A stretch of 42,971 nt of DNA from an uncultured Oscillospiraceae bacterium. Lineage in GTDB: Bacteria > Bacillota > Clostridia > Oscillospirales > Oscillospiraceae. Location of the stretch: contig CAKTIM010000021.1 in assembly GCA_934565795.1 (NCBI GenBank), positions 1-42,971 of the forward strand, given 5' to 3'. The notes under the pieces were generated by a model. It was not told the DNA's origin, did no database searches, and saw only the letters and a list, made by a program, of their open reading frames with translations. A program made the translations under genes and the position numbers. Below, one piece after another: positions 1-42,971 of this stretch (the first letter of the stretch is position 1; the number at the start of each line of letters is the position of its first letter).

Positions 1-3000
1 CCGCTGACCAGGGTTTCGGTCTCGACGGGACGAATTACCGCTCTTGTGCGGGCCTCCACCGTCTTTCTGCTGGTCAGGCCGGTGTAGGGGTTGGTGCAGA
101 CCAGGGTGAACTGGCCGGAGGAGAGGACTGAGAGCTTCGTCTCCTTGATGGGCAGCACAGAGAGCTTGGCGATGGAGGAGGCGGGCTTCTCGCCCACGGA
201 CTCCAGTGACCAGGTCATACCGCCGTTTTCGCCCAGGGCCTGGGCGATGGCCTCCGGCAGCGCCGGGGCGGACAGGGTGACGTTCTCCTCAAAGGCGTCC
301 GCCACGGCGGAAAGGTCGATCAGATCCAGGGCAGCGCAGCCCTCGAAGCAACCCTTGCCCACGGACAGCAGGCTCTCCGGCAGCGTAAGCTGCGAGAGGT
401 TCGCACACCCGGAGAAGGCGTTGGCGCCAAGGCTGGTGACGCCAGGCTCTACGGTGGCGGACACAATATGCCCGCGATACCAGTGCCAGGGGGCGCTGCC
501 CGCGCTATAATCCATCATCCCGCCTGCGCCGGAGATGGTCAGCGCGCCCTCCTCGCTCAGCTGCCACTGCACACTTTCTCCGCAGACGCCGGAGGCGGGG
601 AGCGACAGCTTGGGGACGGTCTCGGCCTCTATCGTGGTCTCCACGTTGCCGCGGGCATCCTTATAGACCTTGCCGCGGACGGAGCAGACCCAATAGGCGT
701 TGTTGCCGCTCTCGGTGTCGGTCGGCTCCTTGGCCGGAACCGCCGTCAATTTGCAGTTGTGGGAATAGTAGATCGTGGCGTTTATAAGCGGCTCGTTGCC
801 GGAGGAAATGCGGATGCTCTTCCAGTTTGCCTTGCTGCCGTTGTAGTTGACCTCGGCCAGGGAACCGCAGCCATAGAAGGCATTGCGGCCGATGCTGGTG
901 ACGGTTTTCGGGATGGTCACGCGGGTCAGCCGGGTGCAGAAATCAAAAGCGCGGTCGCCGATGGTTTTCACGCTCTTGCCAATGACCACATTGGTAAGCT
1001 GGGTGCAGAAGCTGAACGTGTACATACCGATCTGATTGATGCCGCCGGGGATCGTAACGCTGGCAAGGCTGCCGCAGTTGGAAAAGGCATAGTCCCCGAT
1101 GCTGGTAACGCTGTCCGGCAGCGTTACCCCGGTCAGGCTCCGGCAGTCCTGGAACGCCCGGTCGCCGATGGCGGTAACCCCCTGGGGGATCGCCACGCTG
1201 ACAAGGTCGGTGCAGCCCATGAACAGGCGGCTTTCCAGCTGGGTAACGCCCTGCGGGAGCGTGATGCCGGTAAGGCCGGAGCCTGCAAATGCGCTTTCCT
1301 CGATCTGGAGAACACTTGCTGGAATCGTGATGCCGGTAAGGCTGCTACAGCCGGCAAAGGCGCTGACGCCAATGCTGGTTATGTTATCGTGGAGTATTAT
1401 TTCTGTCAGTCCGATGCATTCGTGGAACACACACCCTTCAATGCGGGTGACATTCTTTGGAATTGTCACACTGGTTAGGCCGCTACATCCCTCGAACGCA
1501 TACGAACCGATGTTTGTTACGCTCTCCGGAATAATCACACTAACCAAACTACTACAACCAGCGAACGCCATTAAATCGATGCTTGTTACGCTCTCTGGGA
1601 TAACCACGCTAGTCAGGCTGCTACAGCCAGAGAAAGTATACATACCGATGCTTGTCATACTCTCTGGGATAACCACGCTAGCCAAGCTGCTACATCCCTC
1701 AAACGCATACGAACCGATACTCGTTACGCTCTCTGGGATAACCACACTAGCCAGACTGCTACAGTCAGAGAACGTGCTTTCTTCAATCCTGGTTACCCCC
1801 TCAGGGATTGTCAGATTGGTCAAGCTGCTGCAACCATAGAATGCACTGCGCCCAATGCTTGTAACACTATTGGGAATAACTATGCTGGTCAGGTTGCTAC
1901 AGTAAGAGAAAGCCCACTCTTCAATGCGAGTCGTTCCCTCCAAAATCGTCACATTGGTCAAGCTGTTACATCCAGAGAACGCATACCTACCAATGCTCAT
2001 TACGCTCTTTGGGATAACTACACTAACCAAACTGCTGCAGCCGGAGAATGCATAATCCTCAATACTTGTCACGCCCTCTGGAATAACCACATTAGTCAAG
2101 CTGCTGCAGCCCGAAAAGGCATTCCATCCGATGCTTGTAACCCCAACGGGGATATTGATATCAATGAGGCTACTACAGCCAAAGAACGTATTCCCTTCAA
2201 TGCTTGTAACACCATCTGGAATCGTTATATTGGTGAGGCCGCTGCAGCCGGAAAATGCACTGTGATAAATTTTCTTAACACTCTCCGGGATCGATACACT
2301 GGTGAGGCTGCTGCAATTTTCAAAAAGGTATTCTCTGATTTCGGTAATCCCACTGGGAAGATTTACGCTAACCAGACTACTACAGCCGCTGAAAGCAAGC
2401 CGGTGTATCTCCGTGACACTGCTTGGAATTTTAACCGAAATCAAATTGCTGCAATTTTGGAAAGCACCGCTGCCAATTACGGTGATTCCATCCTCTATGG
2501 TCAAAGAAAGAATCCGCTCACGATACTCATACCATGGGGTATCTCTTCCCGAAAGATTTGCGTAGTCCCCCATCCATCCTGTGCCGGAAATGGTCAGCTC
2601 ACCACTGCCACTGATAATCCATTCCAAGCTCCAATCACAGGTGCCGTAGGCAATGGTTCCAGCCGGGAGGCGCTCGGCCTCTGCGGTAGTCTTTACCTTG
2701 CCCAGCGCATCCTTATAGGCCAGACCACAGATGGGGCAGGCCCAGTATTCCCGGCAGCCGTCCTGCGTATCCGTGGCAGGCTTGGCTTCCACCTTTGTCA
2801 AAGTACAAACATGGGTGACATTGTAGTGAATTGTGGCATTTGTAAGCTCGGTATTGTCATAGCCGATTTGAATTTTGTCCCAATCCACCTCACTGCCGAA
2901 GTAAAAAACATCCGTCAGCCTATGGGTGTCAAGAAATGCCAAATTATCAATTGCAGTGACACTTTTCGGAATAAAAACCCTGGAAAGGTGGCTGCAATTC

Positions 3001-5669
3001 TGGAAGGTCTGAGAAGCAATACTGGTCACGCCATTCGGGATGGCGACACTAACAAGGTGAGTGCAGTCCATGAACGCGGCTGACCCAATTGTCTTGACCC
3101 CGTTGGGAATGTCCACACTTGTCAGGTTAATACAACTGGCAAATGCGATAAAACTAATGCTGGTCACGCCCTCCGTAATGGAGACTGAGCGGATTTGTTC
3201 ACTGAAACTGTTCCAAGGAATACTATTAAAGTTTGTATAGTCCGTCATAGGGCCGCTGCCGGAGATGTTCATTACGCCATCCTCGCCCAGTGCCCAGATG
3301 AGGTTTTCGCCGCAGGTACCGGCGGCAACGGAAGGAAGCTTGGGGATCGCCTCGGCCTCGGCCGTCGTCGGCGTGGCGCCCTGGGCATCCTTATAGCATT
3401 TCTGGCAGGTGGCGCAGACCCAGTAGGCATTGTGCCCCGCGTCGGTATAGGTCGGCTCCTTGGCCGGAACCTGCGTCAGCAGGCACACGTGGTCGGTGTT
3501 ATAGCGGACGGGTGCGGCGGTCAGGGAGGCATTGCCGCTGCCGATGGAAAGCGCCTCCCACTGCGCCTGGGTACCGGCGTAGCAGACGGAGGTCAGATTC
3601 CCGCATTCGTCAAAGGCATGGTCACCGATGGCGGTAAGCTCCACCGGGATGACCACCGCCGTGATGCTCTGCCTGGGCGCGTACCAGGGCGCGGCGCTGA
3701 AATCGGCGTAGCTTTCCATCCGGCCGGTGCCGGAGAGAACCATCACCCCATCCTCGCGAATCACCCATTCGACACCTTCGCCGCAGCTGCCCGCGGCAAT
3801 GCAGGGCTTTCCGGGGATCGTCTCCGCCTCTACGGTGGTTTTGGTTCTGCCCTGGGCGTCCTGATAGGCCTGCTGGCAAACGGCGCAGAACCAATATTGA
3901 TTGTTTCCGTCCTCCGTATAGGTGGGAGCCTTGGCGGGAACCTCCACCAGCTGGCAGATATGGGTGGCATTGCAGTGAATAAACGCGCCGGTCAGGCAGG
4001 AATTGCCGCTCTCGATCTGGATCCCGTCCCAATCCGCCTGGGTACCGGCATAGTACGCAACGGCAAGACTGGTACAGTCATAGAACGCGCTGTCTGCTAT
4101 GCTGGAGAGGCTCTCGGGAAGTGCAATCGCGTTAAGATTGCTGCAAGAATCGAACGCACCATATTGAATACTGGTCACGCCCTCCGGGATGGCCACCTGC
4201 GTCAGGCTGGTACAGTTCTCGAACGCGCTATCCCCAATGGCGGTAGCAGTGCTCGGAATGACAATGCTTGTCAGGCTTCTACAGCCGTTGAAGATGCCTC
4301 CGGGAACGGATGTGATCTTCTCCGGCAGGGTCACGCTGGTTAAGCTGCTGCAGCCTTCAAAGATGCTTCCCTCTATGGTTGTGACATTCTTCGGAATCGC
4401 GACATTGGAAAGCTTTTTACAATTTTGAAATGCGCGCAGGCCAATGCGGGTAAGGGTCTCCGGCAGCGTCACATTTTCCAAGCTGGCGCACTCGGCAAAC
4501 ACAGACCCTCCAATGCTGGTCACACCCTCCGGGATATTCACGCTGGTCAGACTGGTGCAATTGAAAAAGGCCCAATTGTCAATTCTGGTAAGGCTTTTTG
4601 AGAGCGTTACATCGGCAAGAGCGCTACAGTTTTCAAAAGCAGAACGGGCAAGCTCGGTGACGCTGTCCGGGATAACAATGCTGCTCAGCTTGGTACAACC
4701 GCTGAACGCAGCTTCATCAATTGTACTGACGCCATATGGGAGCGTAATGCCCTCCAGTTTTGTACAGCCGTCAAATGCGTGTCGGCCAATCGTCTTAACA
4801 TCAGAGGCAATCGACACACTGCTCAGCTTGTAGCAGGAAAAGAATGCGTAATGACCGATGCTGGTCACGCCCTCTGTTACGGAAAGGGAAAGGATGCTCT
4901 GGCGATTCGCGTACCAGGGGGCGACATTGGATTCGGTGTAATCGTCCATTTTCCCCGTGCCGGAAATGCTCAGCACGCCGTCCTCGCTCAGCGTCCAGGT
5001 CAGGCTGCTGCCACAGGTGCCGGAATCAAGGATGCCCGATTCCAGGAGCTGCGCCTCCGGGGCTGCTTCCGCCGGGTTCAGGGTGATCTGGATGCAAAGC
5101 GGCTCCTCTGCCCCGGCGGGGACGGTGAAAAAGCTCTCCTGTGCGTCGTACCCCTCCGCTGCGGCCAGGCAGGCATAGTCCCCCGGCAGGAGCAGGTATG
5201 TACCGTCCGCCTCCGCTTCGATGGCGGATTCAATATCGGAGTCCGCAGGGTAGACCAGCAGGGTCAAATCCTCCGGGGAGCAGGAAAAGAGTACCCGGAC
5301 GGTCTCCTGCGCTTCCTGGGTGGGTTCCTCGGTGGGCTCCTGGGTGGGTTCCTCCGTGGGGGCTTCCGTTTCCGCCTCCGTGGGTGCCTCGGTGGGGGCC
5401 TCCGTCTCCGCCTCCGTCGCTTCCCCGGTGGGAGCCTCGGTCGCCTCGGTGGGGGCCACGGTGGGCGCTTCCGTCGGCGCTTCCGTGGGGGCCTCGGTGG
5501 GGGTAACGGGCGGCTCGGTCTCGCCCTCCGCTGCCGGGGCGGCCACTGAGGTATCCTCATAGGCCAGCGACGGCTCCTGGGCAAAATCGCCCGGCGCCTC
5601 TGCCCAAGCAGGCAGCGCCAGCTGCGCCACCATTGCCACAGTCAGGAATAACGCAAAGATTCTTTTCAT
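1..5669 (-). CDS. BspA-type leucine-rich-repeat surface protein (C-terminus outside window)
   Basis: A secreted, modular surface protein. About 1,889 codons lie in the window and the frame is still open at base 1. I checked the frame at eight points and saw no break. Residues 1-23 are a signal peptide ending AWA. Residues about 50-120 are a Thr/Glu/Pro linker (EAPTEAPTEAP type). Then come blocks of 23-residue BspA/Treponema-type repeats (IGxxAFxxCSxLTSVxIP), about a dozen units between 4,880 and 4,060 and about 24 between 2,500 and 850. Between blocks are copies of LSEDGVLxISGTG and four modules of the form HxCxLTxVPAKEPT...YWxCxxC...YKDA (near 3,960, 3,490, 2,810 and 750). The last has CSVRG where the others keep CxxC. 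The ATG follows AAAGGAG at 8 nt. Such proteins usually mediate adhesion in the family; the ligand is unknown here, and any wall anchor would be off the edge. Confidence 0.93.
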   Translation of the reverse strand, partial: MKRIFALFLTVAMVAQLALPAWAEAPGDFAQEPSLAYEDTSVAAPAAEGETEPPVTPTEAPTEAPTEAPTVAPTEATEAPTGEATEAETEAPTEAPTEAETEAPTEEPTQEPTEEPTQEAQETVRVLFSCSPEDLTLLVYPADSDIESAIEAEADGTYLLLPGDYACLAAAEGYDAQESFFTVPAGAEEPLCIQITLNPAEAAPEAQLLESGILDSGTCGSSLTWTLSEDGVLSISGTGKMDDYTESNVAPWYANRQSILSLSVTEGVTSIGHYAFFSCYKLSSVSIASDVKTIGRHAFDGCTKLEGITLPYGVSTIDEAAFSGCTKLSSIVIPDSVTELARSAFENCSALADVTLSKSLTRIDNWAFFNCTSLTSVNIPEGVTSIGGSVFAECASLENVTLPETLTRIGLRAFQNCKKLSNVAIPKNVTTIEGSIFEGCSSLTSVTLPEKITSVPGGIFNGCRSLTSIVIPSTATAIGDSAFENCTSLTQVAIPEGVTSIQYGAFDSCSNLNAIALPESLSSIADSAFYDCTSLAVAYYAGTQADWDGIQIESGNSCLTGAFIHCNATHICQLVEVPAKAPTYTEDGNNQYWFCAVCQQAYQDAQGRTKTTVEAETIPGKPCIAAGSCGEGVEWVIREDGVMVLSGTGRMESYADFSAAPWYAPRQSITAVVIPVELTAIGDHAFDECGNLTSVCYAGTQAQWEALSIGSGNASLTAAPVRYNTDHVCLLTQVPAKEPTYTDAGHNAYWVCATCQKCYKDAQGATPTTAEAEAIPKLPSVAAGTCGENLIWALGEDGVMNISGSGPMTDYTNFNSIPWNSFSEQIRSVSITEGVTSISFIAFASCINLTSVDIPNGVKTIGSAAFMDCTHLVSVAIPNGVTSIASQTFQNCSHLSRVFIPKSVTAIDNLAFLDTHRLTDVFYFGSEVDWDKIQIGYDNTELTNATIHYNVTHVCTLTKVEAKPATDTQDGCREYWACPICGLAYKDALGKVKTTAEAERLPAGTIAYGTCDWSLEWIISGSGELTISGTGWMGDYANLSGRDTPWYEYRERILSLTIEDGITVIGSGAFQNCSNLISVKIPSSVTEIHRLAFSGCSSLVSVNLPSGITEIREYLFENCSSLTSVSIPESVKKIYHSAFSGCSGLTNITIPDGVTSIEGNTFFGCSSLIDINIPVGVTSIGWNAFSGCSSLTNVVIPEGVTSIEDYAFSGCSSLVSVVIPKSVMSIGRYAFSGCNSLTNVTILEGTTRIEEWAFSYCSNLTSIVIPNSVTSIGRSAFYGCSSLTNLTIPEGVTRIEESTFSDCSSLASVVIPESVTSIGSYAFEGCSSLASVVIPESMTSIGMYTFSGCSSLTSVVIPESVTSIDLMAFAGCSSLVSVIIPESVTNIGSYAFEGCSGLTSVTIPKNVTRIEGCVFHECIGLTEIILHDNITSIGVSAFAGCSSLTGITIPASVLQIEESAFAGSGLTGITLPQGVTQLESRLFMGCTDLVSVAIPQGVTAIGDRAFQDCRSLTGVTLPDSVTSIGDYAFSNCGSLASVTIPGGINQIGMYTFSFCTQLTNVVIGKSVKTIGDRAFDFCTRLTRVTIPKTVTSIGRNAFYGCGSLAEVNYNGSKANWKSIRISSGNEPLINATIYYSHNCKLTAVPAKEPTDTESGNNAYWVCSVRGKVYKDARGNVETTIEAETVPKLSLPASGVCGESVQWQLSEEGALTISGAGGMMDYSAGSAPWHWYRGHIVSATVEPGVTSLGANAFSGCANLSQLTLPESLLSVGKGCFEGCAALDLIDLSAVADAFEENVTLSAPALPEAIAQALGENGGMTWSLESVGEKPASSIAKLSVLPIKETKLSVLSSGQFTLVCTNPYTGLTSRKTVEARTRAVIRPVETETLVS

Positions 5670-5713
5670 TTCAATGCTCCTTTTTAAAAAAGATTAGCAT
5701 GTATTCTTACTCA

Positions 5714-5742
5714 ATTATATACATTATATGAAAATTTTTCAA
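5714..5742 (-). promoter_or_regulatory. sigma-A promoter of the leucine-rich-repeat gene
   Basis: TTGAAA, a 17-nt spacer and TATAAT read on the minus strand, about 45 nt upstream of the start codon. The spacing and both hexamers are near consensus. Confidence 0.75.
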
Positions 5743-5769
5743 GTCCTTTATGAATTATCGGTAGAATTG

Positions 5770-6060
5770 AACACATTTTTTCAGGGGGCGGGGCGGCTTC
5801 GTAGGGGGCGGCAACCTGCCGCTCCGCAATGTGACGGAACAGAGCGGTGCATTGAATGGTAGCAGGCTGCGCTACCACCAAAGCTTCCCTCGGGGGAAGC
5901 TGGCAAGTTTGGCGGCTCTTCGGAACCGACAAACTTGACTGAAGAGGGCCTACCGCAGTGCGTTCTTTATTAAGGGTAAGTTGAATGGTACACGCCAATC
6001 TGTAGGGGCGGATACCAGCCGCCCGCAACGTTGCCACTTCGATAGCAGGTCGTTGAGTGG
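5770..6060. repeat. Cluster of small palindromic intergenic repeats
   Basis: There is no convincing gene here. The stretch holds several short inverted repeats. A GTAGGGGGCGGCA/TGCCGC palindrome lies near 5,790-5,815. An AAGCTTCCC/GGGGAAGCT palindrome lies near 5,886-5,905 and is followed by AAGTTTG/CAAACTT arms (5,906-5,938). A GTAGGGGCGG...CCGCCC palindrome lies near 6,002-6,025. The same motif types recur at 6.1-6.6 kb and 33.15-33.53 kb, so these look like members of dispersed, non-coding repeat families. Confidence 0.7.
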
Positions 6061-6076
6061 AATGCGCAAAATTTTT

Positions 6077-6375
6077 CTGAGTCCGTAGGGGGCGGCAATT
6101 TGTCGCCCCGCTATGTACCGGGATTGAGCGGTTCGGCTATACAGCTCACATTCGTTACCTTTCGGGCGGCTGGTATCCGCCCCTACGGACTCAGATTGTT
6201 GTACATTGTACCTCTTTAGTCAAGTCTCTCTCGAAACCATTACCTGAGTGCCCTCTTCAGTCGCTGCGGCAACAGCTAGCTAATTAAGGTATCATTGCCA
6301 CCGGCAATGATTGTAATTATAAATTCGCTGCGCTCTGCAACACCCCTCAGGGAAGCTTGGGGATGTATTCTATTT
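6077..6375 (+). repeat. Dispersed repeat, copy A (inverted partner at 33.24-33.52 kb)
   Basis: About 290 bp that reappear in inverted orientation at 33,241-33,522 with most bases conserved by eye. The left part (6,077-6,194) is bounded by inverted ends, CTGAGTCCGTAGGGG and CCCCTACGGACTCAG. The right part contains ATCATTGCC/GGCAATGAT (about 6,291-6,311) and a conserved stretch around TTCGCTGCGC. No open frame or transposase is present, so it would need another enzyme in trans if mobile. Confidence 0.85.
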
Positions 6376-6404
6376 TGTTATACGTTCATCTTTACTGCTA
6401 TCGA

Positions 6405-6610
6405 AACCGTGGGGTTTAGGGTCGGCAGGTTGCCGACCCCTACGGGGGGTAGTTGTTTTGCCAGCTCCTATTCAATGGGGTGCTATCGAAACCGTTGGGT
6501 TGCGGGCGGCTGGTATCCGATGAATTAGTTGTATGATTGCCACTGGCAATCATTTAGATTCTGATTCGCTGCGCGGAGCACCACCCCTACGGGTGGGATT
6601 GTGGAAGGTG
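6405..6610 (+). repeat. Degenerate, internally deleted copy of the dispersed repeat
   Basis: Contains a GGGTCGGCA/TGCCGACCC palindrome near 6,420-6,442, then GCGGGCGGCTGGTATCCG joined directly to ATGAATTAG and the GATTGCCACTGGCAATC palindrome (about 6,537-6,553). In copy A these two parts are separated by about 110 bp, so this looks like a deleted copy. The phrase TATCGAAACCGT occurs twice, near 6,399 and 6,483. Confidence 0.65.
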
Positions 6611-6619
6611 CACAAAAGC

Positions 6620-6648
6620 TTGAGGCGAAATTGTTATAAACATAGAAT
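6620..6648 (+). promoter_or_regulatory. Promoter of the tetR-GH2-symporter-GH36 operon
   Basis: TTGAGG, 17 nt, TAGAAT. It ends a few bases before the first GGAAACC half-site, so a bound repressor would block initiation or early elongation. Confidence 0.65.
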
Positions 6649-6652
6649 CTTG

Positions 6653-6720
6653 TGGAAACCGCTTGAAATGGTTGGGTTTCCGTGGTAGGATGGAAACCAG
6701 AAAAAGGAAATTGGTTTCCA
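6653..6720 (+). promoter_or_regulatory. Probable TetR operator: two GGAAACC inverted repeats
   Basis: Four half-sites lie between promoter and gene: GGAAACC at 6,654-6,660, GGTTTCC at 6,675-6,681, TGGAAACCA at 6,691-6,699 and TGGTTTCCA at 6,712-6,720. The last two form a perfect 9-bp inverted repeat with a 12-nt spacer that ends at the ribosome site. Position and symmetry suit autoregulation by the TetR protein. A transcript hairpin that masks the ribosome site is also possible. Confidence 0.6.
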
Positions 6721-6732
6721 GGAGGGATGGAA

Positions 6733-7299
6733 ATGGAAAATGACAGGGGGCTTCGTGTCCGGGTGCGGGAGGCGGGGCTGGAGCTGTTTCGGAAGGAGGG
6801 GCTGCATTTTACCATGCAGCAGGCGGCGCAGGCCATTCATATCAGCAAAAAGACCATTTACTGCGTATACGCCTCCAAGGAGGAGCTGCTGCTGGACATG
6901 GTGGACGAGGCCTTTGCCTCCATTCACCGGCGCAAGCAGGCCATTCTGGACGGGCCGGGCACGCTGGAGGAAAAAATCCGCTCTGTGATCATTGCCCTGC
7001 CGGAGAGCTATTCGGCCATGGATCTACAGCAGCTGGAGCTGCTGGATGAGCGGTACCCCCAGGTGGCGCAGCGGGTGCGGCAGCATCTGGAAACCGGCTG
7101 GGAGCCGACGCTGGCGCTGCTGGAGCAGGCCATGGCGCAGGGACTGATGCGGCGGGTATCGCTGCCGGTGCTGCAAGGGATGATCTCCGCCGCCATCGAG
7201 CATTTTCTGGCCGACCGCTCACTGGAGGCACAGGGCATCAGCTATACTCAGGCGCTGGAGGAAATGATTTCCATTATTTTGGAGGGGGTGCTTCAATGA
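6733..7299 (+). CDS. TetR/AcrR-family regulator of the galactoside operon
   Basis: A 188-residue one-component repressor. The N-terminal helix-turn-helix is clear (residues about 8-55: FTMQQAAQAIHISKKTIYCVY then ASKEELL), followed by an all-helical ligand and dimer domain of normal length. AGGAGGG ends 6 nt before this ATG. An in-frame ATG at 6,727 abuts the ribosome site and one at 6,682 lies in the operator region, so both are less likely. The gene overlaps the next by 4 nt (ATGA) and is the first gene of its operon, so it probably represses itself plus the GH2, symporter and GH36 genes. The inducing ligand is not evident; a galactoside or its product is a guess from context. Confidence 0.9.
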   Translation: MENDRGLRVRVREAGLELFRKEGLHFTMQQAAQAIHISKKTIYCVYASKEELLLDMVDEAFASIHRRKQAILDGPGTLEEKIRSVIIALPESYSAMDLQQLELLDERYPQVAQRVRQHLETGWEPTLALLEQAMAQGLMRRVSLPVLQGMISAAIEHFLADRSLEAQGISYTQALEEMISIILEGVLQ

Positions 7300-9662
7300 T
7301 CGTCAGCAGCTTGTGCAATGATTGGGAATTTACGCCGGAATGGAGCGAGGCCTTCGCGGCGGGGGAAGCGGCGGACGCCGTCCCGGTGCGGCTGCCCCAC
7401 ACCTGCCGGGAAACGCCGCTGCACTACGCCAGTCCTTCGGACTATGAGATGGTGTGCGGCTACCGGCGCTATCTCTCGGTGCCGGATGCGCAGAGTGCGC
7501 CCAGGGTATTTCTGAAATTTGACGGAGCCGCCCACCAGGCGCAGGTTTACCTCAACGGCGTGCTGGTAGGCAGCCATCGGGGCGGCTACACAGCCTTTGA
7601 GCTGGAGATCACCGACGCGGTAAAGCGGGGGGCGGAAAACCTGCTGTGCGTCCGGCTGGACACCAGGGAGGACCCGACGCTGCCCCCCTTTGGCTTTGTG
7701 ATCGACTATCTGACCTACGGCGGCCTGTACCGGGAGGTCTGGCTGGAGACTTCCAGTCAGGCGCGGATCAGCGACCTGTTTGTGCACACCCCCGACCTGA
7801 CCCACGCCAAAATCAGCCTGACCATGGAGCGGGCGGAGCTGGCCGCCTCCCTGCGGCTGTCGCTGCTGGACTTAAACGGGCGGACGCTGGCAGAGCACAC
7901 CGGCGCGCCGGTGCAGGATATCACAATGGAGCTTGCCGATGCCGCCAGCTGGACGACGGAGCATCCGAACCTGTACATCTGCCGGGCGGAGCTGCTGGAC
8001 GGCCAGGGAATGCCGCTGGACACCCGTCAGACCCGCTTTGGCTTCCGCACCGCCTGCTTCCGGGCGGACGGTTTCTATCTCAACGGTGAAAAAATCTTCC
8101 TGCAGGGCCTGAACCGGCACCAGAGCTTCCCATACCTGGGCTACGCCGCCCCGGAGAGCCTGCAGCGGGAGGACGCGAGAATTTTAAAGCAGGAGCTGAG
8201 CTGCAACGCGGTGCGCACCAGCCACTATCCCCAGAGCCATCACTTTCTGGACGCCTGCGACGAGCTGGGGCTGCTGGTATTTACAGAGCTTCCCGGCTGG
8301 CAGCACATCGGCGGCGACGCCTGGAAGGATCAGGCCTGCGCCACGCTGGAGGAAATGATCGTGCAGTACCGCAATCACCCCAGCATCATCCTGTGGGGCG
8401 TGCGCATCAACGAGAGCGTGGACGACGATGAATTCTACACCCGCACCAATGCCATCGCCCACCGGCTTGACCCCAGCCGCGCCACCTCCGGCGTGCGGTA
8501 TCTGGAAAAGAGTCACCTGCTGGAGGATGTATACGCCTACAACGATTTTTCCCACACCGGCCAAAACGCAGGCGCGAAGCGCAAGAAGGATGTGACCCCA
8601 GACAGGGGAAGAGCGCTGCTGATCTCCGAGTGCAATGGGCATATGTATCCCACCAAGGCCTTTGACGATGCCGCTCACCGCCAGGAGCACGCCCTGCGCC
8701 ACGCCCGGGTGCTCGACGCGGCCTACGGCTCCGGGGAGCACGCCGGATGCTTCGGCTGGTGTATGTTCGACTACGCCACCCACAAGGATTTCGGCTCCGG
8801 CGACCGCATCTGCTACCACGGGGTTATGGACAGCTTCCGCAACCCCAAGCTGGCGGCATCGCTGTACGCCTCCCAGGGGGAGCAGCCGGTGCTGGCCGTC
8901 GGCTCCAATATGGACATCGGCGACTATCCCGCCGGGCAGGTGGGCACGGTTTATGTCTTTTCCAACGCGGACTCGGTGGAGCTGTATAAAAACGGCGCGC
9001 TGGTCACCACTCTGCGCCAAAGCCCCTGGACTTCCCTGCCTCATCCGCCGCTGGCCGTGGACGATACCATCGGTCAGCTGCTGGAGACCCAGGAGCATTT
9101 CGGAAAGCGAAAGGCCGCCATGCTCCGTGACTGCCTGCTGGCAGCCGGGAAATACGGCCTGCCAGGAATGCCCCTGGGGAAGAAGCTGAAGATGCTGCTG
9201 TGCATGCTGCGCTACCACATGTCCTTTGCCGACGGTGTGGCGCTCTACGGAAAATACGTGGGCAACTGGGGCGGCGCGGCCACCGCCTGGCGGTTCGACG
9301 CCAAAAAGGACGGCAGGCTGGTTTCCAGCGTGACCCTGAAGCCCAGCGCCCGGCTGCATCTGGAGGTTCGCCCCTCTGCCAACGTGCTGCGGGAGGGGGA
9401 TACCTATGACATGGCCGCCGTCCGGGTGCGGATCCTGGATGAAAACGGCAGCGTCGCCCCCTATGCCCAGCTGCCGGTGTGCTTCCGCGTTCAGGGAGCG
9501 CTGGCGCTTGCGGGGCCGGAGACGGCAGTGGCCGAGGGCGGCATGTGCGGCACATACCTGCGGACGCAGAATCAGAGCGGCAAGGCAAGCCTGACGGTCA
9601 GCGCACCGGGCTGCGAAAGCGTCCGGGTAGAATTTACGATTTTAGGGAGGAACGGAAAATGA
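7296..9662 (+). CDS. GH2-family glycoside hydrolase (beta-galactosidase-like)
   Basis: 788 residues, no signal peptide, so cytoplasmic. Domain order is that of GH2: an N-terminal jelly-roll (about 1-150, with FLKFDGAAHQAQVYLNG and HRGGYTAFELEIT), an Ig-like sandwich (about 155-250), a TIM barrel (about 255-560) and C-terminal beta domains. In the barrel, NHPSIILW leads to the acid/base Glu373 in INES, and Glu445 in LISECNG fits the nucleophile. The usual W-S-x-G-N-E motif reads WGVRINES, which marks a divergent subgroup. The neighbouring GPH symporter and alpha-galactosidase favour a galactoside substrate, but beta-glucuronidase or another beta-glycosidase activity cannot be excluded. It overlaps tetR and the symporter gene by 4 nt each, so it is translationally coupled. 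Confidence 0.9.
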   Translation: MIVSSLCNDWEFTPEWSEAFAAGEAADAVPVRLPHTCRETPLHYASPSDYEMVCGYRRYLSVPDAQSAPRVFLKFDGAAHQAQVYLNGVLVGSHRGGYTAFELEITDAVKRGAENLLCVRLDTREDPTLPPFGFVIDYLTYGGLYREVWLETSSQARISDLFVHTPDLTHAKISLTMERAELAASLRLSLLDLNGRTLAEHTGAPVQDITMELADAASWTTEHPNLYICRAELLDGQGMPLDTRQTRFGFRTACFRADGFYLNGEKIFLQGLNRHQSFPYLGYAAPESLQREDARILKQELSCNAVRTSHYPQSHHFLDACDELGLLVFTELPGWQHIGGDAWKDQACATLEEMIVQYRNHPSIILWGVRINESVDDDEFYTRTNAIAHRLDPSRATSGVRYLEKSHLLEDVYAYNDFSHTGQNAGAKRKKDVTPDRGRALLISECNGHMYPTKAFDDAAHRQEHALRHARVLDAAYGSGEHAGCFGWCMFDYATHKDFGSGDRICYHGVMDSFRNPKLAASLYASQGEQPVLAVGSNMDIGDYPAGQVGTVYVFSNADSVELYKNGALVTTLRQSPWTSLPHPPLAVDDTIGQLLETQEHFGKRKAAMLRDCLLAAGKYGLPGMPLGKKLKMLLCMLRYHMSFADGVALYGKYVGNWGGAATAWRFDAKKDGRLVSSVTLKPSARLHLEVRPSANVLREGDTYDMAAVRVRILDENGSVAPYAQLPVCFRVQGALALAGPETAVAEGGMCGTYLRTQNQSGKASLTVSAPGCESVRVEFTILGRNGK

Positions 9663-11041
9663 AACTAACAGCAAAGCAAAAAGCGGCCTTTGGCATCGGC
9701 GCGGTGGGCAAGGACATGGTGTATGCTCTGTCCGCCTCCTACGTGATGTACTTTTACCAGGATGTGCTGGGGCTGAGCGCCACCTTTGTGGGCCTCATTC
9801 TGATGATCGCCCGTGTATTCGACGCCCTGAACGATCCCTTTATGGGGATCATTGTGGCAAAGACCCGCACCAGATGGGGACGCTTCCGCCCCTGGATTCT
9901 CTCAGGAACGGTGCTCAACGCCCTGGTGCTCTATGCCCTGTTTGCCGCCCCCGACCTGAGCCAGGCGGGCATGATGGTCTATTTCAGCATTGTCTACATT
10001 CTCTGGGGCGTCACCTATACCATGATGGACATTCCCTACTGGTCGATGATCCCCGCCGTCACCAGCACCCCGGCCGACCGGGAGAATCTTTCCGTGGTGG
10101 GGCGCACCTGCGCGGGCGTTGGCTCGGCACTGATCGCCATGTTTACCATGCTGCTGGTGGGCGCGCTGGGCGGCGACAGCGAGCGGGCCGGCTTCAGATA
10201 CGTGGCGCTGATCGTATCGGTCGTGTTCGTGGTCACGGAGATTCTATGCTGCGCCAAGATGAAAGAGAGCAACCAGACGGAGATGAAAACCGCCACCGTC
10301 AAAGAGATGTTCCGGGCGCTGTTTTCCAATGACCAGGCCATTGTGGTGGTGCTGTCCATTGTGCTTATCAACTCCGCGCTGTATCTGACCTCCAACTTCG
10401 TTATCTATTTCTTTAAGTATGACTTCGGCGGCACAGGCTGGAAAGGAAGCTACACCCTGTTTTCCACCATCGGCGGCGCGGCGCAGATTCTGGGCATGAT
10501 GCTGCTGTATCCGCTGCTGCGCAAGAAGCTGAGCAACACCGGCGTGTTTACCCTGAGCCTGGTGCTGGCGCTGGGCGGCTATGGACTGCTGCTGGCGCTG
10601 TGCCTGGCAGGGCTGTCCGGCAATCTGATCGCGCTATGCATTCCCGGCGTGGTGGTATTTGCCTGCAACGGCATGCTCAGTGTTCTGACCACCCTCTTCC
10701 TTTCCAACAGCGTTGACTACGGCCAGCTGAAAACCGGGCGGCGGGAGGAAAGCGTGATTTTCTCCATGCAGACCTTTGTCGTCAAGGCGGCCTCCGGCGT
10801 GGCGGTGTTCCTGACCGGCATCGGTCTCGACCTGATCGGCCTGGTGGGCGACACGGAGGAGACCGGCGCTGTGGTCGCCCAGAGCGCGGGTACCCTGCTG
10901 GGGCTGCGGCTGATGATGACGGTGCTGCCCATGCTGGTGCTGCTGGCGGTGCTCCTGCTGTTCCGCAGAAAGTTCATTCTGACCGACGAAAAGGCCGCCG
11001 AGATCAACCGCCAGCTTCGCGGGGAGGAACACCATGCCTGA
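9659..11041 (+). CDS. GPH-family sugar:cation symporter (MelB-like)
   Basis: 460 residues with about 12 hydrophobic segments; an integral membrane symporter of the glycoside-pentoside-hexuronide family. Family marks are FGIGAVGKDMVYAL at the N-terminus, the acidic DALNDPFMG segment in the second helix, and TRTRWGRFRPW in the first cytoplasmic loop. The second half includes DYGQLKTGRREE, matching the conserved loop before helix 11. The start is the ATG overlapping the GH2 stop, with GGGAGGAA upstream; an earlier in-frame ATG lies deep inside the GH2 gene and is not needed. It probably imports the intact galactoside that the flanking GH2 and GH36 enzymes cleave in the cytoplasm. The coupling ion cannot be read from sequence. 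Confidence 0.92.
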   Translation: MKLTAKQKAAFGIGAVGKDMVYALSASYVMYFYQDVLGLSATFVGLILMIARVFDALNDPFMGIIVAKTRTRWGRFRPWILSGTVLNALVLYALFAAPDLSQAGMMVYFSIVYILWGVTYTMMDIPYWSMIPAVTSTPADRENLSVVGRTCAGVGSALIAMFTMLLVGALGGDSERAGFRYVALIVSVVFVVTEILCCAKMKESNQTEMKTATVKEMFRALFSNDQAIVVVLSIVLINSALYLTSNFVIYFFKYDFGGTGWKGSYTLFSTIGGAAQILGMMLLYPLLRKKLSNTGVFTLSLVLALGGYGLLLALCLAGLSGNLIALCIPGVVVFACNGMLSVLTTLFLSNSVDYGQLKTGRREESVIFSMQTFVVKAASGVAVFLTGIGLDLIGLVGDTEETGAVVAQSAGTLLGLRLMMTVLPMLVLLAVLLLFRRKFILTDEKAAEINRQLRGEEHHA

Positions 11042-12617
11042 ACTGCGCTGCCATGGAGCGACGGATGCCGGAGCGGCGCAGGCGTGCGTCCAGGTCACGC
11101 CTCACAGCGGCTGTGTGCGCCTGACCCTGCCGCTGCCGGAGGGGACGCTGCGTTCCGTTGAGGCGGAGCTTCCCTGGGCGATGGGATCGGATGAAAAGCT
11201 CTTTATGAACGGCTACCAGACCTGGACAGCCTGCCCGGAGCTGGGAAAGCGGAGCATTCAGCGAGGGCTGAAGCGGGTGCCCGGCTTCATCAAAAACGGG
11301 TTTGCCCTGGATCGCTACGGCGACTATCATTTTGTGGATTACTCCGAGAAGCGGGGCGAGAGCCACGGCTTTTCCTACTGCTACTTCCGCCGGGGCGGCA
11401 CCTACCGGCTGATTGCGTCGCTGGATGAGACGCCGGGATACACGATTTTTCATTACAGCAGCCGCCAGGGGGTGCTGCGCCTCACCCGGGACTGCGCCGG
11501 GGTGCGCCACGGGGGCGGGGAATATCCCGCGTTCGGCCTGTTTTTTGCCCAGGGAACCGAAGCGGAGGTATTCAACGCCTGGTTCGAGGCTCTGGGCATC
11601 CGCCCCCGAACCCAGGAAAAGCTGTGGGGCTACTCCAGCTGGTATAACCGCTATCAGGCCATCACCCAGCAGGCCATCCGGCAGGATCTTTCCGGCTGCG
11701 CCGGGATCATGCCCGCCGGGAGCCTGTTTCAGATCGACGACGGCTGGGAGCCGAAGATCGGCGACTGGCTGGAGCCGGATGCGCAGAAATTCCCCGGCGG
11801 CATGCGGGCGCTGGTGGAGGAAATCCACGCCGCAGGCTATCAGGCGGGACTATGGCTGGCCCCCTTTGTCTGCGAGACGGACTCCGCCCTGTTCCGGGAG
11901 CACCCGGACTGGCTGCTGAAAGTGGACGGTCAGCCCTGGAAATGCGGCTGCAACTGGAGCGGCTTCTATGCTCTGGACATTGACTGCCCTGCGGTTCTGC
12001 AATACCTGGAGAATGTATTTCAGACGGTGCTGTGCGACTGGGGCTTTGATCTGGTGAAGCTGGACTTTCTCTATGGCGCTGCCCCCTTTGGCAGCGCGCG
12101 GGAATCCCGGGCCGCCCGGATGCAGCGGGCAATGCAGCTCCTGCGTAGCTGGTGCGGCGATAAGAAAATCCTGGGCTGCGGCGTGCCGGTGATGCCCGCC
12201 TTCGGTTTGGTGGATTACTGTCGGATCGGCTGCGACGTGGGGCTGGACTGGGACGACAAGCCCCACATGCGCCTGCTCCACCGGGAGCGGGTATCCACCA
12301 AGCAGTCCATTGCAAACACCCTCTTCCGCCGCCAGCTGAACGGCCGCGCCTACGGAAGCGACCCGGACGTGTTCTTCCTGCGCGCCGAAAACTGCCGCCT
12401 GACAAAGGCGCAGAAGCAAACCCTCGCCACCGTAAACGTCCTGTTCAGCAGCATCCTGCTGACCTCGGACATCCCCGCCTCCTACACCCCGGAGGCGGCG
12501 GACGAATATAAAAAGCTCCATCACCTTTTCCTGGAGGCAAAAAACGCTCGCCTGGATGATGATGGCCACACCCTCCGCTACACCCTGGACGGGAGGGAAT
12601 ATAAAAAGAGCCTCTGA
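11034..12617 (+). CDS. GH36 alpha-galactosidase
   Basis: 527 residues, no signal peptide. Retaining alpha-galactosidase of clan GH-D: a beta-rich N-terminal domain with FMNGYQTW, then a TIM barrel from LWGYSSWYNRY. The nucleophile is Asp344 in VKLDFLYG and the acid/base is Asp401 in RIGCDVG. Substrate-site signatures FQIDDGWE and GLWLAPFVCE are intact. At 527 residues it is shorter than the roughly 700-residue Clostridia/Bacillus GH36 enzymes, closer to the compact type. It overlaps the symporter gene by 8 nt with GGGGAGGAA upstream, so the two are coupled. It would release galactose from imported melibiose or raffinose-type sugars. The stop codon lies inside the left arm of a long palindrome. 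Confidence 0.93.
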   Translation: MPELRCHGATDAGAAQACVQVTPHSGCVRLTLPLPEGTLRSVEAELPWAMGSDEKLFMNGYQTWTACPELGKRSIQRGLKRVPGFIKNGFALDRYGDYHFVDYSEKRGESHGFSYCYFRRGGTYRLIASLDETPGYTIFHYSSRQGVLRLTRDCAGVRHGGGEYPAFGLFFAQGTEAEVFNAWFEALGIRPRTQEKLWGYSSWYNRYQAITQQAIRQDLSGCAGIMPAGSLFQIDDGWEPKIGDWLEPDAQKFPGGMRALVEEIHAAGYQAGLWLAPFVCETDSALFREHPDWLLKVDGQPWKCGCNWSGFYALDIDCPAVLQYLENVFQTVLCDWGFDLVKLDFLYGAAPFGSARESRAARMQRAMQLLRSWCGDKKILGCGVPVMPAFGLVDYCRIGCDVGLDWDDKPHMRLLHRERVSTKQSIANTLFRRQLNGRAYGSDPDVFFLRAENCRLTKAQKQTLATVNVLFSSILLTSDIPASYTPEAADEYKKLHHLFLEAKNARLDDDGHTLRYTLDGREYKKSL

Positions 12618-12761
12618 ATAAATCGGCAAGCGCTGGCAGCGAGGGATTTTGTTTCCGGGCTGAGAATGAACGCAGCGGAATACCTGGCGTATTTCCTGCT
12701 GTGCATTCTGCGGCACGGAGGCAAAAGCCCCGCTGCCAGCGGCAGATGATTTATTCAGAGG
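12611..12761. repeat. 151-bp long imperfect palindrome at the operon end
   Basis: The outer arms are CCTCTGAATAAATC and GATTTATTCAGAGG (perfect, 14 bp). Inside are CGCTGGCAGCG/CGCTGCCAGCG and then a pair of arms around GAGAATG...GGAATAC and GTATTTCC...CATTCTGC, so almost the whole sequence can fold into one hairpin. It sits between convergent operons and could act as a bidirectional transcription barrier, or be a small MITE-like insertion that now supplies the GH36 stop codon (TGA at 12,615). Confidence 0.75.
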
Positions 12762-12822
12762 TTTCTTATATTTTCACCAATTGGGAAAGGGGTCACGGCA
12801 GATACATCTGTGCGGTGCTTCC

Positions 12823-14169
12823 TCAGGTGAAATCCTTCAGATACTCCGCATTGTTGGCAATCAGCTCATTGACAAGCGCGTTGATCTGCTCCAGTGTGCA
12901 CTGCGCGCCGGTGAGCGGATCGAGCTGGACTGCCTCGTGGATGTACTTCAGTTTCTTTTCCATGGCGGCATCCGCCATCAGCTTGTGGACGCTGATGTTG
13001 GACATATTCAGCCCCAACACCCCGTTGGGCAGGTTGCCCACATAGCAGGGGTGGATGCCCTCGGTGTCCGCATAGCAGGGCACCTCCACGCAGCAGTCGT
13101 TGGGGATGTTGGAAATCAGGCCGGTGTTCATCACGTTCAGATTGGCGCGGAAGGGCTGGCCGGTGACGGTGGCCCGGATCACCTTCGGCGCGTATTCCTC
13201 GCCGGCATCCATGGGAACGTACCGCTCTACCTCGACCTGCTTTTTCAGGGTGTCGTAGTAATCGTCGTTGCCCAACTCATGCGCCAGCCACCAGCGGATC
13301 GATACGTGCCAATCCTTGATCATCTGGGGATTCTTGCGGAAGTACGGGGTATATTCGGACATATGGAACGGGGACTCAGAGTTGAAGTACTCGAAATACT
13401 TCATAATCTCAAACCGAACGGCGTCGCTGAAGTCAGAGCCGACATAGCCGTTGTATTTCTTCTCCCGTCGGGCGGCAGCCTCGATCAGGGCCGGGTCGGC
13501 GGCGATTTCGCGCAGCTTGGGGTAGGCATCCTCGCCGTCCACCTTGAACTGCTGATACCAGGCCATGTGGTTGATACCGGCGCACCAATAGGAAACCCGC
13601 TTCACATCCACATCCAGATAGGATGCCAGCATCTTCGCCGTGCCCTGAACGCTGTGGCAGAAGCCGAAAATCTTTACCTTGGATTCCCGGCTCAGGGCCA
13701 AGCAGATCGGCGCCATGGGGTTGGTATAATTGAAGAAGTAGGCATCCGGGCAAATCTCCTCCACATCCTTCACCATCTGGCGAATGGCGGGGTAGGCGCG
13801 CAGCATTCTGAAGATGCCGGTGGGGCCGATGATATCGCCCACGCTCTCGCAAACGCCATACTTATCGGCAATTTCAAGATCCCGCTGGTAGATGTAAGGG
13901 CCGCCCACGCCGATGGTGTTAATTACGAAATCCGCGCCCTCCAGCACATCCCGCCAGGCGCTGCTGCTGGACACCTTCAGCGTCCTGCCCACCTGCTTGG
14001 CCATCAATTCAGTCATTTCGTGAATGACACGGAGCTTTTCGGTGTTGATATCCACTAGCGCCACCTCACGGATGGGAACATCCTGGAACGCCAGCAGGTC
14101 ACTAAGGATGGTTTTTGTGAAGATTGCGCTGCCCGCGCCAATGATAACGACCTTGATTTGCTTGTTCAT
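12823..14169 (-). CDS. melA: GH4 alpha-galactosidase (NAD- and metal-dependent)
   Basis: 448 residues, the usual GH4 length. GH4 enzymes use NAD+ and a divalent metal to cleave by an oxidation-elimination route. The N-terminal Rossmann motif is VVIIGAGSA (7-15). The FFNYTNPMA segment (Asn150) and the metal ligands Cys171 in CHSV and His201 in INHMAW are present. In this family a CHSV motif is associated with alpha-galactosidases, as opposed to CDMP or CNVP in the phospho-glucosidases. It is the last gene of the ABC operon, 2 nt after the permease, so it most likely cleaves the imported sugar. GAAGG precedes the ATG. The gene symbol is by motif only; a uronidase is the main alternative. Confidence 0.87.
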   Translation of the reverse strand: MNKQIKVVIIGAGSAIFTKTILSDLLAFQDVPIREVALVDINTEKLRVIHEMTELMAKQVGRTLKVSSSSAWRDVLEGADFVINTIGVGGPYIYQRDLEIADKYGVCESVGDIIGPTGIFRMLRAYPAIRQMVKDVEEICPDAYFFNYTNPMAPICLALSRESKVKIFGFCHSVQGTAKMLASYLDVDVKRVSYWCAGINHMAWYQQFKVDGEDAYPKLREIAADPALIEAAARREKKYNGYVGSDFSDAVRFEIMKYFEYFNSESPFHMSEYTPYFRKNPQMIKDWHVSIRWWLAHELGNDDYYDTLKKQVEVERYVPMDAGEEYAPKVIRATVTGQPFRANLNVMNTGLISNIPNDCCVEVPCYADTEGIHPCYVGNLPNGVLGLNMSNISVHKLMADAAMEKKLKYIHEAVQLDPLTGAQCTLEQINALVNELIANNAEYLKDFT

Positions 14170-14171
14170 AA

Positions 14172-15164
14172 TCAGATACCTTCTTTCTGAGCTGCCTCAC
14201 GGCTCTTGTGGATTGAAATGCGATTCTTGATGCGCTGGATAAACTCGGTATTTTCCCGCTGGGAAACCAGAATAACGATCACGAGGAACAATCCGCCCTT
14301 CAGGAACTGCTGCAGCGTTGCGTTCATGCCCAGGATGGTCAGTCCGTTGGACAGCACCTGCATCATAATACCGCCGATGATGGGGGCGGAGAAGCGAACC
14401 TTGGAGCCGCCGCCTGCCGGGAAGCCGCCCATGACCAGGGCGATCATGGCATTGAACATCATATCCGACCCGGTATTCACCGCTGCGGTGCCGGTGCGGA
14501 TGGCGGTCAGGAATGCGGCGACGGAAACGAAGAAGCCGCACAGCACATAGCAGATGATCTTGACCCGGGTGACATGGATGCCGGTATAGAACGCGGCGTT
14601 TTCGTTGGAGCCGATCATCCTGACCTTGCTGCCGAAGGGCGTGTTGTTAAAGAGGAAGCCCGCCAAAACCAGGCAGACGATCAGGCCGATCAGCTTATAG
14701 GAGAACTTGTCCGCTGCGTACAGGGCGAACGGAACCGTCACCGCTTCCTTTGATATGAACTGCACCAGCAGGCCCGTCAGGATATAGCGCATGCACAGCG
14801 TCGCCAGGAACGAGCCGATTTTCAGCTTGGCCGTCAGCCAGCCGTTGATCAGGCCGATCAGCAGCCCGGTCAGCAGCCCGCACACCAGTCCCAGCGGGAT
14901 ATTGATGCTGCAAACCTTTGCAATCACCAGGCAGCACATGCCGATTCCCGCGCCCACGGACAGATCCATCATCCCCATGGTCATTACAAACATCAGGCCG
15001 GTGCTCGCAAAGATCAGAATGATCGATTGCTCCAGGATCAGCCGCATGTTTCTCGCGCTGAGGGACGCGCCGCCGCTTGCAATTGCAAATACGGCCATCA
15101 AAAAGGCCAGGCCCGCAAACTGCATCAGGAAAGAACCGGCTTTCTTTAAATACGTCTTTTTCAT
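14172..15164 (-). CDS. Sugar ABC transporter permease (RbsC/MglC type)
   Basis: 330 residues with about eight to ten hydrophobic segments, of the BPD_transp_2 family used for ribose, galactose and galactofuranose import. Characteristic stretches are GLMFVMTMGMMDLSVGAG near residues 57-74, and SNENAAFYTGIHV followed by IICYVLCGFFVS in the second half. It pairs with a second, diverged permease in the same operon, so the channel is probably a heterodimer rather than the RbsC homodimer. It lies between the double ATPase gene (10-nt gap) and the GH4 gene. Confidence 0.9.
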   Translation of the reverse strand: MKKTYLKKAGSFLMQFAGLAFLMAVFAIASGGASLSARNMRLILEQSIILIFASTGLMFVMTMGMMDLSVGAGIGMCCLVIAKVCSINIPLGLVCGLLTGLLIGLINGWLTAKLKIGSFLATLCMRYILTGLLVQFISKEAVTVPFALYAADKFSYKLIGLIVCLVLAGFLFNNTPFGSKVRMIGSNENAAFYTGIHVTRVKIICYVLCGFFVSVAAFLTAIRTGTAAVNTGSDMMFNAMIALVMGGFPAGGGSKVRFSAPIIGGIMMQVLSNGLTILGMNATLQQFLKGGLFLVIVILVSQRENTEFIQRIKNRISIHKSREAAQKEGI

Positions 15165-15174
15165 AGCTCTCTCC

Positions 15175-16671
15175 TTATACCATGTAATGGATCAGATCCT
15201 GCTCCGTCAAATCCTCGGAGCGGGGGAATTCCTTCACGATCTTCCCGTCCTTGAAAATGCAGATCCGATCGCACATGCCGATCAGCTCGGTCAGCTCCTC
15301 CGAAATAATCAGGATCGACTTTCCGCTCTGCTTCAGCTGATTCATTAGGTCATAAATGACCGCCTTCACCGCAACATCGATGCCGCGGGTGGGACTGTCC
15401 ATGATAAAGATCTCCGCGTCCGCAGCCAGCCATTTTGCCACGACGACCTTCTGCTTGTTGCCGCCGCTGAGCGCGCCGACGAACTGGTCAACGTGGTTCA
15501 TTTTTACGTTCAGCTGTCCTGCATAGGTTTCGGCGTTTTTCCGCATGGAGCGGCCTGTGACGACCCCGCGAGGGGCAAACTGCTTGAAGGACGCAATGCA
15601 GATGTTGTCCAAAATGCTGGCCCTGTTGAAAAGGGACTCGCTGTCGCGGTTTTTGGGCAGATAGGCCATCTTACGGTCGATCCGATCCTGAATGCAGGAA
15701 ACCTGCCTGCCGCCCACCAATACGTCCCCATGCGTATTCTGCTCGATGCCCCAGATGGCCTTTGCCACCTCATGCATCCCCGCCTCGCTCAGTCCGCCGA
15801 AGCCAAGGATTTCCCCCTTGTGGAGCTGAATGTTGATATCCTGGAATTTCCCGCTCTCGGAAAGCGCCCGGGTTTCCACCACCACCTCGTCGCCGTGGCT
15901 GCATGTGAAATCCTCCCGGTAATACTGCCCCAAAAGCTCCCGGCCGACCATCATCCGCTTCAGGTCACTTTCCGTAACCTCCGCGGTGCTGACGGTGCCG
16001 ATGTAATGTCCGTCCCGCATGACCGTGACGGTGTCGCAAATGCTCAGAACCTCCTGTAAATCGTGGGAGATAAACATCACACTGCTGCCCCGCTGCTTCG
16101 TTTCCCGCATCAGCTTATAGAGCTGATCGCGGCCTGTCTGGGACAGAGCGGTGGTGGTTTCGTCGATCATCAGCAGCTCCGGCTTGGTGTCCGCCGCGCG
16201 AAGCAGCTCGATCATCTTGCGCTGCTCTGTGGAATACATTCCGATATCGTCCCCAGGCTGGATAGCCTGCATGCCACCCTCCTCCAGCACCTTGGAAGCC
16301 ATTCGGTTCAGCTTCCGCAGGTTGCGGACGCCATAGCGGGTATACAGCTCCTCGCGCCCCAGGAAGATGTTCTCTGCAACGGTCAGCCCCGGCAGGGTGT
16401 TGATCTCCTGAACGATCATGCTGACGCCGCTGCGTGTGGCATCGGTCAGATCCTTGGGGGCGTAGTGCTTGCCGCTCAGGGTCATGGCACCGCTATCCGG
16501 CTTCAGGATTCCCGCGACCATGGACAGAAACGTGGATTTGCCCGAACCGTTCTCGCCGATCAGTCCCCGGATCTCTCCGCGCTCTACGGTGATGGTCACA
16601 TCATCCACCGCCTTTGTCACGCCGAAATATTTGCGCATGTGCTCAAAGCGCGCAAGAATTTTTTCTTCCAT
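15175..16671 (-). CDS. Sugar ABC transporter ATP-binding protein, double NBD (RbsA/MglA type)
   Basis: About 498 residues with two fused nucleotide-binding domains. Domain 1 has an intact Walker A (GENGSGKST) and Walker B ending IDETTTAL. Its signature is unusual, YSTEQRKM instead of LSxGQxQ. Domain 2 has the degenerate P-loop typical of the family (GFGGLSEAGMHEV), a good LSGGNKQK signature, and MDSPTRGID where most relatives have DEPTRG, so the catalytic Glu is Ser. ATP hydrolysis probably occurs at one composite site. An ATG at 16,677 abuts AAAGGGGG; the ATG at 16,671 has 6-nt spacing, so I prefer it. It powers the two flanking permeases. Confidence 0.9.
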   Translation of the reverse strand: MEEKILARFEHMRKYFGVTKAVDDVTITVERGEIRGLIGENGSGKSTFLSMVAGILKPDSGAMTLSGKHYAPKDLTDATRSGVSMIVQEINTLPGLTVAENIFLGREELYTRYGVRNLRKLNRMASKVLEEGGMQAIQPGDDIGMYSTEQRKMIELLRAADTKPELLMIDETTTALSQTGRDQLYKLMRETKQRGSSVMFISHDLQEVLSICDTVTVMRDGHYIGTVSTAEVTESDLKRMMVGRELLGQYYREDFTCSHGDEVVVETRALSESGKFQDINIQLHKGEILGFGGLSEAGMHEVAKAIWGIEQNTHGDVLVGGRQVSCIQDRIDRKMAYLPKNRDSESLFNRASILDNICIASFKQFAPRGVVTGRSMRKNAETYAGQLNVKMNHVDQFVGALSGGNKQKVVVAKWLAADAEIFIMDSPTRGIDVAVKAVIYDLMNQLKQSGKSILIISEELTELIGMCDRICIFKDGKIVKEFPRSEDLTEQDLIHYMV

Positions 16672-16685
16672 CTCCATCCCCCTTT

Positions 16686-17612
16686 CTACTTGGATACGTC
16701 ATACTTGTGGGTTTTCTTGGAGGAGCGAACCAGCACCAGCAGCATAACGCCCACCACAATGTTTTGCAGCGAGGATTCCAGGCCGTTGGACAGCAGCCCG
16801 GTCTCAATGATGTTCATGCACAGGCCGCCCAGGAACAGCGCCAGAATCGGGTTCATGTGCTTTTTGAAGGCGCTGGCAAACATGCACGCCATTAGGGGGG
16901 TAAAAATCGTCGCGGTGCTGCTCAGCCCGGAGGCGGCGCTGGCGGAGGTCGTGTAGCAGATATTGACAATGCCCATCAGCCCCGCGCACAGACCGGCGTA
17001 GACAAAGGCCAGCGTCTGATACTTGCGGACGGAAATGCCCATGTTCTGTGCCACCGTCAGGTTGGAGGACATCGCATTGACATACAGGCCGAATTTCGTA
17101 TAGGCGGAAAGCCCCGCCGAAATCAGGATCACCGCAATGCTGATGATAATATTCACAGGCGCGACGCCGAAAACGCGGAACCGATCGTCGATCCGCAGGG
17201 CCAGCGCACCGCCGACCAGCATATTGGTCAGCGCTTCGTAGATGATGATCAGGCCCACGGAGATAATCATCGGATTGATTTTAATGCGGGTCATCAGCTG
17301 TCCGCTGATGGCGGAGATTGCCAGGCCGGTCAATATGCTGCCAATGAGCAGCCCGGGGATGCCGTACAACTCCGACAGTCTGCATCCAACCAGGGAACTG
17401 ACCAGCACATTGACGCCCAGTGTCATATCAAAAATGCCCGTTTCCAGCAGGAAATACATGCCGCAGGCCAGAATCGTCTCCATGAGCGTCTGCTGGAAGA
17501 GCACCTGGATGCCGTTCACCGTACCGAATCTTGCCGGCTGGAGCGCTTTGAACACGCCAAAGGCCAGCAAAATTGCAATGACCGGGATCCATGCCGTTGC
17601 TTTTTTTCGCAT
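16686..17612 (-). CDS. Sugar ABC transporter permease, second subunit (BPD_transp_2)
   Basis: 308 residues with about eight hydrophobic helices. Family marks are LLETGIFDMTLGVNVLVS near residues 55-73 and the loop AMSSNLTVAQNMGI followed by KYQTLAFVYAGLCAGL. It is clearly diverged from the permease encoded downstream, which suggests a heteromeric channel. AAGGAG lies 8 nt before the ATG. It is separated from the binding-protein gene by a stem-loop intergenic segment, as is common where the binding protein is made in excess. Confidence 0.9.
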   Translation of the reverse strand: MRKKATAWIPVIAILLAFGVFKALQPARFGTVNGIQVLFQQTLMETILACGMYFLLETGIFDMTLGVNVLVSSLVGCRLSELYGIPGLLIGSILTGLAISAISGQLMTRIKINPMIISVGLIIIYEALTNMLVGGALALRIDDRFRVFGVAPVNIIISIAVILISAGLSAYTKFGLYVNAMSSNLTVAQNMGISVRKYQTLAFVYAGLCAGLMGIVNICYTTSASAASGLSSTATIFTPLMACMFASAFKKHMNPILALFLGGLCMNIIETGLLSNGLESSLQNIVVGVMLLVLVRSSKKTHKYDVSK

Positions 17613-17638
17613 ACAGAATTCTCCTTCTTCTTCGGATA

Positions 17639-17686
17639 AAGCAAGCCCCCACTTGAATGTATGGATCCAAGTGGAGGCCGTTGCTT
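17639..17686 (-). promoter_or_regulatory. Intercistronic stem-loop after the binding-protein gene
   Basis: Outer arms AAGCAA/TTGCTT (17,639-17,644 and 17,681-17,686) enclose CCACTTG/CAAGTGG (17,649-17,655 and 17,668-17,674). No U-run follows on the minus strand, so it is more likely an RNA-stabilising or partial-termination hairpin that keeps binding-protein mRNA high relative to the permeases. Confidence 0.6.
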
Positions 17687-17703
17687 GGAGCGGACGGGCG
17701 CGT

Positions 17704-18882
17704 TTACTTCACCAGCTCCGCGTGCCGGGTCATCACATCCTGAATGGACATTGAGGAGGCGGCGCTCCGAATATCCTCAATGGTCGTGTTCGGATTGAAG
17801 GTAATCGCCAGGTCGCGGATCTCGTCCATGGTAAAGGTCTGGCGGTTGTAGAAGTCCTCGTTGTAGCCGATGACGTACTTGTTGTAGTTGCTGTAGTCCT
17901 CCAGGGACTCGATGAAAATCAGGTTGTTCTCCACGTCCAGGGGGAAGTCGGCCTCATTGTAGGCGCCGTTGATGGCGTTGTAGACCATCAGCAGAGCAAA
18001 CAGCGGATCGGAGTGGTGACCGCCGCCGATGGCGGTGATGGAGCCTTCGTTCAGCATCTTTTCCAGGGTGTTGTCAAAGTCGATACCAGCCATTGCCTTG
18101 TAGCCGGTTTTCAGGTTTTCCTCTGCGGCAATGACATAGGGGGCGAACTTCGCGCCGGTGAGGGCGAAGCCATCCACCTCGGGGAAGGCGGTCAGAATGT
18201 TGGTGGCGACGTTGGTGCAGTCGTCAACGGCAACGTCCCATTCCTCGGTCACGATCTTGACGCCCGCCTCTTCAAAGGCTGCGCGGTAACCGGCGGCGCG
18301 GGTTTCATAGGTCAGGTCGCCGTGCTGGCTGGCAATCAGCGCAACGTTGCTGGCGCCCTTGTCAATCATGGCCTTTGCCATGCTGTAGGTCGCGCCGAAT
18401 TCGTCCTCGTGGACGCGGCCAACGTAATAGTGGTAATTGCTCAGCTGCTTTGCGATATCCTCATCGCTGACGGTTCTGAAGAACTGCGCCCAGTAGACAC
18501 CGGCCTCCTCGCAGGTCTTTCCGATGTTCACCAGGGACGCCTCGGAATAGTTGCACACGATCACGCCGTCACAGCCGGCGGCAATGAAGTTTTCGGTGCA
18601 CTTGATGATGTTCTCGGCAGTGCCCTCAAAATCCGTGTTGTACAGAACCTCGATGCCCAGCGCTTCCGCGGCAAGATCCAGGATCGCCTTGCAGTCGCCC
18701 AGCAATCCGGCAGAGGTAAGTCCGGGGAAGGTGTAGCCAATTTTGATCTTTTTGCCGGTGTCCTTGGTTTCGGTCTGAGGCTGATCTGACGGGTTCGCGT
18801 TGTCGGCAGTTTTCCCGGAGGAACAGGCTGCCAGGGACAGCATGATTGCAATGCACAGCAGCAATGCGATAATCTTTTTCAT
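17704..18882 (-). CDS. Sugar ABC transporter solute-binding lipoprotein (Peripla_BP_4 type)
   Basis: 392 residues. The N-terminus is a classical lipoprotein signal with lipobox LAAC (Cys20) followed by a Ser/Asn/Thr-rich tether. The mature part is a two-lobe sugar-binding fold of the ribose/galactose-binding class, starting KIKIGYTFPGL, with AAGCDGVIVCNYSEA typical of the first lobe. AAAGGAAG precedes the ATG. It is the first gene of the operon and receives the substrate for the two permeases and the double ATPase. The downstream GH4 enzyme points to an alpha-galactoside or galactose-like ligand; that is inference from context only. Confidence 0.92.
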   Translation of the reverse strand: MKKIIALLLCIAIMLSLAACSSGKTADNANPSDQPQTETKDTGKKIKIGYTFPGLTSAGLLGDCKAILDLAAEALGIEVLYNTDFEGTAENIIKCTENFIAAGCDGVIVCNYSEASLVNIGKTCEEAGVYWAQFFRTVSDEDIAKQLSNYHYYVGRVHEDEFGATYSMAKAMIDKGASNVALIASQHGDLTYETRAAGYRAAFEEAGVKIVTEEWDVAVDDCTNVATNILTAFPEVDGFALTGAKFAPYVIAAEENLKTGYKAMAGIDFDNTLEKMLNEGSITAIGGGHHSDPLFALLMVYNAINGAYNEADFPLDVENNLIFIESLEDYSNYNKYVIGYNEDFYNRQTFTMDEIRDLAITFNPNTTIEDIRSAASSMSIQDVMTRHAELVK

Positions 18883-18962
18883 GGTTTACTTCCTTTCTAG
18901 ACTCTTTTTGTTTTGGGGTGTGCTTCTCGTCGGGGCGCGTCCGGCTTGCTTTCGACAAGCAC

Positions 18963-18991
18963 AATATAGTCCATTGCAGGCAGCATGTCAA
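18963..18991 (-). promoter_or_regulatory. Promoter of the sugar ABC/GH4 operon
   Basis: TTGACA, 17 nt, TATATT on the minus strand. The predicted 5' leader is about 70 nt. The remaining 18,992-19,250 stretch is AT-rich, without a gene, and carries scattered TTGTAC/GTACAA-type half-sites (for example ATTGTACATAC at 19,161-19,171). Confidence 0.72.
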
Positions 18992-19232
18992 TACCTTTTC
19001 GTCAATTTTGTCTGTATTTATAATATATTTGTCTGTTTATTGTAGGAAAATACATACAACATTTAATTTGCTCAACACCGTCTTCAAAGCAATTCTATGT
19101 TGGCGCACCGCATGAAACTGCGTTTATACGTGAATATATGTGATTTTTTATTGTAATTTTATTGTACATACCTGAACATGTCTTTTTGCTTCGGTCACAT
19201 TTGCTAAAAAGCGTATATCATTTTTGTTTGTA

Positions 19233-19279
19233 TTTTTACGTACAATTTTATTGCATTATCCAAATTTGTACGTTATAAT
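19233..19279 (+). promoter_or_regulatory. Two AraR-like operator boxes
   Basis: AraR of Bacillus subtilis binds a palindrome close to ATTTGTACGTACAAAT. Here box 1 (about 19,232-19,247) has a good right half, GTACAATT, and box 2 (19,264-19,279) has a perfect left half, ATTTGTAC, followed by GTTATAAT that overlaps the -10 hexamer. The box centres are 32 bp apart, three helical turns. This suggests autoregulation by the adjacent regulator. The matches are half-perfect, so the assignment is tentative. Confidence 0.5.
19251..19279 (+). promoter_or_regulatory. Promoter of the AraR-like regulator gene
   Basis: TTGCAT, 17 nt, TATAAT, ending about 35 nt before the start codon. Its -10 overlaps the second AraR-like box. 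Confidence 0.72.
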
Positions 19280-19313
19280 ACAAGCAACCAGTCAGGAGAG
19301 GATGGGCAGTGCA

Positions 19314-20405
19314 ATGAAGGAGCATAAATATGAGGCAATTGCCAGGACGCTGGAAAATCAGATCCGGCAGGGCGTTTTTAAGCCCGGCGAGAAGATTCCA
19401 GCGGAGCTGGCACTGGTGCAGACCTATTCCGTCAGCCGCCAAACCATCCGCCAGGCCATCAGCCTGCTTGAAAAGAGGGGGCTTTTGATTCAGCGGCAGG
19501 GCAGCGGAACCTATGTGGAGGCCGACTATTCCAGAGTGGTGCAGCGTCATGCAAAAACCACCACCATTGCAGTGGTTCCGTGCTTTATGAGCAACTACAT
19601 CTTCCCCTCCATTATGCGCGGAATTGAGGAGATTGTCTCCTCAGCCGGATATTCCGTCCGCCTCTCCCCCACCCAGCATCGGGTTGACCGGGAGCGTGTG
19701 ATCCTCCAGCAGCTGCTGGAAAACCCGGTGGACGGTCTGATCGTGGAGGGCGTCAAGACCTGCATGCCCAATCCCAATATTCCGCTTTACCGGGAGCTTC
19801 AGCGCAGGGGCATGCCCATTGTCTTTTTCAATACGGTCTACCCGGAGCTGGACGACGTGGTGCTGGTTTCCATGGACGATTTCAGCGTCGTCCGGGACGG
19901 CGTGAAGCTGCTGGTGGAAAATGGGCACCGAAACATTGCCGGTATCTTCCGCTGGGACGACCGCCAGGGCGCCGACCGCTACGCCGGCTTTAACGCCGGA
20001 CTGCTGGACGCCGCGCTGCCGCTGAACGACGACTTTGTTTCCTGGTACGGAACGGGCGACCTGGACGAGAGCAACCCGGATAAGCTCCAGCCCATCATCG
20101 ACCGGCAGTGGCTGGCCTCCGTGGTGGATCATGTGACCGCATTCGTCTGCTACAACGATACCGTGGCCACCTCCCTGTTTCAGACGCTGGAGCGGGATTT
20201 CCCCGGCACGGCAGAGCACTACGCCGTCGTCAGCTTCGACGCCAGCGTCTACTACGAAATGTCCAGCCGCAGCTATGTCTCCTACCCCCACAAGAAGGTG
20301 GCCTTCGGAAAAAACGCAGCAATCAAGCTGCTGAACATGATCAACGGCGAACAGCAGGAATCCGAGAAAATGCAGTGGGGAAAGCCGGAAAAAACAACAT
20401 TTTAA
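19314..20405 (+). CDS. GntR/LacI hybrid transcription regulator (AraR-like)
   Basis: About 363 residues. The N-terminal 70 residues are a GntR winged helix (YEAIARTLENQI, PAELALVQTYSVSRQTIRQA, GSGTYV). A linker leads to a LacI/PBP1-type sugar-sensing domain (TTTIAVVPCFMSNYIFPSIM, then VDGLIVEGV, HRNIAGIF, AFVCYNDTVA and VVSFDAS). This architecture is that of AraR. It is divergent from the ABC/GH4 operon, so it probably controls that operon and itself, with a galactoside or related sugar as inducer rather than arabinose. The start is uncertain: AGGAG (19,294) is 15 nt from this ATG and only 3 nt from an in-frame ATG at 19,302. Confidence 0.9.
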   Translation: MKEHKYEAIARTLENQIRQGVFKPGEKIPAELALVQTYSVSRQTIRQAISLLEKRGLLIQRQGSGTYVEADYSRVVQRHAKTTTIAVVPCFMSNYIFPSIMRGIEEIVSSAGYSVRLSPTQHRVDRERVILQQLLENPVDGLIVEGVKTCMPNPNIPLYRELQRRGMPIVFFNTVYPELDDVVLVSMDDFSVVRDGVKLLVENGHRNIAGIFRWDDRQGADRYAGFNAGLLDAALPLNDDFVSWYGTGDLDESNPDKLQPIIDRQWLASVVDHVTAFVCYNDTVATSLFQTLERDFPGTAEHYAVVSFDASVYYEMSSRSYVSYPHKKVAFGKNAAIKLLNMINGEQQESEKMQWGKPEKTTF

Positions 20406-20424
20406 AGCCGATCGGCACGATGAA

Positions 20425-20472
20425 AGCTCCGCCGTCTGTTTCCAGCAGGCGGCGGAGCTGTTGTGTTTTCTT
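20425..20472 (+). terminator. Rho-independent terminator after the AraR-like gene
   Basis: Stem AGCTCCGCCG/CGGCGGAGCT with TCTG/CAGG extensions and a short loop, followed by a T-rich tail (GTTGTGTTTTCTT). Confidence 0.8.
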
Positions 20473-20516
20473 CTGTTTATCTCACTGTTTCTATCCCCCT
20501 TGTGTAAAGATTGCTA

Positions 20517-20545
20517 TTGACAAAAGCTTTGCTTAAAATTATAAT
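20517..20545 (+). promoter_or_regulatory. Perfect-consensus promoter of the tetR-reductase operon
   Basis: TTGACA, 17 nt, TATAAT with no mismatch. Such a strong promoter is consistent with being held off by a repressor; a large palindrome starts at the next base. Confidence 0.85.
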
Positions 20546-20570
20546 TTATAATATATAATTTATATTATAA
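20546..20570 (+). promoter_or_regulatory. Probable TetR operator (AT-only palindrome)
   Basis: TTATAATATA, 5-nt spacer, TATATTATAA: a perfect 10-bp inverted repeat covering the expected transcription start. It lies between the promoter and the tetR gene it would control. Confidence 0.68.
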
Positions 20571-20592
20571 ATCCAGGAAAGGAATGGGTAAA

Positions 20593-21240
20593 ATGGCTCC
20601 ACCGAATAAGTTTACGAGGGATGAAATGGTACAGGCGGCGCTGCGGGTTGTGCAGGCGGGGGGGATTGATGGGCTGACGGCGAAGCGGCTGGCGCAGGAG
20701 CTGGGGACGTCCACGCAGCCGATCTTTACCTGCTTCGGGTCGATGGAGGCGGTGCGGCAGGAGGTCTACCGGGCGGCGGTGCGGATCTATGACGGATATG
20801 CCGCTGCCGGGCTGGCGGAGGAGATTCCGTTCTACGGCTTCGGCATGCAGTACCTCCGCTTTGCCAAGGAGGAGCCGAAATTATACCGGCTGCTCTTCCT
20901 GCGTCAATCCGGCGCATCCGGCCGAAGCGCGATGGAGGCAATGACCCATTCCCAGCAGATTGTCCGTCCGGCGCTGGTCTCGATTTACAAGATTACCCCA
21001 GAGGAGGCCGACCGCTACTTCCGCGACCTCTGGCTGGTGGTATACGGTCTGGCTGCGCTGATCGTCACCGACAGCTGCCCCTATTCTCCCCAGCAGATCG
21101 GGCAGATTCTCACCGGCTTCAGTGTCGCCATCTGCAAGGCCATCAAGGAAGTCCCCGGCTTTGCCGCGGGCAGCTTCGATCGGGACGCGGTCTTTCACGC
21201 CCTGCTGACGAAGAGCGAAGAAGCAGAGGGGCAGGCATGA
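20593..21240 (+). CDS. TetR/AcrR-family regulator
   Basis: 215 residues. An N-terminal helix-turn-helix (TRDEMVQAALRVV, then GIDGLTAKRLAQELGTSTQPIFTCF) is followed by a helical ligand domain resembling the TetR_C group (WHG-like) in length. The stretch TSTQPIF replaces the usual S.gtlY recognition helix ending. An in-frame ATG 9 nt upstream is possible, but it overlaps the end of AGGAAAGGA. The gene overlaps the following reductase gene by 4 nt, so the two form an operon, presumably self-repressed through the palindrome at the promoter. The ligand is unknown; the reductase partner suggests response to a small toxic or pterin/flavin-like compound, but that is a guess. Confidence 0.88.
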   Translation: MAPPNKFTRDEMVQAALRVVQAGGIDGLTAKRLAQELGTSTQPIFTCFGSMEAVRQEVYRAAVRIYDGYAAAGLAEEIPFYGFGMQYLRFAKEEPKLYRLLFLRQSGASGRSAMEAMTHSQQIVRPALVSIYKITPEEADRYFRDLWLVVYGLAALIVTDSCPYSPQQIGQILTGFSVAICKAIKEVPGFAAGSFDRDAVFHALLTKSEEAEGQA

Positions 21241-21917
21241 GCAGACCGATCACGACCCTTTTTATGCTGATGTCCGTGGATGGGAAGATCAGCACCGGCG
21301 CGGCGGACTGCCTGGATGTGGACGCGGATTTTCCCAAAATCGACGGCGTGCGCCAAGGCCTGCACCAGTACTATGAGATCGAGCAGGCCACTGATCTTTG
21401 GTCGCTGAATTCCGGGCGGGTTCTGGCAAAGCTGGGCGCGAATGAAAAGGAGCTGCCGGACAAGACGCCGGTCAGCTTCGTGTGCATCGACAATACCCAT
21501 CTGGCGGAGCATGGCGTGCGCTATTTCTGCGCCCGCGCCCAGAAGTTCGTCCTGATTACCTCCAATCCCGACCATCCGGCCTTTGGCGTGACGGCGGCCA
21601 ACCTGCACATTATTTACCAGCAGGAGCCGTCCCTTCCCGCCGCGCTGGCCACGCTGAGATCCAGCTTCGGCTGCCAGCGTCTGACGGTACAGACCGGCGG
21701 AACGCTCAATGGGCTGCTCCTGCGGGAAAAGCTATTAGACTATGTGGATATCGTGGTTGCCCCGGTGCTGGTGGGCGGCAAGGATACCGCAACGCTCATT
21801 GACGGCCGCTCCCTGCTCCGGCCGGAGGAGCTGCCCCAGCTGGGGGTGCTGAGGCTGCTGGAGTGCCAGACCTTGGAGGACTCCTATCTGCGCCTGCGCT
21901 ACCAGGTGATCGGCTGA
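21237..21917 (+). CDS. RibD C-terminal / dihydrofolate-reductase-like protein
   Basis: 226 residues, no signal peptide. It matches the RibD_C family of NADPH-dependent reductases: an N-terminal strand with TTLFMLMSVDGKIST, a middle Rossmann region, and the family's QTGGTLNGLLLREKLLDYVDIVVAPVLVGG split as QTGGTLN, LLDYVDIVVAP and VLVGGKDT. In riboflavin synthesis this fold reduces the ribosylaminopyrimidine; stand-alone relatives next to regulators reduce other pterin-like or unknown substrates. There is no RibD deaminase domain and no other rib gene nearby, so a riboflavin role is not supported. It is translationally coupled to the upstream TetR gene and followed by a terminator. Confidence 0.85.
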   Translation: MSRPITTLFMLMSVDGKISTGAADCLDVDADFPKIDGVRQGLHQYYEIEQATDLWSLNSGRVLAKLGANEKELPDKTPVSFVCIDNTHLAEHGVRYFCARAQKFVLITSNPDHPAFGVTAANLHIIYQQEPSLPAALATLRSSFGCQRLTVQTGGTLNGLLLREKLLDYVDIVVAPVLVGGKDTATLIDGRSLLRPEELPQLGVLRLLECQTLEDSYLRLRYQVIG

Positions 21918-21931
21918 GACAATAGAACAGC

Positions 21932-21965
21932 ATCGCCGCCCCGAAAAACCGGGACGGCGATTTTA
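21932..21965 (+). terminator. Terminator between converging reductase and GH13 genes
   Basis: Stem ATCGCCGCCCCG/CGGGACGGCGAT with loop AAAAAC, followed by TTTTATG. It ends the plus-strand operon 15 nt after the reductase stop and, by symmetry, may also affect the opposing operon. Confidence 0.8.
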
Positions 21966-21977
21966 TGTGTGCAGACG

Positions 21978-23699
21978 TTATTCCCAGATCGCGTAGCCGA
22001 GGGGAGCGAGGCAATCGGTGGTGAAGCCATCGGACAGGGCCGGGGCCTCAGCGGGGACATGGGGGGAAGCAATGGCCGGTGCGGTACCGGCGTTCAGCGC
22101 AACGGTGACGGTGTGCCCGTCCAGGCTGCGCCGGTAGATGAACAGGCCATTATCGTCGGCGAAAACGCTGCGGAAGGCGCCGGTCGCCAGGGCCTCGCAG
22201 CGCCTGCGCAGCGCGATCAATGCCTGGAAGAAGCTGCGCTCATCCTGCTTTGGCTTTCCCCAGGGCATCGGGCCGCGCAGATCATATTCACTGCTGCCGT
22301 CCATGCCCAGCTCGTCCCCGTAAAAGACGCTGGGCGCGCCGGGGGCGGTGAACAGGAATACCTCCGCCAGCCGCAGCCGCCGGATATCCCCGCCGCAGAG
22401 GGAGAGGAACCGGCTGACATCATGGCTGTCCAGCAGGTTCAGCTGGCCCTGCACGATGCCGGTGGGGTATCGCAGCAGCATATCCGTGACCCGGGCGGAG
22501 AATTCGGCGGCGGTGATCTCACCCTGGCCGAAAAAGTCACGGCAGTGCTTGCGGAAATCGTAGTTCATGGCGGAGTCGAACATGTCGCCTTGCAGCCAGC
22601 TTTCGGCGCTCTCCCAGATTTCACCGATCATAACGCTCTGGGGATCGGCCTGCCGGGTGGCCCGCTTGAAGGCCCGCCAGAATTCCCGGTCGACCTCGTT
22701 GGCCACGTCCAGCCGCCAGCCATCCACATGAAAATGCTCGATCCAGTACCGCCCCACCTCCACGAAGTAGTCGCGCACCTCGGGGTTGGAGCTGTTCAGC
22801 TTGGGCATTTTCCGCTCATAGGCAAAGCAGCTGTAGCCCGGCACGGTATCGGGGCTGTCCGGGCGAAGCACCGGGAATTGCAGGCCATAGAACCAATCCC
22901 GGTAGCGGGAGGCTTCGCCGTTTCGCACCACATCGTCAAAGGCGAAGAACTGCCAGCTGCAATGGTTGAACACCCCGTCGATCACCACCCGCAGCCCCCG
23001 GCTGTGGGCCTGGGTCACCAGCTCCTGGAAATCCGCATCGGAGCCAAGGTTCGGGCAGACATGGTGATAGTCCAGGATGTCATACTTATGGTATTCTCCT
23101 GCAACGAACAGCGGATTCAGATACAGGCAGTTAAAGCCAAGCCCGGCGATGTAATCCAGGTTTTCCGTAATGCCCCGGATGGTGCCGCCCAGGCGGGAAT
23201 GGAGGGTCAGCCCCCGCTCCCAGGGCGTTGTGCCGGCCTCGGCCCGGATGGTGCGGCGGCCGGAGGCGAAGCTGTCCGGGAAGATGTTGTATACAATGGC
23301 GTGCTTCAGCCATTCCGGCACGGTGCTGATCTCCTCCCGGCGCATGAAGGGGTACTGGTAAAACTCGCTGCGCTCCCGGGGAAGCTGCCGGGAGAAAAGG
23401 TCGGCATAGAGATAGACCTGCTCCTCCCCGTCCGCCAGCTCAAAGTAATAGCACACGCGGGTATAGGGGCTTTCAAAGGTCACCTCGTAGAAATCAAAAT
23501 ACAAATCCGATCCGATTTTTTCCATGGGCAGGGGCGTGAAGGGAATAGGATCGGTGGGGTGCACCCGGTCGCCGAACCAGAGCGTGCAGCGCTCCAGATT
23601 TTCCTTTGCGGCGCGGATGCGAATGGTCAGGCTGGTCTCGCTGTTGGTAAACGCATACTGCGACAGCGGAATGTGGGTAATGGCTTGCCGTTGAATCAT
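21978..23699 (-). CDS. GH13 maltodextrin hydrolase (neopullulanase/cyclomaltodextrinase-like)
   Basis: 573 residues, no signal peptide, so intracellular. An N-terminal beta domain (about 1-125) of the type found in the GH13_20 group precedes the (beta/alpha)8 barrel. Conserved regions are VVIDGVFNH (I), GWRLDVANE with nucleophile Asp331 (II), MIGEIWE with acid/base Glu360 (III) and LLDSHD ending in Asp427 (IV). The C-terminal domain is short. It is the last gene of the MalEFG operon (16 nt after malG), so it most likely degrades imported linear or cyclic maltodextrins. Exact bond specificity cannot be read from sequence. Confidence 0.92.
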   Translation of the reverse strand: MIQRQAITHIPLSQYAFTNSETSLTIRIRAAKENLERCTLWFGDRVHPTDPIPFTPLPMEKIGSDLYFDFYEVTFESPYTRVCYYFELADGEEQVYLYADLFSRQLPRERSEFYQYPFMRREEISTVPEWLKHAIVYNIFPDSFASGRRTIRAEAGTTPWERGLTLHSRLGGTIRGITENLDYIAGLGFNCLYLNPLFVAGEYHKYDILDYHHVCPNLGSDADFQELVTQAHSRGLRVVIDGVFNHCSWQFFAFDDVVRNGEASRYRDWFYGLQFPVLRPDSPDTVPGYSCFAYERKMPKLNSSNPEVRDYFVEVGRYWIEHFHVDGWRLDVANEVDREFWRAFKRATRQADPQSVMIGEIWESAESWLQGDMFDSAMNYDFRKHCRDFFGQGEITAAEFSARVTDMLLRYPTGIVQGQLNLLDSHDVSRFLSLCGGDIRRLRLAEVFLFTAPGAPSVFYGDELGMDGSSEYDLRGPMPWGKPKQDERSFFQALIALRRRCEALATGAFRSVFADDNGLFIYRRSLDGHTVTVALNAGTAPAIASPHVPAEAPALSDGFTTDCLAPLGYAIWE

Positions 23700-23715
23700 A
23701 GTTGCCTCCGTGAAA

Positions 23716-24558
23716 TTATCCCTTGACGCCCCCGGCAGTCAGGCCGGAAACCATGTACTTCTGCACCTTGAAGAAGATCAGAAGCAGTGGAACGGACGTC
23801 AGGATGGATGCGGCGGTGAACATGGGCCAGCTCCGACTGTAGTCGTTGGACTGGAGCTGATAGAGCCCGCCCGCCAGGGAATAGGTGCGGCTGTCCAGCA
23901 AAAAGGTGGTGGAGAACAGATATTCATTCCACACCGTGATCAAAACCATCACACAGGTGACCACGATGGCGGGCTTGGCCAGGGGAAGGACGATTTTTTG
24001 GATCATCTGGAAATCGTTGGCGCCGTCGATTTTGGAGGCATCCTCGATTTCCACGGGAATGGTGTCAAAATATCCCTTCATGTTCCAGATGGCAAACACG
24101 CACATGGAGCCGGCGTAGATCAGGATCAGTCCGCTGTGCAGATTCAGCAGCCCCAGGAGCTTGAGCACCCGGAACAGCGCGAACAGCGACAGCACCTGGG
24201 GGAACGCATTGAGCACCAGCAGCCCCTGGAGCAGCCCCCGGCGGCCCTTGAAGCGCCAGCGGGACGCGGCGTAGGCGGCGGGGATGGCGCAGAGCATGGC
24301 CACGAAAATGGTTCCCGCGCTGAGCAGCAGTGAGTTCTTCATCCACAGCAGGAACGGCTCGTCAAAGAGAATGGCCCGGTAGTTTTCCAGGGTGGGATTT
24401 TCCGGCCAGAAGGACAGGCTGCCGGAAAGCGCCGCCCCCTTGCCGCTGAAGGAGACCGACAGCGCATATGCAATGGGCACCAGCGCCACAAGACACAGCA
24501 GCACAAAAATGAGATTGAGAAGGACGGCCTTTGCCAGCCGTTTTGTATGTCTGCTCAT
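23716..24558 (-). CDS. Maltodextrin ABC transporter permease (MalG type)
   Basis: 280 residues with six hydrophobic helices. The coupling (EAA) loop reads EIEDASKIDGANDFQMI followed by IVLPLAKPAIV, the usual MalG signature. The C-terminus ends FKVQKYMVSGLTAGGVKG, typical of MalG relatives (GLTAGAVKG). The gene follows the MalF-type gene by 4 nt. No ATPase gene accompanies the operon, so a shared MsmX-like ATPase encoded elsewhere is expected. Confidence 0.92.
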   Translation of the reverse strand: MSRHTKRLAKAVLLNLIFVLLCLVALVPIAYALSVSFSGKGAALSGSLSFWPENPTLENYRAILFDEPFLLWMKNSLLLSAGTIFVAMLCAIPAAYAASRWRFKGRRGLLQGLLVLNAFPQVLSLFALFRVLKLLGLLNLHSGLILIYAGSMCVFAIWNMKGYFDTIPVEIEDASKIDGANDFQMIQKIVLPLAKPAIVVTCVMVLITVWNEYLFSTTFLLDSRTYSLAGGLYQLQSNDYSRSWPMFTAASILTSVPLLLIFFKVQKYMVSGLTAGGVKG

Positions 24559-24562
24559 AGGC

Positions 24563-25447
24563 TCACTCCTCCCGCAGGCTGCGATTCGTCATCAGAGAGA
24601 ACGCAATGATCACGACGAACAGCAGCATGCTGACCGCGCTGGATAGGCCGTAGTTGTTGGAGACGAAGGCGTTCTGATGGGCGTAGGTGATCACCGTGTT
24701 CAGGCTTGCCCCCGTCATGTAGCCGCGCTGCTGGGTCAGCAGATAGATAATGTCAAATTGCTTGAATGTGATGAATGTGGTCATCACCGCCGCCGGGGCG
24801 ACGATGGGCCAGATGGCGGGAACGGTGATGCTGCGCAGGCAGACCCAAAAGCCCGCGCCGTCCAGCCGGGCGCTCTCATACAGATTGCGATCCACGCTTT
24901 GCAGCGCGCCGTCAATGGTGGAGATCATAAACGGCAGCGCCATCCATAGGTTCAGGGCCAGGCAGGAGCAGAACGCAATGGTATTGCTCCCCAGAAAATC
25001 CACCTTGCCCAGGCCGAGCATGGTCAGCAGCTTATTGAGCACGCCAAACTCCATATTGAAAATGCCCACCCGCCACAGCAGAATGGAGATGTACGCCGGC
25101 ATGGCCCAGGGCAGCATCAGCAGCGTCTTATACATCCGCCGCAGCCGCAGCGCCGGTGAATTCAGCCCAAGGGCGATAAAAAAGCCGACGCCGATTTGAA
25201 GCACCATATTGATAAGCGTCCAGAGAATCGTTGTCCAGAGGGCGCTGAGAAAGCCGGAGTTGAATTTGAACATCGCCCGGACATAGTTGGACAGGCCGAT
25301 AAATCGGTAGTCCGCCCAGTGGTACAGGTTCATGTTCGTCATTGAGACATAGCCCGTGTACAAAATCGGGAATACAAGCACAATGAGAATGAGCAGCAGT
25401 GCCGGCAGGCAGTAAAACCACGGCTTCATTCTGAATTTCTGGGTCAT
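24563..25447 (-). CDS. Maltodextrin ABC transporter permease (MalF type)
   Basis: 294 residues with six hydrophobic helices, lacking the extra N-terminal helices and large periplasmic loop of E. coli MalF, as is normal in Firmicutes. The EAA loop reads LYESARLDGAGFWVC followed by SITVPAIWPIV. It forms the channel with the downstream MalG-type protein and receives sugar from the binding protein encoded upstream. Confidence 0.92.
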   Translation of the reverse strand: MTQKFRMKPWFYCLPALLLILIVLVFPILYTGYVSMTNMNLYHWADYRFIGLSNYVRAMFKFNSGFLSALWTTILWTLINMVLQIGVGFFIALGLNSPALRLRRMYKTLLMLPWAMPAYISILLWRVGIFNMEFGVLNKLLTMLGLGKVDFLGSNTIAFCSCLALNLWMALPFMISTIDGALQSVDRNLYESARLDGAGFWVCLRSITVPAIWPIVAPAAVMTTFITFKQFDIIYLLTQQRGYMTGASLNTVITYAHQNAFVSNNYGLSSAVSMLLFVVIIAFSLMTNRSLREE

Positions 25448-25482
25448 GCTGGCAGGCCTCCTTGTAACCAGTATAACAGCTT

Positions 25483-25507
25483 GGGAGCGGCAGAGTATGC
25501 CGCTCCC
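25483..25507 (-). promoter_or_regulatory. Intercistronic hairpin between malE and malF
   Basis: A perfect 10-bp stem, GGGAGCGGCA/TGCCGCTCCC, with a 5-nt loop, just after the malE-type stop codon. No U-run follows on the minus strand, so it more likely stabilises malE mRNA or attenuates downstream genes than terminates fully. Confidence 0.7.
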
Positions 25508-25521
25508 GGAATTGCGTTTGC

Positions 25522-26763
25522 TTACTGCATGTCGGCGATGGCCTGCTCGGCGGCGGCCTGGGCGTCGGCGGCAGCCTTTGCCACGTCTGCGCCGTTCTTA
25601 TTGACGTTCACCAGGAAGCTCTCAGCGGGGCCCCACATCACGTTCATTTCGGGGATGTTGGGCATGGGCTGGGCGGTGGAGGCAGTCTTCTGAATGGCGG
25701 CGATCATCTGGTTCTCGGTCACGGAGGCGTCGTCATAGGCCTTGCTGTTGGCGGGCACGCATCCGGCGGACTTGGCCAGGGCAACGCCCACCTCGGGGTC
25801 GGCCATGGCGGTCAGCACCTTGGCAATTGCGTCCTTCTTGGTCTCCAGCGCCACCTTCAGGACGCCTGCGCCCTGCACGCCGGAGAAGGGGGCCATGCCG
25901 TTGCCGTTGGGCAGCTTGATATCGGACAGGGAGGCCACGCCGTAGTCGATGCCCGCAGCCTCAATGCCGGAGGTCAGCCAGGGGCCGCCGATGATGGCGG
26001 CAGCCTTGCCCTCGTTAAAGAGGGTGGTTACGGTGTTGTAGTCGCCGTCAGCCTCCAAAAGGCCAAACTTCTTGTTGTATTCCACGGCCTCCATGGTCTT
26101 AGGATCGGTGAAGCCGGGCTTACCTTCTTCGTTGATCACGAAGCCGCCGAAGCCGTTGATAAACGGGGAAACGTTGTAGGCGTTGGTGTGCTGGTTGACC
26201 ACGGCGTAGGTGCCGGCGTCCACATCGGTGTGGGCGACCATGTACTCGTACAGCTCCTCGCTGGTGGCGGGGATATCGCCCTCCCACAGCGCCTTGTTGT
26301 ACAGGAACACCAGGGTCTCAAAGTAGACGGGCAGCAGATACTGCTTGCCGTTCAGCTGACCGGCCTTTACGGTCATGGGCAGCTCGTCGGCCAGCAGCGC
26401 GTCGGTGTCCAGGATGTCGGACAGGGGCGCGAGGATGTCCATGGCCACAAAGGTGCCCAGAACATCGTGCGCGTAGAAGTACATGTCCGGGCCATTGGCG
26501 GCATCGCTGCCGTAGAGCTTGAGCTGGTTGGGCATGTCGGTCTTCTTCTCGAAATGGACGGTGATGCCGTCGTCTGCCAGGGCGGCGTTGACCTGGTCGG
26601 CGATGGTCTGCATGATGGCCTCGCTGCCGTCATGCCAGATGTTCACCGTCACCGCGCCCTCGGCGGCCTCCGCCTTGGCGCTGAGCGCGCCGGACTGTGC
26701 GCACACAGCCAGCAGGCCGAAGCATACGGCCACAGCCAGCAGCAATGCAGTTAGCTTTTTCAT
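25522..26763 (-). CDS. Maltodextrin-binding protein (MalE-like, SBP_bac_1 family)
   Basis: 413 residues. A signal peptide (MKKLTALLLAVAVCFGLLAV...) is followed by a two-lobe binding fold starting VTVNIWHDGSEA. Family marks are GPDMYFYAHDVLG, YLLPVYFETLVFLYNK, FNEGKAAAIIGGPWLT and VQGAGVLKV, which match the maltose-binding group. Oddly, the only Cys near the expected lipobox (LLAVC) has Val at the -1 position, so anchoring as a lipoprotein is doubtful; a cut near AKA-E is possible. It is the first gene of the operon, with an approximately 120-nt leader. Confidence 0.92.
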   Translation of the reverse strand: MKKLTALLLAVAVCFGLLAVCAQSGALSAKAEAAEGAVTVNIWHDGSEAIMQTIADQVNAALADDGITVHFEKKTDMPNQLKLYGSDAANGPDMYFYAHDVLGTFVAMDILAPLSDILDTDALLADELPMTVKAGQLNGKQYLLPVYFETLVFLYNKALWEGDIPATSEELYEYMVAHTDVDAGTYAVVNQHTNAYNVSPFINGFGGFVINEEGKPGFTDPKTMEAVEYNKKFGLLEADGDYNTVTTLFNEGKAAAIIGGPWLTSGIEAAGIDYGVASLSDIKLPNGNGMAPFSGVQGAGVLKVALETKKDAIAKVLTAMADPEVGVALAKSAGCVPANSKAYDDASVTENQMIAAIQKTASTAQPMPNIPEMNVMWGPAESFLVNVNKNGADVAKAAADAQAAAEQAIADMQ

Positions 26764-26852
26764 TTTATTGATCTCCTTTCGATTGTTTCATATTTTTCCT
26801 GAATTATAGAAAAACGCTTTACTATACGTCATTCCAGAAATATAGTTTTTTA

Positions 26853-26881
26853 TTGCAATATTTCAGGAGATGTTGTATAAT
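26853..26881 (+). promoter_or_regulatory. Promoter of the LacI-family gene (faces the malE promoter)
   Basis: TTGCAA, 17 nt, TATAAT. Its expected start (about 26,888) lies beside the -10 of the opposing malE promoter, so transcripts from the two promoters run into each other. Confidence 0.65.
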
Positions 26882-26889
26882 CTACCTGG

Positions 26890-26919
26890 ATTATAGCACG
26901 CCGATTCTTGACATGTCAA
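26890..26919 (-). promoter_or_regulatory. Promoter of the malE operon
   Basis: TTGACA, 18 nt, TATAAT on the minus strand. The -35 is half of a perfect TTGACATGTCAA palindrome (26,908-26,919), a possible protein-binding site. The leader also contains an imperfect inverted repeat, CCAGAAATATAG and GCAATATTTCAGG (26,834-26,867). Confidence 0.75.
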
Positions 26920-26983
26920 CGCTTTTTCCATTGGCGTTTCACCTAAATTCAGAAACCGTTTTCCGAAAAAGAAAGGAGCTTTT

Positions 26984-27994
26984 ATGGCCTATACCATTCA
27001 GGATGTGGCAAAAAAAGCCGGGGTATCCCCGGCCACCGTCAGCAAAGTGCTGAACAATAAGCTGTATGTTTCCCCCGCCACCAGGGAAAAGGTGCTGGCG
27101 GCGGTGAAGGCGCTGAACTACGCGCCCAACGTGTCGGCCTCCAACCTGGCCAAGCGGGCAACGAGGAACATTCTGTACGCGGACAGCTTCTATAAGGGCC
27201 TGCCCTTTCAGAACCCGCACATGTTCGATATCATCTGCGGCGCGGAGCATGAGCTGAGCCGCCGGGGATATCACCTGACCCTGCTGAATCTGAATAATTC
27301 TGAAAAGAAGCTGGAGCAGATTCTGGAGGAGGCCATGGCCGGGCGCTCCGCGGACGGCCTGATCGTCAACGGCGCGTTTGTCACCCCTCAGCTGGAGCGG
27401 GTGCTGCTCCAGCACGATTTCCCCCAAATCTGCATCGGCAAGCCGGAATTTGATACCATCCTCTCCTGGATCGATACCAACAACACTCTCTCGGCCAACA
27501 TGGCCGTGGAGCATCTGCTGGCCAGGGGCTGCCGCAGGCTTGCCTACATGGGCGGCCAGCAGGGCGACCGCATCTTCATGGATCGCCTGGAGGGCTTCCG
27601 CCTGGCCGCCCAGAAGAACGGCCTGGAAATCCCGGCAGGGTATATCACCTATAATGAGCCGGACATCGACGCCATCTACCGCGCCGCGCTGCATCTGCTG
27701 GCGCTTCCTCAACGCCCGGACGGCATTGTGTGCACCAACAGCCTGATGACCGTGGGCACCATGCGGGCCATCGCCCAGGCAGGGCTGCGCATGCCTCAGG
27801 ACATCTCCCTCATTGCCTTCGACGACTACCCCTATACCCCGCTGCTCTCTCCCAAGCCCACAGTAATCGAAATCGACCTATTCAGCCTGGGCGTCCACGC
27901 CGGAAGCCAGCTCCTACGCAAAATCAAAGACCCCGCCATGCTCATCCAAACCTACACCGCCCTCCCCCGCCTAACCCAGAGGGAGACGACTTAG
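26984..27994 (+). CDS. LacI-family regulator of the maltodextrin operon
   Basis: 336 residues. The N-terminal LacI helix-turn-helix is textbook (YTIQDVAKKAGVSPATVSKV, then LNNKLYVSPATREKV and the hinge region). The ligand domain starts at about residue 62 (TRNILYADSFYKGLPFQNP) and contains ADGLIVNGA, GCRRLAYMGG and PDGIVCTNSLM, with IAFDDYP in the second lobe. AAAGGAG lies 7 nt before the ATG. It is divergent from malEFG/GH13, which makes a MalR-like role in maltodextrin control likely. A CcpA-like global role is less likely, because the ligand domain lacks obvious CcpA features. Confidence 0.91.
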   Translation: MAYTIQDVAKKAGVSPATVSKVLNNKLYVSPATREKVLAAVKALNYAPNVSASNLAKRATRNILYADSFYKGLPFQNPHMFDIICGAEHELSRRGYHLTLLNLNNSEKKLEQILEEAMAGRSADGLIVNGAFVTPQLERVLLQHDFPQICIGKPEFDTILSWIDTNNTLSANMAVEHLLARGCRRLAYMGGQQGDRIFMDRLEGFRLAAQKNGLEIPAGYITYNEPDIDAIYRAALHLLALPQRPDGIVCTNSLMTVGTMRAIAQAGLRMPQDISLIAFDDYPYTPLLSPKPTVIEIDLFSLGVHAGSQLLRKIKDPAMLIQTYTALPRLTQRETT

Positions 27995-28090
27995 GGGCCA
28001 GCTCTGATTATCAGAAAAATCAGGGCTATCCTCAAAAGGGCAAATGCAGCCCCCTTGCGTGAGCGCCCAGGATGCGCAATTACGCCCGCG

Positions 28091-29206
28091 TCACCCTGCT
28101 GTTTCTGTTTCTTCGCTTACGATGGGGATACCCAGTGTCTGGGCTTGGGACAGGAGGGGGGCGTTGGGGATGCGGGAGCGGTTTCCGGCTAGGATTACTT
28201 GTTCGCAGCTGCGCATGATCTTTAACGCGCGGGCGATGGATGCCTGGTCGATTGGGGAAAAGGCGGGGACGGCGACCACCTGGGCGGCCAGGAGACGGGC
28301 CAGGCGGTAATCCAGATCGTTGTCATACAGGATGCCGGTGGCGAAGGGGATATTGTCCCGCTGAAGGCGGCGGTAGATGCCGATCCCCTCCCCCGCTCCG
28401 GCCAAGACGAACACGCGGGGCGTATCGCCTGTGGGCTTTTTCAGCTCAATGCTGCCAAACAGGGGGTCAAAGAAGCCGTTTTCGATGTCATACAGCTGCC
28501 GGATCCGGTTTTCCTCAAAAATCTCTCCCGGTGTGCCGCAGCCGAACAGAGCATCGCCCTTGACGGTGATGATCTTATCGGCCACCTTCTCCGCCAGGTC
28601 GATTTCGTGCAGGGACATCAGGACGGTGATGTTTTTCTTTCGCGCCATGCGGGTGAGGATGGAGAGCAGATCCAGCTTGTGCCGCACATCCAGGAAAGAG
28701 GTCGGCTCGTCCAGCAGGATCAGCTCCGGCTCCTGGCAGATGGCGCGGGCCAGCAAAATGCGCTGGCGCTGGCCGTCACTGATGGCACCAAAATCCCGTT
28801 CGCTCAGGTCAAGGGCGTGGACGGTATCCATAGCCTCGTCCACGGCCCGCTCGTCCTCCGGGCGCAGGACGCCCAGGCGGCCGGTGTAGGGATAGCGGCC
28901 GGTGGCCACGATGTCCCGGCAGGTGGTCAGCTCCACCCGAATCCGCTCGGTGAGGATCACCGCCATTTTTCTGGACAGGGCCTTGTAGGAGAAGGACTGG
29001 AGCGGCCTTCCCTCCAGCAGAACCTGGCCGGAAATGGGGGGCAGCTCCCGGGCCACGGTTTTTAAAAAGGTGGATTTACCCGCGCCGTTGGGGCCGATCA
29101 GGGCAACGATCTCCCCCTTTTGAATCTTCAGGGAGATATCCCGGATGACGGGAACGCCGTGGTAGCCGATGGAAAGGCCGCGGGTCTCAAAATAGGGCTC
29201 CGCCAT
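28091..29206 (-). CDS. btuD: Cobalamin ABC transporter ATPase with extra C-terminal domain (BtuD-like)
   Basis: 371 residues. Residues 1-255 are a FecE/BtuD-type ATPase: Walker A GPNGAGKST (38-46), signature ISDGQRQR (142-149, with Asp in place of the first Gly), Walker B LILLDEP and switch His200. Residues about 262-366 form an additional alpha/beta domain starting RVFVLAGAGEGIGIYRRL and containing ILYDNDLDYRLARLLA and EQVILAGN. Standard BtuD proteins lack this. I recognise similar tails in other gut Clostridia but cannot name the function. It is the last gene of the riboswitch-controlled operon, 1 nt after the permease. Confidence 0.88.
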   Translation of the reverse strand: MAEPYFETRGLSIGYHGVPVIRDISLKIQKGEIVALIGPNGAGKSTFLKTVARELPPISGQVLLEGRPLQSFSYKALSRKMAVILTERIRVELTTCRDIVATGRYPYTGRLGVLRPEDERAVDEAMDTVHALDLSERDFGAISDGQRQRILLARAICQEPELILLDEPTSFLDVRHKLDLLSILTRMARKKNITVLMSLHEIDLAEKVADKIITVKGDALFGCGTPGEIFEENRIRQLYDIENGFFDPLFGSIELKKPTGDTPRVFVLAGAGEGIGIYRRLQRDNIPFATGILYDNDLDYRLARLLAAQVVAVPAFSPIDQASIARALKIMRSCEQVILAGNRSRIPNAPLLSQAQTLGIPIVSEETETAG

Positions 29207-29207
29207 A

Positions 29208-30287
29208 TTATTCCCGCCTGCCTTTCCGGCGCAGCATCATATAGATCACCACCGGCGCGCCGAAGATGGAGGTGACCGTGCTGATATTCAGCTCTGTGGG
29301 GGCGAAGGCTGTGCGGGCAATCAGGTCGCAGAGCATGCAAAATACGCCGCCCCCAAGGAATGTGGCCGGAATCACCACCAGCGGCTTTGCGGTGTTCAGG
29401 CACCGCTTGATCAAAAACGGCACCGCAATGCCCACAAAGGAGATGGGGCCGGCAAAGGCCGTCACCGTGGCGGAGAGAATGCTGGAGAGCATGATGAGCG
29501 CCGTGCGGAACACCTTGATGTTCACGCCCATACTCTGCGCATAGGCTTCGCCCATCTGGTAGGCGCTGATGGGCTTGGCCATCAGAAACGTAAGCAGTGA
29601 CGTGATGCCGACCACGATGGCGGCCACGCTGACGTTGCTCCAGCTCATGCCGGAGAAGCTGCCCTTCGACCAGTTGTGCAGGTTGATGATATCGGAATCC
29701 GCCGCAAAGGTGACCACGAAATCGGTAATGGCGGTGCAGATATAGCCCACCATGATACCCGCTACCAGCAGTGTCGACATGCCGCGAATGCGCCGGGAGA
29801 ACAGCAGGATAAAGCCCACCGACAGCAAAGAGCCGACAAAGGCCGCGCCGATCAGCGCATAGGACGAGACGCTGCCGAACAGCTCCATAAAATAGATCAT
29901 GGCAAAGGCCACCACCATTTTGGCGCTGCTGGAAATGCCCAGCACAAAGGGGCCTGCAATTGGGTTGTCAAAAAAGGTTTGCAGCAGGAAGCCGGACAGG
30001 GACAGTGCGCCGCCCAGCAGCGCCGCCATGAGGATACGGGGCAGGCGAATTTTCCAGATGATGTTTACCTCGGTGGCTGCGCCGGTTTTGGTCAGGATAA
30101 TCCCGACGATCCTGCGGATGGGGATGGACACATTGCCGATGTTGATATTCAGCACTGTAATGGCAAGGAGCGCCACCAGCAGCAGCGCAAACACCAGGGC
30201 GTACCGCGCCCGGCGGCGGGCGTTGATCCCCCGATAGGCCGCAGATATTGGGGTCTGGGCAATCGCTTGATTCTTCGCTTGCTTCAT
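29208..30287 (-). CDS. btuC: Cobalamin ABC transporter permease (BtuC, FecCD family)
   Basis: 359 residues with about ten hydrophobic segments. FecCD hallmarks are WKIRLPRILMAALLGG with LSGFLLQTFFDNPIAGPFVLG, the GPISFVGIAVPFLIKR loop, and the C-terminal ELNISTVTSIFGAPVVIYM. The FecCD family carries cobalamin, haem or siderophores; the upstream cobalamin riboswitch makes cobalamin the best call. It lies 3 nt after the BtuF-like gene. Confidence 0.9.
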   Translation of the reverse strand: MKQAKNQAIAQTPISAAYRGINARRRARYALVFALLLVALLAITVLNINIGNVSIPIRRIVGIILTKTGAATEVNIIWKIRLPRILMAALLGGALSLSGFLLQTFFDNPIAGPFVLGISSSAKMVVAFAMIYFMELFGSVSSYALIGAAFVGSLLSVGFILLFSRRIRGMSTLLVAGIMVGYICTAITDFVVTFAADSDIINLHNWSKGSFSGMSWSNVSVAAIVVGITSLLTFLMAKPISAYQMGEAYAQSMGVNIKVFRTALIMLSSILSATVTAFAGPISFVGIAVPFLIKRCLNTAKPLVVIPATFLGGGVFCMLCDLIARTAFAPTELNISTVTSIFGAPVVIYMMLRRKGRRE

Positions 30288-30290
30288 ACC

Positions 30291-31436
30291 CTAGGCCACC
30301 CGCGTCAGGAAGGTCATTTGGCGCTCGTCGCCGTCCGTCAGCGCCAGGTGGATGTCCCGGATCATCTGGCCCACAATATCCGTGGCCTGATAGAAGGACT
30401 TGCCGGTGCACCACACATTGCCCTCCTGCACGCCCTTGAAATCGGCAAACAGCGCATTCAGCGCCAGCAGCTCATCCACGGTGGAGATGGGCGCGGCGAT
30501 GGAGGCATTGTAAATCAGCACATCGGCATCCACAGCCTTGGCATAGAAATCCTCCATGGTGATAGAGATGGAGGTGGCTGCCTGGTCGGTAACGAAGTCC
30601 TCAAAGGCATACCGCCCGCCCGCAAGCTCGATCATCCTTGGAATGTAGTCGCCGGGCTTGCGGATCGACACGGAGCCGTCGGAGTTGACGGCGAAAAAGG
30701 CCACGGTCTTGCCGGTGTTCTCAAAATCCTCCAGCTCCCGGATCACGGCGGCCTGCCGGTCAAAGAATGCCGTTGCCTCGTCCTCCCTGTCCACCAGCAC
30801 CGCATAGAGCTTGATCCATTCGGTTCTGCCCAGGGGGTGCGGCTCGTAGCTGGAGCGATCCACCAACACGGGGATGCCCAGATCCTCGATCATTTCCTTG
30901 ACCTTGGGGGTGTGGTAAATCATGGTGGACTCGATTGCCAGGTTGCAGTCCTGGCTGATCATCAGCTCATAGTCCGGCTCGCTGTACTTCCCGGCGAAGT
31001 GCATCGCGCCGGAATTCAGCGCCTCCACAGCGGCATCGATGTACCAGCCGGAGGCTCTGGTGCCGGTGAGGCGGATGTGATCCAGGGCACCCACCGCGTT
31101 GAACAGGGACATGGCGGAGGTGGCGGCCAGATAAATCCGATCCAGCGGCTGCCAGAGGACGGTGATGCCGTCGTCCAGCTCGCCGGGAACCTGGCCGTCC
31201 TCGGGGACGACCAGGAAGCTATCGCCGTTTTCAATGGTGATGAGGGTATAGCCGCCCTCGTAGCGGTACAGGTGGAAGCACTGGGCGTATTCCAGCTCCG
31301 TCTCTCCCTCGAAGGTCAGGCCCGGAATTTCGGGTGCTCCCTCCGCCCCGGCGCGGGGGCAGCCAAACGCCAGCAGCGCCAGCTGCATGACAAGCACCAG
31401 CAGCAGTGCGGTAATTCGCTTCATTTTCTTTTTCAT
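30291..31436 (-). CDS. btuF: Cobalamin-binding protein (BtuF-like, full two-lobe)
   Basis: 381 residues. The N-terminus is a signal peptide with a weak lipobox (AFGC, Cys26). The mature protein is a helical-backbone binding protein of the BtuF/FecB class: an N-lobe of about 35-222 (DRIYLAATSAMSLFNAVGAL, GIPVLVDRSSYEP), a linker helix near 222-240 and a C-lobe to the end (TVAFFAVNSDGSVSIRKPG, GGRYAF, then VQEGNVWCTGKSFYQ). It should deliver corrinoid to BtuCD. It overlaps the upstream half-BtuF gene by 4 nt, with GGGGAGG 7 nt before its ATG. Its N-lobe aligns well with residues 206-433 of that neighbour, so the two share a recent common origin. Confidence 0.87.
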   Translation of the reverse strand: MKKKMKRITALLLVLVMQLALLAFGCPRAGAEGAPEIPGLTFEGETELEYAQCFHLYRYEGGYTLITIENGDSFLVVPEDGQVPGELDDGITVLWQPLDRIYLAATSAMSLFNAVGALDHIRLTGTRASGWYIDAAVEALNSGAMHFAGKYSEPDYELMISQDCNLAIESTMIYHTPKVKEMIEDLGIPVLVDRSSYEPHPLGRTEWIKLYAVLVDREDEATAFFDRQAAVIRELEDFENTGKTVAFFAVNSDGSVSIRKPGDYIPRMIELAGGRYAFEDFVTDQAATSISITMEDFYAKAVDADVLIYNASIAAPISTVDELLALNALFADFKGVQEGNVWCTGKSFYQATDIVGQMIRDIHLALTDGDERQMTFLTRVA

Positions 31437-32758
31437 GGGTTGTCCTCCCCGGCAATAGCTGCGTCATAGAGCGTGCCTGCCGCGTCCTGCCTGCCGAACA
31501 GGATTCCGTAGAGCTTCAGCCATGCGGCCCGGCCCTCGGCCTCCGGCTCTTGGCTGGAGCGGTCAATGACCAGTGGGATACCCAGGGCATCAAAGCGGTC
31601 GGTGAGTTTTGTCAGGCGGTCGCTGCACTCCGCGGCGGTCAGCGTCCCGTCGTCCTGGGTCAGAGGCGCAGCCCCGATCAGGCCCAGCGCTATCTTTTCC
31701 CTGATCAGGGTACGGTAATCAGGCTTCTGCCATGTGCCGCCGGGCAGCTTTTCACCGCTTTCCAGCATGGCAATGAGGCTCTCGTCCTCGCAGTCCTCCG
31801 GCAGCACGCGCACACTGTCCATGGCCCCCAGCCGATCCAGTGTCCCGGCCAGGGTCTCGTCCATCAGGCAGATATTGGAGGCAGGGATGCTTATCATCAG
31901 GTAATCCCTTTCCAGTCCGGCGGGCAGCTCCACACCGGCGGGAACCAGCAAATATTTGAGAGCATCGGCCTGATACAGAGTGGACTGCCCTTGTGCCTGC
32001 ACTGCCTCGCCGGTATCCAGAGCGGTATCCCGCCGCAGGTCAATTTCCGCCAGCACCACGCCCTGATCGTATTGGAAGAGCCTCAGGTAGCGCGCGCCGG
32101 TGGTTTTGATATTCTCCCTGAACGTCTGTCCCGGAATCTCCGGGGCCGTTTCATCCAATCTGGAATCGGCATCCTCCCCGGCACTCAGGGCATCGTCTGC
32201 GGAGCCAGAGACGGGCGGGGTATTTTTCAGCTGAATGTAGATGTTGTATTCAATCTCGTGGGCAGCGGACATCTTGGTGGTCATGCCCAGGATACGGTTA
32301 TTGGCGTTCAGGGTCACGGGGATGGTAAAATTACCGTCCGCCGCAGGATAGTACACGTTGCCGGAGGCCTTGACGTACTGATAGGCAGACGGTGTGCCGG
32401 TGGTGCTCTGGAAATGGATCACCGCGCAGGAGTGTCCGTCCCTGATAATCACCCCGTCGCAGACGATCCGCGTCTTGCCGGTGCCGCCGGAAAAGGTGAA
32501 GTCGTCCGGCACATAATATCCGTCCTCCAGGCCGGTGGCGCTGTCCACGGGGGAGGTAGTGTTATCCGCATCCGGCTCGGATGGACTGGTCGGTTCGGCG
32601 GGAGGATTTCCGGGCTGCTCTGAGCTGTGCCGGATATCAACCGCAGCCTCATCGGCGCTCTCATTGTCGGGAGCGTTGGCAAAGCACAGCCTGCCGCAGC
32701 ACACCAGCATTGCGCCTGCCAGCGCAAATACTGCAATTCTTCTCCGTATTGTTGACAT
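31433..32758 (-). CDS. Secreted fusion: unknown beta-rich module plus half of a BtuF-like fold
   Basis: 441 residues. The ATG at 32,758 follows AGGAGG at 8 nt; upstream in-frame ATGs fall inside the riboswitch and terminator. Residues 1-29 are a signal peptide (likely cut after FANA; no clear lipobox). A Pro/Ser/Glu-rich linker (30-75) leads to a module at about 78-177 with GYYVPDDFTFSGGTGK, IVCDGVIIRDG, NFTIPVTLNANN and TTKMSAAHEIEYNIYI. I have a recollection of this module in other Clostridia surface proteins but cannot name it. Residues 206-441 match only the N-lobe of the BtuF encoded next (PEIPGxTF at the start, DRSSxEP and WLKLYGILFGRQD at the end) and stop where the interlobe helix would begin. 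The riboswitch implies a corrinoid role, perhaps surface capture. Confidence 0.85.
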   Translation of the reverse strand: MSTIRRRIAVFALAGAMLVCCGRLCFANAPDNESADEAAVDIRHSSEQPGNPPAEPTSPSEPDADNTTSPVDSATGLEDGYYVPDDFTFSGGTGKTRIVCDGVIIRDGHSCAVIHFQSTTGTPSAYQYVKASGNVYYPAADGNFTIPVTLNANNRILGMTTKMSAAHEIEYNIYIQLKNTPPVSGSADDALSAGEDADSRLDETAPEIPGQTFRENIKTTGARYLRLFQYDQGVVLAEIDLRRDTALDTGEAVQAQGQSTLYQADALKYLLVPAGVELPAGLERDYLMISIPASNICLMDETLAGTLDRLGAMDSVRVLPEDCEDESLIAMLESGEKLPGGTWQKPDYRTLIREKIALGLIGAAPLTQDDGTLTAAECSDRLTKLTDRFDALGIPLVIDRSSQEPEAEGRAAWLKLYGILFGRQDAAGTLYDAAIAGEDNP

Positions 32759-32840
32759 AAAACACGCCTCCTGTGCATGGCTCTCCTTGCAAGGCTTGCA
32801 TCGGGCGGCGGAGGAGCCACGTTCTCTTATTTTTTCTCCC

Positions 32841-32877
32841 GAAAAAAGTAACAGAGCAGCACAAGTGTGCCGCTCTG
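32841..32877 (-). terminator. Riboswitch expression-platform terminator
   Basis: Stem CAGAGCGGCAC/GTGCTGCTCTG with loop ACTT on the minus strand, followed by TTACTTTTTT. It sits between the cobalamin aptamer and the first gene, so ligand-dependent premature termination is the expected mechanism. Confidence 0.8.
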
Positions 32878-32919
32878 ACGGTGTTTTCAGAACACAAAAC
32901 GTTTTAATCGGAAACATGC

Positions 32920-33075
32920 TCATTGGACGAAATATCCTGACTCCGCCTCACCGCTCGCCCCGCCTTCCCAGTTTCCCAGTGGCCCAATGGGGGTCGCTCC
33001 GCGTTACAGTTGCCGTTACAGTCCGTGGATTCCACACGGTTCCTTCGCTCCAATGCTGATATTCACTTCACGGGA
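32920..33075 (-). ncRNA. Cobalamin riboswitch
   Basis: On the minus strand the conserved core is easy to read, in order: GAAGGAACCGTG with GAATCCACGG, AACTGTAACGCGGAGCGACC, GCCACTGGGAAACTGGGAA, GGCGGGGCGAGCGG and the B12-box AGTCAGGATA (near 32,942-32,933). This is the order and wording of the widespread cobalamin aptamer class. It lies between a promoter and a terminator, upstream of the half-BtuF/BtuF/BtuC/BtuD genes, and so identifies that operon as corrinoid uptake. Confidence 0.92.
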
Positions 33076-33092
33076 GATATCCATACGCAGTG

Positions 33093-33121
33093 AGTATAGC
33101 ACATCCTCCCCCAGTTTTCAA
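33093..33121 (-). promoter_or_regulatory. Promoter of the cobalamin uptake operon
   Basis: TTGAAA, 17 nt, TATACT on the minus strand. The predicted start, about 33,086, is just upstream of the aptamer. Confidence 0.75.
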
Positions 33122-33159
33122 CGGGCGGTTCGCGCTTTTTCAAGAATTCATGCCGTACC

Positions 33160-33190
33160 TCCGTAGGGGTCGGCAACCTGCCGACCCTCA
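33160..33190. repeat. GTAGGGGTCGGCA palindrome
   Basis: GGGTCGGCA ACC TGCCGACCC, the inverted relative of the palindrome near 6,420-6,442. It flanks the larger dispersed repeat on the same side as at the 6-kb cluster. Confidence 0.65.
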
Positions 33191-33240
33191 ATCTGCTGGT
33201 TTAGGAAGCAGTAAAGATGAGCGTATACCCTCAAAGATAC

Positions 33241-33522
33241 ATCCCCCAAGCTTCCCTGTGGGGTGGTGCTCCGCGCAGCGAATTTATAATTACAATCATT
33301 GCCGGTGGCAATGATACCATAATTAATTAGCTGTCGCCGCAGCGACTGAAGAGGGCACTCAGGTAAAAGATTTCGGGAGAGATTTCACTAAAAAGGTAGA
33401 ATCTCAAACATTCTGACTCCGTAGGGGCGGATACCAGCCGCCCGAAAGGTAACGAACGTGAGCTGTACAGACAAACCGCTCAATCCCGGTACACAGCGGG
33501 GCGACAAATTGCCGCCCCCTAC
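33241..33522 (-). repeat. Dispersed repeat, copy B (inverted partner of 6.08-6.37 kb)
   Basis: The reverse complement reproduces copy A through its length: GTAGGGGGCGGCAATTTGTC, GGGATTGAGCGGTT, CTTTCGGGCGGCTGGTATCC, CCTGAGTGCCCTCTTCAGTC, the ATCATTGCC/GGCAATGAT palindrome and TTCGCTGCGC appear in the same order. No gene is visible here or in the short stretch up to 33,580. Confidence 0.88.
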
Positions 33523-33580
33523 AAAGTCAAGGACTTTGGGCTGAGTTCATTCAATCGGCAGCTGGGAGCTGGGTGTGCTG

Positions 33581-34090
33581 TTACAATGTAAAAAGGCTCT
33601 TATCCAATCTGCGGGTGCGGATGGCGTAGAGGAGGACGGTGCCGGGGAGCAGGAGGGCGATCAGCTCGCCCAGGGCGACGAAGGTGGCGTTGTACCAGAA
33701 GCTTGCTTCGCCGATGTAATAGGTCAGCTCCCAGCCCACCAGCAGGGCGTTGGTCAGGGCGGGCAGCAGCATGCCCACAATGGGATAGCCCTTCACGGTG
33801 ACCTTGCGGGTCAGCCACATCCCCCCGACGGCCAGCAGGGTGGCCAGGGTGCCCACCAGCCAGTCCAGGGGCAGGGTTCCGGCATAGGTCAGGTTGAAGA
33901 GCAGGCAGCCCAGAGTCAGCCCCGGCACAGCGGCGGGGGTGAAGAATGCCAGCACGCACAGCGCCTCGCTGATGCGCACCTGCACCGCCATGGAGGTGGA
34001 TTCCGGCCAGAGCAAATACTGGGCGTAGGTCAGCACGGTGTACAGCGCCGCGACGATGGCGGCATGGGTGATAAAGCGGGGTTTTTTCAT
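33581..34090 (-). CDS. queT: QueT-family queuosine-precursor transporter
   Basis: 169 residues with about five to six hydrophobic helices; an integral membrane substrate-specificity (S) component used with the shared ECF module. The family's central signature is present as VQVRISEALCVLAFFTP and GLTLGCLLFNL. AGGAGAG lies 6 nt before this ATG; an upstream in-frame start would place the terminator inside the coding sequence. It is preceded by a preQ1-I riboswitch and a terminator, which strongly supports import of preQ1 or a related precursor. No ecfA or ecfT gene is nearby, so it must share those from elsewhere. Confidence 0.9.
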   Translation of the reverse strand: MKKPRFITHAAIVAALYTVLTYAQYLLWPESTSMAVQVRISEALCVLAFFTPAAVPGLTLGCLLFNLTYAGTLPLDWLVGTLATLLAVGGMWLTRKVTVKGYPIVGMLLPALTNALLVGWELTYYIGEASFWYNATFVALGELIALLLPGTVLLYAIRTRRLDKSLFTL

Positions 34091-34107
34091 ATTGTCTCTC
34101 CTGGTGT

Positions 34108-34136
34108 AAAAAAATGCGGCCACGTCCGTGACCGCA
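34108..34136 (-). terminator. preQ1-controlled terminator before queT
   Basis: Stem TGCGGTCACG/CGTGGCCGCA with loop GA, then seven Ts, ending 17 nt before the queT start. Its 5' arm GGTCACG is complementary to CGTGACC in the aptamer loop, offering an antiterminator. Confidence 0.85.
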
Positions 34137-34142
34137 AAAGCA

Positions 34143-34167
34143 GATGGGCGCATAAAATGCGCCCATC
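34143..34167 (-). other. Hairpin between the preQ1 aptamer and terminator
   Basis: A perfect 10-bp stem, GATGGGCGCA/TGCGCCCATC, with loop TTTTA on the minus strand. It may insulate the aptamer from the terminator or act as a pause hairpin. Confidence 0.65.
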
Positions 34168-34175
34168 CAAAAAAG

Positions 34176-34214
34176 CCTAGTTTTGTTTACCGACAGGAGG
34201 GTCACGAACTGTCC
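34176..34214 (-). ncRNA. preQ1-I riboswitch
   Basis: On the minus strand, GGACAG pairs with CTGTC around loop TTCGTGACCCTC, followed by GGTAAACAAAACTAGG. The A-rich tail is nearly the same as in the Thermoanaerobacter tengcongensis preQ1-I aptamer (TTAACAAAACAAGG), and the compact size is right. It sits directly upstream of a queT gene. Confidence 0.85.
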
Positions 34215-34232
34215 TATGAAATTACGGGGTGA

Positions 34233-34261
34233 AGTATACCCGATTTTTCCGCCTCTGTCAA
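34233..34261 (-). promoter_or_regulatory. Promoter of queT
   Basis: TTGACA, 17 nt, TATACT on the minus strand. The predicted start is about 12 nt before the preQ1 aptamer. Confidence 0.82.
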
Positions 34262-34268
34262 GAGGGAA

Positions 34269-35870
34269 TCACAGCGATTCAAATTTGGCCGCGCCCTTGG
34301 TATCCAGCCACACGCTCATAGCAAGGCAGGCCAGCGCCAGCACCGCAGCGACGACGGCAAGATACGCTTTCATGCCCATGACATTCCGGGTCAGGTACCC
34401 GAGGCCCGCCACCAGCAGAGGCAGCACAAAGGCCAACAGCACCGCGATCATCACATTCATGCTCTGCTTGATGGGCACCGATTCGGATGTCCATTGCAGG
34501 TCGGGGTGCAGAACGCCGATCACCAGGCCAAAGGCGGAGAAGAACCACGCCATCGCCTCCAGCAGCAGGACGCACAGCACCGTTTGCACTGCCCCCAGGC
34601 CGATGCACCAGCTCAGCGTCACCGCCGCAATGGCGGTGGGGAGCAGATTCAGCCGAAGGCCCAGCCCCAGCTTTGCCCGCAGCACCATTTTGCCAGTGAC
34701 GGGCAGGGAGTGGACGATCCAGAGATGCTTCCCCTCCAGGGATACCGAGGGTGCCGTGACAATATCCATGCCCGTACAGAAGCTGACGGCCAGCACCACC
34801 AGCAGAGGGAACAGCCCCGCAAGCTCGGGAGCCATAGCGTCAAGATTGGAGAGCGTCTGGGTCAGCATGTCCCGCTTGATGACTCCAAACACGGCCAGCA
34901 CCAGCATAAACACCACGCCCAGGCCGCCGTTGAGCATGTAGATGGGGCTGCTGATGAAGCGGCGCAGCTCCCGCCGGTTCAGCGCCGCCTGGGCGCTTCC
35001 CGCTTTGACGGAGATTTTGCCTGCCGTCTTGGTTCCCGTCTGGGTTCTGGTGGCAATGTGCAGGAAGCTGCGCGACAGCACCGCAAAGCACACGCCGAAG
35101 AGCACCAGCGTCGCGCCGGTGAAAATCAGCATCGCGCTGACGCTGCCATCGGCAGCCATGCCCAGCTGATACAGGATATTCGCCCAGACGCGGATTCCCT
35201 GCCCCACTGCCTCCGCGTTCATCAGCAGCTTTTCCATCATGCTCACCATGTTGAAGGACACGTAATAATAAATGCCGAAGAACACCAGGGAGGCAAGCAC
35301 CACAACGAAGCTCTTATTCTTGATTCTGGTCGCCACCAGCGCCACGGCCCAGCCCAGCACACAGGTGACGACGGTGACAAACAGCGCCATGATAACCAGC
35401 AGCAGCACCTGGAACACCACCGCCACAGGCGTCACCGCACCAAAAATCCAGGCATACACAATGGCGGGAAGCCACACGCTTCCGCTGTACAGCAGGCTCA
35501 GGCCATACACCAGGCACATCCGGGTAATCAGAATTTTGGACGGCGGAATGGGCAGCGACAGCAGCAGGTCATTGTCCTTGGACAGGTAGAGCATGGCATA
35601 GGTATTAAATACGCTGCCAAAGGTGCCCAGGATCACAGCCAGCGCGCCCATCAGCACATAATAGAGCCAACCCATGCCCGTCTGGAAGAGCTGATCGCCC
35701 ATCATAAAGGCAAGGCCGAAGAACACGCCGCACAGGATCAGCATAATGGCGACAAAGAGAATGAACATGCCCGCAATGCCGCCCTTGCTTCTGCTCTTGC
35801 CGGTCTTGGGATTGACGAAATAGGAGCGGAAGCACTCCAAAAACTGCTTTTTAATCAGCGTTTTCAGCAT
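34269..35870 (-). CDS. ABC-2-type transporter permease
   Basis: 533 residues with about twelve hydrophobic segments. It begins MLKTLIKKQFLECFRSYFVNPKTGKSR in two steps (a cytoplasmic N-terminus before the first helix) and resembles the large ABC-2 exporters of Firmicutes rather than importers. A middle hydrophilic stretch (about 275-305) contains RTQTGTKTAGKISVKAG. It follows the ATPase gene by 2 nt, so the pair form an exporter. The substrate is unknown. The upstream lipoprotein and GNAT/phosphatase genes share the operon but do not reveal the cargo. Confidence 0.88.
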   Translation of the reverse strand: MLKTLIKKQFLECFRSYFVNPKTGKSRSKGGIAGMFILFVAIMLILCGVFFGLAFMMGDQLFQTGMGWLYYVLMGALAVILGTFGSVFNTYAMLYLSKDNDLLLSLPIPPSKILITRMCLVYGLSLLYSGSVWLPAIVYAWIFGAVTPVAVVFQVLLLVIMALFVTVVTCVLGWAVALVATRIKNKSFVVVLASLVFFGIYYYVSFNMVSMMEKLLMNAEAVGQGIRVWANILYQLGMAADGSVSAMLIFTGATLVLFGVCFAVLSRSFLHIATRTQTGTKTAGKISVKAGSAQAALNRRELRRFISSPIYMLNGGLGVVFMLVLAVFGVIKRDMLTQTLSNLDAMAPELAGLFPLLVVLAVSFCTGMDIVTAPSVSLEGKHLWIVHSLPVTGKMVLRAKLGLGLRLNLLPTAIAAVTLSWCIGLGAVQTVLCVLLLEAMAWFFSAFGLVIGVLHPDLQWTSESVPIKQSMNVMIAVLLAFVLPLLVAGLGYLTRNVMGMKAYLAVVAAVLALACLAMSVWLDTKGAAKFESL

Positions 35871-35872
35871 GC

Positions 35873-36577
35873 TCAGCCCTCCAGCTCCAGGAACACGGAT
35901 TCAAGGCTGGTGTCGCCCTTTACTTCCTCCATGGTGCCGGAGCGAATCAGCTTGCCGCCCTTGATGATGGCAACCTTATCGCACAGCTTCTCCGCCACCT
36001 CCAACACGTGCGTGGAGAAGAAGATCGCGCCGCCCCGGTCGCACACCTGGCGCATCATGCCCTTGAGGGTATGGGAGGCCTTGGGGTCAAGGCCCACGAA
36101 GGGTTCATCCATCAAAATCAGCTGGGGCTGGTGAATCCAGGCGGAGATAATGGCCAGCTTCTGCTTCATGCCGTGGGAATAGGCGCTGATGGACTGGTTC
36201 AGATCGCTGGTAAGCTCAAAGGCGTCGGCCAGCTCCTTGATCCGCTGGGTGCGCTCCTTGGCCGGGATGCCGAACACATCACCGATGAAGTTCAGGTACT
36301 GCATGCCGGTCATAAACTCGTACAGGTCGGGGTTATCCGGGATGTAGGCCATCTTTTTCTTGCAGCCAATGGGGTCTGCCTGGATGGACAGGCCATCGAT
36401 CAGAATTTCGCCGCTGTCGAACTGCATGATGCCCGCCACGCTTTTCAGCGTAGTGGTCTTGCCTGCGCCGTTGTGGCCGATGAAGCCGTAAATTTCACCG
36501 GGCCGGATGTGCAGGGTCAGATCGTCCACGGCCTTTTTTTCGCCGTAGGTCTTGGAAAAATGGTTGATTTTCAGCAT
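35873..36577 (-). CDS. ABC transporter ATP-binding protein (exporter type)
   Basis: 234 residues. Walker A GHNGAGKTT, Q-loop region AYIPDNPDLYEF, a signature in YSHGMKQKLA (Tyr-Ser-His-Gly in place of LSGGQ, common in ABC-2 exporters), Walker B LILMDEPFVGLDP and the switch His in FFSTHVLEVAE. The ATG at 36,577 is preceded by AGGAGAG; a GTG 15 nt upstream overlaps the previous stop and is not needed. It drives the permease encoded immediately downstream. Confidence 0.92.
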   Translation of the reverse strand: MLKINHFSKTYGEKKAVDDLTLHIRPGEIYGFIGHNGAGKTTTLKSVAGIMQFDSGEILIDGLSIQADPIGCKKKMAYIPDNPDLYEFMTGMQYLNFIGDVFGIPAKERTQRIKELADAFELTSDLNQSISAYSHGMKQKLAIISAWIHQPQLILMDEPFVGLDPKASHTLKGMMRQVCDRGGAIFFSTHVLEVAEKLCDKVAIIKGGKLIRSGTMEEVKGDTSLESVFLELEG

Positions 36578-36588
36578 AATTTCTCTCC

Positions 36589-37707
36589 TCACTTCTGATA
36601 CGGACGGTCAATATGGAATATTTCTTCGCATGTCAGCAGCCTTTGGCCGTCAAAAGTCAGCCGAATGATGTAGGGCATCCAGTCTACGATTCTCAAGAAG
36701 TCCTCGCAGCCGAAGGAGGGGCGGTAGTAATTCAAAATGGTACTCAGCGCCGTGCCGTGGGTGCCGACCACCAGGGTTTTACCCCTGCTTTCCGAAAGGA
36801 TTTCCTGCAAAGCCTGGATGTTTCTTTCCTGAACCGCGCCCAAGGATTCTCCGCCCGGCTCGTGCCAGCCGAAATCCCGCCAGCGTTTACGCAGCGGGGT
36901 ATCGCCGTCGTCCTTCAGGCCGAAGTTACCGCCCTCGCCGCTTTGACGCTCCCGCAGGCGCTCATCCGTCTGGATGGGCAGGCCGTGCGCTTGGGCCGCC
37001 TTCGCAATGGTATCCAGACTGCGGCGGTAGGGGCTGCAATAGAAGGCATCCACGGCGGTTTCGTGCAGCACCTGCGCAACCGCCGCACTGTCCTCCATCC
37101 CCAGGGCGGTTAAGGGACGGGTGCGGTCGTCCCGGTGTGAAAATTCCGACTGGCAGTGGCGGACAAAATAGGCGGTAGTCACGGATGGAATCCGCTCTAA
37201 ATCGATCCAGTAGCGCTGCTCCCAAACACAGTCCTCGTTTATCACTTCATTTTCCAGGATACCGCCGTTGTTCATAATGGATTTGGCAGAGCCGATGTTA
37301 TCCTTATCGCAGGTCATGAGCACCTTTGGAATACCCAGCTTGCGGCACTCCTCCAGGGCAAGGCGAATCATGGCGGTGGCATAGCCCTTGCGGCGCTCGC
37401 TGGGGCGGATGCCGTCACCGATATGGCCGCCGCATTGAAGCAGATCTTCATTCAGATAATGGCGGATATTCACCGCACCCACAAAAATATTCCGATCTAA
37501 ATCCAGGCAGAAGAACACGGAATCCGGCACAAGACCGTCCCGCGCCTCCTTCAATTCCAGATCGGCAAGATAGCGGTCAAAGTCGTGATAATCATTTTTC
37601 CGAATGGCATAGGGCGAAAAATCCTGCTCGGAAGCCAGCCACTCCCCCATCATATCCTCCAGCTGGGGTCGGTATTCCGGGGTCAGCCTTACCAGTTTTA
37701 TATTCAT
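36589..37707 (-). CDS. GNAT acetyltransferase - histidine phosphatase fusion
   Basis: 372 residues. Residues 1-170 are a GNAT acetyltransferase with the acetyl-CoA motif IRPSERRKGYATAMIRLAL (100-118) and NNGGILENE. Residues 178-372 are a histidine phosphatase (phosphoglycerate-mutase-like) domain: YFVRHCQSE with catalytic His184 (RHC rather than the usual RHG), SPYRRSLDTI, and the second His317 in VVGTHGTALS. Both halves keep their key residues, so both are probably active. The gene overlaps the lipoprotein gene by 4 nt and is followed 11 nt later by the ABC ATPase. The substrates are unknown; a small phosphorylated or amino metabolite is the most that can be said. Confidence 0.9.
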   Translation of the reverse strand: MNIKLVRLTPEYRPQLEDMMGEWLASEQDFSPYAIRKNDYHDFDRYLADLELKEARDGLVPDSVFFCLDLDRNIFVGAVNIRHYLNEDLLQCGGHIGDGIRPSERRKGYATAMIRLALEECRKLGIPKVLMTCDKDNIGSAKSIMNNGGILENEVINEDCVWEQRYWIDLERIPSVTTAYFVRHCQSEFSHRDDRTRPLTALGMEDSAAVAQVLHETAVDAFYCSPYRRSLDTIAKAAQAHGLPIQTDERLRERQSGEGGNFGLKDDGDTPLRKRWRDFGWHEPGGESLGAVQERNIQALQEILSESRGKTLVVGTHGTALSTILNYYRPSFGCEDFLRIVDWMPYIIRLTFDGQRLLTCEEIFHIDRPYQK

Positions 37708-38093
37708 GCCGCATCCTCCTTCTCCGCGTCCGCCGGCCAGCTCAGCCGGAAGCCGCCTGCGTGATCCTCTCCACGGACGGTGACTGCATAGGTACCGGGC
37801 TGAACATTGACTGTAAAGCCGTCGCTTTCGGTCAGGTTGCCGGTATACACCGGCTCCTGCCCCGGCTGGGCAATTTCCAGATGCAGCGTCCCCGCCTGGG
37901 TCGTCACCTCCACCGCAATGGCGCCGGACTGGGTCAGCCGCACCGTATAGCTTTCGGTGCCGTTATACAAGGCGTAGGTCATTCCGGCGGAGAAATCGGT
38001 GCTCCACCGCTCCACGTCCCGATCCCTTTTGCCGCAGCCGGAAAGCAGCATCAGCACCGCCAGCGCAAGGAAAAATATTCTTCGATTCAACAT
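37704..38093 (-). CDS. Small lipoprotein of unknown function
   Basis: 129 residues. Lipoprotein signal with lipobox LSGC (Cys20). The mature part (about 110 residues) is beta-rich: WSTDFSAGMTYALYNG, SYTVRLTQSGAIAVEV, LHLEIAQPGQEPVYTGNL, FTVNVQPGTYAVTVRGEDHAGGF. The last stretch resembles an Ig-like or beta-sandwich domain that reports a physical quantity such as binding rather than catalysis; no active-site motif is seen. It is the first gene of the operon and overlaps the GNAT/phosphatase gene by 4 nt (ATGA). Confidence 0.85.
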   Translation of the reverse strand: MLNRRIFFLALAVLMLLSGCGKRDRDVERWSTDFSAGMTYALYNGTESYTVRLTQSGAIAVEVTTQAGTLHLEIAQPGQEPVYTGNLTESDGFTVNVQPGTYAVTVRGEDHAGGFRLSWPADAEKEDAA

Positions 38094-38134
38094 GTCGTCC
38101 TCTCTTCATAACGTCGTTTCAAAACACTCGTACC

Positions 38135-38163
38135 ATTATAATATACTTTGCAGTCAATGTCAA
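38135..38163 (-). promoter_or_regulatory. Consensus promoter of the lipoprotein-exporter operon
   Basis: TTGACA, 17 nt, TATAAT on the minus strand, a perfect match. AGAGGA precedes the first ATG at 5 nt. Confidence 0.85.
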
Positions 38164-38214
38164 TAGTAATGTGGAAATTAAAGGTTTTCTTAAAATAATG
38201 TGGTATTTCCCCGT

Positions 38215-38255
38215 AAAAAAGTGGTCTGCACTCCGCAAAACGCAGAGCGCAGACC
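38215..38255 (-). terminator. Terminator of the nucleoside ABC operon
   Basis: Stem GGTCTGCGCTCTGC/GCGGAGTGCAGACC (one mismatch) on the minus strand, loop GTTTT, followed by ACTTTTTT. It lies 27 nt after the last permease stop. Confidence 0.85.
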
Positions 38256-38281
38256 ATGTGATCGGATTTTGTTCGGCTGTT

Positions 38282-39229
38282 TTACCGGCTCCCCTTGTCG
38301 TAGGGAACGCCCTCTGCCTTGGGGGCGCGGGAGCTTTTGGAGGTAAAGGCCAGCACGATCATAGAGGCCACGAAGGGCATCATGTTGTAGATCTCCTTGG
38401 GCCAGCCCAGCCGGGCCAGGAAGCCGAAGGAATCGTAAATATTGGCCATGGCGCGGAACACCGCGAAGAACAGCGCCGCCGCTGCAATGTTCAGCGGCTT
38501 CCACTGACCGAAGATCATCACCGCCAGGGCCAGGAAGCCCATACCGGCCACGCCCATTTCAAAGTTCCATTCGCCCACGGCGGGAACAATGTAGGCCATG
38601 CCGCCGATGCCGCCCAGCGCGCCGGACATGAGCACACCGGCCCAGCGCATCTTGTACACGTTGATACCCACGGAGTCCGCCGCCTGGGGATGCTCGCCGC
38701 AGGCCATCAGGCGCATGCCGAAGCGGCTGCGGTACAGGATAAACCAGGCCGCCACCAGGGCAATCACCGTAATCAGCAGGAACCAGTTCAGCGTCAGGGG
38801 CCCCACCTGGAAGGAGAAGTTGGCACTGTTAAAAATCTTATTGCTGTTGGTGGAGTAGACGATCTTGGGAGAATCGGAGCCGTTGATGCGCTTGGCAATG
38901 ACCATGGCCAGCGCCGTGGCCAGCAGGTTCAGCGCCGTACCACCGATGGTCTGATCCGCCTTCAGATTGATGGCGGAGAAAGCAAGCAGGGACGAATACA
39001 GCAGCCCCGCCACCGCAGAGGCCAGCACCGCCACGATCACGCCCAGAAATGCCGGTACGCCCCAGGCGTTGAGCAGGTTGATGGCCACGACGCCCATCAG
39101 GCCGCCGATGACCATAATTCCCTCCAGCGCGATATTGATAACGCCGGAGCGCTCAGAGAACATACCGCCCATGGCTACCAGGGTCAGCACGGCGGCATAC
39201 AGCAGCGTATATTTCAGAAGAAGCCACAT
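38282..39229 (-). CDS. Nucleoside ABC transporter permease (YufQ/NupQ type)
   Basis: 315 residues with about eight to ten hydrophobic segments, BPD_transp_2 family. The N-terminal MFSERSGVINIALEGIMVIGG and the middle RSRFGMRLMACGEHPQAADSVGINVYKMRW are signatures of the simple-sugar/nucleoside permeases that work with BmpA-type binding proteins. Its ATG overlaps the stop of the upstream permease by one base (TAATG). Confidence 0.9.
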   Translation of the reverse strand: MWLLLKYTLLYAAVLTLVAMGGMFSERSGVINIALEGIMVIGGLMGVVAINLLNAWGVPAFLGVIVAVLASAVAGLLYSSLLAFSAINLKADQTIGGTALNLLATALAMVIAKRINGSDSPKIVYSTNSNKIFNSANFSFQVGPLTLNWFLLITVIALVAAWFILYRSRFGMRLMACGEHPQAADSVGINVYKMRWAGVLMSGALGGIGGMAYIVPAVGEWNFEMGVAGMGFLALAVMIFGQWKPLNIAAAALFFAVFRAMANIYDSFGFLARLGWPKEIYNMMPFVASMIVLAFTSKSSRAPKAEGVPYDKGSR

Positions 39230-40437
39230 TAGGTTTTGCCCTCCTTTTTCTCAGCGGCAGCCTTGCGGGAAAGGCGCTTCATAATGGCACCCTTGAACAG
39301 CAGGCTGAACGCGCACAGGTAGATTACCACGCCGGAAATAATATCCGACACCTCGCTGGGGAACAGCTTGGCCGTCATAAAACCGCCGCCCACGGTGATA
39401 TGGGAGATGAAGATGGCCGAGAAGATGCACCCAATGGGATTGGACGAGGCCAGCAGCGCAACGGAGATGCCGTTGAAGCCCGTGGCGGGAAGCATGGTGG
39501 AGACCAGCGGCTCCCACTCCTTGCTGCCGGACAGATAGAACAGCCCCGCGCCCACACCTGCCAGCGCGCCCGCGATGGTCATGGACAGGACGATGTTGGT
39601 TTTCTCGTTGATACCGGCATAGCGGGCGGCGTTCTTATTGAAGCCGCAGGCCTTCAGCTGGTAGCCGAAGGTTGTCTTGTTGATAATGACCCAGATCAGG
39701 ATGGCAATACCGATGGCAATGAAGATGCCGATGGTGGGCATGAACATCTTGCCGAAGTAATCCTTGCCGCCCACGCTGACATTGAAGCTGGGCAGCAGCG
39801 CTTGGGGCGCGGACTCCTTGAGAGTGAAGGTCTTGGTGGTTTTCAGGTTGAACATGGGGCCGCTGCCGCCCTGGTAGATCAGGGTGTTCACCGCGTACAG
39901 GCCGATCCAGTTGAACATGATGGCAGTAATGACCTCGTTGACGTTCAGGAACGCCTTGAAGAAGCCGGGAATCGCGCCCCACACCGCGCCGCCCAGGGCG
40001 GCGGCGATCAGGCACACCCACCAGGGCATCTTCAGCACGATGGCAAAATACAGGGCCATAAACGCGCCCACGGTGTACTGGCCTGCCGCGCCGATGTTGA
40101 AAAGGCCCGTCTTATAGGCAAAGGCAACGGAAAGGCCGGTCATAATCAGGGGAGCCGCCTGGAGGATCTCCATCCGCACGGCCATGCCCATCATATTGGC
40201 CTTGGAATAAAAGCCACCCTGGACAATGGGCTTGAAGCCCTGCTCCCAGGTGATCTTCAGCAGATTGCCGAATGTGAATTGGTCGCCGTTCTGGCTCATG
40301 GTAATGCCGCCCAGAACCAGCAGCACCACAAAGCCGAAGGTCAGGCCCGCCAGCACACACACCAGGGAGGCCAGCAGCGACGCAGCGCCGCCGGAGGTGC
40401 CGGAGGACAGGCGGGGGGAATTGTTTTTCTTTGGCAT
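39229..40437 (-). CDS. Nucleoside ABC transporter permease (YufP/NupP type)
   Basis: 402 residues. A hydrophilic N-terminus precedes about eight to ten hydrophobic segments. It matches the longer permease of BmpA-type importers: YKTGLFNIGAAGQYTVGAF, NVNEVITAIMFNWIGLY, and TTFGYQLKACGFNKNAARYAGIN. It pairs with the shorter permease downstream. Strand, spacing and the 12-nt gap to the ATPase stop place all three in one operon. Confidence 0.9.
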   Translation of the reverse strand: MPKKNNSPRLSSGTSGGAASLLASLVCVLAGLTFGFVVLLVLGGITMSQNGDQFTFGNLLKITWEQGFKPIVQGGFYSKANMMGMAVRMEILQAAPLIMTGLSVAFAYKTGLFNIGAAGQYTVGAFMALYFAIVLKMPWWVCLIAAALGGAVWGAIPGFFKAFLNVNEVITAIMFNWIGLYAVNTLIYQGGSGPMFNLKTTKTFTLKESAPQALLPSFNVSVGGKDYFGKMFMPTIGIFIAIGIAILIWVIINKTTFGYQLKACGFNKNAARYAGINEKTNIVLSMTIAGALAGVGAGLFYLSGSKEWEPLVSTMLPATGFNGISVALLASSNPIGCIFSAIFISHITVGGGFMTAKLFPSEVSDIISGVVIYLCAFSLLFKGAIMKRLSRKAAAEKKEGKT

Positions 40438-40449
40438 GGCAGCTCCTCC

Positions 40450-41973
40450 TTATTCTGCGCGTTTGGCGCCGGCCATGTACAGGCCCAGGGTCTGCACATC
40501 GGTGGTCTTGGGGTTAAACTCGCCCACGATCTCTCCCTCGTACATCACGAGGATGCGGTCGGACAGGTTCATCACCTCGTCCAGCTCCAGGGAGACCAGC
40601 AGCACCGCCTTCCCGGCGTCCCGCTGGGCGATGATCTGCTTGTGAATGTACTCAATTGCGCCCACATCCAGGCCGCGGGTGGGCTGCACCGCGATCAGCA
40701 GCTGCGGCTCCCGGTCGATCTCACGGGCGACAATGGCCTTCTGCTGGTTGCCGCCGGACATGCTGCGGGTAATGGTGGCGCTGCCCTGGCCGCTGCGCAC
40801 GTCATACTGCTGGCTCAGCCGGTCGGAGTATTCCCGCACCGCCTTGCTGCGGACAAAGCCCAGGTGCTGGAATTCCGGCTCCCGGAAACGCTGGAGCACC
40901 ATATTGTTTTCCAATGTATAGTCCAGCACCAGGCCGTGCTTGTGCCGATCCTCCGGGATGTGGGACAGGCCCATGGCGTTGCGCTGGCGGATGGAGGCGT
41001 GGGTCACGTCCTTGCCATCCAGAATGATCTTGCCGCTGCTCATTTTTTCCAGGCCGGTCAGGGCGTGGATGAACTCGGTCTGGCCGTTGCCCTCGATGCC
41101 GGCGAGGCAGACGATTTCTCCCTCGCGCACCTCCAGGCTGACGTTCTTCACCGCATTGTTGTTATGCAGCTTGGAGGGAACCGTCATGTTCTCCACCTGC
41201 AGGATCACCCGGCCCGGCTCCTTGTCCTGCTTTTCGGACACCAGCTGCACGTCTCTGCCCACCATCAGGCGGGACATCTCCTCCACGGAGGTGTCGGCCA
41301 CTTCCACGGTTCCCATGTATTTTCCCTTGCGCAGCACGGAGCAGCGGTCGGCCACCGCCTTGATCTCGGCAAGCTTGTGGGTGATGAAGAGGATGGACTT
41401 GCCCTCAGCCTTAAAAGAGCGCATGATGTCCATCAGCTCGTCAATCTCCTGGGGGGTGAGCACGGCGGTCGGTTCGTCGAAAATCAGGATTTCGTTATCC
41501 CGGTACAGCATTTTCAGGATTTCCACCCTCTGCTGCATGCCCACGGAGATATCCTCGATCTTTGCGTCGGGATCCACCTTCAGGCCGTAGCGCTCGGACA
41601 GCTCCATCACCCGCTGGCGGGCCGCCTTGCGGTTGACCACTGCGCCCTTCATCGGCTCCGCGCCCAGAATGATGTTATCCAGAACCGTAAAGCACTCCAC
41701 CAGCTTGAAATGCTGGTGCACCATGCCGATGTGCAGCGCCGTGGCATCGTTGGGATTGTTGATATGTACAACCTGCCCGTCCTTTTTGATCGTGCCCGAT
41801 TCCGGCTGATACAGGCCGAACAGAACGCTCATCAAGGTGGATTTGCCCGCACCGTTTTCGCCCAACAACGCATGAATTTCCCCCCGCCGCAGCTGGAGGG
41901 TGACATTATCGTTGGCCTTGATGCCTGGGAACTCCTTGGTGATGTTCAGCATCTCGATCACATAGTCCTCCAT
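40450..41973 (-). CDS. Nucleoside ABC transporter ATPase, double NBD (YufO/NupO type)
   Basis: 507 residues from the ATG preceded by AGGAG at 7 nt. Domain 1 has Walker A GENGAGKST, signature ISVGMQQRVEI and Walker B LIFDEPTAVL. Domain 2 has the family's degenerate P-loop GIEGNGQTEF, signature MSGGNQQKA and VQPTRGLDVGA, which is the normal wording of the NupO/YufO branch. It powers the two permeases encoded downstream. No BmpA-type binding-protein gene is in the window, either upstream or downstream, so it must be encoded elsewhere. Confidence 0.92.
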   Translation of the reverse strand: MEDYVIEMLNITKEFPGIKANDNVTLQLRRGEIHALLGENGAGKSTLMSVLFGLYQPESGTIKKDGQVVHINNPNDATALHIGMVHQHFKLVECFTVLDNIILGAEPMKGAVVNRKAARQRVMELSERYGLKVDPDAKIEDISVGMQQRVEILKMLYRDNEILIFDEPTAVLTPQEIDELMDIMRSFKAEGKSILFITHKLAEIKAVADRCSVLRKGKYMGTVEVADTSVEEMSRLMVGRDVQLVSEKQDKEPGRVILQVENMTVPSKLHNNNAVKNVSLEVREGEIVCLAGIEGNGQTEFIHALTGLEKMSSGKIILDGKDVTHASIRQRNAMGLSHIPEDRHKHGLVLDYTLENNMVLQRFREPEFQHLGFVRSKAVREYSDRLSQQYDVRSGQGSATITRSMSGGNQQKAIVAREIDREPQLLIAVQPTRGLDVGAIEYIHKQIIAQRDAGKAVLLVSLELDEVMNLSDRILVMYEGEIVGEFNPKTTDVQTLGLYMAGAKRAE

Positions 41974-42004
41974 AGAGTCACTCCTATCCCGGTTTGATTG
42001 TCTT

Positions 42005-42033
42005 ATTATAGCGTATTTTTGCAAAGAACACAA
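42005..42033 (-). promoter_or_regulatory. Promoter of the nucleoside ABC operon
   Basis: TTGTGT, 17 nt, TATAAT on the minus strand, about 25 nt upstream of the first ATG. The rest of the 42,034-42,214 gap is AT-rich and must hold the promoter of the divergent cystatin-like gene, but I see no clear hexamer pair for it. Confidence 0.7.
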
Positions 42034-42214
42034 TAGAAAATATATAATTCGTTCACTTTTTGTAAATCTTCATCAAACAGTCCTTATCTTCATATTCAGT
42101 GCTGCGGTGTGTCTGCAAAAAAATCTTTCAGCTGCAACATTTCTGTCCACTCAGCTGTATCCTGGATAGAGCGTGCAAAAGCGGCTCAATCGCAAACGGA
42201 AAAGGAGATAAAAT

Positions 42215-42859
42215 ATGAAAAATGCAATTGGAATGATTCTGGCGGTCGTCATGGCCATCGCATGCATGTGCTTCGTGCAGGCGGCCGCTGCGGAGCAGAT
42301 GGAGGCAGAGGTGCTGGGTGGATGGGAGCGCCCTGAAAGCCCGGAAATTACCGAGGAAATTCAGACATTGTGCGGCAACGCCTTCGAGGGCATGACCGGC
42401 GTCTCCTACACGCCGGTGGCACTGCTGGGTACGCAGGTCGTGGCCGGGACAAATTACCGCATTCTGTTTCGCTCCGCTCCCGCCGCACCGGGTGCAGAGG
42501 AGACCTACGCCATCGGTACGCTGTATGAGGACTTGGATGGAAACGTGACGCTGACGGATATGCAGCGCAGTGAGATTGAACCAGGCATCAATGGTCTTGA
42601 GGGCGGCTGGGTGCAATCCGACTCCCCCGTTATCACCAAGCAGGTACAGCATATCTTTGAGTGTGCAATGGACGGTCTGGTAGGTGTGGATTATCAGCCC
42701 ATTGCCCTGCTGAGCAGTCAGGTCGTCGCAGGTACCAACTACGCTGTCGTCTGTGAAGCCACAGTTATATCCCCTGATGCAGCTTCCTGTTACGCGATTG
42801 TATACGTAAACGAAGCGCTGGACGGAACTGCCGCACTGCTGGATATCGTCATTCTCTGA
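42215..42859 (+). CDS. Secreted protein with two tandem cystatin-like repeats
   Basis: 214 residues; AAAGGAG precedes the ATG by 8 nt. Residues 1-26 are a signal peptide ending AAA. The mature protein is two homologous repeats of about 95 residues (33-118 and 128-214). Each has GGW, a helix with SPxITxxxQ, GVxYxPxALL, then QVVAGTNY (74-81 and 169-176), and a last hairpin with YEDLDGN or NEALDGT. QxVxG is the hallmark loop of cystatin cysteine-protease inhibitors, and the preceding Gly and helix are in the right order. The second, Pro-Trp hairpin of animal cystatins is not seen. No lipobox or wall anchor is visible, so it is probably released. Inhibition of papain-like proteases is plausible but unproven; the fold alone does not guarantee it. 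Confidence 0.85.
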   Translation: MKNAIGMILAVVMAIACMCFVQAAAAEQMEAEVLGGWERPESPEITEEIQTLCGNAFEGMTGVSYTPVALLGTQVVAGTNYRILFRSAPAAPGAEETYAIGTLYEDLDGNVTLTDMQRSEIEPGINGLEGGWVQSDSPVITKQVQHIFECAMDGLVGVDYQPIALLSSQVVAGTNYAVVCEATVISPDAASCYAIVYVNEALDGTAALLDIVIL

Positions 42860-42897
42860 GGCAAAACACCGCTCTGCTGTTCGTGAAGCAAGCCGAA

Positions 42898-42929
42898 AAG
42901 CCCCCGGAAGCGGTTGCTTCCGGGGGCTT
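42898..42929. terminator. Terminator between converging genes
   Basis: A perfect 14-bp stem, AAGCCCCCGGAAGC/GCTTCCGGGGGCTT, with loop GGTT. The minus-strand side ends in TTTTCGG; the plus-strand tail is only weakly T-rich. It separates the cystatin-like gene from a gene that probably enters from the right edge. Confidence 0.75.
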
Positions 42930-42950
42930 GGGTTATTGGGTGCGATTCAA

Positions 42951-42971
42951 TCAGGCAATCTCGTTGACGGT
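42951..42971 (-). CDS. Possible C-terminal end of a gene entering from the right
   Basis: On the minus strand the last bases read TVNEIA followed by TGA, just upstream of the strong hairpin. The position suits the end of a convergent gene, but six codons prove nothing. Confidence 0.25.
   Translation of the reverse strand, partial: TVNEIA

Follow-up and report, generated by a model that had tools for sequence, protein, structure and literature searches.

The window, the whole 42,971-nucleotide stretch of DNA that we analyzed, carries an operon in which a cobalamin riboswitch is followed by gene 1 and then by BtuF-like, BtuC-like and BtuD-like genes; all coordinates given here are on the minus strand. 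The riboswitch aptamer (RF00174, 32908..33069) scored 61 bits in cmscan against a gathering threshold of 31.5. Between aptamer and gene 1 lies a terminator-like hairpin (32852..32877) with an 11-pair stem and a T run, a possible expression platform; the stretch that contains it, 32740-32907, gave a folding z of -3.16. Gene 1 (31433..32758), identified by its open reading frame, SD sequence and homologues, encodes a secreted protein of 441 residues with a predicted NEAT-fold module and half of a BtuF, a single lobe. It overlaps gene 2 in an ATGA. The analysis confirms the riboswitch-controlled fusion reported in a preliminary description of this DNA. Gene 2 (30291..31436) encodes a full BtuF-like binding protein (PF01497, Pfam 3.3e-32), gene 3 (29208..30287) a BtuC-like permease of the FecCD family (PF01032, Pfam 1.4e-73), and gene 4 (28091..29206) a BtuD-like ATPase (PF00005, 8.6e-32, residues 22-170 of 371) with about 120 extra residues at its C-terminus. 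Genes 2 to 4 thus make up a BtuCDF set of binding protein, FecCD permease and ATPase with an upstream B12 riboswitch. Genes 3 and 4 did not reach the equivalog cut-offs for BtuC and for the corrinoid ATPase, and we regard the set as a putative B12-pathway importer that may transport cobalamin itself. The window holds no CbiK or corrin genes.

Gene 1 begins with a signal peptide of approximately residues 1-28 (32675..32758, read from the sequence by eye), followed by a Pro/Ser/Thr-rich linker up to about residue 76. The module that comes next had been described as unknown; structure prediction gives residues 77-180 (32219..32530) a NEAT fold. Pfam and NCBIfam searches with gene 1 returned nothing at E<=1, PF05031 did not match the window module, and PF05031 against 38 modules gave three weak matches (best E 0.021) that did not pass the threshold; a related array module at locus L004 exceeded its cut-off (34.9 bits, cut-off 32.8). 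The window module was also not matched by a NEAT-only profile that we built, and searching the PDB sequences with the modules as queries yielded no NEAT domain. We call the module NEAT-fold, and not a member of PF05031. Four positions (T160, M163, H167 and Y171) are invariant among modules standing before a lobe. An HxxxY motif occupies the last hairpin in 82 of 82 module rows; haem NEATs carry a YxxxY haem-ligand motif at their last hairpin, with Tyr at what may be the position of this His. His167 is a candidate metal ligand, a role neither favored nor disfavored by comparison with NEAT domains from another genome. The 82-row and 219-module sets include locus L027, on the contig of L026, which adds 1 of the 82 and 5 of the 219 modules and is omitted from all other counts.

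Residues 206-441 (31436..32143) form the N-lobe of a class III binding protein that ends in the interlobe helix, in line with the domain boundaries first proposed. An unrelated fold for this segment, which the preliminary description had named as grounds for rejecting its reading, is out because the predicted structure is that of a binding-protein N-lobe. Gene 1 therefore has one of the two lobes that enclose a cleft in such proteins, and gene 2 has both. A frameshifted single BtuF gene and a chance truncation are likewise excluded by the separate start, SD sequence and signal peptide and by a clade of 54 members; the absence of a frameshift had been argued from the outset. All 54 half-lobes fall in this single clade (SH-aLRT 99.9). 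The docking residue Glu157 is present in 73 of 73 full lobes and in 0 of 54 half-lobes, 47 of which carry Lys or Arg instead; sequence comparison places Arg349 (31712..31714) at this position in the window. W131, M172 and P177 show the same split, 73/73 against 0/54 each. The 73 are distinct full lobes with the window's BtuF counted once, and the 54 leave out five short or cut relatives (L059, L060, L061, L062@1145 and L066), which stay in the sets of 44 genes (where searched), 57 loci and 58 genes used below. Because pocket motifs and the transporter-docking Glu are lost, the half-lobe is not a BtuF; it is related to the BtuF N-lobe and arose once, its pocket-side motifs being lost and its docking charge reversed. 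A binding protein reduced to one lobe yet retained is an unusual fate for this fold.

Docking on BtuC in the manner of BtuF, one of two contacts proposed earlier, is hardly possible given the change from Glu to Lys or Arg. For the other, docking on BtuF, a natural fusion gave no support: half-lobe and full BtuF occur in one chain at L036 and L046, and the AlphaFold model of the L036 protein (pLDDT 87, pTM 0.55, the second N-lobe covered mostly by 3 rows) shows no confident packing between them. The initial interpretation stands in its half-lobe, its riboswitch and its surface-relay logic, which we judge plausible, and is revised in module identity and docking.

Gene 2 has a lipobox-like LAFGC and the docking residues Glu157 and Glu295, which a weak alignment (E 0.079) pairs with E. 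coli residues 72 and 202. Compared with solved sequences, the BtuF family profile gave four matches at E<=0.1, mainly over the C-lobe, led by the haem binders Lmo2184 (4e-8) and IsdE (2.5e-4), and no B12 binder was among the four. A simple lipobox pattern matched 31 of 53 BtuF genes and 6 of 50 half-lobe genes; of the six, L042 is false by eye, L045 is real and four belong to a short subfamily. Some of the 22 BtuFs that the pattern misses show a lipobox by eye, so the idea that the half-lobe substitutes for an anchor is a guess.

Many gut Clostridia share this operon plan, mostly with arrays of extra NEAT-like modules. A full BtuF directly follows 49 of 58 half-lobe genes, its start lying -137 to +212 bp from the half-lobe end. 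Among the nine exceptions, BtuF lies 2.2 kb upstream (L031) or 3.4 kb on (L062@1145), the contig or locus ends within 540 bp (L029, L039, L059 and L061), or the locus has no BtuF (L045, L060 and L066). Riboswitch searches of 53 of 80 loci covered 44 module-plus-half-lobe genes, and 34 of these had a same-strand RF00174 match no more than 6 kb upstream. A background of 79 matches in 16 whole genomes (~53 Mb) implies that about 0.2 of 44 would be expected by chance. These searches were for cobalamin riboswitches, and with 34 of 44 genes behind one, the concern that module homologues sit mainly at haem- or iron-regulated loci was not borne out. Nine further loci were searched along with two genome pieces, and six were positive: the riboswitch precedes the operon at L074 and L080 and stands after BtuD and before CbiK at L067, L069, L070 and L076. 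None was found at L075, L077 and L078.

Some module-plus-half-lobe genes adjoin a secreted cobalt chelatase, CbiK, an association new in this analysis. Secreted CbiK occurs at 13 of 57 half-lobe loci and 13 of 22 full-length or fusion loci, and corrin genes at 17 of 57 and 11 of 22, respectively. Among 24 listed loci, 14 have the gene for this CbiK in first place after the riboswitch. Neighboring CbiK proteins have the PF06180 domain with conserved His in GHG (35/36) and GDH (34/36), 26 of 34 have a signal sequence, and some share one chain with NEAT-like modules. A secreted CbiK can also sit elsewhere in the genome, as that of L005 does.

We examined 24 host genomes, our own selection from the 80 loci. 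CbiD and CbiK are present in all 24, HemC in 16, SUMT over cut-off in the same 16, and HemB in 13. The other eight lack HemB, HemC and SUMT over cut-off, keep CbiD and have CbiK only in its secreted form; judged on CbiD against HemB, HemC and SUMT, they qualify as tetrapyrrole-precursor salvagers. CbiL was over cut-off in only five of these eight HemC-less genomes. Across 295 genomes of the order, CbiK was found in 39 of 44 with a NEAT/lobe match versus 88 of 251 without (p 1.6e-11), and it lay within 5 kb in 35 of the 44. HemC loss was not associated with the system in this survey (HemC in 18/44 vs 86/251, p 0.40). Among CbiK-positive genomes HemC was absent from 21 of 39 versus 23 of 84 (p 0.008), a mild effect uncorrected for kinship.

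We tentatively propose, at somewhat less than even confidence, that the gene 1 protein serves an importer of the B12 pathway as its surface relay subunit, and that this importer handles a cobalt-tetrapyrrole, most likely cobalt-sirohydrochlorin. We favor a cobalt-tetrapyrrole because CbiK adjoins some of the genes and because 8 of 24 genomes without HemB, HemC and SUMT keep CbiD and only a secreted CbiK. In this relay, NEAT-fold modules would capture a flat cobalt-tetrapyrrole outside the cell, probably cobalt-sirohydrochlorin made there by secreted CbiK. The last module, packed on the half-lobe, would hand the ligand to the full BtuF, which alone would dock on BtuCD; the half-lobe would be a BtuF-derived adaptor that orients this hand-over, and the intracellular corrin pathway (CbiL, CbiD, CbiF) would carry on to B12. 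A bolder and more speculative version is that B12 synthesis itself starts outside the cell: secreted, riboswitch-controlled CbiK could load cobalt into sirohydrochlorin from neighbors, and NEAT arrays and a reversed-charge half-lobe adaptor could pass the product on to BtuF and then BtuCD, the whole route taking the place of HemA-D and SUMT. If true, this would be an unrecognized surface uptake of B12 building blocks, and the loci name genes for direct test in the cultured commensals Coprococcus comes and Oliverpabstia intestinalis (L005 and L014). In the titles and abstract openings of the open-licence literature and in passages of PMC10327494, we found no paper linking NEAT domains to B12 uptake.

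A finished corrinoid is a possible ligand, above all for the window, and the main rival, a serious if lesser contender, is the capture relay of the preliminary description: finished cobamides or cobinamide would be bound by the NEAT-fold modules and passed to BtuF, CbiK and corrin genes being merely co-regulated. The cobalamin riboswitches, the BtuCDF-type ABC genes and the adjoining corrin genes all suit it, as does the absence of CbiK from the window and from 39 of 57 half-lobe loci, and the 16 of 24 host genomes with HemC and SUMT would have no need of tetrapyrrole import. However, the known ligands of NEAT domains are flat tetrapyrroles, the solved matches of the BtuF profile are headed by haem binders, and corrinoid capture would leave both the nearby secreted CbiK and the genomes with CbiD but without HemB, HemC and SUMT unexplained. 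From the relatives' neighbors and gene losses, a cobalt-tetrapyrrole precursor appears at least as likely a ligand as a finished corrinoid.

The half-lobe could also be a degenerate remnant of a NEAT-BtuF fusion, left as a functionless spacer after BtuF duplication. Half-lobes have diverged faster than BtuF (median distances of 1.29 and 0.76, respectively, at 43 loci), 20 genes encode NEAT and a full BtuF in one chain, and the missing pocket-side residues and the L036 model without confident docking fit decay. We consider this unlikely, as half-lobes retain E198 (54/54) and W207 (53/54) and make the Lys/Arg swap consistently, NEAT module and half-lobe were modeled as one unit (pTM 0.89), and mirror-tree distances of half-lobe and BtuF correlate beyond BtuC (partial r 0.32, 0/1000 permutations), although the half-lobe tracks BtuC about equally (partial 0.31). 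Isd-like uptake of haem or iron-porphyrin, under a cobalamin riboswitch only by coincidence and with haem as the substrate of CbiK's chelatase activity, would account for the NEAT fold and the IsdE/Lmo2184-like C-lobe but is very improbable given the riboswitch type, the corrin gene neighbors, CbiD in all 24 chosen genomes and the His that replaces the haem-NEAT Tyr, if those positions correspond.

Several known systems are close to these loci. In the Isd and Hbp relays of Gram-positive bacteria, NEAT proteins pass haem on to a binding protein (IsdA/B/C to IsdE). The loci resemble them in having surface modules of NEAT fold, usually several in a row, a binding protein that in many cases carries a lipobox, and an ABC importer of the FecCD type; among solved sequences, IsdE itself is one of the closest relatives of the gene 2-type BtuF. 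Unlike Isd and Hbp, the loci have a cobalamin riboswitch, a module protein ending in half a binding protein, His apparently in place of Tyr in the last hairpin and, near some members, secreted CbiK and corrin genes. As in BtuCDF, there are a binding protein, a permease and an ATPase, and gene 2 retains both docking Glu residues, whereas the extra half-lobe protein before BtuF, its docking Glu mostly changed to Lys or Arg, has no counterpart there. In Bacteroidetes, B12 is captured at the surface by BtuG and BtuH, lipoproteins of the outer membrane with other folds; capture ahead of BtuF may be a role in common by analogy, which in these loci would fall to a NEAT fold and a lobe derived from BtuF. 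CbiK is a cobalt chelatase with an exported form in Desulfovibrio, and the neighboring proteins share its PF06180 domain and GHG/GDH His but differ in mostly having a signal sequence, in lying among NEAT and ABC genes in operons under cobalamin riboswitches and in being fused in some cases to NEAT-like modules. Finally, the eight genomes that keep CbiD without early tetrapyrrole genes resemble the "tetrapyrrole precursor salvagers" described in PMC6461909, in which corrin genes are present and early tetrapyrrole genes missing. The main text of that paper never mentions "sirohydrochlorin", and passages of it on these salvagers name no surface uptake system. For the gut Firmicutes that, by its account, have corrin genes without the genes that start tetrapyrrole synthesis, the NEAT/half-lobe family offers a candidate supply route.

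Gene 1, a 441-residue ORF on the minus strand (31433-32758), encodes a secreted protein whose N-terminus comprises a signal peptide, called by eye, and a Pro/Ser/Thr-rich linker, followed by a beta module (residues 77-180), a further linker and a lobe (residues 206-441). Searches of Pfam and NCBIfam gave no match for gene 1 at E ≤ 1. As the preliminary description held, the gene is headed by a cobalamin riboswitch (RF00174, 61 bits; 150 nt upstream, with a terminator-like hairpin downstream of it) and is overlapped by a full BtuF gene: gene 1 has a Shine-Dalgarno sequence of its own, and an ATGA is common to its end and the next gene, which encodes a full binding protein (PF01497) ahead of a FecCD permease and an ABC ATPase. 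This BtuD-like ATPase (28091-29206) carries ~120 additional C-terminal residues beyond the ABC domain, and many sister ATPases in the loci are of similar length (~360-380 aa). Upstream of the riboswitch operon lies a QueT-family transporter gene (PF06177; 33581-34153).

The gene 1 family is a real, conserved surface component of a B12-pathway importer. Protein searches found 208 relatives (120 of these among the matches listed), and a genome-contig scan with a 16-row alignment gave 80 loci, the best 80 of 528 confirmed stretches, nearly all labelled as Lachnospiraceae or other Clostridia. Our own profiles told two plans apart. In plan A, modules ending in a NEAT-fold module precede an N-lobe and the full BtuF is a separate gene; in plan B (20 ORFs), a single chain joins a NEAT-fold module to a full BtuF. 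Half-lobe and full BtuF share a single chain in loci L036 and L046. In a tree with 73 full lobes, the 54 half-lobes formed a single clade (SH-aLRT 99.9), and for 49 of 58 half-lobe genes (57 loci) a full BtuF gene starts -137 to +212 bp from the half-lobe gene end. The other nine are L031 (BtuF upstream), L062@1145 (BtuF 3.4 kb on) and seven more; four of the nine are cut by the locus end, and the loci of L045, L060 and L066 contain no full BtuF.

A short lipoprotein subfamily (L059:3532-4518, L060:8902-9873, L066:2364-3401 and L062:1145-2119) consists of one NEAT-fold module and a partial lobe, with no full BtuF directly behind. The metagenomic relative P0014 joins CbiJ (precorrin-6x reductase) to module and half-lobe and lacks a signal peptide. 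L026 and L027 share one 25.7 kb contig in opposite reading directions with mirrored riboswitches, which looks like a palindromic assembly.

Across 53 loci searched for same-strand RF00174 within 6 kb upstream, the riboswitch preceded 34 of 44 module-plus-half-lobe genes (14 within 400 bp), 5/8 full-length (plan B) genes and 2/2 fusions. The background of 79 matches (76 above cut-off) in ~53 Mb from 16 host genomes gives, by our own arithmetic, a chance expectation of ~0.2 of 44. None was found within this distance at L008, L030, L040, L042, L043, L045, L060, L061, L062@1145 and L066, of which L040 and L042 have <500 bp of upstream sequence.

We next compared half-lobes with full lobes. By hhalign, the BtuF family matched E. 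coli BtuF weakly (E 0.079), pairing E157 and E295 of the window's full BtuF with residues 72 and 202, which we take to be the two docking glutamates. E295 is Glu in 75/75 C-lobes and the E157 position is Glu in 73/73 full lobes; in the 54 half-lobes that position is Lys (34), Arg (13), Ala (5), Ser (1) or Thr (1). W131, M172 and P177 (each 73/73 in full lobes) and H175 (71/73) occur in 0/54 half-lobes, Y151 (25/54) and D155 (32/54) are partly kept, and E198 (54/54), W207 (53/54), E206 (52/54) and Y211 (51/54) are retained. The half-lobes thus keep their core without a partner lobe, lack BtuF-invariant motifs and mostly have the charge of the docking residue reversed. The preliminary description suggested that the half-lobe could dock on BtuF or BtuC; with the docking Glu absent from all 54, a BtuF-like attachment to the permease is hardly to be expected. 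A model of the L036 fusion (pTM 0.55, from an alignment with few rows for the second N-lobe) counts against tight docking between half-lobe and BtuF. In the tree, the branch leading to the half-lobe of the window is long (1.55, versus 0.26 for its BtuF).

Corrin genes, sought with seven seeds (ten proteins Pfam-checked), occurred in 17/57 half-lobe loci and 11/22 full-length or fusion loci. CbiK domains were present in 18/57 and 16/22, respectively, and CbiK with a signal sequence, judged by hydropathy and by eye, in 13/57 and 13/22. At the ORF level, with L027 excluded, 26 of 34 CbiK ORFs carry a signal sequence; the remaining 8 do not, one of them being cut. Conserved GHG (35/36 domains) and GDH (34/36) motifs argue for the CbiK domains being active. 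By Pfam, CbiK is the first gene behind the riboswitch in 14 of 24 listed loci (L053 and L062 left out of the scan); other first genes encode Ig-like, cadherin-like, LRR or cell-wall-binding proteins, or are unnamed. Secreted CbiKs in this position include L022:1844-6628, L050:366-2210, L015:4826-6697 and L023:4927-6828, among others, and some have two CbiK domains or fn3. Coprococcus comes (G003, L005) has a second cobalamin riboswitch, at which a lipobox-bearing CbiK is located, followed by a NEAT-like gene. By our own profiles, CbiK and NEAT-like modules share a single chain in L011, L023, L026, L041, L063, L069, L070, L074 and L077, secreted examples being L063:12390-14195, L069:7232-8953, L074:4753-6429 and L077:290-2029; Pfam matched the NEAT-like module weakly in L069 (PF05031, E 0.067) and not at E ≤ 0.001 in L063, L074 or L077.

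The 24 genomes behind chosen loci all encode CbiD and CbiK; CbiL (TIGR01467 above cut-off) was found in 20, HemB in 13, and HemC and SUMT (TIGR01469 above cut-off) in the same 16. In the eight without HemC and SUMT (G002, G003, G006, G310, G313, G314, G317 and G318), HemB is absent too, CbiK is secreted only, and five have CbiL above cut-off. Single gene absences may be gaps; the triple absence in eight genomes, each with CbiD, is not easily explained in this way, and G003 (C. comes) and G006 (AD3010) are not labelled as MAGs. The NEAT/lobe profile matched 44 of 295 genomes from the order to which G003 belongs. This set takes in plan B genes and NEAT genes standing separately next to BtuF, the half-lobe type being established in C. 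comes. CbiK is present in 39/44 of these versus 88/251 others (p 1.6e-11), within 5 kb of the match in 35/44. Across the 295 genomes, HemC presence was not associated with a match (18/44 versus 86/251, p 0.40); among CbiK-positive genomes, HemC is absent from 21/39 versus 23/84 (p 0.008, kinship ignored).

NEAT modules have flat tetrapyrroles as ligands, the closest solved sequence relatives of this BtuF are Lmo2184 and IsdE, and Co-sirohydrochlorin is both CbiK product and CbiL substrate. For these reasons we propose that surface CbiK, NEAT modules and BtuCDF would, in that order, supply the start of the corrin pathway in cells without HemB, HemC and SUMT, with the half-lobe as a possible adaptor. 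In the window itself, the observed parts are limited to the riboswitch, module, half-lobe and importer, with none of the corrin genes sought with the seven seeds, and the ligand there could be a corrinoid, as initially suggested. For the CbiK-bearing loci, we favor Co-sirohydrochlorin as the candidate cargo, though with slightly lowered odds, since a secreted CbiK counts for 13 half-lobe loci rather than 18. The accessible text of Shelton et al. leaves the uptake route open, and our literature search returned no paper linking NEAT domains to the uptake of B12 or tetrapyrrole precursors. The larger novelty may lie in extracellular cobalt loading; the gene 1 family, undescribed as far as this search goes, is itself a variant of the NEAT relay idea.
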